64,000 nucleotides of DNA. Source: Natronosalvus caseinilyticus. GTDB taxonomy: Archaea; Halobacteriota; Halobacteria; Halobacteriales; Natrialbaceae. How positions within the stretch are numbered: position 1 is the stretch's first letter; the number at the start of each line of letters is the position of its first letter. Below, piece by piece: positions 1-64,000 of the stretch. The stretch is from positions 1,674,001 through 1,738,000 of the forward strand of contig NZ_CP071596.1 in assembly GCF_017357105.1 (NCBI RefSeq), read 5' to 3'. The notes under the pieces are model-generated. The model was not told the DNA's origin and did no database searches. It worked only from the letters and a program-made list of their open reading frames with translations. The translations under genes were made by a program, and so were the position numbers.

Positions 1-699
1 TACTTCCGCCACGGCGTTCCGGTGTTCAGCCCCGACACGGCGTACAACCTGTTCATCGAGAACGTCCCGCCGCTGATCTACGCGGCCCCCGGCGGTCTCT
101 ACGTCAACATCGACGGCGACCTGCTGGCCGACGAACGCGAGGCTCGCGAGTGGAGCCTGGGGCAACTCGCGAACGAACTCGGGGTCTCCCGCCGGACGGT
201 CTCGAAGTACGAAGACGGCATGAACGCCTCCATCGAGGTCGCGATGGCGCTCGAGGACCTCTTCGACGCGCCCCTGACCAGCCCGGTGGACGTTCTCGAG
301 GGCACGGAGGACGTGCGCGACCCCGACGCGACGCCCGAAGAGCCGGACGCCGACCCCGACGACGAGGAGGTCGTCGCGGTCCTCACGCGAGCGGGCTACC
401 GGGTCCACCCGACGCTACGCTCGCCGTTCAAGGCCGTCAGCCAGGACGAGGCCGACGACGAGGACGTCGTCCTCACCGGCCACTCCCAGTTCACCAAGGC
501 GGCGGAGAAACGCGCCCGGATCATGAGTTCCATCGGCCAGGTCACGCACACCCAGTCGGTCTACGTCGTCGACCGCGCGAAGCAGGAAAACGTCGACGGG
601 ACGGCGCTGGTCGAGCGCGAGGAACTCGAGGGCCTGGACGACGCCGCGGAACTCCGGAAGGTGATTCGCGAGCGGGCGAAGCGCGAAGAAGCGGCCTGA
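1..699 (+). CDS. HTH-type transcriptional regulator, COG1395-like (5' truncated by window edge)
   Basis: The reading frame is open from base 1, so the N-terminus lies outside the window. About 232 residues are visible. A Cro/C1-type helix-turn-helix sits near visible residues 49-73 ([18 protein letters not shown]), followed by an acidic linker and a C-terminal domain with the pattern of the archaeal COG1395 (MJ0164-like) DNA-binding proteins. These are predicted transcription regulators; their regulon here is unknown. A run of six T at 708-713 directly after the stop fits an archaeal poly-T terminator. The next gene is convergent. The family call rests on overall pattern; the HTH itself is clear. 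Confidence 0.85.
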
Positions 700-707
700 A
701 ACCGAAC

Positions 708-713
708 TTTTTT
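708..713 (+). terminator. Poly-T tract after the COG1395-like gene
   Basis: Six consecutive T follow the stop codon by eight bases, between two convergent genes. Archaeal RNA polymerase terminates at such tracts without a hairpin. Function is inferred from position and composition only. Confidence 0.45.
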
Positions 714-714
714 C

Positions 715-969
715 TCAGGCTCCGGCGCCGTAAGTCTCCTCGAGATACGCGACGATATCGCTGCTCTCGGCCATCCCCTCGACGCCGTGAGCCTCGTCGA
801 CGATGACCGGGACGCCGGTTTGACCGCTGATAGCTTCGACTTCGGTGCGCTCGTTGCGAGCCCCCGGGACCTGGACGATGTGGTACTCGAGGTTCAGTTC
901 CTCGAGTTTGGTTCGGACTTTCGCACAGAACGGACAGCCGGGCAGTTCGTACAAGGTAATGTCTGTCAT
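715..969 (-). CDS. Glutaredoxin-like / thioredoxin-fold protein with CPFC
   Basis: About 84 residues starting MTDITLYELPGCPFC. This is a glutaredoxin-type fold: beta strand, then the redox motif CPFC near residues 11-14, then the TGVPVIVDE cis-proline segment and a C-terminal helix (SSDIVAYLEETYG). It resembles small glutathione-S-transferase N-terminal or glutaredoxin domains. I chose the ATG at 969 because the domain begins there; an upstream in-frame start at 1020 would add 17 unlike residues. It probably acts as a cytosolic thiol-disulfide carrier. Haloarchaea use gamma-glutamylcysteine rather than glutathione, so the natural reductant is uncertain. Confidence 0.88.
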   Translation of the reverse strand: MTDITLYELPGCPFCAKVRTKLEELNLEYHIVQVPGARNERTEVEAISGQTGVPVIVDEAHGVEGMAESSDIVAYLEETYGAGA

Positions 970-1027
970 GTATGAAAAACGGGGCTCGAGCGAGAAGAAA
1001 GACGTGGTTGCGGCAGTCAATTACTCG

Positions 1028-2440
1028 TCAGCCGAGCATCCCGCTCGTGTAGACGTAGAAGTAACCCACGAGCGCCAGCGCCATCAGCCACTGGCCGAGG
1101 CGCACGTCCTCGAATTCGCCGGTGGCGGCCTTGATGATCGGATATACGATGATCCCGGCGGCGAGGCCGTTCGCGATGGAGTACGTGAGCGGCATGATCG
1201 TGATGGTCAGACCGGCCGACACCGCCCAGGCCGGATCCTGCCACTCGACGTCGAGAACGCCCTCGAGCATGATGATGCCAACGACGACCAGTGCGATGAA
1301 CGACGCATAGGCGGGAATCAGCGCGATTAACGGGATCAACACCAGCGCGGCGAGGAAGAGAAGCCCGACGACGAACGCGGTCATGCCCGTGCGTCCGCCC
1401 TCCTCGACGCCGGTCGAGGACTCGATGTACGTCGTCACGGTCGAGGTACCCACCATCGCCCCGACGGTGGTGCCGACGGCGTCGGCCATCAGGGGCTTAT
1501 CGATGTCGGGCAGGTTACCGTCCTCGTCGAGGAAGCCGCCGAACTGGGAGACGCCGATGAGCGTCCCGGCGGTGTCGAAGAAGTCGACGAAGAAGAACGT
1601 GAAGACGACCAGCGTGAACGTCAGAGGGTCGACGTCGCTGAGGCCGTCCACGAACGCGAAGAGCAACGGCGAGATGTCGTACTGCGGGGAGGTGACGACG
1701 GCGAACGTGAGGCCGCCATCTTCACCGACGAGCGCCTCCGGCAGGACTGTCGTGCCGGCGAGTCCGGTCAGGTAAACGAGCCAGCCGAGCCCGGTCGTGG
1801 CGACGATGCCGACGATTATCGACCCCTTGATGGCTCGTGCCCAGAGCACGAACGTGAGCAACAGACCGAACAGCCCGAGCAGTGCCGCAGGATTCGTCGC
1901 GAGGCCGCCGAGCGTGACCGCCGTCGCGGGATCGGCGACGACGATCGACATCTCCTGCAGGCCGATAAAGAGCAGGAAGATCCCGATACCGGCCCCGACG
2001 GCCATCTTGACGGGTTCGGGAAACAGTCGGATAACGTACTCTCGAGCGCCGATTGCGGTGATGGCGATGAAGATGATCCCCTCGACGAACACCGCCGCGA
2101 GCGCTGTCTCCCAGGGAATTCCCATGCCGAGGACGACGGTGTACGCGAAGAAGGCGTTCAGTCCCATCCCGGGCGCGAGGCCGAACGGCCGATTCGCGTA
2201 GAACGCCATTACGAAGATGGCGACGGCCGAGGCGATGATCGTCCCGATGGCGATCATCTGGACAGTCGCGATGAAACCGTAACCCGGAATATCGATCGCG
2301 TCTGCGAGAATGAACGGGTTGACGAGGATGATGTACGACATCGCGAGGAACGTGGTGATCCCCGCGACCGATTCGGTGCGCAGGTCCGTGTCGTGAGCCC
2401 GGAAGTCGAAGTACTCCGCGAGCGTGTCGGTTGCCCCCAT
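1028..2440 (-). CDS. NCS2/AzgA-type purine (guanine/hypoxanthine) permease
   Basis: 470 residues with about 12-14 hydrophobic segments. The start MGATDTLAEYF..TDLRTESVAGITTFLAMSYI is the signature of the AzgA/PbuG branch of the nucleobase:cation symporter-2 family. The conserved GLAPGMGLNAFFAY block is present near residue 90, and the second half contains FFVDFFDTAGTL and ADAVGTTVGAMVGTSTVTTYIES, both typical of hypoxanthine/guanine/adenine importers. Length matches the family. A TATA-like GGTTTAAG lies upstream on the minus strand. Substrate specificity cannot be read from sequence. Confidence 0.93.
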   Translation of the reverse strand: MGATDTLAEYFDFRAHDTDLRTESVAGITTFLAMSYIILVNPFILADAIDIPGYGFIATVQMIAIGTIIASAVAIFVMAFYANRPFGLAPGMGLNAFFAYTVVLGMGIPWETALAAVFVEGIIFIAITAIGAREYVIRLFPEPVKMAVGAGIGIFLLFIGLQEMSIVVADPATAVTLGGLATNPAALLGLFGLLLTFVLWARAIKGSIIVGIVATTGLGWLVYLTGLAGTTVLPEALVGEDGGLTFAVVTSPQYDISPLLFAFVDGLSDVDPLTFTLVVFTFFFVDFFDTAGTLIGVSQFGGFLDEDGNLPDIDKPLMADAVGTTVGAMVGTSTVTTYIESSTGVEEGGRTGMTAFVVGLLFLAALVLIPLIALIPAYASFIALVVVGIIMLEGVLDVEWQDPAWAVSAGLTITIMPLTYSIANGLAAGIIVYPIIKAATGEFEDVRLGQWLMALALVGYFYVYTSGMLG

Positions 2441-2470
2441 GTTGGACGTTCGAGCATAGGTGAGGGGGGT

Positions 2471-2480
2471 CGCTTAAACC
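2471..2480 (-). promoter_or_regulatory. TATA box of the purine permease gene
   Basis: On the minus strand this reads GGTTTAAGCG, centred about 35 bases before the ATG at 2440. That fits a transcript with a very short leader. Confidence 0.5.
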
Positions 2481-2672
2481 TTCCCGTCTCGATGTGACCA
2501 CCTATACGCATATGTGCATACTCGAGCCGTTTCGCAGGCAGCCCTCACCACTACCTGTCACTGAAATTTGAACTCGAGAGCCGATTTCGCGCTGCACGAC
2601 GCACTCGCCCGACCGAGCGCGAGCCGTGTCACGGACCAACATATTTCACCCCTGCCCGCGTACCGCTATCGC

Positions 2673-3332
2673 ATGAAGTTCATCATCGTCGGGTACGGTC
2701 GGGTGGGCGCGCGAACGGCCCGCATTCTCTCAGAGGAGGGCCACGACGTCGTCATCCTGGACAACGACCAGAAACGCCTCGAGCGCGCCGACGGCGAGGG
2801 GTTCGACGGCGTGCAGGGGGACGGTGCCGACGAGGACGCGCTGCTCGAGGCGGGCATCGAGACGGCCGACGCGATCGGTGCGATGACGCCCGACCTAAAC
2901 GTCAACTTCGCGGCGTGTATGGTCGGCAAACACTACGGCTGCCGGACCGTCTTGCGGATCGACGAGGACTACCGGGAGGACATTTACGAGAAGTACGCCG
3001 CGGACGTCGACGAGATCATCTACCCCGAGCGACTCGGTGCCGCGGGCGCGAAGACCGCGCTCCTCGGCGGCGACTTCAACGTCGTCGCCGATCTGGCCCA
3101 GAATCTACAACTGACGGTGCTCGAAGTTGGGGAGGGCTCACCGGCGGTCGGCAAGCGACTCAGCGAACTCGAGTTACCCGAGGGGTCGCGGATCTACGCC
3201 CACGGGCGAAAGACCGAATCGCTGACGATTCCGCTTCCGGGGACGGCGCTCGCCGCCGGTGACGAGGTGGCGGTGATCACCGAGACGGATGCCGTCGAGC
3301 AGGTTCGAGCGACGTTGCTGACGGAGGTCTAA
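2673..3332 (+). CDS. TrkA-type NAD-binding regulatory protein (TrkA_N + TrkA_C)
   Basis: 219 residues with no membrane segment. It opens with a Rossmann dinucleotide-binding motif, IIVGYGRVGARTA (residues 4-16), an acidic ribose-binding Asp at the end of strand 2 (VVILDND), and a following RCK/TrkA_N domain to about residue 130. The last 75 residues form a TrkA_C domain (GKRLSELELPEGSRIYA..AAGDEVAVITETDAVEQV). Such proteins are cytosolic NAD(H)-gated subunits of Trk/Ktr potassium channels or stand-alone RCK proteins. No transporter gene is adjacent. The ATG at 2673 begins the domain; the longer frame upstream is not protein-like. Confidence 0.92.
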   Translation: MKFIIVGYGRVGARTARILSEEGHDVVILDNDQKRLERADGEGFDGVQGDGADEDALLEAGIETADAIGAMTPDLNVNFAACMVGKHYGCRTVLRIDEDYREDIYEKYAADVDEIIYPERLGAAGAKTALLGGDFNVVADLAQNLQLTVLEVGEGSPAVGKRLSELELPEGSRIYAHGRKTESLTIPLPGTALAAGDEVAVITETDAVEQVRATLLTEV

Positions 3333-3506
3333 GTCGACGTTGAAAGAGGGGGTACGTGCAGGCACACACCGGGGAAGGATGGGAACTGATACCGTCAGGG
3401 TGGTGCGTGCCTCGAATGAACGTACTCACTGACCGGGCATAAAACTGAGTCAGACGACCGTGTGACGGCGGTCAGACGCGCTCGTTCCTCGCTCTCGACC
3501 CGAAAC

Positions 3507-4658
<1,152 letters not shown>

Positions 4659-4761
4659 ACCTCGAGTCCTCACCGGTCGGACATAAGCGCTTTCGCTCGC
4701 GGATCGGTGTCGGACCAGTGCCGACGCCGACGCTTATCCGATCGGCGGTGGAAGGTCACCC

Positions 4762-5700
4762 GTGGTCCCGTTCGAACCCATCGCCTCGACTCTCGTCGGT
4801 CTTCTCGCGCTCTGGCTCGGCGCTCGCTGGCTCGTTACCGCGGCTTCCCGACTCGCTCGAGCCGCGGGCATCCCGCCGCTGATCGTCGGTCTCACCGTCG
4901 TCGCCTTCGGGACGTCGGCGCCCGAAATCGTCGTGGGCGTCGAGGCGGCCCTCGAGGGACGCGGCGCCATCGCCGTCGGCAACGTGGTCGGATCGAACGC
5001 GTTCAACCTGGGCGCGATTCTGGGCGTACTGGCGATCATCAGTCCGTTTCGCGTCGCCGATACCCTCGTCCGACGGGACGCCGTCGCGATGGCGGCGGCG
5101 ACAGCGGTTGGGATCGCGGTTCTGGTGAATTTGCACGTCTCGCGTACCGAAGGCATCTTTCTCATCGCGTGTCTGGTCGCCTATATGAGCTGGCTCGCCC
5201 GATCGGCACGCGGTTCCGACGTCGACGTTAGCGAACCCGAGCGCTCGGAAACGAACCGCCATCCCGGGGTCGATGCGCTCGTCCTCGTCGTCGGCCTGGT
5301 CCTGGTCGGTATCGGCGGTCGGTTGCTCGTCCAGGGCGCGGTCGAAATCGCTCGCGCCGGAGGCGTCTCGGAGTGGCTCATCGGCGTGACGGTGGTCGCC
5401 GGGGGAACCTCCCTCCCCGAGGCAGCAGCGTCCGTCGTCGCAGCGCGGCGCGCTGAAGTCGGCATCGCGGCCGGGAACGTAGTCGGGTCGAACGTGTTCA
5501 ACCTGCTGGGCGTGCTCGGCATCTCCGCGGTGGCTGCGCCGCTGGCCGTCGACGTGAGTGTTCGCTTGGGACTGTGGTGGCTCGCCGCGTTGACTGCCGT
5601 ATCGGCCGTCCTCCTGGCGACCGGTCGTCGGCTGACCCGTCTCGAGGGCGTCGCGCTCGTACTCTCGGTGGCGGGCTACTGGGTGCTGGCGGCGGGTTGA
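4762..5700 (+). CDS. Sodium/calcium (CaCA family, YrbG-like) exchanger
   Basis: 312 residues, about ten membrane helices in two inverted halves. Each half carries the alpha-repeat ion-binding motif: AFGTSAPE near residues 48-55 and AGGTSLPE near 212-219, each followed by a GN-V-VGSN-FN block that is repeated almost identically. This is the hallmark of the YrbG/NCX_Mj group, which exchanges Na+ (or H+) for Ca2+ across the cell membrane. Length is typical. The GTG start at 4762 gives the expected short N-terminus. Its promoter region is shared with the divergent methyltransferase gene. Confidence 0.93.
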   Translation: MVPFEPIASTLVGLLALWLGARWLVTAASRLARAAGIPPLIVGLTVVAFGTSAPEIVVGVEAALEGRGAIAVGNVVGSNAFNLGAILGVLAIISPFRVADTLVRRDAVAMAAATAVGIAVLVNLHVSRTEGIFLIACLVAYMSWLARSARGSDVDVSEPERSETNRHPGVDALVLVVGLVLVGIGGRLLVQGAVEIARAGGVSEWLIGVTVVAGGTSLPEAAASVVAARRAEVGIAAGNVVGSNVFNLLGVLGISAVAAPLAVDVSVRLGLWWLAALTAVSAVLLATGRRLTRLEGVALVLSVAGYWVLAAG

Positions 5701-5816
5701 GGTGTCTCCGGCCCGAGGCTCGATAGCTCCTCGAGCCATTCGTCCGTCGTCGTCGTCGCTCGAGGTGACATCGGTGTTAGCGAGGGCCTTTGTGCGGGCG
5801 GCCCCTTCATTGGTCT

Positions 5817-6818
5817 ATGAACATGCTCGTCGACGGCGAGTGGCGAACCGACGCGTCCGAGACCACGAACGAGGAGGGGGCCTTCGAGCGCCAGACGACG
5901 ACGTTCCGCGACGAGATCCGGGACGAGCCGGACGCTCGATTCCAGCCCGAAGCTGGACGGTATCACCTCTACGTCTCCTACGCGTGCCCGTGGGCCCACC
6001 GAACGCTCCTGGTGCGGTCGCTGAAGGGCCTCGAGGACGCCATCTCCGTTTCGGTCGTCGACCCCTATCGCGCCGAGGGTGGCTGGCAGTTCACACCCGA
6101 GAAAGACGGGTGCACCGTGGATCACGTCCACGGGGCGGACTACCTCCGGGAACTCTACGTGCGCGCCGACCCGGACGCGACCTGTCGCGTCACGGTGCCG
6201 GTACTCTGGGACACGAAGGAGGACACCATCGTCAACAACGAGTCCGAAGAGATCATCCGCATGCTCGATACCGAGTTCGACGACCTGGCGACCAGGGACG
6301 TCGACCTCTACCCCGAGGGCTACCGCGAGGAGGTCGACGAGATCATCGAGGCGATCTACGAGCCGATCAACAATGGCGTCTACCGGGCCGGGTTCGCGAC
6401 GAAGCAGGAGCCGTACGAGGAGGCCGTCGACGACCTTTTCGAGGCGCTCGCACACTGGGACGACGTGCTCGCCGAGCAGCGCTACCTCGCCGGTGACCGC
6501 CTGACCGAGGCCGACGTCTGCCTGTTCACGACGCTCGTGCGATTCGACCAGGTCTACCACACGCACTTCATGTGCAACGTCAAGTTCATCCGCGAGTTCG
6601 ACCACCTCTGGCCGTACCTGCGCGACCTGTACCAGACGCCCGGGGTCGCGGAGACGGTCGATATGGACCACATCAAAGAACACTACTACACGACTCACCC
6701 GGACGTGAACCCGCATGGCATCGTGGCCCGCGGCCCCGACCTCGAGTTCGAGGCGCCACACGATCGGGATCAGTTGTCTGGAGAGCCACCCGCGGCGCTG
6801 GCGTCGTCGCTCGACTAA
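5817..6818 (+). CDS. Glutathionyl-hydroquinone reductase-like (Xi-class GST, YqjG/ECM4 family)
   Basis: 333 residues. The thioredoxin-like domain has the catalytic Cys in CPWAHR (Cys57), diagnostic of glutathionyl-hydroquinone reductases. The segment W-F-P..DH-HGADYLRELY and the motif VPVLWD..TIVNNESEEIIRML follow, then an all-helical C-terminal GST domain ending in the family's NPHGIVARGP segment. Family members reduce glutathionyl-hydroquinones by thiol exchange in the cytosol. Haloarchaea usually lack glutathione, so gamma-glutamylcysteine or another low-mass thiol may be the partner (inference). The ATG at 5817 is chosen because the domain begins with MLVDGEW. Confidence 0.92.
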   Translation: MNMLVDGEWRTDASETTNEEGAFERQTTTFRDEIRDEPDARFQPEAGRYHLYVSYACPWAHRTLLVRSLKGLEDAISVSVVDPYRAEGGWQFTPEKDGCTVDHVHGADYLRELYVRADPDATCRVTVPVLWDTKEDTIVNNESEEIIRMLDTEFDDLATRDVDLYPEGYREEVDEIIEAIYEPINNGVYRAGFATKQEPYEEAVDDLFEALAHWDDVLAEQRYLAGDRLTEADVCLFTTLVRFDQVYHTHFMCNVKFIREFDHLWPYLRDLYQTPGVAETVDMDHIKEHYYTTHPDVNPHGIVARGPDLEFEAPHDRDQLSGEPPAALASSLD

Positions 6819-6911
6819 CCTGTCCAGTTCACGATCGTTTTACCCTCCATTCGAGTCGGTCACCGACGATTCCGCGCTCGCCGATCCGAAACGCATCGTG
6901 ACTACTCGTCC

Positions 6912-7313
6912 CTACTCGTCCTCGAACTCGAGCGCCGCCGAGTTGATGCAGTAGCGCTGGCCGGTGGGCTCGGGGCCGTCCTCGAAGATGTGCCCGAGGT
7001 GGCCGCCACAGTTGGCACATAGGACTTCGGTGCGGTGCATGCCGTGGCTGGTGTCGACGCGCGTCTCGACCACGTCGTCGTCGGCGTCGTAGAAACTCGG
7101 CCACCCACACCCCGAGTGGTACTTCGTGTCGGACTCGAAGAGCGTGGCTCCACAGCCCGCACACGAGTACGAGCCGTCCTCCTCGTGGTCGACGTACTCA
7201 CCAGAGAACGGGCGCTCGGTCCCGGCCTCCCGGAGAACGCGGTATTGCTCGTCGGTCAGGCGCTCGCGCCACTCCTCGTCGGTCAGCGCTCGCTCGTTGG
7301 ATTCCTGGCTCAT
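6912..7313 (-). CDS. msrB: Peptide-methionine (R)-S-oxide reductase MsrB
   Basis: 133 residues covering a complete SelR domain. Zinc is bound by two CxxC pairs (Cys51/54 and Cys99/102). The catalytic Cys122 sits in [11 protein letters not shown] near the C-terminus. Other family marks are [19 protein letters not shown] and [11 protein letters not shown]. The enzyme reduces the R epimer of methionine sulfoxide in proteins. It is convergent with the glutathionyl-hydroquinone reductase-like gene; both are thiol-redox proteins, but they are not co-transcribed. Confidence 0.97.
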
Positions 7314-7373
7314 AGGCCCAGTAAGGGCGTCGGACTCAAGAGTCTGTCTGCGACGAGGCGGCAGGTGAGCGAA

Positions 7374-7535
7374 CTAGCGCCCCGTCATTACGTTCGTGCT
7401 CTCACACTCCGGACACTGGGTCATCCGCCCGAGGCCGGGCACCTCGAGGCGAACCCACGCGTCGTCACCGCCGGGCGCTTCGAAGCCGCAGTTCAGACAG
7501 CGCGAGTGTCGACCGGAGGGGGGTTGCATCGCCAT
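7374..7535 (-). CDS. 53-residue zinc-ribbon microprotein
   Basis: A short frame from ATG at 7535 to TAG at 7374 encodes MAMQPPSGRHSRCLNCGF...MTQCPECESTNVMTGR. Two CxxC knuckles (Cys13/16 and Cys41/44), about 25 residues apart, make a minimal zinc ribbon. An archaeal TATA box (GATAAAAACG) lies about 34 bases upstream. The composition and Cys spacing are typical of the many small zinc-finger proteins of haloarchaea, whose roles are mostly unknown. A second ATG two codons in is an alternative start. Confidence 0.8.
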   Translation of the reverse strand: MAMQPPSGRHSRCLNCGFEAPGGDDAWVRLEVPGLGRMTQCPECESTNVMTGR

Positions 7536-7564
7536 ACTCGCGCTATGCTATCGCGTACCATATG

Positions 7565-7574
7565 CGTTTTTATC
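7565..7574 (-). promoter_or_regulatory. TATA box of the zinc-ribbon microprotein gene
   Basis: Minus-strand GATAAAAACG about 34 bases before the ATG at 7535, in a locally AT-rich stretch. The rest of 7536-7771 between the two genes holds no other convincing gene. Confidence 0.5.
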
Positions 7575-7771
7575 TCTCGAGTGATGTTTCACAGCGGTGA
7601 TCGATCCGTCGATTTCGGACACTATCGTCGGAGCGTGCCGACCGGTCGGCCGCCGAACGTCCCTCCGTTGGACCCGCCACGGTGGTACGCCCCGTTCTCG
7701 CCCGATACACCTGATGGTGTAAATACTACAATTTCTATAGCTACGGTTCCCGCGAGCGGCCGTAACGACGA

Positions 7772-10069
7772 TCAAGCGTGACCCGGATAATCCCGCTCGA
7801 ATCGGTCCTCGAGGTCGCCGTACTCGAACTGCACAACGACGGGACGCCCATGGGGGCAGGCGTAGGGATTCTCGCAGTCGTCGAGCGCCTCGAGCAGATC
7901 CAGCACGGACCCCTCCGAGAGCGAGGTGTTGCCGGTGATCGACGGATAGCAGGCCAGGTCGGCGAGGAAGTCGTCGGCCAGCGCGTCGACCGTCTCGGCG
8001 CCCGCCTCGTGGTCCCCGTCGAGGAACGAGGCGAGGACGTCGCGGAGCTGGGCCGGCTCGAGGGTCTTCTCGAGGACGGCGGGGACGGTGGTGACGGCGA
8101 CCGTCCTGTCGTCGACGCGGTCGGCGGAAAAGCCCAGACTCGCGAGCGCGTCCCGGTAGTGCTCGAAGGCCTCGGCCTCCACAGCAGTGAGCTCGAGTTC
8201 GACGGGCGAGGCGAGCGCCTGGGTCGTCGGATCGTCGGCGAAGGCTCGCTGGAGGCGCTCGTAGTTGACCCGCTCGTCGGCGGCGTGCTGGTCGATCAGG
8301 ACGAGTCCCTCGGGCGTCTCGCAGACGACGTAGGTGTCCTTCAACTGGCCGAGTACCCGAAGTGAGGGCAGAGAGTCGTACTCGAGGGTCTCGGTAGCCG
8401 TCCCGCCCGCCAGCGTCTGCTGGTTCGTCGACGGAATGATCGAGCGCGACGGGTCGCTCGAGGCGGGGTGTCGAGATCGATCTCCTGCGTCTGTCGTCTC
8501 CGTCGTGTCCGCCGCGTCCGTTGCGTTCGCCGCATCTGTCGCATCCGACGTACCCGTCGTTCGATTCGTCTGTTCGGATACCCTCGAGGGATCGGAACGG
8601 TTCGCCTCGAGGTCGGACGAAGGGGCCGACGGTGACGTTTCGACTCCACTCGAGGTGTTCGCTCGTGATCTGTCCGACGACTGCCCAGTTTCTGGTGCCT
8701 CGGCCGTCCTCGAGCCGTCTGCCTGCGTTGCAGGCGCCTCGTTCGAGTCGCTATCTCGACGGTCGATCGAATGGGAGCCGACGGCATCGCTCGAGCCTGC
8801 CGCGGTCGACGGCCCCGAACCGCTCGAACCGCCCGTCTCGGGTTCGTCAGCCGCGCCCGCAAGCGTTCCGTCCTCGTACTCGTTGTCGGGCCCGACGGTC
8901 GCCTCCTCGGGCGCCGAGCGTCCTCGAGGAGCCCGCGAGCGGAGCAACCCGTGCTCGAGCAGCGCGTCCTCGACGGCCGACTCGACCGCCCGGCGGACGG
9001 CGTCGTCGTCGTCGAAGCGAACCTCGCGCTTTCTGGGGTGGACGTTCACGTCGACGGCGTCACCTGGGACCTCGAGGAAGAGCACGACGAAGGGGTAGCG
9101 GTCCCCGCCGAGCTGGCCCCCGTAGGCGTTCATGATTCCCTCGCGGATGGCCTCGGAGGTGACCGCTCGCCCGTTGACGTAGGTCGCGAGGTAGTCTCGA
9201 CTGGCCCGGTTCGTCTCTGGGTGGGAAACCGTTCCCGAGACCGTCTCGAGCGGGCCAACCGGGAGTTCCTCGGCTTCGGCCTCGACGTCGATCATCGATC
9301 GAGCGACCTCGCGGCCGTAGACGGCGAGAATGGCGGCCTGCAGGTCGGCCTGGCCCGTCGTGGCGAACACCTCGCGGCCGTCGTGGGTGAGCGAGAGCGC
9401 CACGTCCGGGTTGGCGAGGGCGTAACGGGTGACGATCTGGTTGACGTGGGCGAACTCGGTCGCGGTGGTCTTGAGGAACTTTCGACGGGCGGGGGTATTG
9501 TAGAAGAGGTCCTCGACGACGACCGTGGTTCCCGCGGGGCAGCCGGTCGGTTCGACGGCGACGACGTCGCTGCCCTCGTAGACGAGTTCGGTTCCCGTCG
9601 GGGTTTCGTCGGCGGTTCCGTCGGCTCGAGGCCGGGTCCGAATCGTCAGCTTCGACACCGACCCGATGGTGTGGAGCGCCTCCCCGCGAAAGCCCAGGCT
9701 CTCGACGCCGCGCTCGAGGTCCTCCAGGCCCGTGATCTTGCTCGTCGTGTGCTGGCGAACCGCCCGCCGGACGTCCGTCTCGGTCATCCCGCGGCCGTCG
9801 TCGCTGACCCGGATGGACTCGGTGCCGCCTTTCTCGATTGCCACCTCGATGCGCGTGGCGTCGGCGTCGAGGGCGTTCTCGACCAGCTCCTTGACCGCGC
9901 TGGCGGGCCGCTCGACGACTTCTCCGGCGGCGATCCGGGCGACGGTGTGCTCGTCGAGTTGGTGGATGGTCGTCTCGTCCGTTGCTCGCTTGTCCGCGTC
10001 GTCCGTTGAACGAGTATCTGCACTGTCGTCCGCGTCGTGAGATGGGGCGTCGAATGTATCGTCGGTCAT
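7772..10069 (-). CDS. mutL: DNA mismatch repair protein MutL
   Basis: 765 residues. The N-terminal GHKL ATPase is complete: KELVENALDAD, SDDGRGM, TSKI and GFRGEAL. A transducer domain with NVHPRKREVRF follows. A long Ser/Asp/Thr-rich linker covers about residues 385-570. The C-terminal domain carries the latent endonuclease motif DQHA-x2-E-x4-E (DQHAADERVNYE) and the zinc-site segment ACPHGRP, so it is of the nicking MutL type. It starts three bases after the dapA-like gene, so the two are probably one mRNA. MutS is encoded 2.4 kb upstream but not in the same transcript. The haloarchaeal linker makes it longer than bacterial homologs. Confidence 0.97.
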   Translation of the reverse strand: MTDDTFDAPSHDADDSADTRSTDDADKRATDETTIHQLDEHTVARIAAGEVVERPASAVKELVENALDADATRIEVAIEKGGTESIRVSDDGRGMTETDVRRAVRQHTTSKITGLEDLERGVESLGFRGEALHTIGSVSKLTIRTRPRADGTADETPTGTELVYEGSDVVAVEPTGCPAGTTVVVEDLFYNTPARRKFLKTTATEFAHVNQIVTRYALANPDVALSLTHDGREVFATTGQADLQAAILAVYGREVARSMIDVEAEAEELPVGPLETVSGTVSHPETNRASRDYLATYVNGRAVTSEAIREGIMNAYGGQLGGDRYPFVVLFLEVPGDAVDVNVHPRKREVRFDDDDAVRRAVESAVEDALLEHGLLRSRAPRGRSAPEEATVGPDNEYEDGTLAGAADEPETGGSSGSGPSTAAGSSDAVGSHSIDRRDSDSNEAPATQADGSRTAEAPETGQSSDRSRANTSSGVETSPSAPSSDLEANRSDPSRVSEQTNRTTGTSDATDAANATDAADTTETTDAGDRSRHPASSDPSRSIIPSTNQQTLAGGTATETLEYDSLPSLRVLGQLKDTYVVCETPEGLVLIDQHAADERVNYERLQRAFADDPTTQALASPVELELTAVEAEAFEHYRDALASLGFSADRVDDRTVAVTTVPAVLEKTLEPAQLRDVLASFLDGDHEAGAETVDALADDFLADLACYPSITGNTSLSEGSVLDLLEALDDCENPYACPHGRPVVVQFEYGDLEDRFERDYPGHA

Positions 10070-10072
10070 GAA

Positions 10073-10960
10073 TCAGCCCTCGAGCAGCGCGTTGGTACGG
10101 TCGGTGATCGTCTTTCGACCTGCCTCGGGAACGGCCACGAGCGGCGGGCGAACCGCGTCGGACGGGAGCCACCCGCGGTGGCCGAGGGCGGCTTTGGTCG
10201 CCGGAGCGAATCCGTAGGTTCCACACGCCTCGAACAGCCCCGATATCGACGCCTGGAGTGCCTCCCCGCGCCCGGTTTCGGCGGTCTCGAGCACCTCGGC
10301 GTACGCCTCCGGAGCGACGTTCGAGAGCGCGTTCACGCCGCCGTCGGCGCCCATTCGGAGGGAAGGGACGAGCAGCGTGTCGAACCCCTGGAGACACAGA
10401 AATTCCTCGGGCGTCCGGCGCATCGCCGCCAGAAAGTACTCGAAGTCGCCGCTCGAGTCCTTCAGGCCGACGACGTTCTCGTGGTCGGCGATCGCCTCGA
10501 GCGTCTCGAGGGCGATGGGCTGGCCCGTACACGACGGGATGTTGTAGAGCACGAGGGGGAGCGGCGACTCGTCGGCCACCGTCTCGAAGAACCGGCGGTT
10601 GCCATCGGGATCGTTTGACGAGTGGAAGTACGGGGGGACAACAACCGCGACGTCGGCGCCGACCTCGGCGGCCGCTTCGGCGTAGTCGACCGTCTCGACG
10701 ACGCTCGTCGCGGCGGCGCCGGCGAGCACCGGTACCTCGCCGTCTGCTCGCTCCACCGTGACCTCGACGACTCGACGCTGTTCGTCGGGCGAGAGGCTCG
10801 CGAACTCGCCGGTCGTCCCGCAGGGGAAGAGCCCGTCGATGCCGCCCTCGAGGAGCGCGTCGACGAGCGAACCCAGCGATTCCTCGTCGACCGATCCCGA
10901 TTCGTCGAACGGCGTCACGATGGGACACGTGACGCCCTCGAGTGCCTGCTGGAAAGTCAT
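10073..10960 (-). CDS. dapA: DapA-family aldolase/lyase (4-hydroxy-tetrahydrodipicolinate synthase-like)
   Basis: 295 residues, a complete (beta/alpha)8 barrel of the DHDPS/NAL family. Visible are the substrate loop CGTTGEF (48-53), the catalytic Tyr139 in LVLYNIP, the Schiff-base Lys167 in VVGLKDSSGD, and the GADGGVNALSNVAPE segment. If authentic DapA, it condenses pyruvate with aspartate semialdehyde for lysine synthesis. The same fold also covers sugar-acid aldolases, and no other lysine gene is next to it, so function beyond the family is open. The ATG at 10960 is where the domain begins. It is the first gene of a pair with mutL. Confidence 0.88.
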   Translation of the reverse strand: MTFQQALEGVTCPIVTPFDESGSVDEESLGSLVDALLEGGIDGLFPCGTTGEFASLSPDEQRRVVEVTVERADGEVPVLAGAAATSVVETVDYAEAAAEVGADVAVVVPPYFHSSNDPDGNRRFFETVADESPLPLVLYNIPSCTGQPIALETLEAIADHENVVGLKDSSGDFEYFLAAMRRTPEEFLCLQGFDTLLVPSLRMGADGGVNALSNVAPEAYAEVLETAETGRGEALQASISGLFEACGTYGFAPATKAALGHRGWLPSDAVRPPLVAVPEAGRKTITDRTNALLEG

Positions 10961-11171
10961 GTATGGTTGTTTCTGAGCGGATGCAAAAGGGTATCGACGG
11001 GAATTCGACTGGGTTCGTGTTCCTCGAAACAGGTACGTCGGTCGATGGTCCCGTGGGATGGTTCTGTAGGGGTGGTGACTCAACGTTTTCAGCGTCTCCT
11101 TCGGAATCGTTTTCAGTGATGTCTGTTCGAATTGCCAGAATCTATTTATTTCCTGAAAGTAGTTTTGCGGT
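10961..11171. promoter_or_regulatory. Divergent promoter region (dapA-like / Nramp-like)
   Basis: This region separates two divergent genes. On the plus strand CTATTTATT at 11142-11150 is a strong TATA box, 26 bases before the Nramp-like ATG, implying a leaderless mRNA. On the minus strand CCTTTTGCAT at 10981-10990 lies about 25 bases before the dapA-like start. No further gene is seen. Confidence 0.6.
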
Positions 11172-12410
11172 ATGGTTGCAACTAACACAGAACCTGCATC
11201 GAGTCGATCTCTCTGGAATCGGATCACGGCCATTGGTCCAGCACTCATCCTGGCAGCCGTTGTCGTCGGACCGGGCAGTATCGCGCTGAGTACGATCGCC
11301 GGGAGCCTCTACGGCTACCAGTTACTGTGGGTGCCGATACTCGCGACGGTTTTTATGATTACGTACACGTGGATGGCCGCACGGATCGGCCTCGCTACCG
11401 GGGAAACGCTCCTCGAGGTCGCCCGGGAGAAGTACGGTAACGGCCTGGCGACCGTTGGTGGTGTCTTTGGCTTTCTCGCTATCCTCGCGTTTCAAGCCGG
11501 GAACAACGCGGGCATCGGATTCGCGACGAATGCGCTCGTCGGCTACGACGTCAGACTCTGGGCCGCCGTATTCTCCATCGCGGCGATCGGGTTCATCTGG
11601 TTGCCGAACCTGTACGAGAAGATCGAACTCCTCATCAAACTCGTCGTCGGGATCATGCTCGTCGCGTTCGTCGGGACGCTCGCAATCGTCGGCTTCGACG
11701 TTCCCGCCGCTGCCGGCGGGCTGATTCCGTCGGTCCCGAACGTCAACGCGCTCTTTCTCGCGCTTGGGATGGCGGCGACGACGTTCTCGATCGCTGCCGC
11801 GGCCTACCAGACGTATCTCGTTCGGGAGAAAGAGTGGGGCCCGGACCAGCTCGCCGAGAAGGGATCGGACAGCATTCTCGGTATCGCCGTCCTCGGGCTC
11901 ATCGTAACGGTCATCATGCTGACGAGTGCGAGCGTCATCCACGGCGAGACCGATCCGGTCTTCGACGCCGTGGGTATGGCCTCCCAGCTCGAGCCCGTCG
12001 CCGGTTCGGGCGCGTTCTACCTCTTTACGCTCGGCTTCTTCTTCGCCGCACTCTCCTCGCTGGTCGTCAACGCGATCCTCGGGGCGACCCTCCTCGCCGA
12101 CGGATTCGGTCAGGATCCGACGATGGATGGCCGACCCGTCAAGTCGTGGGCGACGGTTGCCGTTCTCTTCGGCCTCGCCGTCGTGCTCGTGTTCCAGGAG
12201 GATCCGATCGAACTCCTCCGGATAGCCCAGGCGGTCGCCGTGATCGCGTTCCCGATCCTCGGCCTTCTCATTCTCGGTATCGCGAACGACGAGGAGTATA
12301 TGGGACCGTACACGAACGGGTTGATCGTCAACGTCCTCGGGATCGTCGGCTACCTCGCGATCATCGGGATCGTCCTCAATTACCTGCGCGAAGTAATCGC
12401 GTTTCTCTGA
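11172..12410 (+). CDS. Nramp-family transporter lacking the canonical metal-binding residues
   Basis: 412 residues and about eleven membrane segments in LeuT-fold order. The Nramp scaffold is recognisable: TM1 is in ALILAAVVVGPGSIALSTIAG, and LATGETLLEVAREKYG and YLVREKEW follow. In canonical Nramps, TM1 has the metal-binding DPGN and TM6 has MPH. Here TM1 reads GPGS (residues 33-36), and TM6 (about 195-216) has no Met-Pro-His. It is therefore either an altered-specificity member, as in Nramp-related Mg or Al transporters, or a transporter of something else. It is transcribed divergently from the dapA-like gene from a strong leaderless promoter. Confidence 0.87.
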   Translation: MVATNTEPASSRSLWNRITAIGPALILAAVVVGPGSIALSTIAGSLYGYQLLWVPILATVFMITYTWMAARIGLATGETLLEVAREKYGNGLATVGGVFGFLAILAFQAGNNAGIGFATNALVGYDVRLWAAVFSIAAIGFIWLPNLYEKIELLIKLVVGIMLVAFVGTLAIVGFDVPAAAGGLIPSVPNVNALFLALGMAATTFSIAAAAYQTYLVREKEWGPDQLAEKGSDSILGIAVLGLIVTVIMLTSASVIHGETDPVFDAVGMASQLEPVAGSGAFYLFTLGFFFAALSSLVVNAILGATLLADGFGQDPTMDGRPVKSWATVAVLFGLAVVLVFQEDPIELLRIAQAVAVIAFPILGLLILGIANDEEYMGPYTNGLIVNVLGIVGYLAIIGIVLNYLREVIAFL

Positions 12411-12452
12411 ACTCCGCTGTCGGCCTCTGTTGTATCGGTTTCCGCTGCTGTT

Positions 12453-15146
12453 TCACTCCTCGAGATCCAGCCGTCGTTTCCACTCCTGGACCGTCGCCAT
12501 CAACTCGACGGGTGGCGTACTGTTCACGTCGATCGATTCGAGGTCCTCAAGGACGGCCTCGGCGTCGGGATCGCGCTCCACGCCTGTGGCCGGCTCCGGA
12601 TCGCCCCCGTCGGCGTTCGCCGGTCCCCGAAAACTCCCGCTCGAGACGTCGAACACCGTCTGCACGGGCTCGCTCGAGCCCCCACCCTTCGCTTCGATGG
12701 CCTTCTCCTCGCGCAGTCGTTCGAGGACGTCGCGAGCGCGGTCGACGACGGGAGCGGGAACGCCCGCGAGGTCGGCGACGTGAATCCCGTAGGAGCGATC
12801 GGTCGGGCCGTCGCGAACGGTTCGAAGGAAGGTCACGTCGCCGTCGCGCTCGTCGGCCGCGACGTGGACGTTCGCCACGCGGGGCAGGTGGTCGGCCAGA
12901 CCCGTGAGTTCGTGGTAGTGAGTCGCGAAGAGCGTCTTCGCCCGGATCTCGTTGTGCAGGTACTCGGTGGCCGCCCAGGCGATGGAGATGCCGTCGTAGG
13001 TGGCGGTTCCTCGCCCCACTTCGTCTAAGATGACGAGCGACTCGTCGGTCGCGGCGTGCAGGATGTTCGAGAGTTCGCTCATCTCGACCATGAACGTCGA
13101 GCGCCCCTGGGCCAGTTCGTCGAGGGCGCCGACGCGGGTGAAGATGCCGTCGACCAGCCCGATCTCGGCCTCGCGGGCGGGCACGAAACTGCCGATCTGG
13201 GCCAACAGGACGATGCAGGCGACCTGGCGCATGTACGTCGACTTGCCGGACATGTTGGGGCCGGTCACCACCAGAAAGCCGCGATCCGCGTCCATCGCGA
13301 CGTCGTTCGGGACGAACTCGGTCGTCTGCTCGACGACGGGGTGACGCCCCTGGTTGATCTCGAGGGCTCCGCCCCGCGAGAGGGCGGGACGAACCCAGCC
13401 GTTCTCGGCGGCGTGACTCGCCAGACTCGAGAGCGCGTCGACCGTCGCGAGGGTACGTCCGACGTCCTGGAGGAGGGCGGCCCGCTCCGCGACATCTTGG
13501 CGAAGCCCCTGGAACAACTCGTACTCGAGGTCGCCGCGCTGTTCCTCGATCCGGAGGATTTCGCGCTCCTTGTCCTCGAGTTCGTCGGTGGTAAACCGCT
13601 TCGAGTTCTTGAGCTGTTTTATCTCCTCGTAGTGGTCGGGCACGCCGTCGGCGGCCGAACGCCCGACCTGGATGTAGTAGCCGTCGGTCTTGTTCCGGTC
13701 GACGGTGACGTGGTTCAGCCCGTGCTGGCGCTTCTCGCGGTCGGCCAGCGTGTCGAGCCACTGCTCGAGTTCGTCGTGGCGCTCGATGAGGTCGTCGAGA
13801 TCGTCGTCGTACCCCTTCTTCAGCATGCCGCCCTGGCGCACCGTCGACGGCGGCTCCTCGGCCAGCGCGTCCGCCAGCGTCTCGCGGAGGTCGGCGGCCC
13901 GCTCGCGGTCGACCCGATTCACGACGGTCGATAGCGGCGAGTCGGCCAGGTCGGGCGTCGATTCGACGGCCTCGACTACCCGGGGAACCAGCGCGAGGGT
14001 ATCCCGCACCGCCAGCAGGTCTCGCGCGTCCGCGCTTCCGTGAGTCGCTCTCGAGGCCAGGCGCTCGAGGTCGTAGGCCCCGCCGAGCACGTCCTGGAGT
14101 TCGTCCCGGGCGAGCGCGGCGGTGGCGAGTGCGCCGACGCTCGCCTGGCGCTCCTCGAGCACGTCGAGCGAGCGCCGGGGACGCTGGAGCCACTCCTTGA
14201 GCAACCGCCCTCCGGCGCTGGTCTTCGTGTGGTCGATGGTCGCGAACAGAGAGCCGTCGCGGTCCCCGTGCATGGTCTCGGTTAGCTCGAGGTTGCGCTG
14301 GGTGGTCACGTCGAGGGTGACGTGGTCGTCCCCACGGTGGGTCTGGAGGCGGGTCATCGACGCCAGCACGCCCGCGCCGGTCTCTTCGACGTAGGCGAGG
14401 ACGGCGCCCGCGGCGGCGAGTGCGGATTCCGGGAGGTCGAGGCGGTCGACGGTCTCGCCTCCGAAGTGGTCGCGTACCCGATGGGCCGCTCGTTTGGGAG
14501 CGAACGCCTCCGTCTCGTGGAGGGTGAGACGGGCCTCGAGTCGGTCGCGGAGCTGTGCGAGGAGGTCGTCGTCGGTCCGAACGTCGGGGCCAGGCAGGAC
14601 TTCGACGGGAGCGAAGCGGTAGAGTTCGGTCATCGCCTCGTCGACGTCCTCGGTACCGGCGACGAGGAATCGGCCCGTCGTGACGTCGGCGAAGGCGAGT
14701 CCGTACGCGGTTTCGTCGCCGGAACTCGAGCCGGAGCCCGACCCAGATCCCGAACTCGAGTCCGAGCCCTGGTCCGCGACCACCGCCGCGAGGTACTGCG
14801 CGTCGGCGTCGCTCGTCTCGACGAACGTCCCGGGCGTTACCACGCGAACGACCTCGCGGGCGTGGCCGTCGTCGGTCTCGTACTGGTCGGCCACCGCGAC
14901 GCGGTAGCCGCGCTCGACGAGCGCCTTGAGGTAGGGCGTGAGGTCGGCCAGCGGCACGCCCGCCATCGGGTACGACTGGCCCTGGGACGATTTGGAGGTC
15001 ACCTTGAGCTCGAGTTCCTCGCCGACGAGTTCGGCGTCGTCGCCGAAGAACTCGTAGAAGTCGCCACACTGCATCGCCAGCACGTCCGCGTCGGTGTCGG
15101 CTTTCAGAGAGAGAAACTCGCCGACGATTCCCGTCGCCTCGGTCAT
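12453..15146 (-). CDS. mutS: DNA mismatch repair protein MutS (MutS1 type)
   Basis: 897 residues. The mismatch-reading motif is intact, with Phe30 and Glu32 in CGDFYEFF. The connector, core lever and clamp domains follow. The C-terminal ABC ATPase has Walker A GPNMSGKS (629-636), the signature region ELAQGRSTFMVEMSE, Walker B LVILDEVGRGT and the His switch ATHYHEL. A Gly/Ser-rich insert (SGSGSGSG) interrupts the N-terminal connector near residue 135. It recognises replication mismatches and works with MutL, encoded nearby on the same strand. The gene is convergent with the Nramp-like gene. Confidence 0.97.
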   Translation of the reverse strand: MTEATGIVGEFLSLKADTDADVLAMQCGDFYEFFGDDAELVGEELELKVTSKSSQGQSYPMAGVPLADLTPYLKALVERGYRVAVADQYETDDGHAREVVRVVTPGTFVETSDADAQYLAAVVADQGSDSSSGSGSGSGSSSGDETAYGLAFADVTTGRFLVAGTEDVDEAMTELYRFAPVEVLPGPDVRTDDDLLAQLRDRLEARLTLHETEAFAPKRAAHRVRDHFGGETVDRLDLPESALAAAGAVLAYVEETGAGVLASMTRLQTHRGDDHVTLDVTTQRNLELTETMHGDRDGSLFATIDHTKTSAGGRLLKEWLQRPRRSLDVLEERQASVGALATAALARDELQDVLGGAYDLERLASRATHGSADARDLLAVRDTLALVPRVVEAVESTPDLADSPLSTVVNRVDRERAADLRETLADALAEEPPSTVRQGGMLKKGYDDDLDDLIERHDELEQWLDTLADREKRQHGLNHVTVDRNKTDGYYIQVGRSAADGVPDHYEEIKQLKNSKRFTTDELEDKEREILRIEEQRGDLEYELFQGLRQDVAERAALLQDVGRTLATVDALSSLASHAAENGWVRPALSRGGALEINQGRHPVVEQTTEFVPNDVAMDADRGFLVVTGPNMSGKSTYMRQVACIVLLAQIGSFVPAREAEIGLVDGIFTRVGALDELAQGRSTFMVEMSELSNILHAATDESLVILDEVGRGTATYDGISIAWAATEYLHNEIRAKTLFATHYHELTGLADHLPRVANVHVAADERDGDVTFLRTVRDGPTDRSYGIHVADLAGVPAPVVDRARDVLERLREEKAIEAKGGGSSEPVQTVFDVSSGSFRGPANADGGDPEPATGVERDPDAEAVLEDLESIDVNSTPPVELMATVQEWKRRLDLEE

Positions 15147-15236
15147 ACTGGCTCGAGCGTGTTCCGGAGAGTAAAGTCCTCCGGGTTGGCGGGCGACTCG
15201 AGGGCGGGTGCTCAGAGGCAGGGGCCTGGGTGTGGG

Positions 15237-16349
15237 TCAGGACTCCTCGAGCGCGTAGGTCGTCCCCTGACCCGTGCCGAAGTAGATCCGATCGCCCTCG
15301 AGGGCGGGCCTGTTGACGACGTTACCGTCGACGGAGACGGTCCAGCGCTCGGAGCCGTCGGCGTCGAAGGAGTAGAATTGCTCGGAGACGTCACCCACGT
15401 AGACCCGCCCGTCGTCGCGGGCGGCTGGTCTGTACGCGCTGGATTCCAGTGGCTCCCGCCAGCGCTGATCGCCGGTTTCGGCGTCCAGCGCGCAGATGTA
15501 TCCGGGTCTGCTCAGATCCTCGTTTTTCTCGGCGGCCAGATCGGAACCGGTCACGTAGACGGTGTCGTTCGCCGGGGCAGGCGACGTGAACGTACGGTCC
15601 GCGTCGTCGACCGTCCACACCGAGTCGCCGGTCTCGAGGTCCAGTCGCTGGATCGACGTTCCGCTCACGTAGGCGGCGTCGCCGTTCACCGTAAGATACG
15701 GGTCCCCGGATCTCTCTGGGTCCACGCTTACGGTGCGCTCCCATCGGACGCTCGCGTCCGCCGGGTCGATGGCAGCGATGGTTCCACTCTCGTCGCCGAC
15801 GAGAACTCCATCGTCGATCACTGCGTACGGCGTTGGCCTTCTCTCACCCATCTGGGTCTCCCACTCGACGGTTCCGTCGTCCGTGGCGAGCGAATACAGG
15901 TAGCCGTTTCGGGTGCCGACGATCACGGAATCGTCGACCAGAACTGATGGATTCGGACCGTGGACGAGTGAACCCCACTCGAGCGTCGTCGTCCACGACT
16001 CCGTTCCGTCGGTCGCGAACGCCGAGAAGTCGTGGTATCCAACGTAGATTCGCGAGTCGTCGACGGCGGGCGTTACGAACAGGTCCTCGGCGATATAGGC
16101 GCTCCAGGAGACGGATCCTGTTTCGGTGTCGATTGCCTTGAGCTGTCCACCTCGTGTCCCGACGTACAGCGTCCCGTCGACAAGTACCGGCCACGAGTAC
16201 GGTACGTTCGATCCGTCGACCGTCCAGGCGACATTTGGCTTCGAGTCGGCGCGGAGCCTCGAGCAGCCGGCGATCGTCGCGGCTCCGACGCCGCAGGCGG
16301 CGAGAAACTCGCGGCGGTGCGTTCGTAGTGATGTGTGTCTTCTGTCCAT
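15237..16349 (-). CDS. Tat-exported lipobox protein with PQQ-type beta-propeller repeats
   Basis: 370 residues. The N-terminus has a twin-arginine motif (RREFL, residues 12-16), a hydrophobic stretch and a lipobox ATIAGC with Cys29, so it is probably a lipid-anchored protein on the outer face of the membrane. The rest consists of repeated WxxDG / Y-G...G-L-AID-ETG blades, the PQQ-like (WD40-like) propeller found in BamB and quinoprotein dehydrogenases. No calcium or PQQ ligand set is obvious, so a binding or scaffold role is likelier than an enzyme. ATG 16349 was chosen because the signal peptide starts there. Confidence 0.9.
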   Translation of the reverse strand: MDRRHTSLRTHRREFLAACGVGAATIAGCSRLRADSKPNVAWTVDGSNVPYSWPVLVDGTLYVGTRGGQLKAIDTETGSVSWSAYIAEDLFVTPAVDDSRIYVGYHDFSAFATDGTESWTTTLEWGSLVHGPNPSVLVDDSVIVGTRNGYLYSLATDDGTVEWETQMGERRPTPYAVIDDGVLVGDESGTIAAIDPADASVRWERTVSVDPERSGDPYLTVNGDAAYVSGTSIQRLDLETGDSVWTVDDADRTFTSPAPANDTVYVTGSDLAAEKNEDLSRPGYICALDAETGDQRWREPLESSAYRPAARDDGRVYVGDVSEQFYSFDADGSERWTVSVDGNVVNRPALEGDRIYFGTGQGTTYALEES

Positions 16350-16798
16350 TCGTCGTTTGATGTAACACCAGCGTAATGTCGGTATAAGCTTTCTTCTCTC
16401 GAGTTGTGCGTGAAATCGCGGGTTCGCGCCGCGAGCGTGGGGTTCGGATTCGTCCACGGCCTACCGTCGCTCGAGCGACCCCCACACCATCAAAACGTTT
16501 TTATTCCGTTCGGGGATATCCTGAGGTACGATGGTAGGTGTCTACTTTACAGGGCCGTCCGCCCGTTTCTAATTCCCACCTACCGCTCGTTGTGTCGACA
16601 CGAACGCCTCGGCGAGCGGTACGCACGACGCTCGGTGCGACGCCCGGCGATACGAGTACGGACGCGGTCACGCGTACCAGCGTCCCGACATCCCGCTCGA
16701 GCGACTCGAGCGAGGATACTGCCTGTCCGTAGTCACCCGATAGCGACACTCACAGCTACCACAACATCGACACCCACTCCAACACCCACAACCCACCA
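16350..16798. other. Intergenic region with thrS leader
   Basis: A 449-base gap between divergent genes. It holds a minus-strand TATA-like sequence at 16381-16390 (AGCTTATACC) for the propeller gene and a plus-strand TATA box GTTTTTATT at 16497-16505. The predicted start near 16527 is followed at once by an 8-bp inverted repeat (16533-16540 with 16577-16584). The last 50 bases before thrS are rich in C and A and nearly free of G and T. Small frames here have no coding character. Confidence 0.5.
16497..16505 (+). promoter_or_regulatory. Probable thrS promoter TATA box
   Basis: GTTTTTATT in an otherwise GC-rich stretch. It would place the transcript start near 16527, giving thrS a leader of about 270 bases, unusual for this mostly leaderless genome. 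Confidence 0.45.
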
Positions 16799-18757
16799 AT
16801 GTCAGAACCCGAATCCGAATCCGAATCCGCACCGCAATCGATCAACGTCGTCCTTCCCGACGGGTCCGAACTCGAGGTCGCCCCCGACGCCACCGTCGAG
16901 GACTGCGCCTACGAGATCGGCCCCGGCCTCGGCCGCGACACGGTCGCCGGCAAACTCGACGGCGAACTCGTCGCCAAGGAGGCCCCCGTCTACGACGAGG
17001 CCCGCCTCGAGATCGTCACCGACCAGTCCGACGAGTACCTCGACGTGCTCCGTCACTCCGCGGCCCACTGTCTGGCCCAGGCCGTCGAGCGCCACTTCGA
17101 CGACGTGAAACTCGCCATCGGCCCGCCGACGGAGGAGGGCTTCTACTACGACTTCGACGACCTCGAGGTCGACGAGGGCGACTTTTCGGCGCTCGAGGCC
17201 GAGATCGAGGACATCATCGAGGCCGACTACGACATTGAGCGCGAGGAAGTCTCGGTCGCGGAGGCCGAGGAACGCCTGGCCGACGAACCCTACAAACTCG
17301 AGTTGCTCGACGAATTGGCCGAGGAGGGCGAACAGGTCACCTTCTACAGCCAGGGTGAGTGGGAAGACCTCTGTGCCGGCCCCCACCTCGAGTCGACGGG
17401 CGAGATCGGCGTCGTCAAACTGCTCGAGATCGCGGGCGCCTACTGGCGCGGCGACGAGGAGAATCCGATGCAGACCCGGATCTACGGAACGGCCTTCGAG
17501 GACGAGAGCGACCTGGAGGATTACCTCGAGCGCCGCGAGGAGGCCAAAGAGCGCGACCACCGCAAGATCGGGAACGAGATGGACCTGTTCTCGATCCAGG
17601 ACGTCACGGGTCCCGGACTCCCACTGTATCACCCGCCGGGAAAGACCATCCTGCGGGAACTCGAGGGCTTCGTTGAGGACCTGAACGAGGACGCGGGCTA
17701 CGACTACGTCGAGACGCCCCACGTGTTCAAGACGGACCTCTGGCACAAGTCTGGTCACTACGAGAACTACGAAGACGACATGTTCATCTTCGACGTGGGC
17801 GACGACGAGTTCGGCCTGAAGCCGATGAACTGTCCTGGCCACGCCGCCATCTTCCAGGACCACTCCTGGAGCTACCGCGACCTGCCGATCCGGTACGCCG
17901 AGAACGGCAAAGTGTATCGGAAAGAACAGCGCGGCGAACTCTCCGGCCTCTCGCGGGTCTGGGCGTTCACGATCGACGACGGCCACCTGTTCGTCCGCCC
18001 CGACCAGATCGAGCGCGAGGTCGAGGCCATCATGGACGTCATCGACGAGGTACTCTCGACGTTCGACCTCGAGTACGAGGTCGCGCTCGCGACGCGCCCC
18101 GAGAAGTCCGTGGGGAGCGACGAGATCTGGGATAAAGCGGAGGCCCAGCTCGAGTCCGTCCTCGAGAAGCGAAACGTGGACTACGACCTCGAGGCCGGCG
18201 ACGGCGCGTTCTACGGCCCGAAGATCGACTACGCCTTCGAGGACGCCATCGGTCGCCACTGGGACGGCCCGACGGTCCAGCTGGACTTCAACATGCCAGA
18301 GCGCTTCGACCTCGACTACGTCGGCGAGGACAACGAGGCCCACGAGCCGGTCATGATCCACCGGGCGCTCTACGGCAGCTACGAGCGCTTCTTCATGATG
18401 CTCATCGAGCACTACGAGGGGAACTTCCCGTTCTGGCTCGCTCCCGAGCAGGTGCGCGTCCTGCCCATCTCCGACGACAACCTCGGCTACGCCCACCGCG
18501 TCGCCAACGAGTTCGGCGATTTCAGGACCGAGGTCGACCACCGAGACAGCACGCTCGAGCGCAAGATCCGGGCGGCCCACGACGACCGCGTCCCCTACCA
18601 GATCATCGTCGGCGACAACGAGGAAGAAGCCGGGAACATCTCGGTTCGGGACCGCTTCGAGGACCAGGAGTACGACGTCGAGATCGACGAGTTCCGGGCG
18701 CACCTCGAGGCCGAGCGCGACGAGAAGCGCTCCGAACCGGACTTCCTCGCGGAATAG
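16799..18757 (+). CDS. thrS: Threonyl-tRNA synthetase
   Basis: 652 residues with the full bacterial-type architecture. A TGS domain comes first ([15 protein letters not shown]). The N2 editing domain has HSAAH (His86, His90) and a DLCAGPHL block near residue 190. The class II catalytic core has motif 1 around [12 protein letters not shown], the zinc/threonine Cys in MNCPGH near 342, motif 2 with [23 protein letters not shown], and the anticodon-binding domain at the C-terminus. It charges tRNA-Thr and should clear mischarged Ser-tRNA through the N2 domain. A 270-base leader precedes it. The N-terminus is a short Ser-Glu run. Confidence 0.97.
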
Positions 18758-18870
18758 GCCGTTACGGACCGTTTCCGTTTCGTTCTCTCCGCCATCGTTC
18801 GCGCGTCGGTTTCGTTCTCACTCGAGCGTCGGACTCGTTTGACCTCGTTTTCGAGATTGCTCGAGCACGC

Positions 18871-19497
18871 TCATCCCGCCGCGTCGCGCTCGGTGCGCTC
18901 GTCCGAGAGTCGCCTGAGCGTTCGCAAGCCGACGAACCGCGGGGTCACTTCGGCGTACCGCTCGTAGGCCTCCCCGTACTGCTCGCGGAGCCACGGCTCC
19001 TCGGCCAGCGGCAAGAGGAGCCACCAGCAGGCGTACAGGCCACAGAGCGCCGCCACGAACGCGGAGTTCGCCAGCAGCGCGAATCCGACCGTGGCGACGA
19101 GGTAAGCGACGTACTGTGGGTTTCTCGAGTAGCGATACCAGCCGCCGGTTCGCAATTCGCCGGTCAGGCCGACGGTCTCTTCGCTTCCCAGGTCGCGTCC
19201 GGCGGCGAGCGCCGCAGCGAACCCGGGTACGAAGAGCACGAGGCCGGCGACGAGCGTCGGCGTTCGCGGGAGGCCAAGGCCATTCCAGTCGAGGACGGCC
19301 ACCACGAGCAGACATACGGAAAACGTCTGTGCGAGCGTCCACTGGGCGTAGAACCGCCTGTCACGCTCGCCGGGCGGCCAGTAGTCGGTGCGGCCCGCGA
19401 TCGTCGCGAGCACGCCGATGAAATTGAGCGATAACGCGCTCGCGGCGACGACGAACGCGAGTCGTTCCGGTGCGTGGAGCGGAATCCAGTCGATCAT
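18871..19497 (-). CDS. PEMT/ICMT-like integral membrane methyltransferase
   Basis: 208 residues with five or six hydrophobic segments. The C-terminal signature of the isoprenylcysteine carboxyl methyltransferase / phospholipid methyltransferase superfamily is clear: GGWYRYSRNPQYVAYL, then EEPWLREQYGEAYERYAEVTPRF. Such proteins bind SAM at the membrane and methylate lipids or prenylated cysteine; the substrate here is not known. A second, shorter member lies at 24110-24574. It is divergent from the Bat-type HTH gene. Confidence 0.85.
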   Translation of the reverse strand: MIDWIPLHAPERLAFVVAASALSLNFIGVLATIAGRTDYWPPGERDRRFYAQWTLAQTFSVCLLVVAVLDWNGLGLPRTPTLVAGLVLFVPGFAAALAAGRDLGSEETVGLTGELRTGGWYRYSRNPQYVAYLVATVGFALLANSAFVAALCGLYACWWLLLPLAEEPWLREQYGEAYERYAEVTPRFVGLRTLRRLSDERTERDAAG

Positions 19498-19551
19498 AGT
19501 CGTGAGTTGCGCCGCGGTTTCGATCGACGTTATGACGAAGTGACTAGTGTA

Positions 19552-19557
19552 TTTATA
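19552..19557 (+). promoter_or_regulatory. TATA box of the Bat-type HTH gene
   Basis: TTTATA within ATTTATAACA, about 32 bases before the GTG at 19587, in the 89-base divergent promoter region. Confidence 0.55.
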
Positions 19558-19586
19558 ACAATTCGACCACTCGAGACGAACGAACC

Positions 19587-20258
19587 GTGAAGTCGCTCTC
19601 CGTGGAACTCTCCCAGCCCGACTGGATGCTCCACCCGATGCAGCGATTCATCAGGGACGGCGACGCCGTTCGCTACGAGGAACTCCAGGCCTGGAACGTC
19701 GACGCCCGCCAGGACGGCCTCGAGTACGAACTCTTCTACGTCGAGGCCGACCGCGAGCCCTACGAGGAGGCGCTCGAGTCCACGGAATCGATCCGGTGGT
19801 ACGATCTGACGCCGATCGACGACGACTCATTTTACCTCTACGTCTGCCAGGAGACGCGCGAAGAGGACGTCCGCTGGCGCGCGGCGTTCGCCGCGCTCGA
19901 CCTCGTCGTCGTCCCGCCGATTACCTACGACGAGTCCGCGGATTTCGGAATGACCGTCGTCGGCACGGGCGAGAACCTGCAGGCGATGCTCGAGGGTCTA
20001 CCCGAGTCCATCGACGTCACCGTTCGCTCGATCGGCGAGTACGACCGTCGCCACGCCCCCATCGCGGACGCGCTCACCGACCGACAACTCGAGGCCGTCG
20101 CCGCGGGCGTCGAGGTCGGCTACTTCGAGGTGCCCCGCGAGGCTGGCGTCGCGGCCGTCGCCAGGGAACTGGGCTGTGCCTCGAGCACGGCGTCGCGTCT
20201 CCTCCAGCGTGCTCAGGCCCGCCTCGCCCGGCGGCTGGTGGCTCGATACCACCGATGA
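19587..20258 (+). CDS. Bacterio-opsin-activator-type HTH regulator (HTH_10)
   Basis: 223 residues. The C-terminal 50 residues form the haloarchaeal Bat-type helix-turn-helix: LTDRQLEAVAAGVEVGYFEVPR, then VAAVARELGCASSTASRLLQRAQARL. The N-terminal 150 residues are a divergent sensor domain of the type usually found in front of HTH_10, without a recognisable GAF or PAS core. It is a predicted cytosolic transcription regulator; the ligand and targets are unknown. The GTG start fits the leaderless promoter upstream. It could regulate itself, the divergent membrane methyltransferase, or distant genes. Confidence 0.88.
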   Translation: MKSLSVELSQPDWMLHPMQRFIRDGDAVRYEELQAWNVDARQDGLEYELFYVEADREPYEEALESTESIRWYDLTPIDDDSFYLYVCQETREEDVRWRAAFAALDLVVVPPITYDESADFGMTVVGTGENLQAMLEGLPESIDVTVRSIGEYDRRHAPIADALTDRQLEAVAAGVEVGYFEVPREAGVAAVARELGCASSTASRLLQRAQARLARRLVARYHR

Positions 20259-20323
20259 CCGGGTCACGATCGACCAACCGGGCTACCCACGTTTGTGGTG
20301 GTGTATCACGAAACTGCCGATCG

Positions 20324-20330
20324 AAATATA
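20324..20330 (+). promoter_or_regulatory. TATA box of gfcR
   Basis: AAATATA about 30 bases before the ATG at 20358, predicting a leaderless mRNA separate from the upstream HTH gene. Confidence 0.6.
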
Positions 20331-20357
20331 CATACTTGTGGAATCGTGCGTACACGC

Positions 20358-21068
20358 ATGAACCGAGCCGAAAAAGCCGCGCTCCAGCTACGAGCGGTCG
20401 ACGTGTTGCGGATGCTCAAAGAAACCCGGACGTACGACGAACTCGCCGAGGCGACCGGCCTGCCGGCGGGCGACCTCAACCGCTACGTCAACGGGCACGT
20501 CCTCCCCGGCACCGAACGCGCCCGCGAGGTGGTCGAGGAAGTCGGTCGGGAGGCGCTGGCGGCCGAACTCGAGGCCCGCATCCAGGTCGACTCGGAGGGG
20601 TACGTCGACAACTCCGGGGCCGTCTTCGACCAGCCGTTTCTCGACCTCGCCGCCCCCGTCGTGGCTGACGCCTTCGACTTCGAGCGCCCCGACGTCGTGC
20701 TGACGGCCGCCACCGACGGCATCACGCTGGCCGCCTCGCTCGCCAGCTACTACGGAACCCGGTGTGCGTACGCGAAGAAACGCAAGGAGACCGCCGTCGA
20801 GGAGTTCTTCGAGGCTCGCGAGCGCCTCGAGTCGGGCATCGAACTCACCTACTACCTGCCCGCGGCCGCGATCGACCCGGACGAATCCGTCCTGGTCGTC
20901 GACGACCTGATCCGGTCGGGCGAGACCCAGGAACTGCTCCTGGACATCGTCGAAACTGCGGGGGCGGAGGTCGCCGGGGTCTTCGCGCTCATCGCGGCCG
21001 GAACCGACGGCATCGAACGTGCGGAGGGGCGAACGGAGGCGCCGGTCGGGTCGTTGACGACGGTTTGA
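20358..21068 (+). CDS. gfcR: GfcR-type regulator (HTH fused to a PRPP-binding phosphoribosyltransferase-like domain)
   Basis: 236 residues. An N-terminal HTH (YDELAEATGLPAGDLNRYVNG, about residues 25-45) is followed by a type I phosphoribosyltransferase fold with the PRPP loop VLVVDDLIRSGETQ. In Haloferax volcanii the homologous protein, once annotated as orotate phosphoribosyltransferase-like, is GfcR, an activator of glucose and fructose catabolism genes of the semi-phosphorylative Entner-Doudoroff route. Its phosphoribosyltransferase domain is thought to sense rather than catalyse. The ATG at 20358 matches the TATA spacing; an upstream in-frame start is not needed. Confidence 0.88.
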   Translation: MNRAEKAALQLRAVDVLRMLKETRTYDELAEATGLPAGDLNRYVNGHVLPGTERAREVVEEVGREALAAELEARIQVDSEGYVDNSGAVFDQPFLDLAAPVVADAFDFERPDVVLTAATDGITLAASLASYYGTRCAYAKKRKETAVEEFFEARERLESGIELTYYLPAAAIDPDESVLVVDDLIRSGETQELLLDIVETAGAEVAGVFALIAAGTDGIERAEGRTEAPVGSLTTV

Positions 21069-21222
21069 GGTTGGTTCTCGCTCTCGTCCTCTCTATCTCC
21101 TCCACTCTCGCTCTCGTCTCCCCCGGTCTCTCCCTCTCTCTTCTCCCTCCTTTCGCTCTCTATTTTGCTTTCCCCTCACTCGAGCCACGCTCCACTCGAG
21201 CCACACTTTCACCTCCCTCGCC
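21069..21222. other. Polypyrimidine-rich spacer between convergent gfcR and cdd
   Basis: Nearly all of this 154-base gap is C and T on the plus strand, with repeated CTCTC and a T-rich TCTATTTTGCTTTCCCC near 21160. Both neighbours end here. It probably carries transcript ends for both, and would give gfcR a U/C-rich 3' end. No gene is seen. Confidence 0.5.
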
Positions 21223-21615
21223 TCACTCGAGCATCTCTTCGGTGATCGTATTCGGCAGGAGCTCCCCGAGGGTGTACTCACTCGGCGGGTCGTCGTCGCC
21301 CTCGTCACAGTAGACGACGAGGTCGTCGTCGGCGAACTCCGCGAGCGTCTGACGACACATCCCGCAGGGGGTGACGCCGTCGCGACGACCCGAACTGACG
21401 GCGAGTCGGGCAAACTCGCGGTGACCGTTCTTGACGGCTTCGGCGATAGCGACCTCCTCGGCGTGGAGGCTGTTGCTGTAGTTCGCGTTCTCGAGATTGC
21501 AACCGACGAAGACCTCGCCGTCGGCGGTCTCGAGCGCCGCGCCGACGGGGTACTTGGAGTAGGGGACGTGGGCTCGAGACTGGACGTCGCGGGCGGCCTC
21601 GATGAGTGAATCCAT
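21223..21615 (-). CDS. cdd: Cytidine deaminase
   Basis: 130 residues, the length of the homotetrameric class. Zinc and proton-shuttle residues are present: Cys with Glu in the HAEE segment, and the PCGMCRQ motif with two further Cys ligands. Substrate-contacting VPYSKYPVGAAL and GCNLENANYSNSLHAE are complete. It converts cytidine and deoxycytidine to uridine and deoxyuridine in pyrimidine salvage. The gene is convergent with gfcR across a polypyrimidine spacer. Confidence 0.96.
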   Translation of the reverse strand: MDSLIEAARDVQSRAHVPYSKYPVGAALETADGEVFVGCNLENANYSNSLHAEEVAIAEAVKNGHREFARLAVSSGRRDGVTPCGMCRQTLAEFADDDLVVYCDEGDDDPPSEYTLGELLPNTITEEMLE

Positions 21616-21741
21616 GGCTGTGGGCCACGGTTCGGCGGGGAGGTATCAAAGCGTTTCGTCGAGATCCGAGCGCCTGCCAGCGATTCCCACCGAGTGGGAG
21701 CGACTGACGGGAGGTATGTGAACACGCGGTGACGATTACGT

Positions 21742-22089
21742 ATGGGCCAGATCGTATCCGACGGACACCCGTGCGGTATCAGCGACGGGGAGGGTGGCTG
21801 CAACCCCGAGCGCATCGTCTCCCTCCTCTCCGAGGACACCGCTCGCGAGCTGTATCGCTACGCGGACGGCCCGACGACCGTCGGCAAGTTCGCGGAGGGA
21901 CTCGAGCTGCCGCTCAGCACGACTTACCGAACGATCTCTCGACTCGAGGACGCCGGACTGTTGCGCTCGGTGAGTCGGACCGATCCGGCGAGGTACGTCC
22001 GCGCGGCCGACCACGTCTCCGTGAGCTACGACGACTCGATTCGAATTTCGTGCGTGCGAGGAGGCGTACCGCTGTACTGCGATCTATAG
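21742..22089 (+). CDS. Winged-helix (ArsR/HTH_20-like) DNA-binding protein
   Basis: 115 residues. The middle is a winged helix: LLSEDTARELYRYADGPTTVGKFAEGLELPLSTTYRTISRLEDAGLL, then an R-Y wing. This is the pattern of the many small haloarchaeal HTH_20/ArsR-like regulators. The N-terminus has two Cys (PCGISDGEGGCN), which could sense metal or redox, and the C-terminus has another pair. Whether they act as ligands cannot be told. No operon partner is evident; the next gene is convergent. Confidence 0.8.
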   Translation: MGQIVSDGHPCGISDGEGGCNPERIVSLLSEDTARELYRYADGPTTVGKFAEGLELPLSTTYRTISRLEDAGLLRSVSRTDPARYVRAADHVSVSYDDSIRISCVRGGVPLYCDL

Positions 22090-22149
22090 GCTCGGTCACT
22101 CTGCTTTTCGCTTTGCTTTTTTCGCTCTACCTGACTCCCCACGGCAGTG

Positions 22150-23535
22150 TTATCGGTGGTCGGCCACCGCCGACTCGATTACCTCACGCGCGTCCGAGAC
22201 GAGCGCGTCGACGTCGTCGCTCTCGGCGTACAGGCGGACGTAGGGCTCGGTCCCGCTCGGGCGAACCAGCAACCACGAGGCGTCGGGGAACTCGAGGCGG
22301 ACTCCGTAGTCGGTGTCGACCGCTACGTCGTCGAACGCCGCCGGCAGCGTCGACTCGAGGGTCGCCATGGCGGGACCTTTCGCGGACTCTGGGCACTCGA
22401 CCGAGACCTTGCGGTAGGGTCGTTCGGTGACGGGGTCGCGCAGGGCCTCGAGCGACCCGGCCTCGAGAGTGAGCGCGCCGACGACGGCCGCGCTGGTGAC
22501 GCCGTCGATCCAGCCGCCGGAGGCGGTGTGGATGTGTTTCCAGGGTTCGGCCGCGAAGACGACTTCGGTGTCCGCCGCGGTGCCGTCTCCGGCGGCCGCT
22601 GCTTCGACCCGGGCGATTCCCTCGTGGAGCGAGCCCAGCCGAACTCGCTCGACGCGGCCGCCGGCCTCACGAACGCGCTCGTCGATTCTGGCGGAGGCGT
22701 TGGGCGTCGTGACGACGACCGGGTCGTCTGCGGCGCTCGTTTCGGTGTAGTGGGCGGCGACGACCGCCAGGATCGTGTCCTCGTGGACGACCTCGCCGTC
22801 GCCGTTCAGGACGACGAGTCGGTCCGCGTCCCCGTCGTGAGCGAGCCCCAGGTGGAACGAGCCCTCGGCCAGAAACGCCGAAAAGTCCGTTAGCGTCTCC
22901 GCGGTGGGCTTGCTCTCCCGGGCGGGGAAGTGGCCGTCGACGGTCGCGTTGATCGCCACCACGTCGGCGCCGAGGACGTCGAGGACCTGCGGGGTCGCCA
23001 GCGCGCCGACGCCGTTGCCGCAGTCGACGGCGACCGACAGTCCCGCGAGCGGCCGGTCGTCCTCGTCGGGGAACCGCTCCCGGACGTAGTCCACCACGGC
23101 CTGGCGGTACCGTTCGAGGACGTCGCCACGTCGCGGTTTCCCCCACTCGTCCCACGGGGCGAGTTCGGGCGTTTCGACGACCGATTCGATCGCCTTCTCG
23201 GCCTCGCGGTCGTACTCGACGCCGTCGACGAACAGTTTGATCCCGTTGTCAGCGGGCGGGTTGTGACTCGCCGTGACCATGACGCCGCGACGCCCCTGCG
23301 AGGCGAACGCCAGCGCGGGCGTCGGCACCTGGCCGACGCGTTCGACGTTCGATCCGGCGCTCTCGAGGCCAGCCTCGAGCGCGGCGGCCAGTGCGGGCCC
23401 GGTCTCTCGGCCGTCCCGACCGACGACGAAGGAGTCGCCCGGCGAGCCGGCGGCCTGCCCGACGGCGAGCGCGAGCGATGGCGTCACCGTGTCGGCGACG
23501 GGGCCGCGAATACCGGCGGTTCCAAAGAGGGTCAT
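22150..23535 (-). CDS. Phosphohexomutase (phosphoglucomutase/phosphomannomutase/GlmM family)
   Basis: 461 residues, four alpha-D-phosphohexomutase domains. It starts MTLFGTAGIRG, the conserved N-terminal motif. The phosphoserine loop TASHNPPADNG is complete, the Mg2+ loop is DGDADR, and the C-terminal phosphate-binding loop is LVRPSGTEPYVRLYAE. These enzymes interconvert hexose 1- and 6-phosphates for sugar-nucleotide synthesis; glucose, mannose or glucosamine specificity is not decidable from motifs alone. ATG 23535 is the start, and the extension upstream is not conserved in type. Confidence 0.94.
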   Translation of the reverse strand: MTLFGTAGIRGPVADTVTPSLALAVGQAAGSPGDSFVVGRDGRETGPALAAALEAGLESAGSNVERVGQVPTPALAFASQGRRGVMVTASHNPPADNGIKLFVDGVEYDREAEKAIESVVETPELAPWDEWGKPRRGDVLERYRQAVVDYVRERFPDEDDRPLAGLSVAVDCGNGVGALATPQVLDVLGADVVAINATVDGHFPARESKPTAETLTDFSAFLAEGSFHLGLAHDGDADRLVVLNGDGEVVHEDTILAVVAAHYTETSAADDPVVVTTPNASARIDERVREAGGRVERVRLGSLHEGIARVEAAAAGDGTAADTEVVFAAEPWKHIHTASGGWIDGVTSAAVVGALTLEAGSLEALRDPVTERPYRKVSVECPESAKGPAMATLESTLPAAFDDVAVDTDYGVRLEFPDASWLLVRPSGTEPYVRLYAESDDVDALVSDAREVIESAVADHR

Positions 23536-23691
23536 GGGGTGGTGTTGCTCGAGGAGGTACTTAGCGACACCGTCTCGAGGAGTTCCGTTGGCCGGCGTCG
23601 ATGCCATTACGAATTCAGGAGCTAGCACCTCCCTGCGTTCGGCGCGACTGCAGGCACCACGCTTTTTGACGTCACCGATGGACCCTCGCGT

Positions 23692-23898
23692 ATGTCCGAC
23701 GAACGTCCGTCAGCCACCGAACTCAGGCAAGGAATGACCGTCCGAATCGTCCAGGGCGATCAGGACGTCCAGTCGACCGACCAGGAACCGATCGTTGGCG
23801 AGATCGGCACCGTCATCGGCGACGACGCGGATGGGCCAGAAGTCGAGCTAAAGAACGGGGCCGTGGGACACGTCCTCGAGGTCGTGGCCGACGCGTAA
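23692..23898 (+). CDS. Small DUF2196/YwbE-like protein
   Basis: 68 residues. The core GMTVRIVQGDQDVQ...PIVGEIGTVIGDDADGPEVELKNGAVGHVLEV matches the pattern of the YwbE/DUF2196 family, a small beta-rich domain found in bacteria and haloarchaea with no firm function. The short length is normal for the family. It is divergent from the phosphohexomutase gene. The family assignment is from pattern memory. Confidence 0.78.
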   Translation: MSDERPSATELRQGMTVRIVQGDQDVQSTDQEPIVGEIGTVIGDDADGPEVELKNGAVGHVLEVVADA

Positions 23899-24109
23899 CC
23901 GTCGATCAGGAAAGACGCGCGAAAACGCCTCGAATCACTCCTCACGTGACCACGAACGCGCCGAGCATTTCGCCCACTATCGCCTCAGTCGAGTAATCTT
24001 TTCCTGGTCAGACCCAACCTCTGGGTGTAATAAAGAATCTCCTCGTAGTACTGAGTGTCTGCGTCTCAACGGAACCCTCTACTTGTGGTCCGGAAGCCTA
24101 TCTAAGGAC

Positions 24110-24574
24110 ATGAGAAGGGGGCAAAGCGGGAGGTGGCGATGGTCGAACGTCCCCGTCCCCGAGTCGCACGTCGCTGGGCTACTCGCAGGGACAGTCGCCC
24201 ACGTACTGAAGCCGGTGCGGTTGCTCGAGAACCAGCGACTCGCTCGGTCCGCTGGCTGGGGATTGACCGGGGTCGGCCTGCTGATCATCGGGTGGGCGGT
24301 TCGAACGGTTGGTGAACTGGAACTGAACGGTGGAAAGCCGACGGCACTCGTGACGACCGGACCGTACGCGTTCAGTCGCAACCCGATGTACGTCGGGTGG
24401 TCGGCGTTGTATCTGGGAATCACATTCCTTCTGAACACCGCGTGGCTGCTCGTCGTACTCCCGGCCATGCTGTCTACCGTTCACCTGGTCGTCCGACGCG
24501 AGGAACGTTCGCTGGAACGCGAATTCGGAGATGCGTATCGTGCCTACCGGCGCGACGTTCGTCGGTATCTCTAG
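24110..24574 (+). CDS. Short PEMT/ICMT-like membrane methyltransferase
   Basis: About 154 residues and three or four hydrophobic segments. The superfamily signature is intact: VTTGPYAFSRNPMYVGWSALYLGI, and the terminal EERSLEREFGDAYRAYRRDVRRYL holds the ER-EFG-AY-Y motif that helps bind SAM. The N-terminus is uncertain, because upstream TTG and GTG codons are also in frame; ATG 24110 is a compromise. The 210 bases before it include a small perfect hairpin (ACCCA/TGGGT at 24012-24026). The substrate is unknown; it may be a lipid. Confidence 0.82.
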   Translation: MRRGQSGRWRWSNVPVPESHVAGLLAGTVAHVLKPVRLLENQRLARSAGWGLTGVGLLIIGWAVRTVGELELNGGKPTALVTTGPYAFSRNPMYVGWSALYLGITFLLNTAWLLVVLPAMLSTVHLVVRREERSLEREFGDAYRAYRRDVRRYL

Positions 24575-24632
24575 ACGAGGGATGCACCGTCGATGAGGAA
24601 CGAATCGACAAACGTCGACTACAGCCGGTCGC

Positions 24633-25268
24633 TCAGGACCGATCTAGATATCGCATCGCCTCCTCGTCGCTCACCTGGTCGAACCGGCGGTAGAACTGAC
24701 CGACCGCGCGAAAGCCTGCCGGCGTCTGGAGTGCGACGACCGCGTCGGCTTCGTCCTCAAGCTGGGAAATCGAATCCGGCGAGCCGATGGGAACGGCGAG
24801 GGTGACGTGAGCCGCACCCGCCTCGCGTACCTGGCGCAGACAGGCGATGGCCGTCGCCCCCGTCGCGACCCCGTCGTCGACCACGACGACGCGCGTTCCC
24901 TCGAGGTCGGGGAGCGTTCCTGCCTCGCCTTCGTCGCGATAGCGAGCCGCCTTCGTCGCCGCGTTTTCGGCTTCTCGTTCGCGTACGTCATCGAGGTAGT
25001 CCTCGGAAACCGAGAGGTGCTCGACGAGCGAGTCGTTGAGCCAGACCGCGCCGTCGCTCGCGACGGCCCCGATGGCGAGTTCGGGGTTCGACGGCGCGCC
25101 CATTTTTCGCGCGACGACGACGTCGATGTCGGCCTCGAGTGCGTCGGCCACCGGGCGGGCGATGGGAAGGGCTCCGCGCGGAATTCCGAGGACGACGTCG
25201 GCCTCGACGCCCCGTCGCTCGAGTTCGGTGGCGAGCTGGTTCCCGGCGTCGGCTCTGTCCGCGAACAT
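24633..25268 (-). CDS. Phosphoribosyltransferase-family protein
   Basis: 211 residues with a type I PRTase fold. The PRPP-binding loop is VVVVDDGVATGATA, preceded by IGIPRGALPIA-type and DVVVARKMGAPSNPELAIGAVA segments. This last block is characteristic of a broadly distributed, uncharacterised PRTase family, often fused to or near hydrolases, rather than of a named purine or pyrimidine salvage enzyme. A nucleobase or other ribosylation substrate is not predictable. ATG 25268 is preferred over a longer frame. It is convergent with the membrane methyltransferase gene. Confidence 0.85.
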   Translation of the reverse strand: MFADRADAGNQLATELERRGVEADVVLGIPRGALPIARPVADALEADIDVVVARKMGAPSNPELAIGAVASDGAVWLNDSLVEHLSVSEDYLDDVREREAENAATKAARYRDEGEAGTLPDLEGTRVVVVDDGVATGATAIACLRQVREAGAAHVTLAVPIGSPDSISQLEDEADAVVALQTPAGFRAVGQFYRRFDQVSDEEAMRYLDRS

Positions 25269-25455
25269 GGATACAGGTACGGGCTCGAGCGACTTGGTTA
25301 TTGGCGCCTCTCGAGTCACGCCTCGGAGCGTGCCGATGGGTGCTCGGTCGTGATATCGGGTGTTTTCGCCGATTAGAACGAAATTTGCCGTCGACTGCGA
25401 GCCTCGAGTCGTCTCGAGTGAACGGACGAACGGTTAACGGCTAACAGCTAACGGT

Positions 25456-27519
25456 TCACTGATCGCGCGCGTTGTAGACGACGTCGACTTCCGCGTCGCC
25501 GAGCAGCGTGAAGTCCTCGAGGTCGCCGTCGAACCAGTAGGCGTCGAGCCAGTTGCCGACGGCGCCGCGAACGGTGCGGTCCTCGAGCAGGTCGCCCTCG
25601 TCGACCGAGGCGTTTCGGTAGTCGGCCTTGCGAACGCACCCGTCCACCTGGAGCGAGTACGTCGACGGACCGTCGGCGTTCGTCCCGTCGACGACGACCA
25701 CGTGGGGGAGGAGCTCGTCGTCGCCGGTCTCGTCGGGGTCGACCGTCTCGTCGTTGAGGCGGATCGCCGCCACACCATCGGTGAAGGTCACGTCGGTGAG
25801 TGCGCCGGAGAACCGGTAGCGCTGGGTGCCCTCGAGGATCGAGCTCTGGACGGTCGTCCCCGAGCGGACCGTCACCTCGTCGTCGTCGCCCTCGTACGCG
25901 ATCGTTCCCTCGACCGTGACCTCGTAGCTCGCCGCCTCGCCGGTGCCCTCGATCTCGAGGACGTTCGGCAGGTCCTCGCCGTACTCGCCGGGGTCGACTT
26001 CCTCGCCGTTGAGGGAAACGGTACCGGGGCCGTCGACGGACAGTTGCTGGAGATCGCCGTCGAAGCGGAACGCGTCCTTCCAGTTCGCGACGGTTCCGTG
26101 GACGTGACCGTCCGCGATTGCGTCGGTGTCGTCGATCGTCGCCCCCTCGTAATTCGACGGGACGACCTCGCCGTCGACGACGAACTCGTAGCGGGTGACG
26201 TCCGCGTCCGCGCCCTCGACGAGGAGGACGTTTTCGGGGCGGTCGTCGAATTCGATGGGATCGATCTCGACGCCGTTGACGCGAACCGCGGCGTCGCCGT
26301 CGAGCTGGAGGCTCTCGAGTTCGCCGTCGAAGCGGTAGGCGTCGAGGTAGTTCGCGACGACGCCCTCTGCGCTCGAGCCGTCGACCGTCGATTCCTCGTC
26401 GATCGTCGCCCCGTCGTCCGTGGACGACTCCAGGTCGCCGGTTACGGTGAACGCGTAGTCGGTGGTCGTCGTGGACGCGTCGCGGCCGTCGAAGACGATG
26501 ACGTTGGGGAGGTCCGCCGAATCGCGCTGGTCGGTCGCGCGTTCGATCCGACTCTCACCGCTGTTCGCGTTTCCCGACGCGGCCGCCTCCGCGCTGGTCG
26601 GACAGCCCTCGGGGACGACGTCCTCGGGCGACGTGCCGTTGCCCGACTCGAGGTCGATCGAGCCCCCTGCTCGTCTGAAGCCCCCGCTGTAGCCGGTGTC
26701 GTACTGCGTGTTCACCATCCGAACGGTGGAGGAGCCGCCGTTGGCGCCGACGACGACGGAGTAGTGACGGCCGTTCATCGCGAGGTTACAGTCTTCCACG
26801 ACGACGTCGCCGGGTGCCCAGGCCCAGATGCCGCGGCCGTCCTTGTGCGCGCCCGTGTTCACGGCCGTGCAGTTCGTGACCGTTCCCTCGCCGAGCCGGA
26901 AGTGCGAGACCCAGGAGTCCCGGGAGTAACAGTTCGAGATGTCGACCGTTCCGCCGGCGCCGTTGTACCCCGGCGCGGAGCAGTAAAACGAGTTGTCGCC
27001 CATCTCGGAGATGTTCACGCGGTCGATCTCGATGTGACCGCTGTGCTGGGGGGCGACCCAGAGACCGACGCCGTGGCGGTGGCCGTCCGTGGCGCCGTCA
27101 CCCAGGTAGACGTTCTCGATTCTGGAGGTGCCACCCTGGCGATCGGAGACGCCGAAGACGGCATTCTCGCTCGTGACGCGGCCCTTGATCCCGACGTTTC
27201 GGATCGTCCAGTTGGTGCCGTGGGCGGCGATGGTCACCGTTGCCCCGTCGGCGGTGACGTCGATTAGCGTGTTCTCGAGCGTCTCGTTCGACTCGACGCG
27301 GATCACTTCACGCTGTCCGGCGGGGACCGTGATCACGTCGTAGTCGGCCGCCGCGGCGGTGCCGGTTGCGGCGGCGAGTGCCGGACCCGCCACCGCGCTC
27401 GCGGACGCGAGCTTGAGGTAGCTTCGTCGGTCGAGTAACGTCGTATTACCGTCTCGCGGGGCGTTCCCGTCGTGTCCCGCAATCGAATCGTCGTCCAGTA
27501 CCGAAGAGTCGCGTGCCAT
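25456..27519 (-). CDS. Tat-exported right-handed beta-helix protein with four C-terminal repeats
   Basis: 687 residues. A twin-arginine signal is at LLDRRSYLKLASASAVAGPALA (split here for length: RRSYLK at 31-36, then a hydrophobic, Ala-rich segment). Residues about 60-330 form a pectate-lyase-like parallel beta helix (IRNVGIKG, IENVYLGDGA, VDISNCYSRDSW, VVEDCNLAMNG). No catalytic set of a known polysaccharide lyase is obvious. Residues 337-425, 428-514, 517-600 and 604-687 are four homologous repeats (LPNVIVFDG..., FDG-L-L--DG-A-V-VNG-E-DP). It is probably cell-surface or secreted and could bind or process polysaccharide. A smaller paralog lies upstream at 27992. Confidence 0.87.
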   Translation of the reverse strand: MARDSSVLDDDSIAGHDGNAPRDGNTTLLDRRSYLKLASASAVAGPALAAATGTAAAADYDVITVPAGQREVIRVESNETLENTLIDVTADGATVTIAAHGTNWTIRNVGIKGRVTSENAVFGVSDRQGGTSRIENVYLGDGATDGHRHGVGLWVAPQHSGHIEIDRVNISEMGDNSFYCSAPGYNGAGGTVDISNCYSRDSWVSHFRLGEGTVTNCTAVNTGAHKDGRGIWAWAPGDVVVEDCNLAMNGRHYSVVVGANGGSSTVRMVNTQYDTGYSGGFRRAGGSIDLESGNGTSPEDVVPEGCPTSAEAAASGNANSGESRIERATDQRDSADLPNVIVFDGRDASTTTTDYAFTVTGDLESSTDDGATIDEESTVDGSSAEGVVANYLDAYRFDGELESLQLDGDAAVRVNGVEIDPIEFDDRPENVLLVEGADADVTRYEFVVDGEVVPSNYEGATIDDTDAIADGHVHGTVANWKDAFRFDGDLQQLSVDGPGTVSLNGEEVDPGEYGEDLPNVLEIEGTGEAASYEVTVEGTIAYEGDDDEVTVRSGTTVQSSILEGTQRYRFSGALTDVTFTDGVAAIRLNDETVDPDETGDDELLPHVVVVDGTNADGPSTYSLQVDGCVRKADYRNASVDEGDLLEDRTVRGAVGNWLDAYWFDGDLEDFTLLGDAEVDVVYNARDQ
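25459..26511 (-). repeat. Four tandem ~85-residue protein repeats
   Basis: The C-terminal half of the beta-helix protein is four copies of one domain. Each begins with (L)P-N/H-V-hydrophobic-V/I-DG, has FDG or FSG near the middle and ends VNG/LNG/LND-E-V/I-DP; the last copy is truncated at its end. Divergence between copies is high, so the duplication is old. Confidence 0.8.
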
Positions 27520-27991
27520 GCGTTCGGGTAATGCGAGGATACTGGTTTAAATCTTCCGTAGATAGAATCGATTGAATTTACAGAGAATAACAGGAATCGG
27601 AACGTATCGTTTCGAAAGCAAGAACGATAACCCACAAAAATTTATACGAATGATCGCGCAACGGACGGCAGTAATTGTACCTTACCGCTCGAGACGCGTA
27701 TTGACGGCCGAACGAGGCGATCGACTCGCTATTGTGACCTTCGTCCAGCGGTGAACGAACGGGCGACGTCTCGAGCGTAATTCTGGATTACGACGGATCG
27801 GTAGAGTGACCTATCGTGCGCCGAGACGATTTCGACGTTTTCGAGCGAGTTCCGCGGCGCTCGAAGGGAACGCTAGAACGGTGCTCGAGGCGAGTCTAGA
27901 GTGATAGTTACCGTCGAGGAGGATAGAACGCAGAACGGAGACCGCATCGGCACCTGTGTGGAGGGCCGCTACGTCAGCAAAACAGGGCGAC
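27520..27991. other. 472-base spacer between the two beta-helix genes
   Basis: It holds a minus-strand TATA box for the 687-residue protein (ATTTAAACC at 27544-27552, about 30 bases before the ATG) and AT-rich sequence to about 27660. The remainder is mid-GC with no frame of coding character. It separates two tandem paralogs, so each has its own promoter. Confidence 0.5.
27544..27552 (-). promoter_or_regulatory. TATA box of the large beta-helix gene
   Basis: Minus-strand ATTTAAACC centred 30 bases before the ATG at 27519; a leaderless transcript is expected. Confidence 0.6.
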
Positions 27992-28942
27992 TCAGTTCGC
28001 GCTCGCCGCGTCCTCGGCCGTCTCGGGGACGCCGTCGGGGATCGTCGGTTCGGGGTCGTTCCCAACGCCGTCGCCGAAGTCGACGCTCGAGCCGGCGGTC
28101 TCGTTGACCCCGCCGTGGAAGTCCGTGCTGTAGTCGGTGTCGGTCACCGTCACCGACGTCCCGCTGCCGTTCGCGCCCGCGTCGATCGCGTAGTTGTGGC
28201 CGCCGAGCTCGAGCTGACAGTTGTCGATCTCGCACTCGCCCGGCGCCCACACCCAGATGCCGCGGCCGCCGTAGCCGTCGCGGTCGACGCGGACGCTCGA
28301 GTTCGTGACGGCGCTGCCCGCCGAGCCGATCCGGAAGTTCGCCACGTAGTTGTTCGCGGCGTAGCACTCGTCGATGTGGATCGTGCCGCCACCCTTGCCG
28401 GCCGGTGCGGAGGCGTAGATGCCGTTGTCCGGGAAGTTCTGGACGTTGACGTTCGTGAAGTCGATGTGGCCGTTGTGCTCCGGGGAAACCCAGAAGGCGG
28501 TCTCGTCGGTAGCTTCCGAGCCGTGAATCGCACCGTCGGCCACGTACACGTTTTCGATGGTCGAGGTGTTGCCACCCTGATCGGAAATCCCGAAGGCCGC
28601 GTCGGGGCTTCCGACGTCGAACTCGCCCTTGATACCGACGTTGCGGATCGTCCAGTCGGTCGCGTGGGCCGCGATGGTCACGCGCGCGCCCTCGGCCGTA
28701 CAGTCGAACAGGACGTTCTCGAGCGTCTCGCCATCTCCGACGGTGACCTGGTGGTCCTCGCCGGGGTCGAGGGTCACCGTTTCGTAGTCGCTCTCCGCCG
28801 CCGCGGCGTCAGCAACGCCACCGAAGACGCTCGCTGCGACCGCGGCCGTCGCGATCGAACGAACGTAGGAACGACGGCTTACCAGCGAGTTTCGAAGAGT
28901 AGTCGAAGATTCAACGTCGGTAGTGGGGGACTTCTGCGCCAT
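27992..28942 (-). CDS. Tat-exported beta-helix protein, short paralog
   Basis: 316 residues from ATG 28942. The twin-arginine motif RRSYVRS is followed by an Ala-rich hydrophobic segment ending near ADAAAAES. The mature part matches residues about 60-320 of the neighbouring 687-residue protein block by block: VTIAAHATDWTIRNVGIKG, TSTIENVYVADGA, GRGIWVWAPGECEIDNCQL. It lacks the four C-terminal repeats and ends at the same DG-P-TAEDAASAN junction where the repeats begin in the longer protein. It is a surface or secreted protein of unknown ligand. The pair is a tandem duplication followed by gain or loss of the repeat module. Confidence 0.87.
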   Translation of the reverse strand: MAQKSPTTDVESSTTLRNSLVSRRSYVRSIATAAVAASVFGGVADAAAAESDYETVTLDPGEDHQVTVGDGETLENVLFDCTAEGARVTIAAHATDWTIRNVGIKGEFDVGSPDAAFGISDQGGNTSTIENVYVADGAIHGSEATDETAFWVSPEHNGHIDFTNVNVQNFPDNGIYASAPAGKGGGTIHIDECYAANNYVANFRIGSAGSAVTNSSVRVDRDGYGGRGIWVWAPGECEIDNCQLELGGHNYAIDAGANGSGTSVTVTDTDYSTDFHGGVNETAGSSVDFGDGVGNDPEPTIPDGVPETAEDAASAN

Positions 28943-29392
28943 GCACTTGCGTAACCCCGCCTTTCGCACATAAACTTTTTCTTATTACACTCATTAAATT
29001 TATGTAGTTTAATTTGAACTGTTGGGTTCGTTCACGTATTTTTGAACGATCATCCGTGGTTCGAAGAATTTCAGAGACGACCGGCCATCGGACTGGACCG
29101 CGAATAATGACTCGTTACCGCCGATTTGGGTCGTGAGCGTCGATGGTATCGTCTCGATACCGCCGTTTTCCGTCCGGAACGTTCGTACGTACTCGAGAAT
29201 TACCCAATGAAACGGTCCGGGATTTTCCGGTTTCGGCGTTTCCCACCGCTACGACTAGCCGAGGAACCGGACCACGATCGACCCGGTCCACCTCACACTC
29301 GCTTCGGACTCTCTCACTCTCGTCTCGACACCGTTCCGCGCGTGCGGACGAGAACAACAATCACTAAACCGACGACTCCCATCCATAGGCGT
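28943..29392. other. 450-base divergent region between the beta-helix gene and the decarboxylase
   Basis: A minus-strand TATA box (AGTTTATG, about 28969-28976) lies 30 bases before the beta-helix start. Strongly AT-rich sequence covers 28970-29060. The plus-strand decarboxylase starts at 29393; a weak TATA-like ATCACTAAAC lies about 27 bases upstream. In between there is no convincing gene, although an open frame precedes and is continuous with the decarboxylase. Confidence 0.5.
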
Positions 29393-30478
29393 ATGCGAGC
29401 CGAGCCGCAGTCGTTCGACCGGGTGCTCTCCTCTATGTGCACCGAGCCACACCCGGTCGCTCGAGAGGCCGCCGTCCGCTTTCTCGCAACCAATCCCGGC
29501 GACCCCGGCACCTATCCGCAGGTGTCGGAACTCGAGCGCGAAGCCGTTTCGCGCCTCGGTGACGTCGCCGGACTGGCCGAGGCGTCGGGGTACGTCGCCA
29601 GCGGCGGAACCGAGGCGAACCTCCAGGCCGTCAGAATCGCCCGCGAGCGGGCCGACGGCGACCGCCCGAACGTCGTGATACCCGAGTCCGCCCACTTCAG
29701 TTTCCGGAAAGCCGCGACCGTACTCGAGGTCGACCTCCGCGTCGTTCCGACCGACGACGACCAGCGGGCCGACCTCGAGGCCGTTCGCCAGGCCGTCGAC
29801 GAGGAGACCGCCCTGGTCGTCGGGGTCGCCGGATCGACGGAGTACGGACGCGTCGATCCCATTCCGGAACTCGGCGATGTCGCCCGAGCGGTGGACGCGC
29901 TCTTTCACGTCGACGCCGCCTGGGGTGGCTTCGTTCTCCCCTTCACGGACTACAAGTGGAACTTCGCGCACGCGAGCGTCGACACGATGACTATCGACCC
30001 GCACAAGATGGGCCAGGCGGCCGTCCCCGCAGGCGGCCTCCTCGTCCAGGACGAGTCCTTGCTCGACGAACTCGCCGTCGACACGCCCTACCTCGAGACG
30101 ACCTCGCAGGCGACGCTCACCGGCACGCGGTCGGGTGCGGGCGTCGCCAGTACGGTCGCCGCCCTCGAGGAGCTCTGGCCTGATGGGTACGCCGCCCAGT
30201 ACGAGCGTTCGCAGGCGAACGCCGAGTGGTTGGCCGACGAACTCGGAGCGCTCGGCTACGACGTCGTCGAGCCGACGCTCCCGCTGGTCGCGGCGGACGT
30301 CCCGACACCGACGTTCGATGCGCTTCGTGAGGCTGGCTGGCGAATTTCTCGGACCGGATCGGGCGAACTGCGCGTGGTGTGTATGCCTCACGTCACTCGC
30401 AAGATGCTCGAGGTGTTCCTCGCGGACGTAGCCGAACTGACGCCGCAGGCGGCGGCACCCGTCTCGAGTTGCGACTGA
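29393..30478 (+). CDS. mfnA: Pyridoxal-phosphate L-tyrosine/L-aspartate decarboxylase (MfnA family)
   Basis: 361 residues, fold type I PLP decarboxylase. [14 protein letters not shown] binds the cofactor phosphate, [11 protein letters not shown] contains the PLP-stacking and Asp residues, and the Schiff-base Lys is in IDPHKMG at about residue 205. The methanogen enzyme makes tyramine for methanofuran. In haloarchaea, which lack methanofuran, homologs are taken to be aspartate 1-decarboxylases that make beta-alanine for coenzyme A (inference for this gene). ATG 29393 starts the domain ([17 protein letters not shown]). The ends match the archaeal family length. Confidence 0.92.
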
Positions 30479-30677
30479 GGCGGATCGGTTCGACTGCGCG
30501 CTCTCGGTGCACTCGTGACGGGAATCGATCGTACACGCGCGAGCCGACTCGGATTCCTTTTCTCCGGGTGAACAGCAGGCCAGATGGCTCGAGTGGCGAG
30601 CGCTCGACGGACGAGACGGAGGGCCGACCGACCGTTTCGCCGCGACCGCGGGGCAGTTAAGCGTCGACGTCTCGTTC

Positions 30678-32066
30678 GTGAAGGTGATGCTCCGGGTCGA
30701 CGAGAGCGTTCGGCAGGTCTGGTGGCGAGCGCTGCGCCTGGGCTGGCCCGTCGCCGTCCAGCAGACGCTGACGACCTTGATGCGGACCGTCGACGTCATC
30801 GTCACCGGCCTGTTCTCGCCCGCGGCGGTAGCCGCGGTCGGCCTCGCTGACCTCTATGGACAACTGCCCCTCCGGATCGGCCTCGGTCTCGGGACCGGCG
30901 CGATCGCGCTCTCGAGCCAGGACACGGGTCGCGGCGCGGAACGCACGCGCGACCGCGCGATCACCCAGGCGCTGCTCATCGGAGCCCTCTGTGGCGTCCC
31001 CCTGGCCATCGTCGGGTTGGTCGCAAGCCACTGGCTGATCGCCGTGCTCGGGGCGGAGTCGGCGGTCGTCCGTCTCGGTGGGCTCTACCTGGCGATCGTC
31101 TTCGCTGCCGCGCCGATGCGCATCGTCGGGCTCGTCGGTGCGAATGCGTTACAGGGCGCGGGCGACACGCGGACGCCGATGGTCGTCAACGGCGGGGCGA
31201 ACGGGCTCAACGTCGTGTTGACGATCGCGCTCGGACTCGGCATCTGGATCGCCCCCGACATGGGAATCGTCGGCGTGGCCGTCGCCACGGCGGCCAGTCG
31301 AACCGTCGAGGCCGGCGCGGTCGTCGCCGCCATCGCGAGCCCCTGGACGCCGGTCTCGCTCGCTCGACCGCGGGACCTCACCATCACTCGCCAGCTGCTC
31401 GCCGTCAGCATTCCAAACGTTGCCGAGGGGATGAGCACGTCGCTGGCGAACTTCCCGTTCAACGCCCTGATCCTCCTGTTCGGCACCGAGGCGAACGCGG
31501 CCTACCACATCGGTCGTCGCATCTATCAACAATTTACGGGTCCGCTCTATCGGTCGAGTTCGACCGTCTCGAGTATCATCGTCGGCCAGACGCTCGGCGA
31601 GGGCGAGCCCACGGCGGCGCGTCACGCCGCCCGGTCGATTCTTGCTCTCGGAATCGTGACGCTCGGCATCTCGGGCGTCCTGTTGTTCGCGGCCGCGCGA
31701 CCGCTCGTCTGGGTGTTCACGCGCGATCCGCTCACTGCGAGCTACGCCGTCGAGTTCACGCGCGTGTTCGCCGTTTCGATGCTGTTCTTCGGGATCTTCT
31801 TCCCCATCGCCGGCTCTCTCCGCGGGGCAGGAGATACCCGGACGCCGTTCTACGCTCGACTGACGGGGACGGTCGTCTTCATGCTCGGCGGCTCGTACCT
31901 GCTCGGGGTCACCCTCGAATACGGGCTCCTCGGCGTCTACGTCGGCATCGTCCTGTGTTACGTCTGCTGGGCCGTCGTGGCTCTGGCCGGGTTCCGGTGG
32001 GGTGGCTGGGCGGATCTGGCCGCCTCGATGATGGCCGAACGAGCCGAGACGAGCGGCGACGACTGA
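30678..32066 (+). CDS. MATE-family efflux transporter
   Basis: 462 residues and twelve membrane segments in two similar halves. The halves share the GAGDTRTPMVVNGGANGLNVVL and GAGDTRTPFYARL motifs typical of the NorM/DinF-like MATE branch. It exports organic cations or drugs against Na+ or H+. GTG 30678 is used; GTG 30684 and ATG 30687 are nearby alternatives. About 200 bases separate it from the decarboxylase, so co-transcription is uncertain. The 3' neighbour is convergent. Confidence 0.92.
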   Translation: MKVMLRVDESVRQVWWRALRLGWPVAVQQTLTTLMRTVDVIVTGLFSPAAVAAVGLADLYGQLPLRIGLGLGTGAIALSSQDTGRGAERTRDRAITQALLIGALCGVPLAIVGLVASHWLIAVLGAESAVVRLGGLYLAIVFAAAPMRIVGLVGANALQGAGDTRTPMVVNGGANGLNVVLTIALGLGIWIAPDMGIVGVAVATAASRTVEAGAVVAAIASPWTPVSLARPRDLTITRQLLAVSIPNVAEGMSTSLANFPFNALILLFGTEANAAYHIGRRIYQQFTGPLYRSSSTVSSIIVGQTLGEGEPTAARHAARSILALGIVTLGISGVLLFAAARPLVWVFTRDPLTASYAVEFTRVFAVSMLFFGIFFPIAGSLRGAGDTRTPFYARLTGTVVFMLGGSYLLGVTLEYGLLGVYVGIVLCYVCWAVVALAGFRWGGWADLAASMMAERAETSGDD

Positions 32067-32156
32067 GTAGAGGACGTCGAGCGACCGATCGGCGCCACCT
32101 CGAGTCGAGACTCAGGGGCGAACGGGCGCTGGAAAAAGTGACGTCGTCTTCGCCGG

Positions 32157-33488
32157 TCAGAAGAACGTTCCCTGGATGAACTCGACGTACTCCTGAATTG
32201 CGAGCGCCAGCGTGACGAGGAGGGCGATCGGCACGACGTACTTCACGACGTTGATCCAGTACGTGTCGAACCCGCCGTTGCCGCCCCGCCCCTGGCCGAG
32301 TTCCTCGAGGGCATCGGAGGCGAACACCCAACCGATGAACAGCGAGAGCACGAGCCCGCCGGCGATCAGCAGGATGTTGTTCGCGAACAGGTCGTACGCG
32401 TCGAGGTAGTCGAGATTGAGCCCGGTCGGAATGCCGATGACGAAGATGATCGCCGCCAGCCCCAGCGTTGCCGGGAGGCGTGCGATGTCGAAGGTATCTA
32501 CCACGAACGAGACCACCATCTCGAGGATGCTAAACGCGCTGGTGAGCGCGGCGACCGCCAGCATGATGAAGAAGACACCGCCAACGAGATGACCCATCGG
32601 CATGGTCTCGAACGCGGCCGCGAGACTGATGAAGACGGCGCCAGCCCCGCCCCCTCCCTGCTCGAGGTCGACGCCCTGAGAGGCGAGGAACGGGAAGGTG
32701 ACCAGCCCCGCCAGGATCGCGATGAACGTGTCGATGGCGACGATGATGAGCGAGTCGTTGAGCAGATTCCGATCTTCGCCGAGGTAGGAGGAGTAGGTGA
32801 TCATCACGCCCATCCCGAGCGACAGCGTGAAGAACGCCTGGCCGGCCGCGGCGGGCAGGATGTCGACGGCGTTGGTGGCGAAGGCGTCGACGTCCGGGGA
32901 GAGGTAGAACTCGTATCCCGCGCCGGTGTCGGGCAGCGTGGCGGCGTAGACCGCGAGGATCACGAGAAGGACGATGACGCTCGGGACCATTAGCTTGGCC
33001 GCTCGCTCGAGGCCGTCACGGACGCCCAGCGAGACGATGCCGGCGACGAGCGCCATGAAGATCGCGTGGTAGATGATCGCGTTCGTGCCGGACGCCGTCT
33101 GGAAGAAGAACGCCTCCGTGTCGCCGGTGTACCCGCCCGAGAAACTCGCCACGATGTACTGGAGCACCCAGCCGCCGACGACGCTGTAGTACGAGAGGAT
33201 GATGAACCCCGCTACTGCGCCGATGGCTCCTGCGAACTTCCAGGACGGGTGGCCGAGGCGTCTGAACGCGCCGACCGGGTTTCGTTCGGATCGTCGCCCG
33301 ATGACGAACTCGACGAGCATCACGGGGAGGCCGATGAGCGCGACGAGAGCGAGGTAAACGACGACGAACACGGCCCCGCCCGATTCTCCGGCCAGGAAGG
33401 GGAATCGCCAGATGTTTCCGAGTCCCACTGCGCTACCGACGGCGGCGAGGATGAACCCCGCCCGCGTTGCCCAGGTATCACGTACCAT
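32157..33488 (-). CDS. Neurotransmitter:sodium symporter (NSS/SNF) family transporter
   Basis: 443 residues, about eleven or twelve membrane segments of LeuT fold. The N-terminus TRAGFILAAVGSAVGLGNIWRFPFL holds the Na+ and substrate site of TM1, and GESGGAVFVVVYL follows. TM6 and TM8 regions (FFTLSLGMGVMITYSSYL) are present. Prokaryotic NSS proteins import amino acids or related amines with Na+; the substrate is unknown. A minus-strand TATA box (GTATTTAATC) is 27 bases upstream of the start. Confidence 0.94.
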   Translation of the reverse strand: MVRDTWATRAGFILAAVGSAVGLGNIWRFPFLAGESGGAVFVVVYLALVALIGLPVMLVEFVIGRRSERNPVGAFRRLGHPSWKFAGAIGAVAGFIILSYYSVVGGWVLQYIVASFSGGYTGDTEAFFFQTASGTNAIIYHAIFMALVAGIVSLGVRDGLERAAKLMVPSVIVLLVILAVYAATLPDTGAGYEFYLSPDVDAFATNAVDILPAAAGQAFFTLSLGMGVMITYSSYLGEDRNLLNDSLIIVAIDTFIAILAGLVTFPFLASQGVDLEQGGGGAGAVFISLAAAFETMPMGHLVGGVFFIMLAVAALTSAFSILEMVVSFVVDTFDIARLPATLGLAAIIFVIGIPTGLNLDYLDAYDLFANNILLIAGGLVLSLFIGWVFASDALEELGQGRGGNGGFDTYWINVVKYVVPIALLVTLALAIQEYVEFIQGTFF

Positions 33489-33793
33489 GGCTGTGCGTTT
33501 CCAGGTAATTGATTAAATACCTATTGAACTCCCATCGACGCAGTCTGTCGATAAACTATCTATTGGAGTATTACATGATCGTCATCTGATCGGTGTGGGA
33601 AGTAATCACCGACAGCAGTGCCACCGGTCGTCTCGCGGTCGTTCCTCGAGCGGATTCAATCCTCAGAGGATTCGAGGCCGGGTCGACACGGGTCGCGGGT
33701 ACTGCCTCGACGACCGCTCGAGCTGGCAGGAATTGCCCACTCCGCGCGGCGAAAACCGGCGGGTTTTACGCCCGCGGGCGAGTGGTGACGAGT
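33489..33793. other. 305-base divergent region (NSS transporter / metG)
   Basis: A TATA box for the transporter lies at 33511-33520 (minus strand GTATTTAATC). AT-rich sequence runs to about 33590. A plus-strand weak TATA-like GGGTTTTACG at 33761-33770 is 28 bases before the metG ATG. The frame of metG is open upstream to 33593, but this part has no protein-like character. Confidence 0.5.
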
Positions 33794-35953
33794 ATGAGCC
33801 ACGACGACTTCCCGACGGACCGCCCCGCGGTGGTGACCTGCGGGTTGCCCTACGCCAACGGCGACCTGCACATCGGCCACCTCCGCGGCTACATCGGCGC
33901 CGACGCGTTCAACCGCGCCCTCGAGACGCTGGGTCAGGAGACGGCCTACGTGAGCGGCTCGGACATGCACGGCACGCCGATCGCCGTCACCGCCGAGAAG
34001 GAGGGCGTCGACCCCGAAGAGTTCGCCCTGCGATTTCACGAACGGTACCAGGAGACGTTCCCGAAGTTCGACGTCGAGTTCGACAACTACGGTCACACCC
34101 ACGACGAGACGAACGTCGAGCTCACCCAGGAGATCGTTCGCACGTTAGACGAGGAGGGGTACGTCTACGAGGACGAGGTGCTCGTCGCCTACGACCCAAA
34201 AGCCGACGACTACCTGCCCGACCGCTACGTCGAGGGCACCTGCCCCTACTGCGGCGCGAAGGCCCGCGGCGACGAGTGCGACGAGGGCTGTCAGCGCCAC
34301 CTCGAGCCGGGCGAGATCGAGAACCCGACGAGCGTCCGAACGGGTAATCCGGCGGAGTACCGCGAGCGCACCCACAAGTTCTTCCGCGTCTCGGAGTTCG
34401 CCGACTACCTGACGGCGTTCCTGGACGGCCTCGAGGGCACCGACAACGCCCGCAACCAGCCTCGCCAGTGGATCGAGGAGGGACTTCAGGACTGGTGTCT
34501 CACCCGCGACATGGAGTGGGGGATCGACTATCCGGAGACGGATATCGGCGATGGTAGTGCCGAAGACATCGTCCTCTACGTCTGGGTCGACGCACCGATC
34601 GAGTACATCTCGAGTACGAAGCAGTACACGGAACGCGTCGGGAGCGACGAGTACGACTGGGAGCGCGTGTGGAAGGACGATGGGGAGATCGTCCACGTCA
34701 TCGGACGAGACATCATCCAGCACCACACCGTCTTCTGGCCGGCGATGCTCCAGGGCGCGGGCTACAACGCCCCCCGAGCGGTGGCCGCGACGGGCTTCAT
34801 CACCATCGACGGCAAGGGGCTCTCGACCAGCCGGAATCGCGCCATCTGGGCCAGAGAGTACCTCGAGGAGGGCTTCCATCCCGACCTCCTGCGGTACTAC
34901 CTGACGACGACCGGCGGCCTCCAGCAGGACATCGACTTCACCTGGACGGCGTTCCAGGAGAAGGTCAACGGCGAGCTCGTCGGGACGATCGGCAACTTCT
35001 GGTACCGCTCGCTGCTGTTCGCCCAGCGCAATTTCGAGGGGACGCCCGAGGCAGACGTATCCGGGGAAGTCGAAGAGCGCATCGAGGGCGCCATCGGCGA
35101 GTTCCGCGAGGCGGTCAACGACTACTCCCTCCGGGAAACGGGCCTCGCCGCGACCCGCCTCGCCCAGTTCGGCAACGAGTACATCCAGCGCAACGAGCCC
35201 TGGAAGCTCGAGGACGGCGACCCCGAGCAGGCCCAGGTTATCCGCGACTGCGTCCAGATCGCGAAGGCCGTCGGCGTCCTGCTCGAGCCGATCGCCCCCG
35301 GCAAGGCCCAGGCGCTCTGGGAGCAACTCGGCGAGGACGGCGCCGTCACGGACGCCCACCTCGAGGACGCCCTCGAGGCGCCGCCGCGCACCTTCGAGGA
35401 ACCCAGCGAACTGTTCGAGAAGATCGAGGACGAGCGCGTCGAGGAACTCGAGGCGACGCTCGAGAAGAAGATCGCGGCAGCCGCTGAAGACGCGGATGCG
35501 GACGAGGGCGAGGAACCCAAAACCGAAAGTAACGAACCCGACGAGCGCGGGGGTGACGACATGAGCGACGCTGACACCACAGACACGAAAGCAGACGCCG
35601 ACGCCGACACTAGCGACCTCGAGCCCCTGCTCGAGGATCGAATCGGCTTCGAGGACTTCCAGGAACTGGACATCCGCGTTGGCCGGATCGAGGCCGCCGA
35701 GGGCGTCGAAGGCGCCGACGACCTGGCTCGCCTCGAGGTCGACATCGGCTTCGAGACCCGCCAGGTCGTCGCCGGGATCAAGCGACTCCACGACCTCGAG
35801 TCGCTGCCGGGAACGAAGTGCGTCCTGCTGGCGAACATGGAACCCGCCGAACTGTTCGGCGTCGAGTCGAACGGCATGATCCTCGCGGCTGGCGAGGAGG
35901 CGGACCTGCTGACGACCCACGGCGACGCCGCACTCGGCGAGAAGATTCGGTAG
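33794..35953 (+). CDS. metG: Methionyl-tRNA synthetase with C-terminal tRNA-binding domain
   Basis: 719 residues. The class I signature is LHIGHL (His26 and His29). A zinc knuckle CPYCGAK...CDEGC lies in the connective peptide near residue 150. The second signature, usually KMSKS, reads GLSTS at about residues 342-346. The anticodon-binding helical bundle contains IQRNEPWKLEDGDPE. An acidic linker (about 560-610) joins a Trbp111/EMAP-II-type tRNA-binding domain (FQELDIRVGRI...ETRQVVAGIKR), so the enzyme is probably dimeric. ATG 33794 is the domain start. Confidence 0.97.
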   Translation: MSHDDFPTDRPAVVTCGLPYANGDLHIGHLRGYIGADAFNRALETLGQETAYVSGSDMHGTPIAVTAEKEGVDPEEFALRFHERYQETFPKFDVEFDNYGHTHDETNVELTQEIVRTLDEEGYVYEDEVLVAYDPKADDYLPDRYVEGTCPYCGAKARGDECDEGCQRHLEPGEIENPTSVRTGNPAEYRERTHKFFRVSEFADYLTAFLDGLEGTDNARNQPRQWIEEGLQDWCLTRDMEWGIDYPETDIGDGSAEDIVLYVWVDAPIEYISSTKQYTERVGSDEYDWERVWKDDGEIVHVIGRDIIQHHTVFWPAMLQGAGYNAPRAVAATGFITIDGKGLSTSRNRAIWAREYLEEGFHPDLLRYYLTTTGGLQQDIDFTWTAFQEKVNGELVGTIGNFWYRSLLFAQRNFEGTPEADVSGEVEERIEGAIGEFREAVNDYSLRETGLAATRLAQFGNEYIQRNEPWKLEDGDPEQAQVIRDCVQIAKAVGVLLEPIAPGKAQALWEQLGEDGAVTDAHLEDALEAPPRTFEEPSELFEKIEDERVEELEATLEKKIAAAAEDADADEGEEPKTESNEPDERGGDDMSDADTTDTKADADADTSDLEPLLEDRIGFEDFQELDIRVGRIEAAEGVEGADDLARLEVDIGFETRQVVAGIKRLHDLESLPGTKCVLLANMEPAELFGVESNGMILAAGEEADLLTTHGDAALGEKIR

Positions 35954-36035
35954 GTTCACTGGCTCGAGAGGAGGTATGTGAATCGATCTCACCTGCTCGT
36001 GACCAGAATCGGTTGGCACACCCGAGTAACGAGGG

Positions 36036-36042
36036 GTTATAC
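36036..36042 (+). promoter_or_regulatory. TATA box of the receiver-domain gene
   Basis: GGTTATA, about 27 bases before the ATA codon at 36066. The spacing supports a leaderless mRNA whose first codon is that ATA. Confidence 0.5.
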
Positions 36043-36065
36043 CGTCTCGGCGTCTACCCTCCGCA

Positions 36066-36518
36066 ATAAGTGCGAAGGAAGCGGGGACGGAGGAGCCAAT
36101 CACGATCCTGCTGGTCGAACCGAACCCGGGGGATACGCGACTCTTCACGGAATCACTGCACGAGGCGAAACTCGCGAATCGTCTGTACACGGTGACTAAC
36201 GGCGAAGACGCGCTCGACTTTCTCCACGGACGTGGGGAGTACGAATCGAACGCCTGTCCGGACCTCGTCTTGCTCGAGCCACAGCTACCGGGGAAAAGCG
36301 GGATGGAAATCCTCTCGGAACTGAACGACGAGCCGGCGCTCGCCGAGATTCCGGTCGTCGTCCTCACGGGGTCGGACGCCGAAGAGGACATCGTCAAGTC
36401 CCAGGACGTCGACGCGGACCACTACATCCAGAAACCGGTTACCCCGGACGACTTCTTCCAGTTCGTCCGATCGATCGAGGACTTCTGGTTCGCGATCGTG
36501 CAGGAACCGACCAGCTAG
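36066..36518 (+). CDS. Stand-alone Rcp1-like response-regulator receiver; Glu replaces phosphoacceptor Asp; apparent ATA start
   Basis: 150 residues in the open frame from 36066. The full receiver fold is readable: ITILLVEPNPGDTRLFTESL (strand 1), then NGEDALDFLHGRGEY, LVLLEPQLPGKSG, VVLTGSDAEEDI and YIQKPVTPDDFFQFV. Lys123 and Thr101 of the active site are kept. The phosphoacceptor Asp is Glu71, and the second acidic residue after strand 1 is Pro19. There is no ATG, GTG or TTG between the upstream stop (36027) and strand 1. The first ordinary start, GTG 36192, would delete strand 1 and helix 1. ATA 36066 sits where ATG is expected. It could be a real non-standard start, a sequencing error or a decaying gene. 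Confidence 0.7.
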   Translation: MSAKEAGTEEPITILLVEPNPGDTRLFTESLHEAKLANRLYTVTNGEDALDFLHGRGEYESNACPDLVLLEPQLPGKSGMEILSELNDEPALAEIPVVVLTGSDAEEDIVKSQDVDADHYIQKPVTPDDFFQFVRSIEDFWFAIVQEPTS

Positions 36519-36717
36519 GGCCGAGGTTGACTCGAGCGACCGGATTCGCTCACCTTGCGTCGCTGTCGGATGCTGTAACGATCGAGGGGGCGTCCACCGC
36601 TCGTCGCCCGTCCCCATCGTTCGGTGCTCGCCTCTATCGCTCGTCCCCATCGGCGGATAGCACACGCAAGGCCAAACGACACGGGCGAGATCATTGTATA
36701 TCCTCACGGATACTATC

Positions 36718-37833
36718 ATGGTCGCCCAGAAACACAGTCGAGACGACAGGCCGTCCGCCGAGCGCGAGACCTCGAGGGGTGACGTCGGCCGTGATCCGGC
36801 GGCCGTCACCGTCGCCGAGGAAGGCGACGAGCCCAGGACGCTCCTGCCGGACGGCGGCGAAGTAGAGGCAGAGACAGACGGCTCTTCCGATTCCGACGAC
36901 GAAGACGCGAACGCCGAAAACGACGAGGACTCGAGTGACGCGGCGGACGAGTCCGAAAGCGCCGACGAAGCAACTGATGAGGGAGAACCCGACGACTCCG
37001 AGGATCAGGACGGTTCGGCTGACGACGGAGAATCAGAGAACGGTGACGGTGAAGGCGACGAAGCGGACGAGGGTGACGACGAGAGCGAGGAAGAGGAAGA
37101 AACAGAAGACGAGAGCGAGGAAGAGGAAGAAACAGAAGACGAGAGCGAGGAACCCGGCGAAGAACACGACCGCGACGCCGAGGAGGTCTACGAGAGCGAG
37201 GACGCCACCGGCGTCGCCCACCTCGACCTGGACGGCCTCTTTCTTGACGTCCTCGGTCTCGAGGTGAACCTGAACGAAGTGACCCTCGACGTCTCGGCCC
37301 GACCGGGCGACAACAATCTGCTCGGTAACCTGTTATCGTCGGTGACCGGCCTCCTCGATGGGCTGGGGTCGCCGCTCGAGAGTATCTCGAACGCACTCGG
37401 GAAGATCCCAGGCGGGCTCAAGAGCGCCGCGACCGGTCTCCTCGGCGGATTGCGGGACCGGCTCGGCGGACTCCTGCCCGGGATCAGTTCGGGCGAGGGC
37501 GACGGTGACGAGGAAGCCGAAGAAGCCGAAGAAGCCGAGGAAAGCGAGGGCGGCATCCTCTCCTCGATCGCCGACTGGTTCCGCGGACTAGGCCGTTCGA
37601 TCGTCGACACCCTTCGCAACCCGCTCGAGCGAGCCGTCTCCTCGCTGCCGATCGAGCAGGTGCTCGCGACGATCGTCCGGTCGGTCCTCGAGCAGGTGAT
37701 CGAACGGATGGAAGCCGCGTCGGAAGGTGACGGCGACGAGGGCGCCGAGGAATCGGATAGTGAAGAGGAGAGTCCGGATCAGGACCAAGATCAGGACCAG
37801 GAGCAAGACCAGGAAGCGGAGGCTACTGCATGA
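36718..37833 (+). CDS. Acidic protein A: disordered Asp/Glu/Ser region plus LLGN-type hydrophobic block
   Basis: 371 residues, unrecognised as a whole. Residues about 1-40 are mixed and 41-155 are an Asp/Glu/Ser-rich, presumably disordered segment with a perfect DESEEEEETE repeat. Residues about 165-255 are a hydrophobic, Gly-rich block: LDLDGLFLDVLGLEVNLNEV, then ARPGDNNLLGNLLSSVTGLLDGL and more amphipathic Gly/Leu helices. An amphipathic helical segment (IADWFRGLGRSIVDTLRNPL) follows, and the tail is Asp/Gln/Glu. No signal peptide is seen. The stop overlaps the start of the next gene (ATGA), so the two are co-translated. ATG 36718 has a TATA-like TGTATAT upstream. Function is unknown; association with a membrane, granule or protein shell is only a guess. 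Confidence 0.75.
   Translation: MVAQKHSRDDRPSAERETSRGDVGRDPAAVTVAEEGDEPRTLLPDGGEVEAETDGSSDSDDEDANAENDEDSSDAADESESADEATDEGEPDDSEDQDGSADDGESENGDGEGDEADEGDDESEEEEETEDESEEEEETEDESEEPGEEHDRDAEEVYESEDATGVAHLDLDGLFLDVLGLEVNLNEVTLDVSARPGDNNLLGNLLSSVTGLLDGLGSPLESISNALGKIPGGLKSAATGLLGGLRDRLGGLLPGISSGEGDGDEEAEEAEEAEESEGGILSSIADWFRGLGRSIVDTLRNPLERAVSSLPIEQVLATIVRSVLEQVIERMEAASEGDGDEGAEESDSEEESPDQDQDQDQEQDQEAEATA
37078..37152 (+). repeat. Perfect 30-bp tandem repeat (2.5 copies) in acidic gene A
   Basis: Two identical 30-base units and half of a third encode DESEEEEETE twice and DESEE once (residues 121-145). The identity at all codon positions shows recent duplication; the length is a multiple of three and keeps the frame. 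Confidence 0.95.
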
Positions 37834-38306
37834 CCGACGACACACTGACCCAACGCGTCGACGTGGACGAGATCATCGACGGCATCGACTTCGAATCGCT
37901 GCTCGAGGGCACCTCGCTCGAGGACGAGTTCGACTCGGAGGAACCGATCGGGCCCGAGTTAGGCGGTCTCATCGGTGCGACGGTCGGCCGGACGGTCGGC
38001 AAGGAGGTCGGTCGATTGCTCGGTGACGTCCTCGTGGATTCGATCCTCGAGAGCGACGAGGAGGAATCCGAGGAGACGGACGACGGTGACGAGTCAGCGG
38101 AGGACGAGGCGGCCGACGATGAGAACGGCCAAGACGATGACGAAGGCGGCGAGTCAGACGAGGACAGTGAGGACGGAGAAGACAGCGAAAGTAGCGAAGA
38201 CAGCGAGGAGGGCGAGTCAGACGAGGACAGTGAGGGCGGCGAGAGTAACGAGGATAGCGAAGACAACGAGGACGCTGACGACACTGACGAAAATGACGAG
38301 TCGTGA
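37830..38306 (+). CDS. Acidic protein B: period-4 glycine zipper with acidic tail
   Basis: 158 residues, unrecognised. Residues 1-40 (DEIIDGIDFESLLEGTSLEDEF) precede a glycine zipper with Gly at 41, 45, 49, 53, 57, 61 and 65, exactly every fourth residue, interleaved with Val, Leu, Arg and Lys. From residue 75 to the end it is almost only Asp, Glu, Ser, Gly and Asn in short EDSE/DEDSE repeats, certainly disordered. It overlaps gene A by four bases (translational coupling). The N-terminal half resembles protein C (38412), so they are paralogs. The zipper could pack helices against each other or insert in a membrane; neither is shown. Confidence 0.75.
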   Translation: MTDDTLTQRVDVDEIIDGIDFESLLEGTSLEDEFDSEEPIGPELGGLIGATVGRTVGKEVGRLLGDVLVDSILESDEEESEETDDGDESAEDEAADDENGQDDDEGGESDEDSEDGEDSESSEDSEEGESDEDSEGGESNEDSEDNEDADDTDENDES

Positions 38307-38411
38307 CGCCCCTTCCGCGCTCGACGGACGACTCGAGGGTAACTGCCACTCGAGGCGGATCGACGAAAGAAGCGCCTCGATCGTCGTCGCGCCACCCACG
38401 GAGGGATCTGA

Positions 38412-39083
38412 ATGAGCGACGATCCCTCACTGCAAGAAATCGTCGTCGAGGAAGCCCTCGAGTACGTCGACATCGAGTCCGTCCTCAACGGGGACGGCAT
38501 CGGCGACGAGGTCGAGGCCGGCGAAATCGGCGCCGCCGCCGGCGCCCGAATCGGCGAGCGGTTCGGTCGCTCGATCGGCGAACGCCTCGGCAGAGCGATC
38601 CAGGAGACGGCCACCGACGCGATGGAGGAGGGCCTGAGCCTTCGGACGTTCCTCGAGGAACTCGTCGTGTCGCTCCGGAACGCGATTGCCGCCTGGCTCG
38701 AGGAGTTCGGCCAGGAGGGGTTGGCCGAGCGGGTCGCCGCCAGCGAAGCGGTAGGCGAAGCAGAAGATGCGGACGAAGCCGGTGACGAAACCGGGGAGGC
38801 CGACGCAGGTGAGGGTGACGAGACCGATACGGACGAAGAAAGCGAAAGCGAGAGTGAGAGCGAGACCGAGACCGAGACGGACACCGAAGCGATCGTCGAG
38901 AACGGTCCACCTTCCCTCGACACGCTCGAGGACCTGCGCCGGGAGACCCTCGAGGACGTCCTGGAGATGCTCTCCTATCGGGACCTCCAGTCGGTCGCGA
39001 AGGACGTCGGCGTGAAGGCGAACCTCAAAGGCGATGAGATGCGCGAACAGATCGTCGACGCCGTGATCGACGAGGAGTCCTGA
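38412..39083 (+). CDS. Acidic protein C: glycine zipper plus SAP/Rho-N-like C-terminal domain
   Basis: 223 residues, unrecognised overall. The first half aligns with protein B: EEALEYVDIESVLNGDGIGDEV, then Gly at 40, 44, 48, 52, 56 and 60. A helical stretch (LSLRTFLEELVVSLRNAIAAWLEEFG) and an acidic linker with a Ser-Glu run follow. The last 45 residues (LRRETLEDVLEMLSYRDLQSVAKDVGVKANLKGDEMREQIVDAV) have the pattern of SAP or Rho-N helix-extension-helix nucleic-acid-binding domains. That gives the only functional hint in the group. A ribosome-binding GGAGG lies about seven bases before the ATG, so it is translated from within the operon mRNA. Confidence 0.75.
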   Translation: MSDDPSLQEIVVEEALEYVDIESVLNGDGIGDEVEAGEIGAAAGARIGERFGRSIGERLGRAIQETATDAMEEGLSLRTFLEELVVSLRNAIAAWLEEFGQEGLAERVAASEAVGEAEDADEAGDETGEADAGEGDETDTDEESESESESETETETDTEAIVENGPPSLDTLEDLRRETLEDVLEMLSYRDLQSVAKDVGVKANLKGDEMREQIVDAVIDEES

Positions 39084-39113
39084 TTAGCACGACCAGCGCG
39101 GTGAGTTCCACCT

Positions 39114-40316
39114 ATGACTACAGAAACGGACGACCGAATCACGACACTGTTGACCGACGCTCGAGCGGCACTCGACGACCTCGGTATCCGCGAGGCGGGG
39201 GACGAAAGCGATGCGGACGATGAGGCCGGCGGTGACGACGGTGACGAGGCCCGAGCGCTCGAACTGACGGCCGACCTCGAAAGCGGCGCCCAGGACGGCC
39301 TTCCGGAGCCGATTTCGTCTACCGACCTGCCGTCGCTCGCGGCGGAAGCACACGAACTCGTCGAGGAGGGCGACGTCCAGTCGCTGCTCGAGCGCGTCGG
39401 CCTGGATACCCTTCCCGACGGCTCCACCCCGTCGTCGCTTCCGGAGGCGATTGCGAACGGCGATCCCGGCCAGGTCGCCACGCTGCGGGCCCTCCAGCGG
39501 TTAGCTTCGCTCGCGGATCCCGAATCAGATTCAGATACAGATACAAATTCCGACCTGGCCGACGCGGACTCGCTCGAGGAGACGGTGCTGGATCTGTACG
39601 GCCTCCTCGAGAAGAGCGGCGCGGTCGAGACGGGTGACGAGGAGGCCAGCGAGGCCGACACCGATGCGAGCGCGGATGCCGAGGAACCCGGCGAGGAGGG
39701 GGGTGAAGCGGCTGTAGACGAGACGGACGAGGACGAGTCGGACGAGGATGAGATGGACAAGGAGAAGGGCGAAGACGAGATTGACGATGAGGGCGAAGCG
39801 GACCAGAAGGACGAAGACGAGACGGACGAGAGCGAGGAATCCACGTCGGAGTCCGATAGCGAACCAGCGGAAGCCACCGACGAGACTGACAGCGACGAAA
39901 CTGACGAGGCCGACGAAACGGACGGCGACGGCGACCTCGAGGACTCCATTTCGTCCGCCCTCAAGGATGCAGTCGGCGGGTTTGGTGATGAAGTCGAATC
40001 TCTCAAAGCGGGGCTCGAGGCGGCGGGTCTCGGTGACGACGAGGAGGCCGATGCCGAGGACGAAGCAGATCCTGTGGACGAGGAGGCGAATGGAGACGAA
40101 ACCGACGAGGAGGACGGCGATGAAGGAGACGGGGCTGACGACGACGAAGACGAAGACGACGGCCTTCTGAGCACCGGAGACGACGGCGGCCCCTTCGGCG
40201 ACTCGAGCAGCGGCCGCAGGCGCGGGACGATGTACTCGACCGTCGCCCGCTCGCCGTCGAAACGGGCGGACATGAAGGCGACGACCCGTCACTCGACGAT
40301 GCCGAAACGAAACTGA
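39114..40316 (+). CDS. Acidic protein D: large disordered acidic protein with a basic C-terminal tag
   Basis: 400 residues, unrecognised. Residues about 60-140 look structured (SLAAEAHELVEEGDVQSLLE, VGLDTLPDGSTPSSLPEAIA, VATLRALQRLASLADP). A helical piece with VLDLYGLLEKSG follows, then more than 100 residues that are mostly Asp, Glu, Thr and Ser, a short helix (ISSALKDAVGGFGDEVESLK), and a second acidic run. The last 34 residues switch to strongly basic: GRRRGTMYST, RSPSKRADM, TRHSTMPKRN. No other protein in the window has such a tail, which may be a binding or targeting tag. It is 30 bases after gene C, in the same direction. Confidence 0.75.
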   Translation: MTTETDDRITTLLTDARAALDDLGIREAGDESDADDEAGGDDGDEARALELTADLESGAQDGLPEPISSTDLPSLAAEAHELVEEGDVQSLLERVGLDTLPDGSTPSSLPEAIANGDPGQVATLRALQRLASLADPESDSDTDTNSDLADADSLEETVLDLYGLLEKSGAVETGDEEASEADTDASADAEEPGEEGGEAAVDETDEDESDEDEMDKEKGEDEIDDEGEADQKDEDETDESEESTSESDSEPAEATDETDSDETDEADETDGDGDLEDSISSALKDAVGGFGDEVESLKAGLEAAGLGDDEEADAEDEADPVDEEANGDETDEEDGDEGDGADDDEDEDDGLLSTGDDGGPFGDSSSGRRRGTMYSTVARSPSKRADMKATTRHSTMPKRN

Positions 40317-40369
40317 GGCCGTCGATCGATCCAACAGGTACTCGTCGGTGGACCCACTTTGGGCGGCTA

Positions 40370-42055
40370 ATGGACGTTTCACGGGCGCTCGAGTCGACGC
40401 GGTTCTCGAAACCCGAACTCGCCGTTTTCGTCTCCGGCGTCGTCAGCATGGGTCTCGAGATCCTCGCGTTGCGCATCGTCGCGCCGCAGTTCGGGAGTCA
40501 CATCTACACGGTCGGCGGCCTGCTCACGGTCTTTCTGGCCGGACTGAGTCTGGGCTACTGGCAGGGCGGGCGAGCGGCGGAGCGAGCCTCGAACAGTCAG
40601 ATGCGGTGGTTGCTGTTCGCTACGGCGATTTACATCGCGATCATCATCTACACGAGCGACATGTTGCTGTACGCTACGGCGGCCATCCCGCTCTCGCCGC
40701 GGTACGCCTCGCTCCCGTCGATCATCATCCTCTTCGGGCCACCGACGTACCTCCTCGGGTTCATCAGCCCCTACGCGGCGGAACTGTCGGCCAAGGAGGG
40801 AATCGGCGAGGCCTCCGGACACGTCTACGCGCTCGGAACCATCGGGAGCATCGTCGGCTCCGGCGTGACGACGTATCTCCTCATTCCGTCGTTGTCGATT
40901 ACGCAGATCAGCCTCTTCTTTGGATTCGTGCTCGTCGGAACCGCTGTCGTCGTGTCGCTCCCGCGGCCGTCGAGGCGGACGCTCGCCGTCGTCGCCGTCG
41001 TCTCGCTCCTGCTGGTCGGCGCCGCCACCAGTAGCTCTATCGGGCTCGATCCTCGGGGAGACGTCGTCTACCAGACTCAGACGGCCCACCAGCAACTCGA
41101 GGTGGTCGACAACGGCGACGTCCGGACGCTGTACCTCGACGACACGCGTCACAGCGCGCGGGATCTGAGCGATCCCGACCGGCACGTCTTCGAGTACACG
41201 CGGTACTTTCACTTACCGATGCTCATGGCCGAGAGTCCCGAATCGGTCGACCGAGTGCTGTTCATCGGAGGTGGCGGATACACCGGGCCGCAGGACTTCG
41301 AGCGCCAGTACGACGTCGAGATCGACGTCGTCGAGATCGACGAGGAGGTGACCGCCACTGCCGAGACCTACTTCGGCCTCGAGCAATCAGCGGACCTCCA
41401 GGCCCACACCGTCGACGGGAGATCGTTCCTCCAGAACAGCGACGAGACCTACGACGTGATCGTCCTGGACGCGTTCAAGCGCGATCAGGTTCCCTTCGAG
41501 TTGACGACCGTCGAGTTCATGCAACTGGTCGACGAGCACCTGAGCGAGGACGGCGTCCTCATCTCGAACGTCATCTCCGCGCCCAGCGGCCCGGCCTCGG
41601 ATTTCTATCGCGCCGAATATGCGACCATGAACGAGGTCTTCCCGCAGGTGTACAGCTTTCGCACGTCTGACACCGGAGCCGTCCAGAACATCCAGGTGAT
41701 CGCGACCAAGAACGACACGCGTTACTCTGAAGCAGAGCTCCAGGCACGAAACCGGAACACCGACCTCCCGATCGATCTCTCCGGGGAGATCGAGAACTAC
41801 ATGGCCGAACCGAATACTGACGACGTACCGGTGCTCACCGACGACCGGGCGGCGGTCAACGAGTTGCTCGACCCGATGCTCGGCCAGCAGTACGTGATCG
41901 AGGAAACGACCGACGACGGGGCGTCCGGGGCGACCTCCGATTCGGCCTCGAGCGACGAACCCGACGGAACGAACGACACGGACGCCACGAACTCGAGCGA
42001 GGACGACACTGATGGAACGACCTCGAGTCTGGCGCCGCTCGCGCGAGCGTCGTGA
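40370..42055 (+). CDS. Membrane-anchored spermidine-synthase-like methyltransferase-fold protein
   Basis: 561 residues. The first 215 contain about seven hydrophobic segments (GVVSMGLEILALRIVAPQFG, YTVGGLLTVFLAGLSLGYW), the arrangement of the fused transporter-like/spermidine-synthase proteins. From about residue 230 the spermidine synthase fold follows: LEVVDNGDVRTLYLDD, FIGGGGYTGPQDFE (the SAM/dcSAM-binding loop), VDVVEIDEEV, VDGRSFL and YDVIVLDAFKR. The usual aminopropyl-transfer acidic residue is ambiguous (DAF rather than DSxD), so the reaction is not certain. The last 45 residues are a Ser/Asp/Thr-rich tail. It lies 53 bases after acidic gene D and could share its mRNA. Confidence 0.85.
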   Translation: MDVSRALESTRFSKPELAVFVSGVVSMGLEILALRIVAPQFGSHIYTVGGLLTVFLAGLSLGYWQGGRAAERASNSQMRWLLFATAIYIAIIIYTSDMLLYATAAIPLSPRYASLPSIIILFGPPTYLLGFISPYAAELSAKEGIGEASGHVYALGTIGSIVGSGVTTYLLIPSLSITQISLFFGFVLVGTAVVVSLPRPSRRTLAVVAVVSLLLVGAATSSSIGLDPRGDVVYQTQTAHQQLEVVDNGDVRTLYLDDTRHSARDLSDPDRHVFEYTRYFHLPMLMAESPESVDRVLFIGGGGYTGPQDFERQYDVEIDVVEIDEEVTATAETYFGLEQSADLQAHTVDGRSFLQNSDETYDVIVLDAFKRDQVPFELTTVEFMQLVDEHLSEDGVLISNVISAPSGPASDFYRAEYATMNEVFPQVYSFRTSDTGAVQNIQVIATKNDTRYSEAELQARNRNTDLPIDLSGEIENYMAEPNTDDVPVLTDDRAAVNELLDPMLGQQYVIEETTDDGASGATSDSASSDEPDGTNDTDATNSSEDDTDGTTSSLAPLARAS

Positions 42056-42176
42056 TCGATCGCGACGGCCACATTCGCGGTCGACATCACTACCGCGACC
42101 ACAGTCGAACCAGCACTCGCTATCCGAAAGCCGGTGATGCCGGTACGTTCTGGAGGATGCGGAAGCGCCGACGCCG

Positions 42177-43289
42177 CTACAGCAGAAATTCGCCGTCAGC
42201 GATGCCGTCCGCCATCAGTGACATGTACTCGACGTAGGGCGCCCAGTTGGACGCGTCCCCGGCCTCGAGTCGGTCGCGATGGAGGTCCTCCCAGACCACT
42301 GCGAGCGAGAACGCTGCCAGCGCCCGGTAGAACCAATCGTGCTCGAACGCGAACCCCGTTGCCGCCTCGTAGCGAGCGACCAGGTCTCGCCGAGTGGGGC
42401 TGCCGGGCTTCGCCGTGAACGGGCTGAGGCCGCGCTCGTTTTGCTGCCGCAATTGCTGGAGTGCTCCTTCGTGGTCGTCCCCGTGTCGCACCTCGAGCGC
42501 CTCGAGCGACGGTCGCCAGTCGTTCGCGTCTCGCCACCGGAGCAGCAGGTAGCCCAGGTCGACCAGCGGGTCGCCGAGCGCGGCCGTTTCCCAGTCGAGG
42601 ACGCCAGTGATTTCGGGTCGGTTCGTACCGGCGAAGCACACGTTCCCCGGCCTGAAATCGCCGTGAACGAGCGTCGTCCTCGTCTCCGTCGGCGCGTGTT
42701 CTCGGAGCCACTCGGCGACCGACCGGAGTGTCGGAACCTCGTGACCCGTCACCTCGAGTGTCTCATCGAGTCGTTTCACAGCGCGGTCGACGCGGGCTCG
42801 CGGCGTCAGCCGGTGACAGACGTCCGCGAACGGCTCCGAGTCGACCGTGTGGATGCCGGCGAGCGTCTCGACGAGTTGCTCGGCCACCCGTTCTCGCGAC
42901 TGCGGCGTCCGAAAGCGCTCGGGGAGGTCCTCGCCGAGGGGAATCGGTTCGCCCTCGAGTACGGTCATCAGGTAGAACGGGTCGCCGAAGATCGATTCGT
43001 CGTCACAATACAGAACGGGAACTGGCGCGGGAACCGAGGTCTCTCGAAGCCGCTCCATCACCGCGTACTCCCGTCGCAGGTCGTTCATGTACGCCGCGTC
43101 TCGCAACTTGGTGGGCGTTCGCAGCACGTACGGGCCGCTGGCATCCCCGGTCGACACCTCGAGAATCAGATTGAGGCCGTCGGCGACGACCTCGAGTCCG
43201 GTCACCTCCGTTCCAAGACCGGCGGCGAGGACGGCCTCGAGGTGGTCGACGTCCGCATCGATGTCGACATCCACGTCGCTGTCGTTCAT
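42177..43289 (-). CDS. APH/ChoK-family phosphotransferase (ACAD10/11 kinase-like)
   Basis: 370 residues, a protein-kinase-like fold. The N lobe has GLNLILEV and YVLRTPT. The catalytic loop HGDFRPGNVCF lies near residues 209-219, and the metal-binding DWETAALGDPLVDLGYLL follows, matching the subgroup related to the kinase domain of acyl-CoA dehydrogenase 10/11. It phosphorylates a small hydroxyl compound, not necessarily an antibiotic. The N-terminus is an Asp-rich run. A minus-strand TATA box (43308-43319) is about 24 bases upstream, so the gene is on its own. Confidence 0.88.
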   Translation of the reverse strand: MNDSDVDVDIDADVDHLEAVLAAGLGTEVTGLEVVADGLNLILEVSTGDASGPYVLRTPTKLRDAAYMNDLRREYAVMERLRETSVPAPVPVLYCDDESIFGDPFYLMTVLEGEPIPLGEDLPERFRTPQSRERVAEQLVETLAGIHTVDSEPFADVCHRLTPRARVDRAVKRLDETLEVTGHEVPTLRSVAEWLREHAPTETRTTLVHGDFRPGNVCFAGTNRPEITGVLDWETAALGDPLVDLGYLLLRWRDANDWRPSLEALEVRHGDDHEGALQQLRQQNERGLSPFTAKPGSPTRRDLVARYEAATGFAFEHDWFYRALAAFSLAVVWEDLHRDRLEAGDASNWAPYVEYMSLMADGIADGEFLL

Positions 43290-43307
43290 GCGTGGATCAC
43301 TCTCCGG

Positions 43308-43319
43308 TATTTAAAAATC
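43308..43319 (-). promoter_or_regulatory. TATA box of the APH-family phosphotransferase gene
   Basis: Minus-strand GATTTTTAAATA, centred about 24 bases before the ATG at 43289. Confidence 0.6.
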
Positions 43320-43415
43320 TGTTCGGTTGTGTGTTTGTGATTCTCGATCACGCTAAACTATACTTTCTATATCAATGCGTTCCTCGCGATCGCAGGGCCT
43401 ATCCGAAGATACCGG

Positions 43416-45278
43416 TCACTCGGCGTCCGCCTCGAGCGTGGACTCCCCACCGCCTCCGCCGAGCGCGTCGAGCAATCCCGGCTCGAGGACGTAGGTGCCG
43501 TCCGCGCGGCGGTCGACGACGTCGCGGGTTCGAAGCTCCGAGAGGAGGCTCTGAACGGCGACGGGCGAGCGGCCGACCGACTCGGCCGTCGCGGTCGTCG
43601 AGAGCGGCCCGTCGATGGCGACCGTCTCGATGACGCGCCGGGCGGTCGGCTCGTCACACCGGGAGTCGTCGCAGGCTGCCGTGACGCGGGTCGAAATTTC
43701 CTCGAGGGCCAACAGGTCCTCGATGGTGTCGCGTTCGTCGGGAACCATCATGTCGAGGTCGACTGGTCCCGTCGCGGGGTCGTCCGCCGTGCCGGTCTCG
43801 AGGATGTCGTCCTCGCTCGCGTCGTCGACGGGCGTGTAGCCGAACGTGAGGTCGTCGCCGTCGGCGTGGAGGATCGGCGTCTCCGTTCCGTCCGTCGCTT
43901 CACCTTCCACTTCCGCCTCCGCCTTCCCGTCTGCGTTCTCACCACCGTCGGCCGTCGCTTCACTACCTCCGTTCGCTCCCGCTTCGCCACCCGAATCCGC
44001 GGGCTCGAGCCACAACTCGAGTTCGTGACAGCGCTCGCGGAGGTCCGCGTTCTCGGCCTCGAGACGCTCGAGGTCGTCGTCTCGGTTCTCGAGTTCCCGT
44101 TTGCGTGCTGCGAGTCGCTCGCGGAGGTCGTCGTTCTCCTCCTCGAGTTCCTCGCGCTCGGACTCGAGTTCCTCGATGCGGTCCTCGAGGTCGACCAGTT
44201 CGTCGTGCAGTCGGCGCATGTCGCCGCCGGTCTCCGGAAACGTCGTCTGGACGGGTTCGGCCTGGGAGAGCGCATCGGCCATCTGCCGGGCGGCCTCGGA
44301 GACGTCTCGGGCAGAGGAGAGTTCGTCCTCGAGGGTCTCGATCCTGGAGTCTTTCCGGTCGAGGCGCTTCTCGAGTTCGTCGATGCGGTCCTCCTCGCGG
44401 TCCTTGCGCTCGGAGATGGTCTGGAGGTCGTCGACGAGCGCGTCGGAGACCGACTTGAGTTCGGGACGCTCGAAGTCGTCCAGACCGGGCGTCGCCCCGG
44501 CGTCGAAGGTGCGCTTGCGCCGGAACTGGATCTTGCGGACGCCCGCGTCCATCCAGTCGGTCTGGACGAACGCCTGGCCGTCCTCGAGTTCCGAGACGAG
44601 TTCGGCGTACTCCGAGTCGATGATCCGCCCGACGACGTTGGTGTCGTTCTCCCAGGTGAGCCGGTGCCAGACGAGCCAGTTCGCCTGCGTGATGAAGTCC
44701 TTCTTGACGTCGGCGGGACGCTGACTGATCCCCAGGATGCCGAGGCCGTGCTTGCGCCCGCGCTTGCCGATCTTGATCAGCAGTCGCCCGGTCTCGCCCA
44801 TGCCGCCGCCCTCGGGGATGTACTCGTGGACCTCCTCGACCACCAGCAAGAAGGGTTTCTTGAGCTTCTTCTCCTTGACGAACAGCTGTCGAGCGGTCTC
44901 TCGCAGGAGTTCGTCAGCCTCCTCCTCGTCCAGGTAGCCAGAGACGTCGAGGATGACGGGGACGTTCTCCTCGAGCGCCAGCGAGGCCATCTGCTCGGCG
45001 TGTTCGGGCCCGATCTGGATGTCACACTCCTCGTCGGCGCCCGCGTGGAGCATCTCGTACTCCTCTTTCAGCCCGTAGTACTCGCCGTCGGTGTCGACGA
45101 TGAGCAGTGGAAAGCCGGCCTCGAGGAGCTCCTCGGCGATCACCGACGCCGTGTTCGACTTCCCGGAGCCGGATTTGCCGGTAACGAACCCCCGGCCTGT
45201 CAGCAACTCAACGACGGGGAGCCTCACGTCGGTCCCGTCGGCCGTCTCGCCAACCGTCACCTCGCGCGTCTCGCTCAC
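43416..45278 (-). CDS. HerA/DUF87-type ATPase with coiled coil and C-terminal winged helix
   Basis: 620 residues from GTG 45278, chosen because a GGTGAGG ribosome-binding sequence precedes it and the protein then starts SETREVTVGETADGT. Walker A is GKSGSGKS (34-41), Walker B is FLLVVEEVHEYIPE, and a sensor and Arg region is GISQRPADVKKDFITQ, as in HerA-like helicases. After residue 290 comes a long heptad coiled coil (about 300-450), a variable acidic linker, and a C-terminal DNA-binding-like winged helix (TATAESVGRSPVAVQSLLSELRTRDVV). HerA proper is a NurA-linked translocase; this coiled-coil form has no nurA neighbour and may act in other DNA or membrane transactions. Confidence 0.86.
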   Translation of the reverse strand: MSETREVTVGETADGTDVRLPVVELLTGRGFVTGKSGSGKSNTASVIAEELLEAGFPLLIVDTDGEYYGLKEEYEMLHAGADEECDIQIGPEHAEQMASLALEENVPVILDVSGYLDEEEADELLRETARQLFVKEKKLKKPFLLVVEEVHEYIPEGGGMGETGRLLIKIGKRGRKHGLGILGISQRPADVKKDFITQANWLVWHRLTWENDTNVVGRIIDSEYAELVSELEDGQAFVQTDWMDAGVRKIQFRRKRTFDAGATPGLDDFERPELKSVSDALVDDLQTISERKDREEDRIDELEKRLDRKDSRIETLEDELSSARDVSEAARQMADALSQAEPVQTTFPETGGDMRRLHDELVDLEDRIEELESEREELEEENDDLRERLAARKRELENRDDDLERLEAENADLRERCHELELWLEPADSGGEAGANGGSEATADGGENADGKAEAEVEGEATDGTETPILHADGDDLTFGYTPVDDASEDDILETGTADDPATGPVDLDMMVPDERDTIEDLLALEEISTRVTAACDDSRCDEPTARRVIETVAIDGPLSTTATAESVGRSPVAVQSLLSELRTRDVVDRRADGTYVLEPGLLDALGGGGGESTLEADAE

Positions 45279-45933
45279 CGTCTCCTCACCCCGTCTCGCC
45301 TGCGCGAACGTTGCATAGTTCACACTGCCCTCGGGTTCCCTTGAAGGTTCGCCTCGGGCGACACTCACCGTGTCTGATGATTGTGAACTATTCACAACCC
45401 TGGGAAACGATTATGTCACTCCCCCCGGATGTATCGGGTAGCCGATCGTCACAGATCGCGACCGACCATGACCACCACGACCCACCCGATTCCCGCGTTC
45501 GCCCCGACGAGTGGCAACGCGGGGGTCGCCACCGACGCCGACGCCGCCGGCACCGCCGGTCGGTGTGTCGACGTCGCTGGCTGGGGCGTCACCGGCGTCT
45601 CCGGACGCTATGGCGTCTCCATGGACTCCGGCGTTGCCGGACCGAAGGGTCGTGGACGGGCACTCGGTCACCCGACCCCGATTTCGTCGAATCTCGACGG
45701 AATCTCCGTCCGCGCCGCGTAGGTCCATTCTCCCGGCCGGACGGTTTGTACGCGTTTCCGACTCCCTCATTCCCTCTCGCTCGAGGTCGGGGGTCGGTCC
45801 GTCGATTCCATCCGTTCTGCCGGCGAGCCTGGACCGCGCGGTTTCCCCCGGTGGTGGACACCGCGCGGTCGTCAGCGTCCCCGATTCTCGGGCACGTGCG
45901 ACCGCCCCCGAGTTCGACTCTCGGCGGGGGACT
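45279..45933. other. 655-base region upstream of the HerA-like gene and of the 126-residue gene
   Basis: It contains the upstream in-frame extension of the HerA-like gene (to 45395). A plus-strand frame from ATG 45468 to TAG 45720 (84 residues, MTTTTHPIPAF...) has strong G/C at third positions, but its protein is not acidic and is unlike anything I know. It is left as a weak candidate and is not called as a gene. A dyad-like repeat (TGTGAACTATTCACA, 45382-45396) lies near the HerA promoter. The rest of the region has no gene. Confidence 0.4.
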
Positions 45934-46314
45934 ATGGCACGATACCAGACCGTCGTGGCGAAACTCGCCGTGCGCGTTCCCGTGAACGCGACCGGCGACC
46001 TCGTCACCGCAGGCGCACGAATCATCGAACGAGTTGCGGCCGTCGAGCGCGTCGACGACGCCACTGTTCGCGGCCTCGAACCCGGCCTGAACGACACGAC
46101 CGTCACGCTCGAGGCACAAATTGTTCTCGTCGGCGACCGCGGCGAGGACCTGGCCGTCGTGAGACGCGAGTTGAACGAGGGCGTCGGCGTGACCGTCGAG
46201 GAGGTAGCGACCGTCGAGGTCGAACTCGAGGCCGAGACCGACCTCGAGGCCGAGACCGACCTCGAGGCGGACGCCGAGGAGGAGGCCGACCTGCAGGTGG
46301 CGCCTCGAGCGTAG
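45934..46314 (+). CDS. Acidic 126-residue protein with an 18-bp repeat tail
   Basis: Unrecognised. Residues 1-90 look like an alpha/beta domain (VVAKLAVRVPV, ITERV-type helix AARIIERVAAVERVDD, LNDTTVTLEAQIVLVGD, LAVVRRELNEGVGVTVEEVATVEVELE). The tail is DLEAETDLEAETDLEADAEEE, encoded by an 18-base repeat. ATG 45934 is the start because the domain begins there; the open frame upstream is Arg/Ser/Pro-rich and not protein-like. It is convergent with the XPB gene. Its function is unknown. Confidence 0.72.
   Translation: MARYQTVVAKLAVRVPVNATGDLVTAGARIIERVAAVERVDDATVRGLEPGLNDTTVTLEAQIVLVGDRGEDLAVVRRELNEGVGVTVEEVATVEVELEAETDLEAETDLEADAEEEADLQVAPRA
46222..46275 (+). repeat. 18-bp tandem repeat in the acidic 126-residue gene
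   Basis: Three consecutive 18-base units of the form GA(A/C)CTCGAGGC(C/G)GA(G/C)(A/G)CC; the first two are nearly identical. It encodes (E/D)LEAET repeats and contains the common CTCGAG hexamer. Confidence 0.85.
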
Positions 46315-46378
46315 AGTCAGCGGAAGCGCTCGAGTACGGATTCGAGCGACGTGGTCCCCGGCGACGCCGCAGTCAGAA

Positions 46379-48325
46379 CTATTCGTCGGCGACTTCGGAG
46401 GACGTATCGGACTCCGCCTCGAGATCCCGCTCGACCGTCTCCTCGCGAACCGTCAGCCCCTGTCGGCCGAGGTGCTGTAACTGACGGCGGGCGAACTCCT
46501 CCTCGCGCGTTCCGCGGGTCGCCAGGACGTACATCAGCGCACCCCCAGCGGGCCGCATCGTCCGGCCCGCTCGCTGGGTTCCCTGTCGTCTCGAGCCACC
46601 GAGCCCCGACGCGACGATGGCGAGATCGGCGCTCGGCAGGTCGATCCCCTCGTCGCCGACCCGCGAGAGCACGAGCGTGTCGATCTCGTCGTGGCGGAAC
46701 GAGTCCAGGAGCCGCTGGCGCTCGAGGTGGGGCGTCTCGCCGCTGAGGAACGGCGCGTCGAGCGCCGACGCGAGGTCCCGGCCCTGCTCGAGGTAGTCGA
46801 CGAAGACGAGCGCACGGGAACCAGGGTGGGACGCCAGGAGGTAGCGCACCTCGGCGACTTTTCCAGGGTTCGTCGCCGCCAGCTGGTAACGCTCCCGGCC
46901 CTCCGCCGAGCCGTACGCGTTTCGGTGCTCGTCGTCGCCCCACGGCACGTACCGGATCTCGAGTTCGGGCTCGGCGACGAAGCCGGCCTCGAACAGCGCC
47001 TCCCAGTCGGTGCCGATGGGCGGCCCAATCAGCGTGAATATGTCCGCGGCACGGTCGTCCTCCCGGAGCGGCGAGGCCGAGAGGCCGAGGCGGTGGCGCG
47101 ACTGGAGGTGCGTGCTCCGGCGGTAGACGTCCGAGGGGACGTGCTGGCACTCGTCGAACACCACCAGCCCCCACTCGCGGTCGTCGAAGAGCGAGCGGTG
47201 GCGGTCCATCCCGGCGATCTGGTAGGTCGCGATGGTCACCGGGCGGATCTCCTTGCGGCCGCCGTGGTACTGGCCGACCTGCTCAGGTTCCAGACTCGTG
47301 ACGTCGAGCACCGTCTCGGCCCACTGGCGAGCGAGGTCGCGACTGGGGACTAATACGAGTGTCTCGCCGCCGACTTCCTCCATCGTGGCGATCGCGGCGA
47401 TCGTCTTGCCGCTGCCCGGCGGGCCGACGTAGACGCCCGACCCGACCTCGAGGAAGCGGTCTACCCACGTCCGCTGGTACTCCCGCAAGGAGACCTCGAG
47501 GCCGACGTCGAGGGCGTCTCCTGACTCGAGGTCGCGGTCGTCTCGAACGGGGTAGCCCGCCTCGTAGAGGATCCGCTTGATGGCTGCCTCCGATCCCTCA
47601 CGGACCCAGTCCTCGGTGTCCGAAATCGGCGCGTGGACGTGCTCCTCGTCGAGTTTCTGCCGGGCGACGTTGCCCATGATCTCCGCACTTCGGGCCTTGA
47701 GCACGGTGTAGCCATCGGGGTGGGTGACGAGCCGAAACTGGCGGGCGCGGTCCCACTGACTCTCGACCCAGGACTCGAGCGCGTCCGAACGCTGGCTAAG
47801 GGCCTGTCGCATCGTTCGCTGCAAGTCGGTGAACGAGTCGTGGGGGGCTTGCCAGACGTCTTCGGGGCGGACGACGTAGCGGTAGCCGCCCTCGCCGTTG
47901 CCGTCCGCGAGGTGGGCGAACTGGGAGAGCTGTGCGCGGGTGAACTGGTCCGGGCGGTCGACGATAATCTCGCGTCGCTTCGGGAAGACGACCACCCGCT
48001 CGCGTTCGGTCAGGTCCTCGAGTTCAGCCGGGAACCAGACCACGGGGTCCCTGGAGACGGCCAGGTGGTCGAGGTCGCCCCGCTCCGCGAGCGCCTCGAG
48101 GTCGCCGGTCACCTCGCTGTGGGGTCGCTCGAGGTGTCTGGCGAGTTCGGACGCGGTGAGCAGCGGGCGGCCGGCCCGCTGGCAGGCGTCGTGGAACGCC
48201 GAGAGCGAGAGGGATGGGTGGGAGTCGTCGGGATCCGTCGCTCCATCCCCGCCGGCGGGGTTGTGGGGGTCGTTGGCGTCGGCGTCGTGGGCCTCGTCGA
48301 CCACATCGGTCTCGTCGTCAGTCAC
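46379..48325 (-). CDS. XPB/Rad25-family DNA helicase
   Basis: 648 residues. An N-terminal DNA-damage-recognition-like region (SLSAFHDACQRAGRPLLTASELARHLERP, FPKRREIIV) precedes the SF2 core. Walker A is GPPGSGKT, and the DEAD-box-equivalent reads VVFDECQH, with LGLSASPLREDD and the C-terminal QRAGRTMRP (motif VI). In archaea XPB works with nucleases such as Bax1 in DNA repair; no such partner is adjacent. The start is taken as GTG 48325, just before the acidic VTDDETDVVDE stretch; the TTG-started extension to 48472 looks non-coding. The gene is convergent with the 126-residue gene. Confidence 0.92.
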   Translation of the reverse strand: MTDDETDVVDEAHDADANDPHNPAGGDGATDPDDSHPSLSLSAFHDACQRAGRPLLTASELARHLERPHSEVTGDLEALAERGDLDHLAVSRDPVVWFPAELEDLTERERVVVFPKRREIIVDRPDQFTRAQLSQFAHLADGNGEGGYRYVVRPEDVWQAPHDSFTDLQRTMRQALSQRSDALESWVESQWDRARQFRLVTHPDGYTVLKARSAEIMGNVARQKLDEEHVHAPISDTEDWVREGSEAAIKRILYEAGYPVRDDRDLESGDALDVGLEVSLREYQRTWVDRFLEVGSGVYVGPPGSGKTIAAIATMEEVGGETLVLVPSRDLARQWAETVLDVTSLEPEQVGQYHGGRKEIRPVTIATYQIAGMDRHRSLFDDREWGLVVFDECQHVPSDVYRRSTHLQSRHRLGLSASPLREDDRAADIFTLIGPPIGTDWEALFEAGFVAEPELEIRYVPWGDDEHRNAYGSAEGRERYQLAATNPGKVAEVRYLLASHPGSRALVFVDYLEQGRDLASALDAPFLSGETPHLERQRLLDSFRHDEIDTLVLSRVGDEGIDLPSADLAIVASGLGGSRRQGTQRAGRTMRPAGGALMYVLATRGTREEEFARRQLQHLGRQGLTVREETVERDLEAESDTSSEVADE

Positions 48326-48556
48326 TGGAATGGCTACCGGACTCGGCGATAAACCGATTTCGCTCGAGCGCCACGGCTCGAGGGTAGGGTAGTCCAGGCC
48401 GCACAAAACGGCTGCAGTGGCAGCCGGGCGCACAGCGGTAGGTGGTGGTGTTGGTGGTATGCGCCAGCGCAATTTTTAGCACACGGCGACATAACGATTG
48501 TGGTGTTTCAGCGGTCGAGGCAAACGGCTTTACCGCGTGCTGGCGTATTCGAACCC

Positions 48557-48733
48557 ATGTATCGCGCGATCCTGCCTGAAGGCCAGATCATCTGTGCGCG
48601 CTACGAACACACGGACACGGGCGTCGAACTGTTCGACGAGGACGACGCGTTCGTCGCGTTCGTGCCGTACAACTCGCTTCACGCGTTGCTCGACGAGGAC
48701 GTCTACAGCGGAGAGGAACGCTCGATAATGTGA
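48557..48733 (+). CDS. 58-residue haloarchaeal small protein
   Basis: MYRAILPEGQIICARYEHTD, then a short alpha/beta segment ending in AFVPYNSLHALLDEDVYSGE. There is no known domain. ATG 48557 has a weak TATA-like CTTTACC region about 25-30 bases before it. The acidic, compact composition is typical of haloarchaeal small proteins, but function is unknown. It is divergent from the XPB gene and convergent with TFB. Confidence 0.7.
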   Translation: MYRAILPEGQIICARYEHTDTGVELFDEDDAFVAFVPYNSLHALLDEDVYSGEERSIM

Positions 48734-48856
48734 AATACAACGTGGTCGCGTCGACGAAAACTCGCGGCCGCTCTACTCCCTGGTCGCTTCAAACTGTCTT
48801 CAGGCCACTTTAGAACCGAAACAACGCCCGCTCGAGTACCGCCACGACCGCAACGA

Positions 48857-49810
48857 CTAGGCTTCGACGCTCTGATCGATGGCGTCGAGTTGCTCCCGGT
48901 AGCGGTTCCTGACGGTGACGACGGTCGTCTGGGCGGTCTCCGCGACCGCTCGCTGGGGGATCGTTTCGTTACACAGGAGTCCGGCGGCGTAGATGGCCGC
49001 CGCGGCGAACCCGGTCGGTGACTTCCCCGAGTGCAGTCCCTGGTCGGTCGTCGCGTCGATGATCTCGACCGCCTTCGACTCGACGTCCTTGCCGACGCCG
49101 AGTTCGGAACAGAATCGAGGAACGAACTGGCGCGGGTTCGTCGGCTCGAGGTTGATGTTCAGTTCGTCGGCGATGTAGCGGTAGGTCCGTCCGATCTCGC
49201 GCTGATCGACCCGCGAGACGGCCGTCACCTCCTCGAGACTCCGTGGAATGCCCTCCTCTCGGCAGGCGGTGTACAGCGCCGAGGTCGCGACCCCCTCGAT
49301 GGAGCGCCCACGGATGAGGTCCCGATCGAGTGCTCGTCGGTAGATCACGCTCGCGGTCTCTTTGACCGAGTTGGGGAGGCCGAGGGCGCTCACCATGCGG
49401 TCGATCTCGGAGAGGGCGTACTTGAGGTTTCGTTCGCCGGCGTTCTTCGTGCGGATGCGTTCCTGCCAGACGCGAAGCCGGTGGAGCTGTCCGTGCTTGT
49501 CGGCCGACATCGTGTGGCCGTTCGCGTCCCGATTGCGCCAGTCGATGGTGGTCGTGAGTCCCCGGTCGTGCATCGACTGGGTGAGCGGGGCGCCGACGCG
49601 AGAGAGCTGGTCGTGTTCTTTGGCGTTGAACGCCCGCCACTCGGGGCCGTAGTCGATGGGTTCGTCGCTCAGGACGAGGCCGCACTCCCGACAGACCAGT
49701 TCGCCGCGGTCGGGATCGCTCACGACCGTGTTCGTCTCACAATCCGGACACTGGCCGCTGTTCGTCCGCTGTGACTCCTGTCGTGTGCGTTCGGTGACGG
49801 ACCGCGTCAT
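48857..49810 (-). CDS. tfb: Transcription initiation factor B (TFB)
   Basis: 317 residues. The N-terminal zinc ribbon has CPDC...CREC. The B-reader/linker region (EWRAFNAKEHDQLSRVGAPLTQ) follows, then two cyclin-fold repeats (LGLPNSVKETASVIYRRAL and VESKAVEIIDATTDQGL), the second with the BRE-recognition helix SPTGFAAAAIYAAGLL. It recruits RNA polymerase to TBP-bound promoters. Haloarchaea carry many TFB paralogs, and which one this is cannot be told. ATG 49810 (MTRSVTERTRQESQ) is the start. A degenerate repeat cluster lies 170-230 bases upstream. Confidence 0.95.
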   Translation of the reverse strand: MTRSVTERTRQESQRTNSGQCPDCETNTVVSDPDRGELVCRECGLVLSDEPIDYGPEWRAFNAKEHDQLSRVGAPLTQSMHDRGLTTTIDWRNRDANGHTMSADKHGQLHRLRVWQERIRTKNAGERNLKYALSEIDRMVSALGLPNSVKETASVIYRRALDRDLIRGRSIEGVATSALYTACREEGIPRSLEEVTAVSRVDQREIGRTYRYIADELNINLEPTNPRQFVPRFCSELGVGKDVESKAVEIIDATTDQGLHSGKSPTGFAAAAIYAAGLLCNETIPQRAVAETAQTTVVTVRNRYREQLDAIDQSVEA

Positions 49811-49978
49811 TAGTAGGCGGTGAGAACCCAGCCGTCTTTGTAAGGGGGTCACATGGTTTCGAGAGTAACAGGGACTTTCCGCCGGCTACGGCGCCACCTT
49901 CGGCAGGTTGACGCTCGACGTGCGTCAGTGAGCGTGGTCGATGGCCACCCCGAACCGGCGGATCGAACGTCGGACCGT

Positions 49979-50043
49979 CCCTGGCCAGAGGCCGGTTCAA
50001 CCTAACCACACGCTGGTTCATCCCTGGCCATACGCCGGTGTGA
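49979..50043. repeat. Degenerate tandem repeat, about 21 bp x 3
   Basis: Units begin at 49979 (CCCTGGCCAGAGGCCGGTTC), 50001 (CCTAACCACACGCTGGTTCA) and 50022 (CCCTGGCCATACGCCGGTGT). The last T or C and G positions shift, but the CC-x-GCCx-ACGC-GGTT skeleton recurs. The units are 170-230 bases upstream of the TFB start. Confidence 0.6.
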
Positions 50044-50346
50044 CTCCAGCCGCGTACGAGCATGCTGACTGTGGCTACAGCTGGGTAAGTGACGACTGAG
50101 GGGAGTAACGGTTGGCTTCGACGACGAACCGACCACGACCGTTAAGCGGTCGGTTCTCGAGAAGGACGCGCGTGTCGCTGGATAGAGTCCACCCGCTCGT
50201 CGAGGACGGACGTACCGGCCAACGTGGTCCCGAGGAGCCCTCGCTAGCCCGTTTTCGATCGCCCTGCAGGGCGCGTCTCGAGCGGCCCCCGTCTCCGCGG
50301 AACGGCGGTCGGTCGGCTCAGTATGCGCTCGATACAGCCCCCGTCG

Positions 50347-50388
50347 CAGGTATAAACGGCGCGTCGGGCGAGTCGCGATTCGCCCGAC
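50347..50388 (+). promoter_or_regulatory. TATAAA followed by a 9-bp palindrome
   Basis: TATAAA lies at 50351-50356. GTCGGGCGA (50363-50371) is the perfect reverse complement of TCGCCCGAC (50380-50388), with an 8-base loop. The palindrome covers the predicted transcript start near 50380, which would suit a repressor site or a 5'-end hairpin. Confidence 0.45.
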
Positions 50389-50716
50389 TCGAGCGATGGG
50401 CGCCACGGCCCTCGCTCGCGGCGAGAAGCGGCGACGTACCGGCTTCGCAACCAATGCAAAACGTGACCGCGTTTAAGACTGATACCGTTGGCGTAGAAAC
50501 TGGTGTGTCAAACGTGATTGCGAGTATCCCTTCGCCGGGACAGCGGTCTCCCTCGGCGGAGCCGAGCGGCTCTGTGGTGGCAGTAAACGATCAACTACGG
50601 TGGACGGAACCGACTCGTACCCGACTCCGAAGCCGGTCGAGTCTGGTGCGATCGAGCGGTACTCGAGCGCGGTCGGCCGCGTTCGGGCGTCGAGTTCCCG
50701 GCGGGAGGTGCCGGTA

Positions 50717-51313
50717 ATGTCCTCCATCGATACGTCCCTTCCCGAGGAAATAACCTCCGTTACGGCGAACGATACCGACGAAACGCTCTCGAAAGACGTC
50801 ATCTTCGAGTTGCTGAAAAACCGACGACGGCGAGAGGTACTCGCGTACTTACTCGAGGCCGAGGAGACGGTAACGCTGGGTGAACTCGCCGAACAGATCG
50901 CAGCCTGGGAGAACGACACCGACGTCAACGCGCTGAGTTCCGATCAGCGAAAACGAGTCTACGTCGCCCTCTACCAGACGCATCTGCCGAAGATGGACGA
51001 CGCGGGGATCGTCGATTACGACCAGGATCGCGGTCTCATCACCCTGGCCGACAACGCAGATTTACTGGTCATGTACCTCGACACGGACACCCACCGTCGC
51101 GAGCGGTGGGATCGGTGGTACGCGACCATGAGCGTCGTGGGCGCGGTGGTACTCGCGGCTGGACTCCTCGGTGTCCCCGGCATCTCGGCCATCCCGCTCT
51201 CGGCCCTCGCCGGCGTGATCGTCGCAGCCTTCCTCGCGGTTTCGTTCGTGCACGTCTTCGTGAACCACCGATTCCAGCAGGTCATCGAGGAGAAGCTGTC
51301 CCGGATCCAGTAA
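50717..51313 (+). CDS. DUF7344-like protein with two C-terminal membrane helices
   Basis: 198 residues. The N-terminal half is a winged-helix-like domain with the haloarchaeal DUF7344 pattern: DVIFELLKNRRRREVLAYLLEAEETVTLGELAEQIAAWE, then KRVYVALYQTHLPKMDDAGIVDYD. The last 80 residues hold two hydrophobic helices (MSVVGAVVLAAGLLGV and LAGVIVAAFLAVSFVHVF). It is probably a membrane-tethered DNA-binding or sensory protein. A strong Shine-Dalgarno (GGAGGTG, 50704-50710) fixes ATG 50717. An upstream in-frame GTG at 50600 is less likely. Its long leader contains the palindrome at 50363. Confidence 0.8.
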   Translation: MSSIDTSLPEEITSVTANDTDETLSKDVIFELLKNRRRREVLAYLLEAEETVTLGELAEQIAAWENDTDVNALSSDQRKRVYVALYQTHLPKMDDAGIVDYDQDRGLITLADNADLLVMYLDTDTHRRERWDRWYATMSVVGAVVLAAGLLGVPGISAIPLSALAGVIVAAFLAVSFVHVFVNHRFQQVIEEKLSRIQ

Positions 51314-51543
51314 TCTCGACGGCCGCGCTTCGGTCGCGCGGATTGGGACGTGGCGATTGTTTCGACCCGACCAGCGATGCAAACCTCGGGTACCGACCCG
51401 TTCGTGGCCGAATTATCGAGAAGCACTTTTAGTTCTCGAGCACGTACACGAAACTGGCTCCCGAGGTCATCCAGTACCGGAGCAGTTCGCGTGCCAGCAA
51501 CCTGTTCCCTCGCGGGAGCCCCTCTACGCGCCGAGCGACGGCG

Positions 51544-51975
51544 TTAGCGGTAGCTCGTTTCGCGCTCGATTTTTCGGTCGTCAGGGTCCGAACGATTCCG
51601 CCAGCGCTCGAGGATCGTTTCGGGGTCGCTCCCCTCGCTCTCGAGCAGCGTCTCGAGGCCGCGTTCGAACGCCTCGTCGTCGATTTCGCCGCGGGCGTAG
51701 CGTTCCCGGAGGACCTCGACGGGGTCTGCCGCCGATTTGTCGGGGCTCGCAGGTCGGCGTTCGCCAACCACCGGGTCGTGCTGGTCGCCGTCGATTCCGA
51801 GGACCTCCTCGATGAGTACCCCCGACAGCGGCAGCAGGCCGAGCCAGCAGAAGAGTACGATAACGACGGCCGCTGACACGCCGACCGTAAACCAGGCGAG
51901 AATCGCTACCGGAAGCGTCCCGACGGCGATCAGTGCGGGGATCGAGCCGAGCAATCGACGCGTTTTCGCTCGCAT
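51544..51975 (-). CDS. SHOCT-domain membrane protein
   Basis: 143 residues. Two hydrophobic helices fill residues about 10-55. After a linker comes the short C-terminal SHOCT domain DPVEVLRERYARGEIDDEAFERGLETLLE (about 85-113) and an acidic tail. SHOCT domains are short putative oligomerisation or regulatory elements of membrane proteins; a precise role is not known. It is divergent from the cobalamin operon, with 100 bases between, so their promoters overlap. ATG 51975 fits the hydrophobic start. Confidence 0.85.
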   Translation of the reverse strand: MRAKTRRLLGSIPALIAVGTLPVAILAWFTVGVSAAVVIVLFCWLGLLPLSGVLIEEVLGIDGDQHDPVVGERRPASPDKSAADPVEVLRERYARGEIDDEAFERGLETLLESEGSDPETILERWRNRSDPDDRKIERETSYR

Positions 51976-52047
51976 GAGATTCGATCAGGGGGCGGCGGAA
52001 AAAGTCTTCCGAGTGACGAATCTGTGGTCGGCGCGGACCGCGAAACT

Positions 52048-52059
52048 CAAGTTGACTTG
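52048..52059. promoter_or_regulatory. Perfect dyad upstream of the cobalamin operon
   Basis: CAAGT-TG-ACTTG, a 5+5 palindrome with a two-base centre, 17-28 bases before the GTG of the first operon gene and in the divergent spacer. It lies where a TATA box would be expected, so a bound protein could block initiation. Only one copy is seen. Confidence 0.35.
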
Positions 52060-52075
52060 CACCAGTCACACGCAC

Positions 52076-52864
52076 GTGGCAGTTTCGTTCGACCTGTTCG
52101 GCACGCTCGTCGCCGCCGACCGCCCTGCGGACCCGGCGACGGCGGTCGCGACCGAACTCGAGAAACGCGGCGTGGCGGTCCCTGGCGACTGGGCCGAGCG
52201 CTACGCTCGCCCGACCGTCGATGCCCCCGAGGGCGCGGAGGTGCCGCTGCCGGCCCACGTCGGCCGGGCGCTCTCGAGCGCCGGCGTCGAGTGGCGAGCG
52301 GCCGGGGCGGGGAACGTCGTTCGTCGGGCCGTCGTCGCCGCGTTCGATCCCAACGTCGAGACCCGGGTCGGCGCCCGTCGGGCGGTCGAGGCCGCTCGCG
52401 AGCACGGACCCGTGGCCGTCTGCTCGAACTGCGCCGTCCCGGAACTGGTCGGGCGGACACTCGCTCGCTCGACGCTCGAGCGCGACGACTTCGACGCCGT
52501 CGTGACGAGCGTCGGCTGTGGGTGGCGCAAACCCTCGCCGCACATCTTCGAGACGACGGCGCGACGGCTCGGGGTCGACGTCACCGACCTGGTCCACGTG
52601 GGCGACGATCCGCGAACCGATGGCGGTATCGAGGCGGCCGGCGGAACGTCGGTCGTGCTCGAGGAGACGCCCCTCGAGTCGGTTCCCGATCGGCTTGAAT
52701 TGGTGTTAGAAAACGACTCGTCAACGGCGCCGGTCGGCGGAGAGACGGTCTGTGACGACGACTCGAGTGGTGAAGAGACGAGTGACGATGGCTCGAGCGA
52801 CGGCGAACCGACTTGTGACGGCGACTCGAGTGACGATGACGACTCGAGTGACCACGTGAAATGA
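52076..52864 (+). CDS. HAD-superfamily phosphatase heading the cobalamin operon
   Basis: 262 residues from GTG 52076. HAD motif I reads SFDLFGTLV with the nucleophile Asp and second position Phe rather than Asp, as often in haloacid-dehalogenase-like enzymes. A helical cap follows, then motif II with SNC, motif III in GWRKPSPHIFE and motif IV GDDPRTDGGIEAAG. The C-terminal 50 residues are an acidic Ser/Asp-rich tail made of short repeats. The stop overlaps cbiB by four bases. In this position it is a candidate phosphatase for alpha-ribazole-5'-phosphate or cobalamin-5'-phosphate, a step with no other gene visible here (inference). Confidence 0.82.
   Translation: MAVSFDLFGTLVAADRPADPATAVATELEKRGVAVPGDWAERYARPTVDAPEGAEVPLPAHVGRALSSAGVEWRAAGAGNVVRRAVVAAFDPNVETRVGARRAVEAAREHGPVAVCSNCAVPELVGRTLARSTLERDDFDAVVTSVGCGWRKPSPHIFETTARRLGVDVTDLVHVGDDPRTDGGIEAAGGTSVVLEETPLESVPDRLELVLENDSSTAPVGGETVCDDDSSGEETSDDGSSDGEPTCDGDSSDDDDSSDHVK
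52748..52856 (+). repeat. Degenerate acidic repeat in the HAD phosphatase tail
   Basis: Repeated GACTCGAGTGA/GGCTCGAGCGACG-type units encode DSSGEE, DGSSDGE, GDSSDDDDSSD. The units differ at third positions and in length, so the repeat is old or drifted. Confidence 0.7.
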
Positions 52865-53847
52865 CGGTCCAAACGCTCGCCGCGATCGGCCTGGCGCTCA
52901 GTCTCGACCTGCTGGTCGGGGAACCGCCGACGCGTTGTCATCCCGTGGCGTGGCTGGGTCGACTGATCGATCGACTCGACCGCCCCTGGTCCGCGACCGA
53001 TCGAATGCAGCGTCGAATCGGATTCCTCGTCGCCCTGTTCGTCCCCCTGATTCCGGCGGTGATCGCGGGGTATCTCGTCGTCGCGACGGGAAGGATCGAC
53101 CCCTTCTTCGGCGCGGTCGCCGCGTCGCTCGTCCTCTTTCTGACCACGAGTGTGCGGGCGCTCCTCGACCTCGCACAGGAAGTCGTCGCAGCGACCGGGG
53201 ACGACCTCGAGACCGCCCGCGAGCGCGTCCGCGGCCTCGTCGGCCGCGACGTGGACTCGCTCACGGACGCGGAGATCCGTTCGGCGGCAGTCGAGAGCGC
53301 AGCCGAGAATCTCGCCGACGGGTTCGCCGCGACGCTCCTCCCGTTCGCGCTCCTCGGTCCGATCTCGCTCCCCGCCGCCGCGGCGGCCGCCGCTTGGGTC
53401 AAGGGCGTCAATACCCTGGACTCGATGCTCGGCTACCCGTCGAAACCGATCGGTACCGCTAGTGCCCGCCTCGACGACCTCGTGATGGCCGTCCCCGCTC
53501 GAGTCACCGCGTGCTGTCTCGCACTGGTCACGAGCCGACCCCGGGCACTCTTTCGAGCCCGTCGCTGGGCGCGAGTCCCGTCCTCACCTAACTCCGGCTG
53601 GCCGATGGCGACGCTCGCCTGCGTGCTCGACGTTCGCCTCGAGAAACGCGGCGCGTACGTGCTGAACCCCGCAGAATCGCTCCCGACCCTCGAGGACGGC
53701 CGGCGTGCGATTTCGGTCGTCGGCCTGGCTGCCGCCGCGCTCGTGGCGGTAGCGGCGGTCTGTGTGGCGTCGGTGCCGACGCTCGAGTCGCTGATCGCGC
53801 CGACCGTCGACGCCGTCTCGACCCGCGTTCAGGGGGTGGTGCCGTGA
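52861..53847 (+). CDS. cbiB: Adenosylcobinamide-phosphate synthase CbiB
   Basis: 328 residues, integral membrane protein with four to five hydrophobic segments. The family start LALSLDLLVGEPPTRCHPVAWLGRLI is intact, and TSVRALLDLA, AVESAAENLADGFAATLLPFALLGP, VKGVNTLDSMLGY and ARLDDLV complete the conserved core. It joins aminopropanol phosphate (from CobD) to adenosylcobyric acid, giving adenosylcobinamide phosphate. It overlaps the HAD gene (ATGA) and is itself overlapped by cobS, so translation is coupled. Confidence 0.95.
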   Translation: MTVQTLAAIGLALSLDLLVGEPPTRCHPVAWLGRLIDRLDRPWSATDRMQRRIGFLVALFVPLIPAVIAGYLVVATGRIDPFFGAVAASLVLFLTTSVRALLDLAQEVVAATGDDLETARERVRGLVGRDVDSLTDAEIRSAAVESAAENLADGFAATLLPFALLGPISLPAAAAAAAWVKGVNTLDSMLGYPSKPIGTASARLDDLVMAVPARVTACCLALVTSRPRALFRARRWARVPSSPNSGWPMATLACVLDVRLEKRGAYVLNPAESLPTLEDGRRAISVVGLAAAALVAVAAVCVASVPTLESLIAPTVDAVSTRVQGVVP

Positions 53848-54656
53848 TCGGCGGACGGATTCGAACGGCCGTTCGTGCACTTCGCGGGGCTCTCGCCTTC
53901 CTGACGCGCCTGCCGGTCGGCTCGAGGACGGAAAATGTCGACGGGGCGATTACCGACACGAACACCGACCGGGACTGGAAGGCGTTTCGCTCGAGTCCGT
54001 GGACGATAACGGTCGTGGGGTGGATCGTCGGCGGACTGGCGGCCGTCGTCTTCCTCGCATCTCCGGTGGTGCCGGCTGCGACGATCGCCTTCGGATACCT
54101 GCTGGCCGTCTACGCGCTGACCGGGATCCACCACCTCGACGGCGTCGCGGATCTCGGCGACGCGCTCGTCGTCCACGGCGACGCCGAACGCCGGCGGGCC
54201 GTCATGACGGACACGACGACCGGCGTCGGCGCGCTGCTCGCCGTCTCGCTGGTCGTGGCGGGACTCGCGCTGGGCGCGCTCGCACTCGCCGGCGCGCCAG
54301 TCGCAGTCGCCGTTGGCGTCACCGTCGCCGCTGAGGTCGGCGCCAAGACTGGAATGGCCGCGATGGCCTGCTTCGGGACGGCCGTTCACGAGGGGTTCGG
54401 CTCGCAGTTGACGGACGCCGGGGGCCCGTCTGCGCTCCTCGGACCCGCGGCGCTGGCGATTCCGGCGGTCGCACTGACCTGGCCTCACCCGGCCGCGGCC
54501 GCGGCTCTCGTCGGCGCGCTCGCGGGAACCGCTCTTCCGTGGTGGTGGGCCCGACGACGGCTCGGGGGCGTCTCCGGCGACGTCTTCGGAGCGGCCAACG
54601 AGATCGGGCGACTGCTCGGCATCCACCTGGGGGTGATCGCGTGGACGCTCTGGTGA
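53844..54656 (+). CDS. cobS: Cobalamin 5'-phosphate synthase CobS
   Basis: 270 residues and about six to seven hydrophobic segments. The catalytic CDP-alcohol-transferase-like signature is TGIHHLDGVADLGDAL (about 92-107), and the C-terminal GGVSGDVFGAANEI is present. It joins alpha-ribazole (or its phosphate) to adenosyl-GDP-cobinamide made by CobY. GTG 53844 overlaps the cbiB stop by four bases. Confidence 0.96.
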   Translation: MIGGRIRTAVRALRGALAFLTRLPVGSRTENVDGAITDTNTDRDWKAFRSSPWTITVVGWIVGGLAAVVFLASPVVPAATIAFGYLLAVYALTGIHHLDGVADLGDALVVHGDAERRRAVMTDTTTGVGALLAVSLVVAGLALGALALAGAPVAVAVGVTVAAEVGAKTGMAAMACFGTAVHEGFGSQLTDAGGPSALLGPAALAIPAVALTWPHPAAAAALVGALAGTALPWWWARRRLGGVSGDVFGAANEIGRLLGIHLGVIAWTLW

Positions 54657-55309
54657 TGGCCGGCGGGCGGGGAACTCGACTCGAGAGCCGAGTCGAAAAG
54701 CCGCTGTACGAGATCGGCGGCGTCGCGATGATCGATCGGGTTCTCGCGGCGCTCGAGGCGAGTGCAGTCGGCCGGATTACCGTCGCGGTTTCGCCGAACG
54801 CGCCCGACACCCACGAGCACCTGGCGGAACGTAATCCTCCCATCACCCTTCGCGAGACCCCCGGCGATGGCTACGTCGCCGACCTCGGGTCGATCCTCGA
54901 GTCGGACTCGGCCCCAATTTCGACGCCGGTGCTGACAGTGGCCGCGGATCTTCCGTTGCTCGAGGGGGCGACGGTAGACGGCGTTCTCGAGCGGTACCGA
55001 CGCCGCGTTCGGGCGAGAAGACGGGAAGCCGGTGACGGCGGGGAAGCGCCGGCGCCGTCGATGACCGTCTGCGTCCCGACCGCGCTGAAACGACGGCTCG
55101 GGTTCAGCGTCGACGCGACGCTCGAATCCGACCGCCACCTCGCGCCGACCGGGGTCAACGTCGTCGGCACCTCCAGTGAAACGATGATCACACGCAGCTA
55201 CGACCACAGACTGGCCTGTAACGTGAACAGACGAACCGACGCCCGTGCGGCGAAGACGTACTGCCGTGATGGGGACGGCGAGGAGGAAGAAGAGGAAACG
55301 TTCCGATGA
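54641..55309 (+). CDS. cobY: GTP:adenosylcobinamide-phosphate guanylyltransferase CobY
   Basis: 222 residues. The nucleotidyltransferase motif MAGGRGTRLESRVEKPLYEIGG is at the N-terminus, followed by VAADLPLLEGATVD (the metal and GTP region) and GVNVV near the C-terminus, as in archaeal CobY rather than bacterial CobU. It activates adenosylcobinamide phosphate as the GDP derivative for CobS. GTG 54641 lies within the last 16 bases of cobS; the longer open frame upstream is not protein-like. The last residues are a Glu run. Confidence 0.92.
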   Translation: MDALVMAGGRGTRLESRVEKPLYEIGGVAMIDRVLAALEASAVGRITVAVSPNAPDTHEHLAERNPPITLRETPGDGYVADLGSILESDSAPISTPVLTVAADLPLLEGATVDGVLERYRRRVRARRREAGDGGEAPAPSMTVCVPTALKRRLGFSVDATLESDRHLAPTGVNVVGTSSETMITRSYDHRLACNVNRRTDARAAKTYCRDGDGEEEEEETFR

Positions 55310-56349
55310 GGGTCCTCCTCGCCGCCGGGTCGACCGAAACGGGACTTATCGACGGGCTCAGCGCCGCCGGGGCGTCGGCCGAAGTGATGGGCTACACGCC
55401 GCCAGCAGACGCCGAAATCCTCGTTTACGGTCGGCCGACGGCCGCGCCCGTCACCCCCGTGAGCCCGACCGGGTGCCCGACGCCGGCGGCGATCACCCGC
55501 GCCGTTCGGGAGGTCGTCGGCTTCGACGCGACGGTGCTCGATGCCGGCCTGTCCGAATCGACGGCCGCGCCGACGATCGACCTCGGGGCCGATCCAGGCG
55601 CTGACGTTCGCGAGGCCGTGGCGGTCCCGGACGCCGCGGGGATCTACGACCGGGCTCGCCAGTTCGGCGCGACGCTCCCCGACGATCGGGTGCTGATCGG
55701 CGAGACGATTCCGGGCGGGACGACGACCGCCCTGGGGGTCGCGACCGCCCTCGGAGCGCCCATCGGCGTCTCGTCGTCGCTCCCCCGGAATCCGCTCGAT
55801 CGCAAGCGAGCGGTCGTCGAGACGGGGCTGGCAGCGAGCGACCTCGCGCCCGGCGACTGTGCGGGCGATTCGCTGGCGGCGATCCGGGCGGTGGGCGATC
55901 CCGTCCAGGCCGCCGTCGCTGGCATTGCGGCCGGGGCGCTCGAGGCCGGCGTCGACGTGACCCTGGCCGGGGGGACGCAACTGGTCGCCGTCGCGGCCGT
56001 CCTCCGTCACGCCGGGGTCGACAGGCCGCTCCGACTCGCGACCACCTCGTTCGTGGCCGACGATCCGAGCGTCGACCTCGAGGCGGCCGGTGACCGGTTC
56101 GACCTCGAGGTGGTCGTCACCGACCCCGCGTTCGAGCGGAGCGAACACGTCTCGATGGCCCGGTACTGCGCCGGGGAGGCGAAAGAGGGCGTCGCCATGG
56201 GCGGGGCGCTCTCGCTCGTTCCGCCCGGAGAGATGGCGACCGTTCGCCGGCGGATCGAAGCCGTCTGCGAGCGACTGGGCGTCGACGGTGAGACGACGGC
56301 GGAGGGCCCGCGATCACCGGACGCGAGGGGTGACGGCGATGCATCCTGA
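55306..56349 (+). CDS. cobT: Archaeal CobT-like nicotinate-nucleotide phosphoribosyltransferase (UPF0284)
   Basis: 347 residues. The start MRVLLAAGSTETGLIDGLSAAG and the segments IGETIPGGTTTALGVATALG, SSLPRNPLDRKRAVV, and AGGTQLVAVAAVLRH match the archaeal UPF0284 proteins, which are predicted to replace bacterial CobT. The reaction would activate the lower-ligand base by ribosylation with nicotinate mononucleotide. It overlaps cobY by four bases and cobD by 11 bases. Assignment to CobT depends on homology and operon context. Confidence 0.88.
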   Translation: MRVLLAAGSTETGLIDGLSAAGASAEVMGYTPPADAEILVYGRPTAAPVTPVSPTGCPTPAAITRAVREVVGFDATVLDAGLSESTAAPTIDLGADPGADVREAVAVPDAAGIYDRARQFGATLPDDRVLIGETIPGGTTTALGVATALGAPIGVSSSLPRNPLDRKRAVVETGLAASDLAPGDCAGDSLAAIRAVGDPVQAAVAGIAAGALEAGVDVTLAGGTQLVAVAAVLRHAGVDRPLRLATTSFVADDPSVDLEAAGDRFDLEVVVTDPAFERSEHVSMARYCAGEAKEGVAMGGALSLVPPGEMATVRRRIEAVCERLGVDGETTAEGPRSPDARGDGDAS

Positions 56350-57430
56350 CGCCATCGACGGCGAGGGGCGCGTTCCACACGGCGGGGAACCCGACCGTTC
56401 GCTGCTCGACTTCTCGGCGAACACGAATCCGCGGACGCCGGAGGGCGTCGAGTCGGTCTACGCCGACGCGCTCGAGACGGCCCGGCGGTATCCGGACGAC
56501 GGGTATCCGGCCTACCGGAACGCGGCCGGGACCTACGTCGGCTGCGACCCGTCCGCCGTCGTGCCGACGCCGGGCGGCCTCGCCGCGATTCGCCTCGCCC
56601 TCGAAGTGACCCTCGATCCTGGCGATCTGGCCGTCGTTCCGCACCCGAGTTTCGGCGAGTACGCCCGGGAGGTTCGCCTCCAGGGGGCGAGGCCGCGGTT
56701 TGTGCCCCACGAGACGGTGTGTGACCTCGAGGCCGAGTCGCTGCGGGACGTCGACCTGGTCGTCGTCTGCACGCCGAACAACCCCACGGGCGACCTTCCC
56801 GATCGCTCGCGCCTCGAGGCGCTCGCCGATCGGTGCCGAGCGGCCGGGACGACGCTGCTCGTCGACGAGGCGTTTCTGGGGTTCACCGAGCAGGAATCGA
56901 TGGCTCGACGGGAGGACGAGTGCGTCGTCGTCGCCCGCTCGCTCACCAAACTCTTCGGGCTACCGGGGCTCAGGGCGGGGTTCGCCGTCGCGTTCGGTCC
57001 GCTCGGCGAGCGCCTCGAGACGGCCCGTCGCACGTGGAACCTCGGCTCACCCGCGGCTACCGTCGGCGCGTACTGCATGGGGCAGACGGCGTTCGTGCGT
57101 GACACGCGAGAGCGAGTCGCCGAAGAGCGAGAACGGCTGCGCGAGGCGCTGTTAGCGGACGACCGTTACGCGGTGGCGTCTTCAAGTGCGCCGTTCCTGT
57201 TGCTCGAGGTCGACGGCGACGGTGGTGACGGTGGCGACGGCGGGGAAGCCGGTTCCGCCGACAGTGACGGGACGACCGATCCCGTCGACGACCTCCTCGA
57301 GCGAACCCGCGAGGCCGGAGTCGTCCTCCGGGATGCCCGTTCCTTCCGCGGGCTCGACTCGCACGTCCGCGTTGCGGTCAAGGACCGCGACGCGAACGAT
57401 CGGCTTCTCGAGGTGTTGGTGGATGACTGA
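56339..57430 (+). CDS. cobD: PLP-dependent L-threonine-phosphate decarboxylase-like CobD
   Basis: 363 residues, fold type I aminotransferase class. FSANTNPRTPEGVES, CTPNNPTGDLPDRS, LVDEAFLGF and the Schiff-base Lys in SLTKLFGLPGLR are all present, with the Arg ligand near the C-terminus (HVRVAVKDRDANDRL). This family includes HisC and CobD; the operon position next to cbiB favours CobD, which gives aminopropanol phosphate for CbiB. A Gly/Asp-rich insert (about 57211-57280) interrupts the C-terminal domain. ATG 56339 is chosen. Confidence 0.87.
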   Translation: MHPDAIDGEGRVPHGGEPDRSLLDFSANTNPRTPEGVESVYADALETARRYPDDGYPAYRNAAGTYVGCDPSAVVPTPGGLAAIRLALEVTLDPGDLAVVPHPSFGEYAREVRLQGARPRFVPHETVCDLEAESLRDVDLVVVCTPNNPTGDLPDRSRLEALADRCRAAGTTLLVDEAFLGFTEQESMARREDECVVVARSLTKLFGLPGLRAGFAVAFGPLGERLETARRTWNLGSPAATVGAYCMGQTAFVRDTRERVAEERERLREALLADDRYAVASSSAPFLLLEVDGDGGDGGDGGEAGSADSDGTTDPVDDLLERTREAGVVLRDARSFRGLDSHVRVAVKDRDANDRLLEVLVDD

Positions 57431-58283
57431 TGGCGACACGGACGCTGACGCCGATACCGCCCCCGGCGGCAACGCCGACGCCGAGTACCGGGCCGAACGA
57501 ACCGACGGCGTCCTCTGTGTCCACCGCCCCGGGGTCGAGTGGCTCTCCTCGGGCTGGAACGGCGGTCGGACGCGAACCGACCGGGCATTCAACGTCTCGG
57601 TTCCCGAGGATTGGCGCTGTGACGACCTCGCCCACTACATCGAGGGGCGCCTCGAGCGGGCGGGTTTTGTGGACGGCCGACGCGACCGCCCCGTCCTGCT
57701 CACCGGCGTCGACCTGGCGCACGCCCGCGGCGCCCGTTGCGGATCGGTGACGGTCTACGCCACGGCCGGGATCTCGAACCCGGCCGCGTTGCCGATGGAT
57801 CCGGCCGGGGGATCGTTGCCCGACGGACGGCTCGAGCCCGATTCCCTCGAACGGACTGAAGGGTCGAACTCGGGAGACGGCGGGGACAAACGAGGGGGCA
57901 ACGAGGGCGAGCGAGGGAGTGAACGCCGCGCCGGCACGGTCAATCTGATCGTCGGGACGACCCGCGCGCTCGAGGCGGGGGCTCTCGAGAACCTCCTCGC
58001 GGTTGCAGCGGAGGCGAAGGCGGCGACGCTCCTCGCGCGAACGGGATTTCCCGGGACGACGACGGACGCGATCGTCGTCGGCCACGACCCGTCTGGCACC
58101 AACCTCCCGTTCTCGGGTAGCGCGACGGCCGTCGGCGCGGCGACCCGGGCGTGCGTTCGGGAGGCGATCACGGCGTCGCTGGCGTCCAGGTACGAGGGAA
58201 CCGATGCGACGATTCCGCCGAGCGTCCAGGCGGCCGAGTACGGCGTCTCGACGGACGCGCGGGCGACGGTCTTTCGTCCCTGA
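57423..58283 (+). CDS. cbiZ: Adenosylcobinamide amidohydrolase CbiZ
   Basis: 286 residues from ATG 57423, overlapping the cobD stop by eight bases. The CbiZ core is visible: WLSSGWNGGRTRTDRAFNVSVP, LLTGVDLAHARGARCGSVTVYATAGISNPAA, VNLIVGTTRALEAGAL and TDAIVVGHDPSG. CbiZ hydrolyses the amide of (pseudo)cobinamide to return adenosylcobyric acid, which CbiB then uses, so the cell can salvage foreign corrinoids. A Gly/Ser/Glu-rich insert at about residues 135-180 is unlike bacterial CbiZ. It is the last gene of the operon. Confidence 0.93.
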   Translation: MTDGDTDADADTAPGGNADAEYRAERTDGVLCVHRPGVEWLSSGWNGGRTRTDRAFNVSVPEDWRCDDLAHYIEGRLERAGFVDGRRDRPVLLTGVDLAHARGARCGSVTVYATAGISNPAALPMDPAGGSLPDGRLEPDSLERTEGSNSGDGGDKRGGNEGERGSERRAGTVNLIVGTTRALEAGALENLLAVAAEAKAATLLARTGFPGTTTDAIVVGHDPSGTNLPFSGSATAVGAATRACVREAITASLASRYEGTDATIPPSVQAAEYGVSTDARATVFRP

Positions 58284-58350
58284 GCCCAGCCCCGAGTTCG
58301 CCTCGAGCGAGTCGCCGGTCTATATGGCCGTCCGCTTCCTGCTATCGTCT

Positions 58351-58779
58351 ATGCCGAGCGAGGATCGAGATCGGGACCCGACGACCGTCCGTTCGCTGGC
58401 CGTCACCGCCGAGGACGTGGTGAACGCGTTCGTCTACACCCGCGAGAACCCCGGCCAGGCAGTCCTCCGAGCGACACCACCGTTTCACGGACGAATGCGC
58501 GCCCGCCTGCACGTCTACCGGGTCGACGATTCGCCGGCAACCGGCGCCGTTCACCTCGAGGCCGCGGCCCTGCTCGACGACGAAATCGTCGCGGCGTATC
58601 CGACGCTCGCGGAGGTCGAACAGCGCCTCGACGGCGAGGCGAGTGCCGAAACAGTACGAGAGCAACGCGCCGACGCGCTCGAGGCGTGGGCCGAACGAGC
58701 ACGGGAGTCGATCCTCGAGTCGGCGACGCTCGAGACGGCCAACGGGACACATCGGGTGTCGGTGAGGACGCTCGGGTGA
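58351..58779 (+). CDS. Haloarchaeal 142-residue protein of unknown function
   Basis: Unrecognised. The domain reads VRSLAVTAEDVVNAFVYTRE, then TPPFHGRMRARLHVYR, an acidic VHLEAAALLDDEIVAAYPTLAEVEQRL and a C-terminal helix with AEAWAERARESILE-type spacing. A TATA-like CTATAT at about 58319-58324 lies roughly 27 bases before ATG 58351, so it likely has its own leaderless promoter rather than being part of the cobalamin operon. An in-frame ATG at 58324 is within that TATA element and is rejected. Confidence 0.75.
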   Translation: MPSEDRDRDPTTVRSLAVTAEDVVNAFVYTRENPGQAVLRATPPFHGRMRARLHVYRVDDSPATGAVHLEAAALLDDEIVAAYPTLAEVEQRLDGEASAETVREQRADALEAWAERARESILESATLETANGTHRVSVRTLG

Positions 58780-58947
58780 ATTGCCCGTCGGTGACTAGAC
58801 CTCGGTGACCAGACTTCGGTGACCACACCCGGGAGACCAGACGTCGTTTTCGGGCAATTCGGGTACTCTCGAGCCCGTACTCATCAACCAGTTTCACTTT
58901 CACTGCGGACGGATCGACTTCACGTGGGTCGGGTCGAATGCCGACGT

Positions 58948-59118
58948 ATGCACACCGCTACGACCCACGACGACTCGAGACAGCAACGCACGCGGCGAAT
59001 CGACGTCACCGACCTCGACGCCGCCGGTGTCGAGGAGTTCGTTCGCACGAGCGTCGACACCGACGCCGTCTCGCTCGAGCATCGCGGCGCGCGGACCTAC
59101 CTCGTCGTCGGGCAGTGA
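58948..59118 (+). CDS. 56-residue small acidic protein
   Basis: MHTATTHDDSRQQRTRRIDVTDLDAAGVEEFVRTSVDTDAVSLEHRGARTYLVVGQ-type protein (shown in parts: RRIDVTDLDAAG, FVRTSVDTD, RTYLVVG). Its size and DV-DLDAAGVEEFVR helix suit a haloarchaeal small protein; no known domain. The ATG at 58948 is supported by composition only; longer upstream frames are Arg/Ser-rich. Confidence 0.6.
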   Translation: MHTATTHDDSRQQRTRRIDVTDLDAAGVEEFVRTSVDTDAVSLEHRGARTYLVVGQ

Positions 59119-59198
59119 GTTGAGAACGGTTCGCGAGAGGTGCTCGAACGGATTTTCGAGTGGGAAGGCACTTCCGTCAGCGCCCCCTCGACTCGAGC

Positions 59199-59906
59199 GT
59201 GACCGACGACGCCGGGAGCGAGCGCGAGATACGGGACGGCGACGGTGCTGTCAGAACCGACGACAGTGCTGCCGGCGCCGACGCCGACACCGACGACAGC
59301 GATCGCAAGCGCACCGAGTCTGGTCCTCATCTCGGCCTGGATCGCCCGTCCGCACCCGAAACGCACACCGATCTCGACTCGAGCGAAATCGCTCCCGATT
59401 CGGAACCGCCGTTTCCCGTCGAGGTGTACCCCGACCGCGAGGTGATCGTCGAGTTCGATCCCGGCCTCACGTTCGAGTGCGTCGAGGACTGCACCTGGTG
59501 TTGCCACCACGGCGTCTTGCTCTATGACCGCGACCTCCTCGAGTTAGCCCAGCGAGCGAACCTCTCGGAGACGACGACCCAGTTTCGCGGCGAACCGTTC
59601 GTTACCCGGGAGGCCAAAGACCGCGAGGAACACGTCGCCGAGGACGGCCAGGCCTGCGCCTTCCTCCGGGAGGACGGGTTGTGTTCGCTCCACCTCGAGC
59701 AGGACTGGAAGCCCACGCGGTGTTCGGTCTTCCCGCTGGGCGTCTGGCTCGAGGACGACGGCCTCCACGTCGACATCCGGGACTCGGCGCACGACCACTG
59801 CGAGGGTCTCGGTGTGAGCGAGCGCCGGGTCGTCGACAACCTCGAGGCGTTTCTCCCCGAACTCCTCTGGGACCTCGAGAATCCGGACAGTGATCGGGTG
59901 CTCTGA
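59199..59906 (+). CDS. YkgJ-like Cys-cluster (putative Zn/Fe-binding) protein
   Basis: 235 residues from GTG 59199. The C-terminal 150 residues hold the YkgJ-family cysteine cluster: ECVEDCTWCCHHGV, then CAFLREDGLCSLH and WKPTRCSVFPLGVW, with DHCEGLG near the end, spaced as in the UPF0153/YkgJ family proposed to bind zinc or an iron-sulfur cluster. The first 80 residues are an acidic, disordered extension. No substrate is known. TTG or other upstream starts at 59160 would only lengthen the disordered part. Confidence 0.83.
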   Translation: MTDDAGSEREIRDGDGAVRTDDSAAGADADTDDSDRKRTESGPHLGLDRPSAPETHTDLDSSEIAPDSEPPFPVEVYPDREVIVEFDPGLTFECVEDCTWCCHHGVLLYDRDLLELAQRANLSETTTQFRGEPFVTREAKDREEHVAEDGQACAFLREDGLCSLHLEQDWKPTRCSVFPLGVWLEDDGLHVDIRDSAHDHCEGLGVSERRVVDNLEAFLPELLWDLENPDSDRVL

Positions 59907-59951
59907 GGGGGCTCGAGATGGTAGCAGCCGATATTGAGAAGCCTGTATAAT

Positions 59952-59968
59952 ACTATAGATTGTATAGT
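59952..59968. promoter_or_regulatory. ACTATA-N5-TATAGT dyad upstream of mvk
   Basis: A 6+6 palindrome in a strongly AT-rich stretch, followed by two direct ATCGCGA repeats (59981-59994), each with the self-complementary TCGCGA. All lie 45-90 bases before the mevalonate kinase start and look like a regulatory region. Confidence 0.4.
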
Positions 59969-60008
59969 TAACATTCTCCGATCGCGAATCGCGACAACGA
60001 GAAGATAG

Positions 60009-60017
60009 CTATTAACC
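60009..60017 (+). promoter_or_regulatory. TATA box of mvk
   Basis: CTATTAACC about 27 bases before ATG 60040, giving a leaderless mvk-ipk mRNA. Confidence 0.55.
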
Positions 60018-60039
60018 GTCGTCGTGCGAACGCCCGTAC

Positions 60040-61026
60040 ATGACAGTCTCGAGCGCTCCCGGGAAGGTCTATCTGTTTGGGGAGCACGCGGTCGTCTACG
60101 GCGAACCGGCGGTTCCCTGTGCCATCGAGCGACGGGCGCGAGTCACCGTCGAACAGCGATCGGACGACCGGCTCAGGGTGCAGGCGGACGACCTCAGTAT
60201 AGACGGGTTCACGGTCGAATACGGCGGCCAGCACGACGGCCAGCACGACGTGAACGTCCCCGAACCGCTCATCAGCGCCGCGATGGGCTACGTCGACGGC
60301 GCCATCGAGCAGGTTCACGACGTCACCGGCGAGGACGACGTCGGCTTCGACGTCACCATCGAGAGCGACATTCCGCTCGGGGCGGGCCTCGGTTCCTCCG
60401 CCGCGGTCGTCGTCGCCGCCATCGACGCCGCGACGCGGGAACTCGGGCTCACCCTCGAGACCGACGAACTGGCCGAGCGAGCCTACCGAACCGAGCACGC
60501 GGTTCAGGAGGGGCAGGCCTCCCGCGCTGACACCTTCTGTTCGGCGACCGGTGGCGCCGTTCGCGTCGAGGGCGACGACTGCCGATCGATCGAGGCGCCG
60601 GAGCTGCCCTTCGTCATCGGTTTCGACGGCGGCGCCGGCGAGACGGGCGAACTGGTCGCCGGCGTCCGTGCCCTCCGGGACGAGTACGACTTCGCCGCCG
60701 ACACCGTCGAGGCAATCGGCGACGTCGTTCGACGGGGCGAGACGGCTCTCCGGGCGGGCGACCTCGAGGAGGTAGGTCGACTGATGAACTTCAACCACGG
60801 GCTGCTCTCGGCGCTCGGGGTTTCCGCGCGGGACCTCGAGACGATGGTGTGGGCCGCTCGCGACGCGGGCGCCCACGGGGCGAAGCTCACCGGCGCAGGC
60901 GGGGGCGGCTGTATCGTCGCGCTCGACCCGACGCCGGAGACGGAGACGGCCCTGCGCTTTACGCCTGGCTGTGAGGACGCGTTCCGGGCCGAACTGGCCG
61001 AAGAGGGGGTGAAGCGACTCGCATGA
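60040..61026 (+). CDS. mvk: Mevalonate kinase
   Basis: 328 residues, GHMP kinase fold. The N-terminus APGKVYLFGEHAVVYG is motif 1. The ATP-binding loop is DIPLGAGLGSSAAVVVA (motif 2, about 107-123), and the C-terminal AHGAKLTGAGGGGCIVAL is motif 3. The enzyme makes 5-phosphomevalonate for archaeal isoprenoid lipids. It overlaps the isopentenyl phosphate kinase gene by four bases, which groups two kinases of the archaeal mevalonate route. A dyad-rich AT region and a TATA box precede it. Confidence 0.96.
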   Translation: MTVSSAPGKVYLFGEHAVVYGEPAVPCAIERRARVTVEQRSDDRLRVQADDLSIDGFTVEYGGQHDGQHDVNVPEPLISAAMGYVDGAIEQVHDVTGEDDVGFDVTIESDIPLGAGLGSSAAVVVAAIDAATRELGLTLETDELAERAYRTEHAVQEGQASRADTFCSATGGAVRVEGDDCRSIEAPELPFVIGFDGGAGETGELVAGVRALRDEYDFAADTVEAIGDVVRRGETALRAGDLEEVGRLMNFNHGLLSALGVSARDLETMVWAARDAGAHGAKLTGAGGGGCIVALDPTPETETALRFTPGCEDAFRAELAEEGVKRLA

Positions 61027-61787
61027 CCAGCTCCGGTACCGGAACGACCGTCGTCAAACTCGGCGGCAGCGTCGTCACGGACAAGGACCGCGACGAGACG
61101 CTCGACGCTAATTCCCTCGAGACGGCCGCCGACGCCGTCGCGACGGCGCTCGAGGCGGGCGACGTCGACGACCTCGTCATCGTCCACGGCGGCGGGAGCT
61201 TCGGCCACGTCCACGCGAGCGAGCACGGCGTGAGTACGACAGACGGTACGCACGACGTAGGCGCCGTCCACGCGATCCACGGCGCGATGAAGACGCTCGA
61301 CGGGTTCGTCCTCCAGCGGTTGCTCGAGCAGGACGTCCCCGCGGTTCCGGTCCACCCCTTTTCGGTCGCATCGCGGGACGCCGAGGGCCGACTCACTCTC
61401 CCCACGGCACAGGTCGAGACGATGCTCGCGGAGGGGTTCGTCCCCGTCCTGCACGGCGACGTCGTGAGCCACCGCGGGGAGGGCGTCACCATCGTCAGCG
61501 GCGACGAACTGATCGTCGAACTCGCGATGGCCCTCGAGGCCGACCGCGTCGGCCTGTGCTCGACGGTTCCCGGCGTGCTCGACGACGACGGAACCGTTAT
61601 CGAGCGCATCGAGGACTACGCCGACGTCGAGGCCGTCCTCGGCGCTAGCGAGTCCACGGACGTCACCGGCGGCATGGCCGCGAAGGTGCAGGCACTGCTC
61701 GCCCTGGAGAGCCGCGCCTCGATCTTCGGTCTCGAGTCGCTGCCGGCGTTCTTCCGCGGGGAAGGGGCGGGGACGACGATCGAGTAG
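61023..61787 (+). CDS. ipk: Isopentenyl phosphate kinase
   Basis: 254 residues of the amino-acid-kinase superfamily. VVKLGGSVVTDKD binds ATP phosphates; HGGGSFGH provides the catalytic His and glycines seen in isopentenyl phosphate kinases; the metal and substrate region TDVTGGMAAKVQALL is at the C-terminus. It makes isopentenyl diphosphate in the modified archaeal mevalonate route, where decarboxylation precedes the last phosphorylation. It overlaps mvk (ATGA), so the two are co-translated. Confidence 0.95.
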   Translation: MTSSGTGTTVVKLGGSVVTDKDRDETLDANSLETAADAVATALEAGDVDDLVIVHGGGSFGHVHASEHGVSTTDGTHDVGAVHAIHGAMKTLDGFVLQRLLEQDVPAVPVHPFSVASRDAEGRLTLPTAQVETMLAEGFVPVLHGDVVSHRGEGVTIVSGDELIVELAMALEADRVGLCSTVPGVLDDDGTVIERIEDYADVEAVLGASESTDVTGGMAAKVQALLALESRASIFGLESLPAFFRGEGAGTTIE

Positions 61788-61896
61788 TCGCCGACAATAC
61801 CGCGGGCCGGACGCCGTTCACGGTCAGCATTTCTCTGGAACCGACCCCCGGCACACGAAACCCAACGGCTACCGTCCTCGAGGTGGTACGGCGCCT

Positions 61897-62136
61897 ATGG
61901 ACCGAGACATGCTCGACGACCAGCGCGAACTCGTCGACCTGATCGAGGACGCCGGCTGGGAGGTCACCGGCCTCGAACTCTCGAGCTACGACAGCCCATG
62001 GGTCGACGAGGATGCTCCCGAGGCCGAGGTGACGATCACGGCGAGGAAGCCGTACGGCGATGGTGACGTGGCCGGAGACGCGGACGGGGAGGGAGACGGA
62101 GACGACGAGAACGACAGCCCGTTCCGAATCAACTGA
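61897..62136 (+). CDS. 79-residue acidic haloarchaeal protein
   Basis: The first 52 residues suggest a small alpha/beta domain (LVDLIEDAGWEVTGLELSSYD, then AEVTITARKPYG). The tail is Gly/Asp-rich. No family is known to me. ATG 61897 is in good context; it follows ipk by 109 bases, so co-transcription is uncertain. It is convergent with rtcB. The composition is typical of the host. Confidence 0.72.
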   Translation: MDRDMLDDQRELVDLIEDAGWEVTGLELSSYDSPWVDEDAPEAEVTITARKPYGDGDVAGDADGEGDGDDENDSPFRIN

Positions 62137-62166
62137 CGAAACTGAGACCGCCGGATCTGACGACGA

Positions 62167-63630
62167 TTACCCCTTGATGTTACACACCGGGAACGTCCGA
62201 GCGACCTTGTTGCCGATCCCGAGTTCGTCCGAGACGCGCACGACCTCGTCGACGTCCTTGTAGACGCCCGGGGCCTCTTCGGCCACCGTCGCCCCCGACT
62301 GGGCCTTCACGTAGATCCCCTGGCCCGACTCGAGGTCCTCGCGGACGTCCTCGCCCCAGTACTCGTTTTTGGCCTGCGTGCGACTCATCAGTCGGCCGGC
62401 GCCGTGGGCCGTCGAGCCGAACGTGAGGTCGAGGGAGTGTTCACCGCCTCGCAGGACGTAACTACCGGCGCCCATGCTCCCGGGGATGATCACTGGCTGG
62501 CCGACGTCGCGATAGGCCGCGGGCACGTCGGGATGGCCCGCCGGGAACGCCCGTGTCGCGCCCTTGCGGTGGACGAATAGCTCCCGATTCTCGCCGTCGA
62601 CCGCGTGGACCTCCTTCTTCGCGATGTTGTGGGCCACGTCGTAGAGGAGGTCCATCTCCATCGACTCCCAGGGGCGGTCGAACACGTCCGCGAACACCTC
62701 TCGGGTCCGGTGCATGATCAGCTGGCGATTGACCCAGGCGTAGTTGATCGCGGCGTTCATCGCCGCGTAGTACTCTTCGGCCAGTTGCGAGCCGGCGGGG
62801 GCGGCGGCGAGTTCCTTGTCGGGGAGTTGATTGAGGAGGCCGCCGTGCTGGCGCTCGATCTTCCGCAGGTAGTCGTTGCAGGTCTGGTGGCCCAGCCCCC
62901 TGGAACCGCAGTGGATGAGCACGACGATCTGGTCGCGCTCGAGGCCGAACGCCTCCGCCACAGCGTCGTCGTACACGTCGGTCACCCGCTGGACCTCGAG
63001 GAAGTGATTTCCGGATCCCAGGGAGCCGACCTGGTTCTTCCCGCGATCCTTCGCCTTCTGGCTCACCATCGACGCGTCGGCGCCCGCCCGGACGCCCTCG
63101 TCCTCGCAGTGAAGGAGGTCGTCCTCGACCGCGTAGCCGGCCTCGAGCGCCCAGTCGACGCCGCGCTCGAGGATCTGCTCGACGGTGTCGACGTCGGTCT
63201 CGACGACACCGCCGCCGCCGAGGCCGGAGGGAATCGCCTCGAACAGGGCGTCCACGAGTTCGCGCTCGCGCCCGGCAACGTCCTCGTAGGTCAGGTTGGT
63301 CTTCATCATCCGGACGCCGCAATTGATGTCGTAGCCGACCGCCCCGGGGGAGATACAGCCGTCTTCGGCGTCCATCGCGCCTACCCCGCCGACCGGGAAG
63401 CCGTATCCCTGGTGGCCGTCGGGCATGCAGATCGCGTAGTTCGTGATCCCCGGCAAGTGCGTCGCGTTGCACAGCTGCTCGAGCGTCTTGTCCTCACTGA
63501 TCTCCTCGAGCAGCGACTCGCTGGCGAGCACCCGGGCGGGGACGCGCATCCCGTCTTCCTGTGGCAGCTCCCAGACGTGCTCGCGAACCTGCTCGAGCAC
63601 GATGCCGTCGGCGTCGAACGTGGTGGTCAT
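62167..63630 (-). CDS. rtcB: tRNA-splicing RNA ligase RtcB
   Basis: 487 residues, the archaeal length without an intein. The metal ligands are in DGHQGYGFPVGG, GYDINCGVR, GSGNHFLEVQ and HCGSRGLGHQ, and the guanylation His is in TAHGAGRLMSR. RtcB joins tRNA exon ends with 2',3'-cyclic phosphate and 5'-OH, using GTP. It usually works with archease, which is not seen in this window. ATG 63630 is in good position. The gene is convergent with the small acidic gene. Confidence 0.97.
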   Translation of the reverse strand: MTTTFDADGIVLEQVREHVWELPQEDGMRVPARVLASESLLEEISEDKTLEQLCNATHLPGITNYAICMPDGHQGYGFPVGGVGAMDAEDGCISPGAVGYDINCGVRMMKTNLTYEDVAGRERELVDALFEAIPSGLGGGGVVETDVDTVEQILERGVDWALEAGYAVEDDLLHCEDEGVRAGADASMVSQKAKDRGKNQVGSLGSGNHFLEVQRVTDVYDDAVAEAFGLERDQIVVLIHCGSRGLGHQTCNDYLRKIERQHGGLLNQLPDKELAAAPAGSQLAEEYYAAMNAAINYAWVNRQLIMHRTREVFADVFDRPWESMEMDLLYDVAHNIAKKEVHAVDGENRELFVHRKGATRAFPAGHPDVPAAYRDVGQPVIIPGSMGAGSYVLRGGEHSLDLTFGSTAHGAGRLMSRTQAKNEYWGEDVREDLESGQGIYVKAQSGATVAEEAPGVYKDVDEVVRVSDELGIGNKVARTFPVCNIKG

Positions 63631-63666
63631 ACTCGAGAGTGGGTCGCCCTCGCTGAAAGACCTTTG

Positions 63667-64000
63667 TTACCGCGCCTGCCGAGACTCGCCGGCGTCCGGT
63701 CGATCGGCTGGTGACGAGACCGTTTCTTCGACCCTCGTCTCGACGGCTTCGAGCCGGTTGTCGACGGCGTAGGGACCCGCGCCGGTGATGAGCAACACCG
63801 AGGCCATCCCGAACAGCGAGACGTGCGCCAGCACGGGGTCGTCGGGCAAGGCGAATAGCGTCAGCGAGAACATGGCGATGGCGACGGCGGCGCTTGCGCG
63901 GGTGAACAACCCGACGACGAGCGCGAGACCGAGGGCCGCCTCGGTGAACCCGGCCCCGAGCACCCACAGTTCGGCCGGCACGGGCACGACGCTCGTCAGG
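63667..64000 (-). CDS. DoxX-like membrane protein (5' part beyond the window)
   Basis: Open through base 64000, so only the C-terminal part is seen. Three hydrophobic helices are visible (VLGAGFTEAALGLALVVGLFTRASA, VAIAMFSLTLFAL, FGMASVLLITGAGPYAVD) and then a short acidic/Arg tail. The G-x-E-x2-LG-LV-GLFTR-A and GAGPYAVD motifs are typical of the DoxX/DoxD-like family. The role is unclear: DoxD is part of thiosulfate oxidation in some archaea, while others are linked to redox or envelope stress. It is in the same direction as rtcB, 37 bases upstream. Confidence 0.78.
   Translation of the reverse strand, partial: LTSVVPVPAELWVLGAGFTEAALGLALVVGLFTRASAAVAIAMFSLTLFALPDDPVLAHVSLFGMASVLLITGAGPYAVDNRLEAVETRVEETVSSPADRPDAGESRQAR

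Follow-up and report, generated by a model that had tools for sequence, protein, structure and literature searches.

Four consecutive genes of Natronosalvus caseinilyticus raise the question of what a set of extremely acidic proteins, each carrying a short ordered segment, contributes to a haloarchaeal cell. They lie in the window analysed here, which is the whole 64,000-nucleotide stretch taken from contig NZ_CP071596.1 of its genome. The answer that most reasonably fits our observations is that the four genes form a cassette which very probably belongs to the gas-vesicle system, as its association with that system is strong.

Layout and composition of the cassette

An initial annotation, made from the letters alone, had described four genes in one direction, and its coordinates, lengths, overlap and gaps were all exact (Table 1). 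A and B overlap by 4 bp (ATGA), an arrangement seen again in 24 of 33 relatives, with gaps of 105 bp between B and C and 30 bp between C and D. The four products had also been called ultra-acidic, and indeed their D+E fractions (0.34, 0.45, 0.30 and 0.36 for A to D, with a window median of 0.18) are the four highest among the 53 called genes of the window. The set looked unassigned because no Pfam or NCBIfam family exceeded its cut-off for A-D; an Rfam search of the window returned no match.

Table 1. Positions of the cassette genes and their features within the window.
Feature	Position	Strand	Length	Description
Candidate cis element 5' of A	36660..36682	+		core GCACACGCAAGGCCAA
Gene A	36718..37833	+	371 aa	acidic; LLGN core and C-terminal helices
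A core	37186..37362	+		VYESEDATGVAHLDLDGLFLDVLGLEVNLNEVTLDVSARPGDNNLLGNLLSSVTGLLDG
Gene B	37830..38306	+	158 aa	glycine zipper and acidic tail, 44.9% D+E
B glycine zipper	37950..38024	+		7 glycines at period 4
Gene C	38412..39083	+	223 aa	glycine zipper, acidic linker, SAP/Rho_N-like end
C glycine zipper	38529..38591	+		6 glycines at period 4; paralogous to B zipper
SAP/Rho_N-like domain, C-terminal of C	38913..39080	+		profile matches in relatives; three-helix model
Gene D	39114..40316	+	400 aa	GvpI paralogue
Basic tail of D	40212..40313	+		two ST(M/V)-type repeats as in GvpI; final IYGxRF block missing

Haloarchaeal proteomes are acidic as a rule, with a median pI of 4.4 in this window, and low-complexity runs of D and E align easily, as would be expected if A-D were ordinary acidic proteins sharing no common function. 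We regard this explanation as barely credible. It is contradicted by the synteny of all cassettes fetched from the window's own family (order A-B-C-D kept in 32 of 32 loci, and found in other haloarchaeal families as well) and by invariant non-acidic cores that persist over several families, and the relatives were matched by these ordered cores and by profiles. The four genes stay together, which fits the idea of a conserved set, and the outcome of scattered single homologues, named in the initial annotation as a refutation, is not seen.

Gene D and GvpI

D is homologous to the gas-vesicle accessory protein GvpI. Compared by hhalign, D matches, along its full length, the family of proteins encoded at the gvpI position with a probability of 99.4% (E 5.5e-21, 241 columns) versus about 1% or less for every other Gvp family, with the A, B and C controls likewise below 1%, and the D tail alone matches the GvpI tail with a probability of 97.1% (E 6.2e-11). 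This tail had been noted as basic, which its last 34 residues bear out (10 K/R, 1 D/E), and it carries the two ST(M/V)P repeats of the GvpI tail. D thus resembles haloarchaeal GvpI in its helical segments, which are collinear, and in its basic STMP...STVP tail, but differs from it in ending without IYGxRF, in being encoded beside A-B-C and in falling in its own clade, which is separate from that of canonical GvpI (support 0.82) even though both are present in the same genome. It is because the terminal [IL]YGxR block is missing from the cassette D proteins examined, and kept in the gvpI-position proteins collected, that we class D as a paralogue and not as GvpI itself. Furthermore, the place between gvpH and gvpJ is held in this genome by the canonical GvpI, whereas the window's D follows A-B-C. 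On sequence comparison, D is a diverged second GvpI. The Halobacterium GvpI is, at 144 aa, much shorter than D and is without its N-terminal part; its partners are GvpH, GvpL, GvpF and GvpC, and it limits vesicle length. Binding of GvpI to GvpC and GvpH is documented, as are very long vesicles when GvpI is lost (PMC7688916, PMC9501494).

Genes A, B and C

B and C are, judged from their sequences, the glycine-zipper paralogues that they had been proposed to be. The longest G-x3 run holds 7 glycines in B, which 0 of 20,000 shuffles reach, and 6 in C, which 2 of 20,000 reach, and the profile comparison of B with C gave 97.7-98%. The SAP/Rho_N-like end suggested for C found support in its relatives, among which Pfam Rho_N weakly matches 12 of 20 (E up to 0.1) and Pfam SAP weakly matches 3 of 20 (best E 2.1e-4); it did not in the window's own C, which taken alone matches neither profile, nor in a PDB fold search with the C model, which gave nothing significant, SAP and Rho proteins being among the weak matches. 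AlphaFold models this end as three helices (pLDDT 91-97, the remainder of C being weaker). By profile, in the relatives, and in its modelled layout, which is the expected helix-loop-helix, the end of C resembles SAP/Rho_N proteins, the match being weak (best E 1.6e-4, for Rho_N). It may be a SAP/Rho_N-like domain and possibly binds nucleic acid.

The best-conserved stretch of A is its core, with 19 invariant columns across 21 relatives, and an A orthologue occupies the first place in every own-family cassette fetched. Profile-profile comparison of the core with GvpA and other Gvp profiles gave no match, and hhalign values of 0.5-1.2% against PF00741-type GvpA/J/M shell proteins do not support homology; a GvpA-like hairpin (LLGLEVNLN versus LVGIEILT) was considered and rejected on a profile comparison of 0.5%. 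The AlphaFold model of A is of low confidence (mean pLDDT 65.7), and the PDB sequence matches of the core, a designed coiled coil and a kinase fragment only, were judged spurious. No copy of the core was found in viral sequence of other organisms (IMG/VR), nor by tblastn in other organisms in PLSDB, a search whose sensitivity for so short a core is low because it missed the known Haladaptatus plasmid copies. Secreted bacterial proteins may also contain a comparable LLGNLLC motif.

Linkage to gvp genes

Linkage of the cassette to gvp genes recurs across several lineages. The whole cassette adjoins a gvp cluster in the genomes L047 and L050, both from the same genus as the window, and also in G048 and G197. 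In Halocatena and in family f6, the space between gvpH and gvpI is occupied by A and a B-like gene, and the order gvpH-A-B-gvpI-gvpJ places A and B among structural and accessory gvp genes; A/B/C genes stand beside gvpO-gvpA or gvpM in families f14, f12 and f6, in Halalkalicoccus and in one MAG. Beyond the own family, at least 19 of 43 genomes have A less than 10 kb from a gene of the gvpA/J/M group. No convincing homologues turned up in two gvp clusters of actinobacteria. A, B and C probably represent accessory families of the gas-vesicle system for which no earlier name was found.

The set had initially gone unrecognised, and with D in the GvpI family and the set linked to gvp genes the label of unassigned falls, by an outcome that the initial annotation had itself named. 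The annotation had further suggested assembly on a surface such as a membrane, granule or nucleoid, with a nucleic-acid-binding partner. A surface or particle fits our findings, as does a nucleic-acid-binding-like partner; membrane and nucleoid found no support, and the gas-vesicle shell or its assembly complex is the better-supported surface.

Co-occurrence with gvp and exclusion with GvpC and GvpD

We scored 293 haloarchaeal genomes for the A core, gvp (gvpA/J/M), GvpC and GvpD. The A core is present in 100, of which 98 also have gvp, versus 24 of the 193 genomes without A (Fisher p ~1e-51, uncorrected for phylogeny). Within the own family all 54 A-bearing genomes have gvp, and 6 of the 9 without A are also without gvp. 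The two genomes with A and without gvp are G043 and G120, whose copies are of poor quality or broken. The A core thus occurs in about one third of the haloarchaeal genomes sampled and in most of those with gvp, so that a large share of gas-vesicle biology in haloarchaea would depend on proteins lacking a family name.

A and GvpC exclude each other, as A is missing from each of the 8 genomes in which haloarchaeal GvpC repeats occur (p ~8e-7; p ~4e-5 for non-family genomes only). Likewise, all 7 genomes with true GvpD are without A, and no A-bearing genome has true GvpD. Halo_GVPC repeats (PF05465) were found neither in A-D nor in the window's genome, and a search of A-bearing genomes for the 32-33 residue GvpC repeats gave nothing save one marginal single-repeat match. 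In a further 16 gvp-bearing genomes both A and clear GvpC repeats are missing, and the module is therefore dispensable. Vac regions without gvpC and gvpDE are described for Natrialba, Natrinema, Halopiger, Haladaptatus and others (PMC4390858, PMC3403918). Those of Natrialba magadii and Haloterrigena turkmenica include GvpI in a long form and one further gene, and a separate A-B-C-D cassette is not mentioned for them in the available part of PMC3403918.

A model for the cassette

We propose that the cassette is probably an accessory coat or assembly module of gas vesicles in haloarchaea that lack GvpC and GvpD/E. D would serve as a GvpI-type adaptor, with the GvpI tail repeats retained, and the small hydrophobic core of A would dock either on the shell as it grows or on the accessory complex of the shell. 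The glycine-zipper helices would let B and C self-associate, while the long D/E/S-rich arms would keep the assembly soluble and provide a hydrated acidic coat; through its SAP-like end, C may hold the complex on nucleic acid or lend it a part in regulation. Together A-D would do the job that GvpC does elsewhere. That the cassette substitutes for GvpC in this way is a tentative proposal, reached by mechanistic inference: the likeness to GvpC, the outer coat protein, is one of proposed role only, in that the cassette sits in gvp-bearing genomes without GvpC, and the two differ in being four proteins versus one and in their unrelated sequences.

Several observations count against an accessory module. 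In most of the own family, including the window's genome, the cassette is far from gvp; G022 has kept the cassette beside only a gvpJ-like remnant of the gvp genes; the SAP-like domain of C is also present in five gvp-negative genomes; and G265 has B, C and D with no A detected. The poor structure model of A and the Vac- description of the group's named species weigh in the same direction. The first three observations would also suit a separate particle or condensate, unrelated to gas vesicles, that recruited a GvpI copy and tracks gvp through shared ecology. We consider such a particle quite improbable, since cassette genes are embedded directly in gvp operons of several families and cassette and gvp are absent together in the own family.

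If the accessory module is the correct reading, the cassette may help to explain poorly understood GvpC-less vesicle systems. The species with vac regions lacking GvpC and GvpDE have been published as Vac-, the absence of visible vesicles being called unexplained, and the cassette makes this puzzle directly testable; cloning such gvp clusters without the unlinked A-B-C-D operon would miss parts. More speculatively, and in our view doubtfully, there may be two classes of haloarchaeal gas vesicle, one with GvpC and GvpD/E as in Halobacterium and a more widespread one with an A-B-C-D coat around a second GvpI, whose vesicles, in species scored as vesicle-less, might differ in shape, be strengthened or be tethered to DNA. 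Gas vesicles are engineered as acoustic reporters, a field in which additional coat or assembly proteins would be of interest too.

The element upstream of A

A regulatory module would replace GvpD/GvpE and not GvpC; in it C, bound to nucleic acid, would act together with A, B and D to control gvp expression or the timing of assembly. The lack of true GvpD in every A-bearing genome and the SAP/Rho_N-like domain that ends C are consistent with it, and the element upstream of A, which is strongly conserved and specific to the cassette, points to control dedicated to it. We nevertheless hold it to be unlikely, as no DNA-binding fold can be recognised in A, B or D, A and B stand among structural and accessory genes, and gvpH-A-B-gvpI-gvpJ loci contain B- and C-like copies that lack the SAP end. 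Moreover, the element is absent 5' of the gvp genes in the loci examined, and its identification as a motif common to gvp promoters was rejected on the same ground. It is found 5' of A in 49 Natrialbaceae loci with the family consensus TCGCAyACGCAAGGcnAAnnaCCACAACGC, its core reaching ~2 bits at most positions and its flank ~0.1 bits. The window's own genome has one forward match, and the A start codon lies 53 nt 3' of the motif start in 27 of the 49 loci.

Identity and linkage of the cassette

We propose that the A-B-C-D cassette, described as unassigned in the initial annotation, is very probably associated with gas vesicles, and that D is, judged by its sequence, a paralogue of GvpI. None of the four proteins falls in a named family of Pfam or NCBIfam. 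The D profile aligns with a profile built from 19 distinct proteins encoded at the GvpI position at 99.4% over 241 columns, whereas the values for A, B, C and for ten further Gvp families stay below 1%. The tail of D resembles that of Halobacterium GvpI, with its HSTMP...HSTVP, but D lacks the final IYGxRF block present in GvpI. D proteins form a clade separate from GvpI (support 0.82), and D and canonical GvpI share a genome in two relatives from the window's own genus (L047, L050), in G048 and G197, in Haladaptatus halobius and in the window's genome.

In Halalkalicoccus paucihalophilus, Halocatena and one MAG the cassette lies inside or adjoins the gas-vesicle cluster, with GvpH, GvpO and GvpA-type neighbours confirmed by Pfam. 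Gene maps of 41 loci fall into four arrangements: the full cassette adjoining gvp (L047, L050, G048, G197); A with a B-like gene, flanked by gvpH and gvpI (Halocatena, family f6), as in the tightly packed run gvpH-A-B-like-GvpI-gvpJ of a Halocatena salina plasmid; A/B/C beside gvpO-gvpA (f14, f12, Halalkalicoccus, the MAG); and A/C on the far side of gvpM (f6). Any count of gvp genes near the cassette is a minimum. The window's genome has its parts at separate sites, and the gvp genes themselves are split by about 128 kb. Genome G022 keeps the full cassette, its gas-vesicle genes apparently reduced to a gvpJ-like remnant, and gvpA was not detected there.

Locations of the features (window positions unless a replicon scale is stated)
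Feature	Location	Strand	Details
Conserved element	36660-36682	+	GCAyACGCAAGGcnAA...CCACA
Response regulator	36192-36518		called from GTG
Cassette, window's genome	1.71 Mb
gvpA-N-O, window's genome	3.66 Mb		L125, G000:C1 3.65-3.67 Mb
gvpF-G-H-I-J-K-L-M, window's genome	3.78 Mb		L126, G000:C1 3.78-3.80 Mb
Locus noted in G022	G022:C1 3026000-3045000		L141

Conservation and co-occurrence

Positions, lengths, overlap and gaps of the four genes are as first annotated, and A-D are the four highest of 53 window genes in D/E content (0.30-0.45 versus a median of 0.18). The glycine periodicity of B and C is well above shuffled sequence, and their suspected paralogy was borne out by profile comparison. 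The genes also stay together, order and strand being identical in 32/32 own-family neighbourhoods fetched; a 33rd locus, in G051 outside the family, is partial. With 60 relatives searched, the N-terminal part of C was present in 34 of 61 genomes (33 own-family), usually adjoined by a B copy. The neighbouring metG, response regulator and spermidine-synthase-like gene are retained within the genus only; the cassette thus travels as one unit. Among 84,980 species genomes the A core was found at 67 loci, all haloarchaeal as judged from record titles and mainly Natrialbaceae, with others in Haladaptatus, Halocatena, Haloarcula, Halogranum, Halogeometricum, Halegenticoccus, Halalkalicoccus and elsewhere; outside Natrialbaceae most loci keep A-B-C-D or a shortened form. 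Genes of the relatives were called with a home-made caller and full-length alignments are rough owing to the low-complexity arms, and conclusions are drawn from the ordered cores; no predicted structure of A was reliable enough to use.

A second arrangement occurs in Haladaptatus (L098, L117, L118), between prf1-like and ileS-like genes, comprising an opposite-strand D/GvpI-like gene, a short zipper-SAP protein of ~103-108 aa, and next to it A followed by a B-like gene. In the gvp-positive genome G265 (L151), B, C and D are present and the A core was not detected.

Of 293 haloarchaeal genomes, 100 carry the A core, 122 carry PF00741 and 98 carry both (Fisher p ~1e-51, shared ancestry ignored); the two remaining A-positive genomes have broken A copies and poor assemblies. 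Within the family, 54/54 A-positive genomes carry gvp, and six of nine A-negative ones also lack it. Multiple Halo-type GvpC repeats occur in eight genomes, all gvp-positive and all without A (p ~8e-7, and 4e-5 outside the family, shared ancestry again ignored), and three further genomes have a single marginal repeat match each. This exclusion recurs within families f4, f5 and f12 and genus g52. True GvpD (E below 1e-70) is confined, in this sample, to seven of the eight. Genomes with the SAP-like domain of C number 99 and nearly coincide with those carrying A, the real exceptions being five gvp-negative genomes of families f9 and f11 with one to three such proteins (G044, G046, G059, at L166-L168; G071, G082).

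Proposed role

According to reviews, the vac regions of Natrialba, Natrinema, Halopiger, Haladaptatus and Natronobacterium species lack gvpC and gvpDE, and these species form no visible vesicles, which the reviews leave unexplained (PMC4390858). The vac-cluster passage of the Natrialba magadii genome paper notes a long GvpI and an extra gene and makes no mention of a separate cassette (PMC3403918). GvpI binds GvpH, GvpL, GvpF and GvpC, and vesicles become extremely long when it is lost (PMC7688916, PMC9501494); these four are the natural candidate partners of D. That genomes without GvpC encode a GvpI-like adaptor together with a hydrophobic-core protein unrelated to it and two zipper proteins suggests an alternative coat or assembly complex, in which the zipper proteins could self-associate and the acidic arms would fit a surface kept hydrated at high salt. 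Since GvpD/E are absent as well, the SAP/Rho_N-like end of C (weak profile matches among relatives; structure model) may act in regulation or in tethering nucleic acid. We favour, with some reserve, an accessory coat/assembly module of GvpC-less gas vesicles with D as GvpI-like adaptor; a specific replacement of GvpC is a more tentative suggestion.

Upstream element and neighbouring gene

The element, 16-30 nt long, is conserved upstream of A in 49 Natrialbaceae loci, most of which keep its spacing to the start codon constant, about 53 nt before the gene. The window's genome has a single copy, and the element was not found at gvp promoters of the loci examined; the upstream sequences inspected showed no typical TATA box. 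The response regulator gene is probably longer than called, since its frame stays open upstream, with no clear start codon, and there supplies the N-terminal portion that the receiver domain lacks as called.
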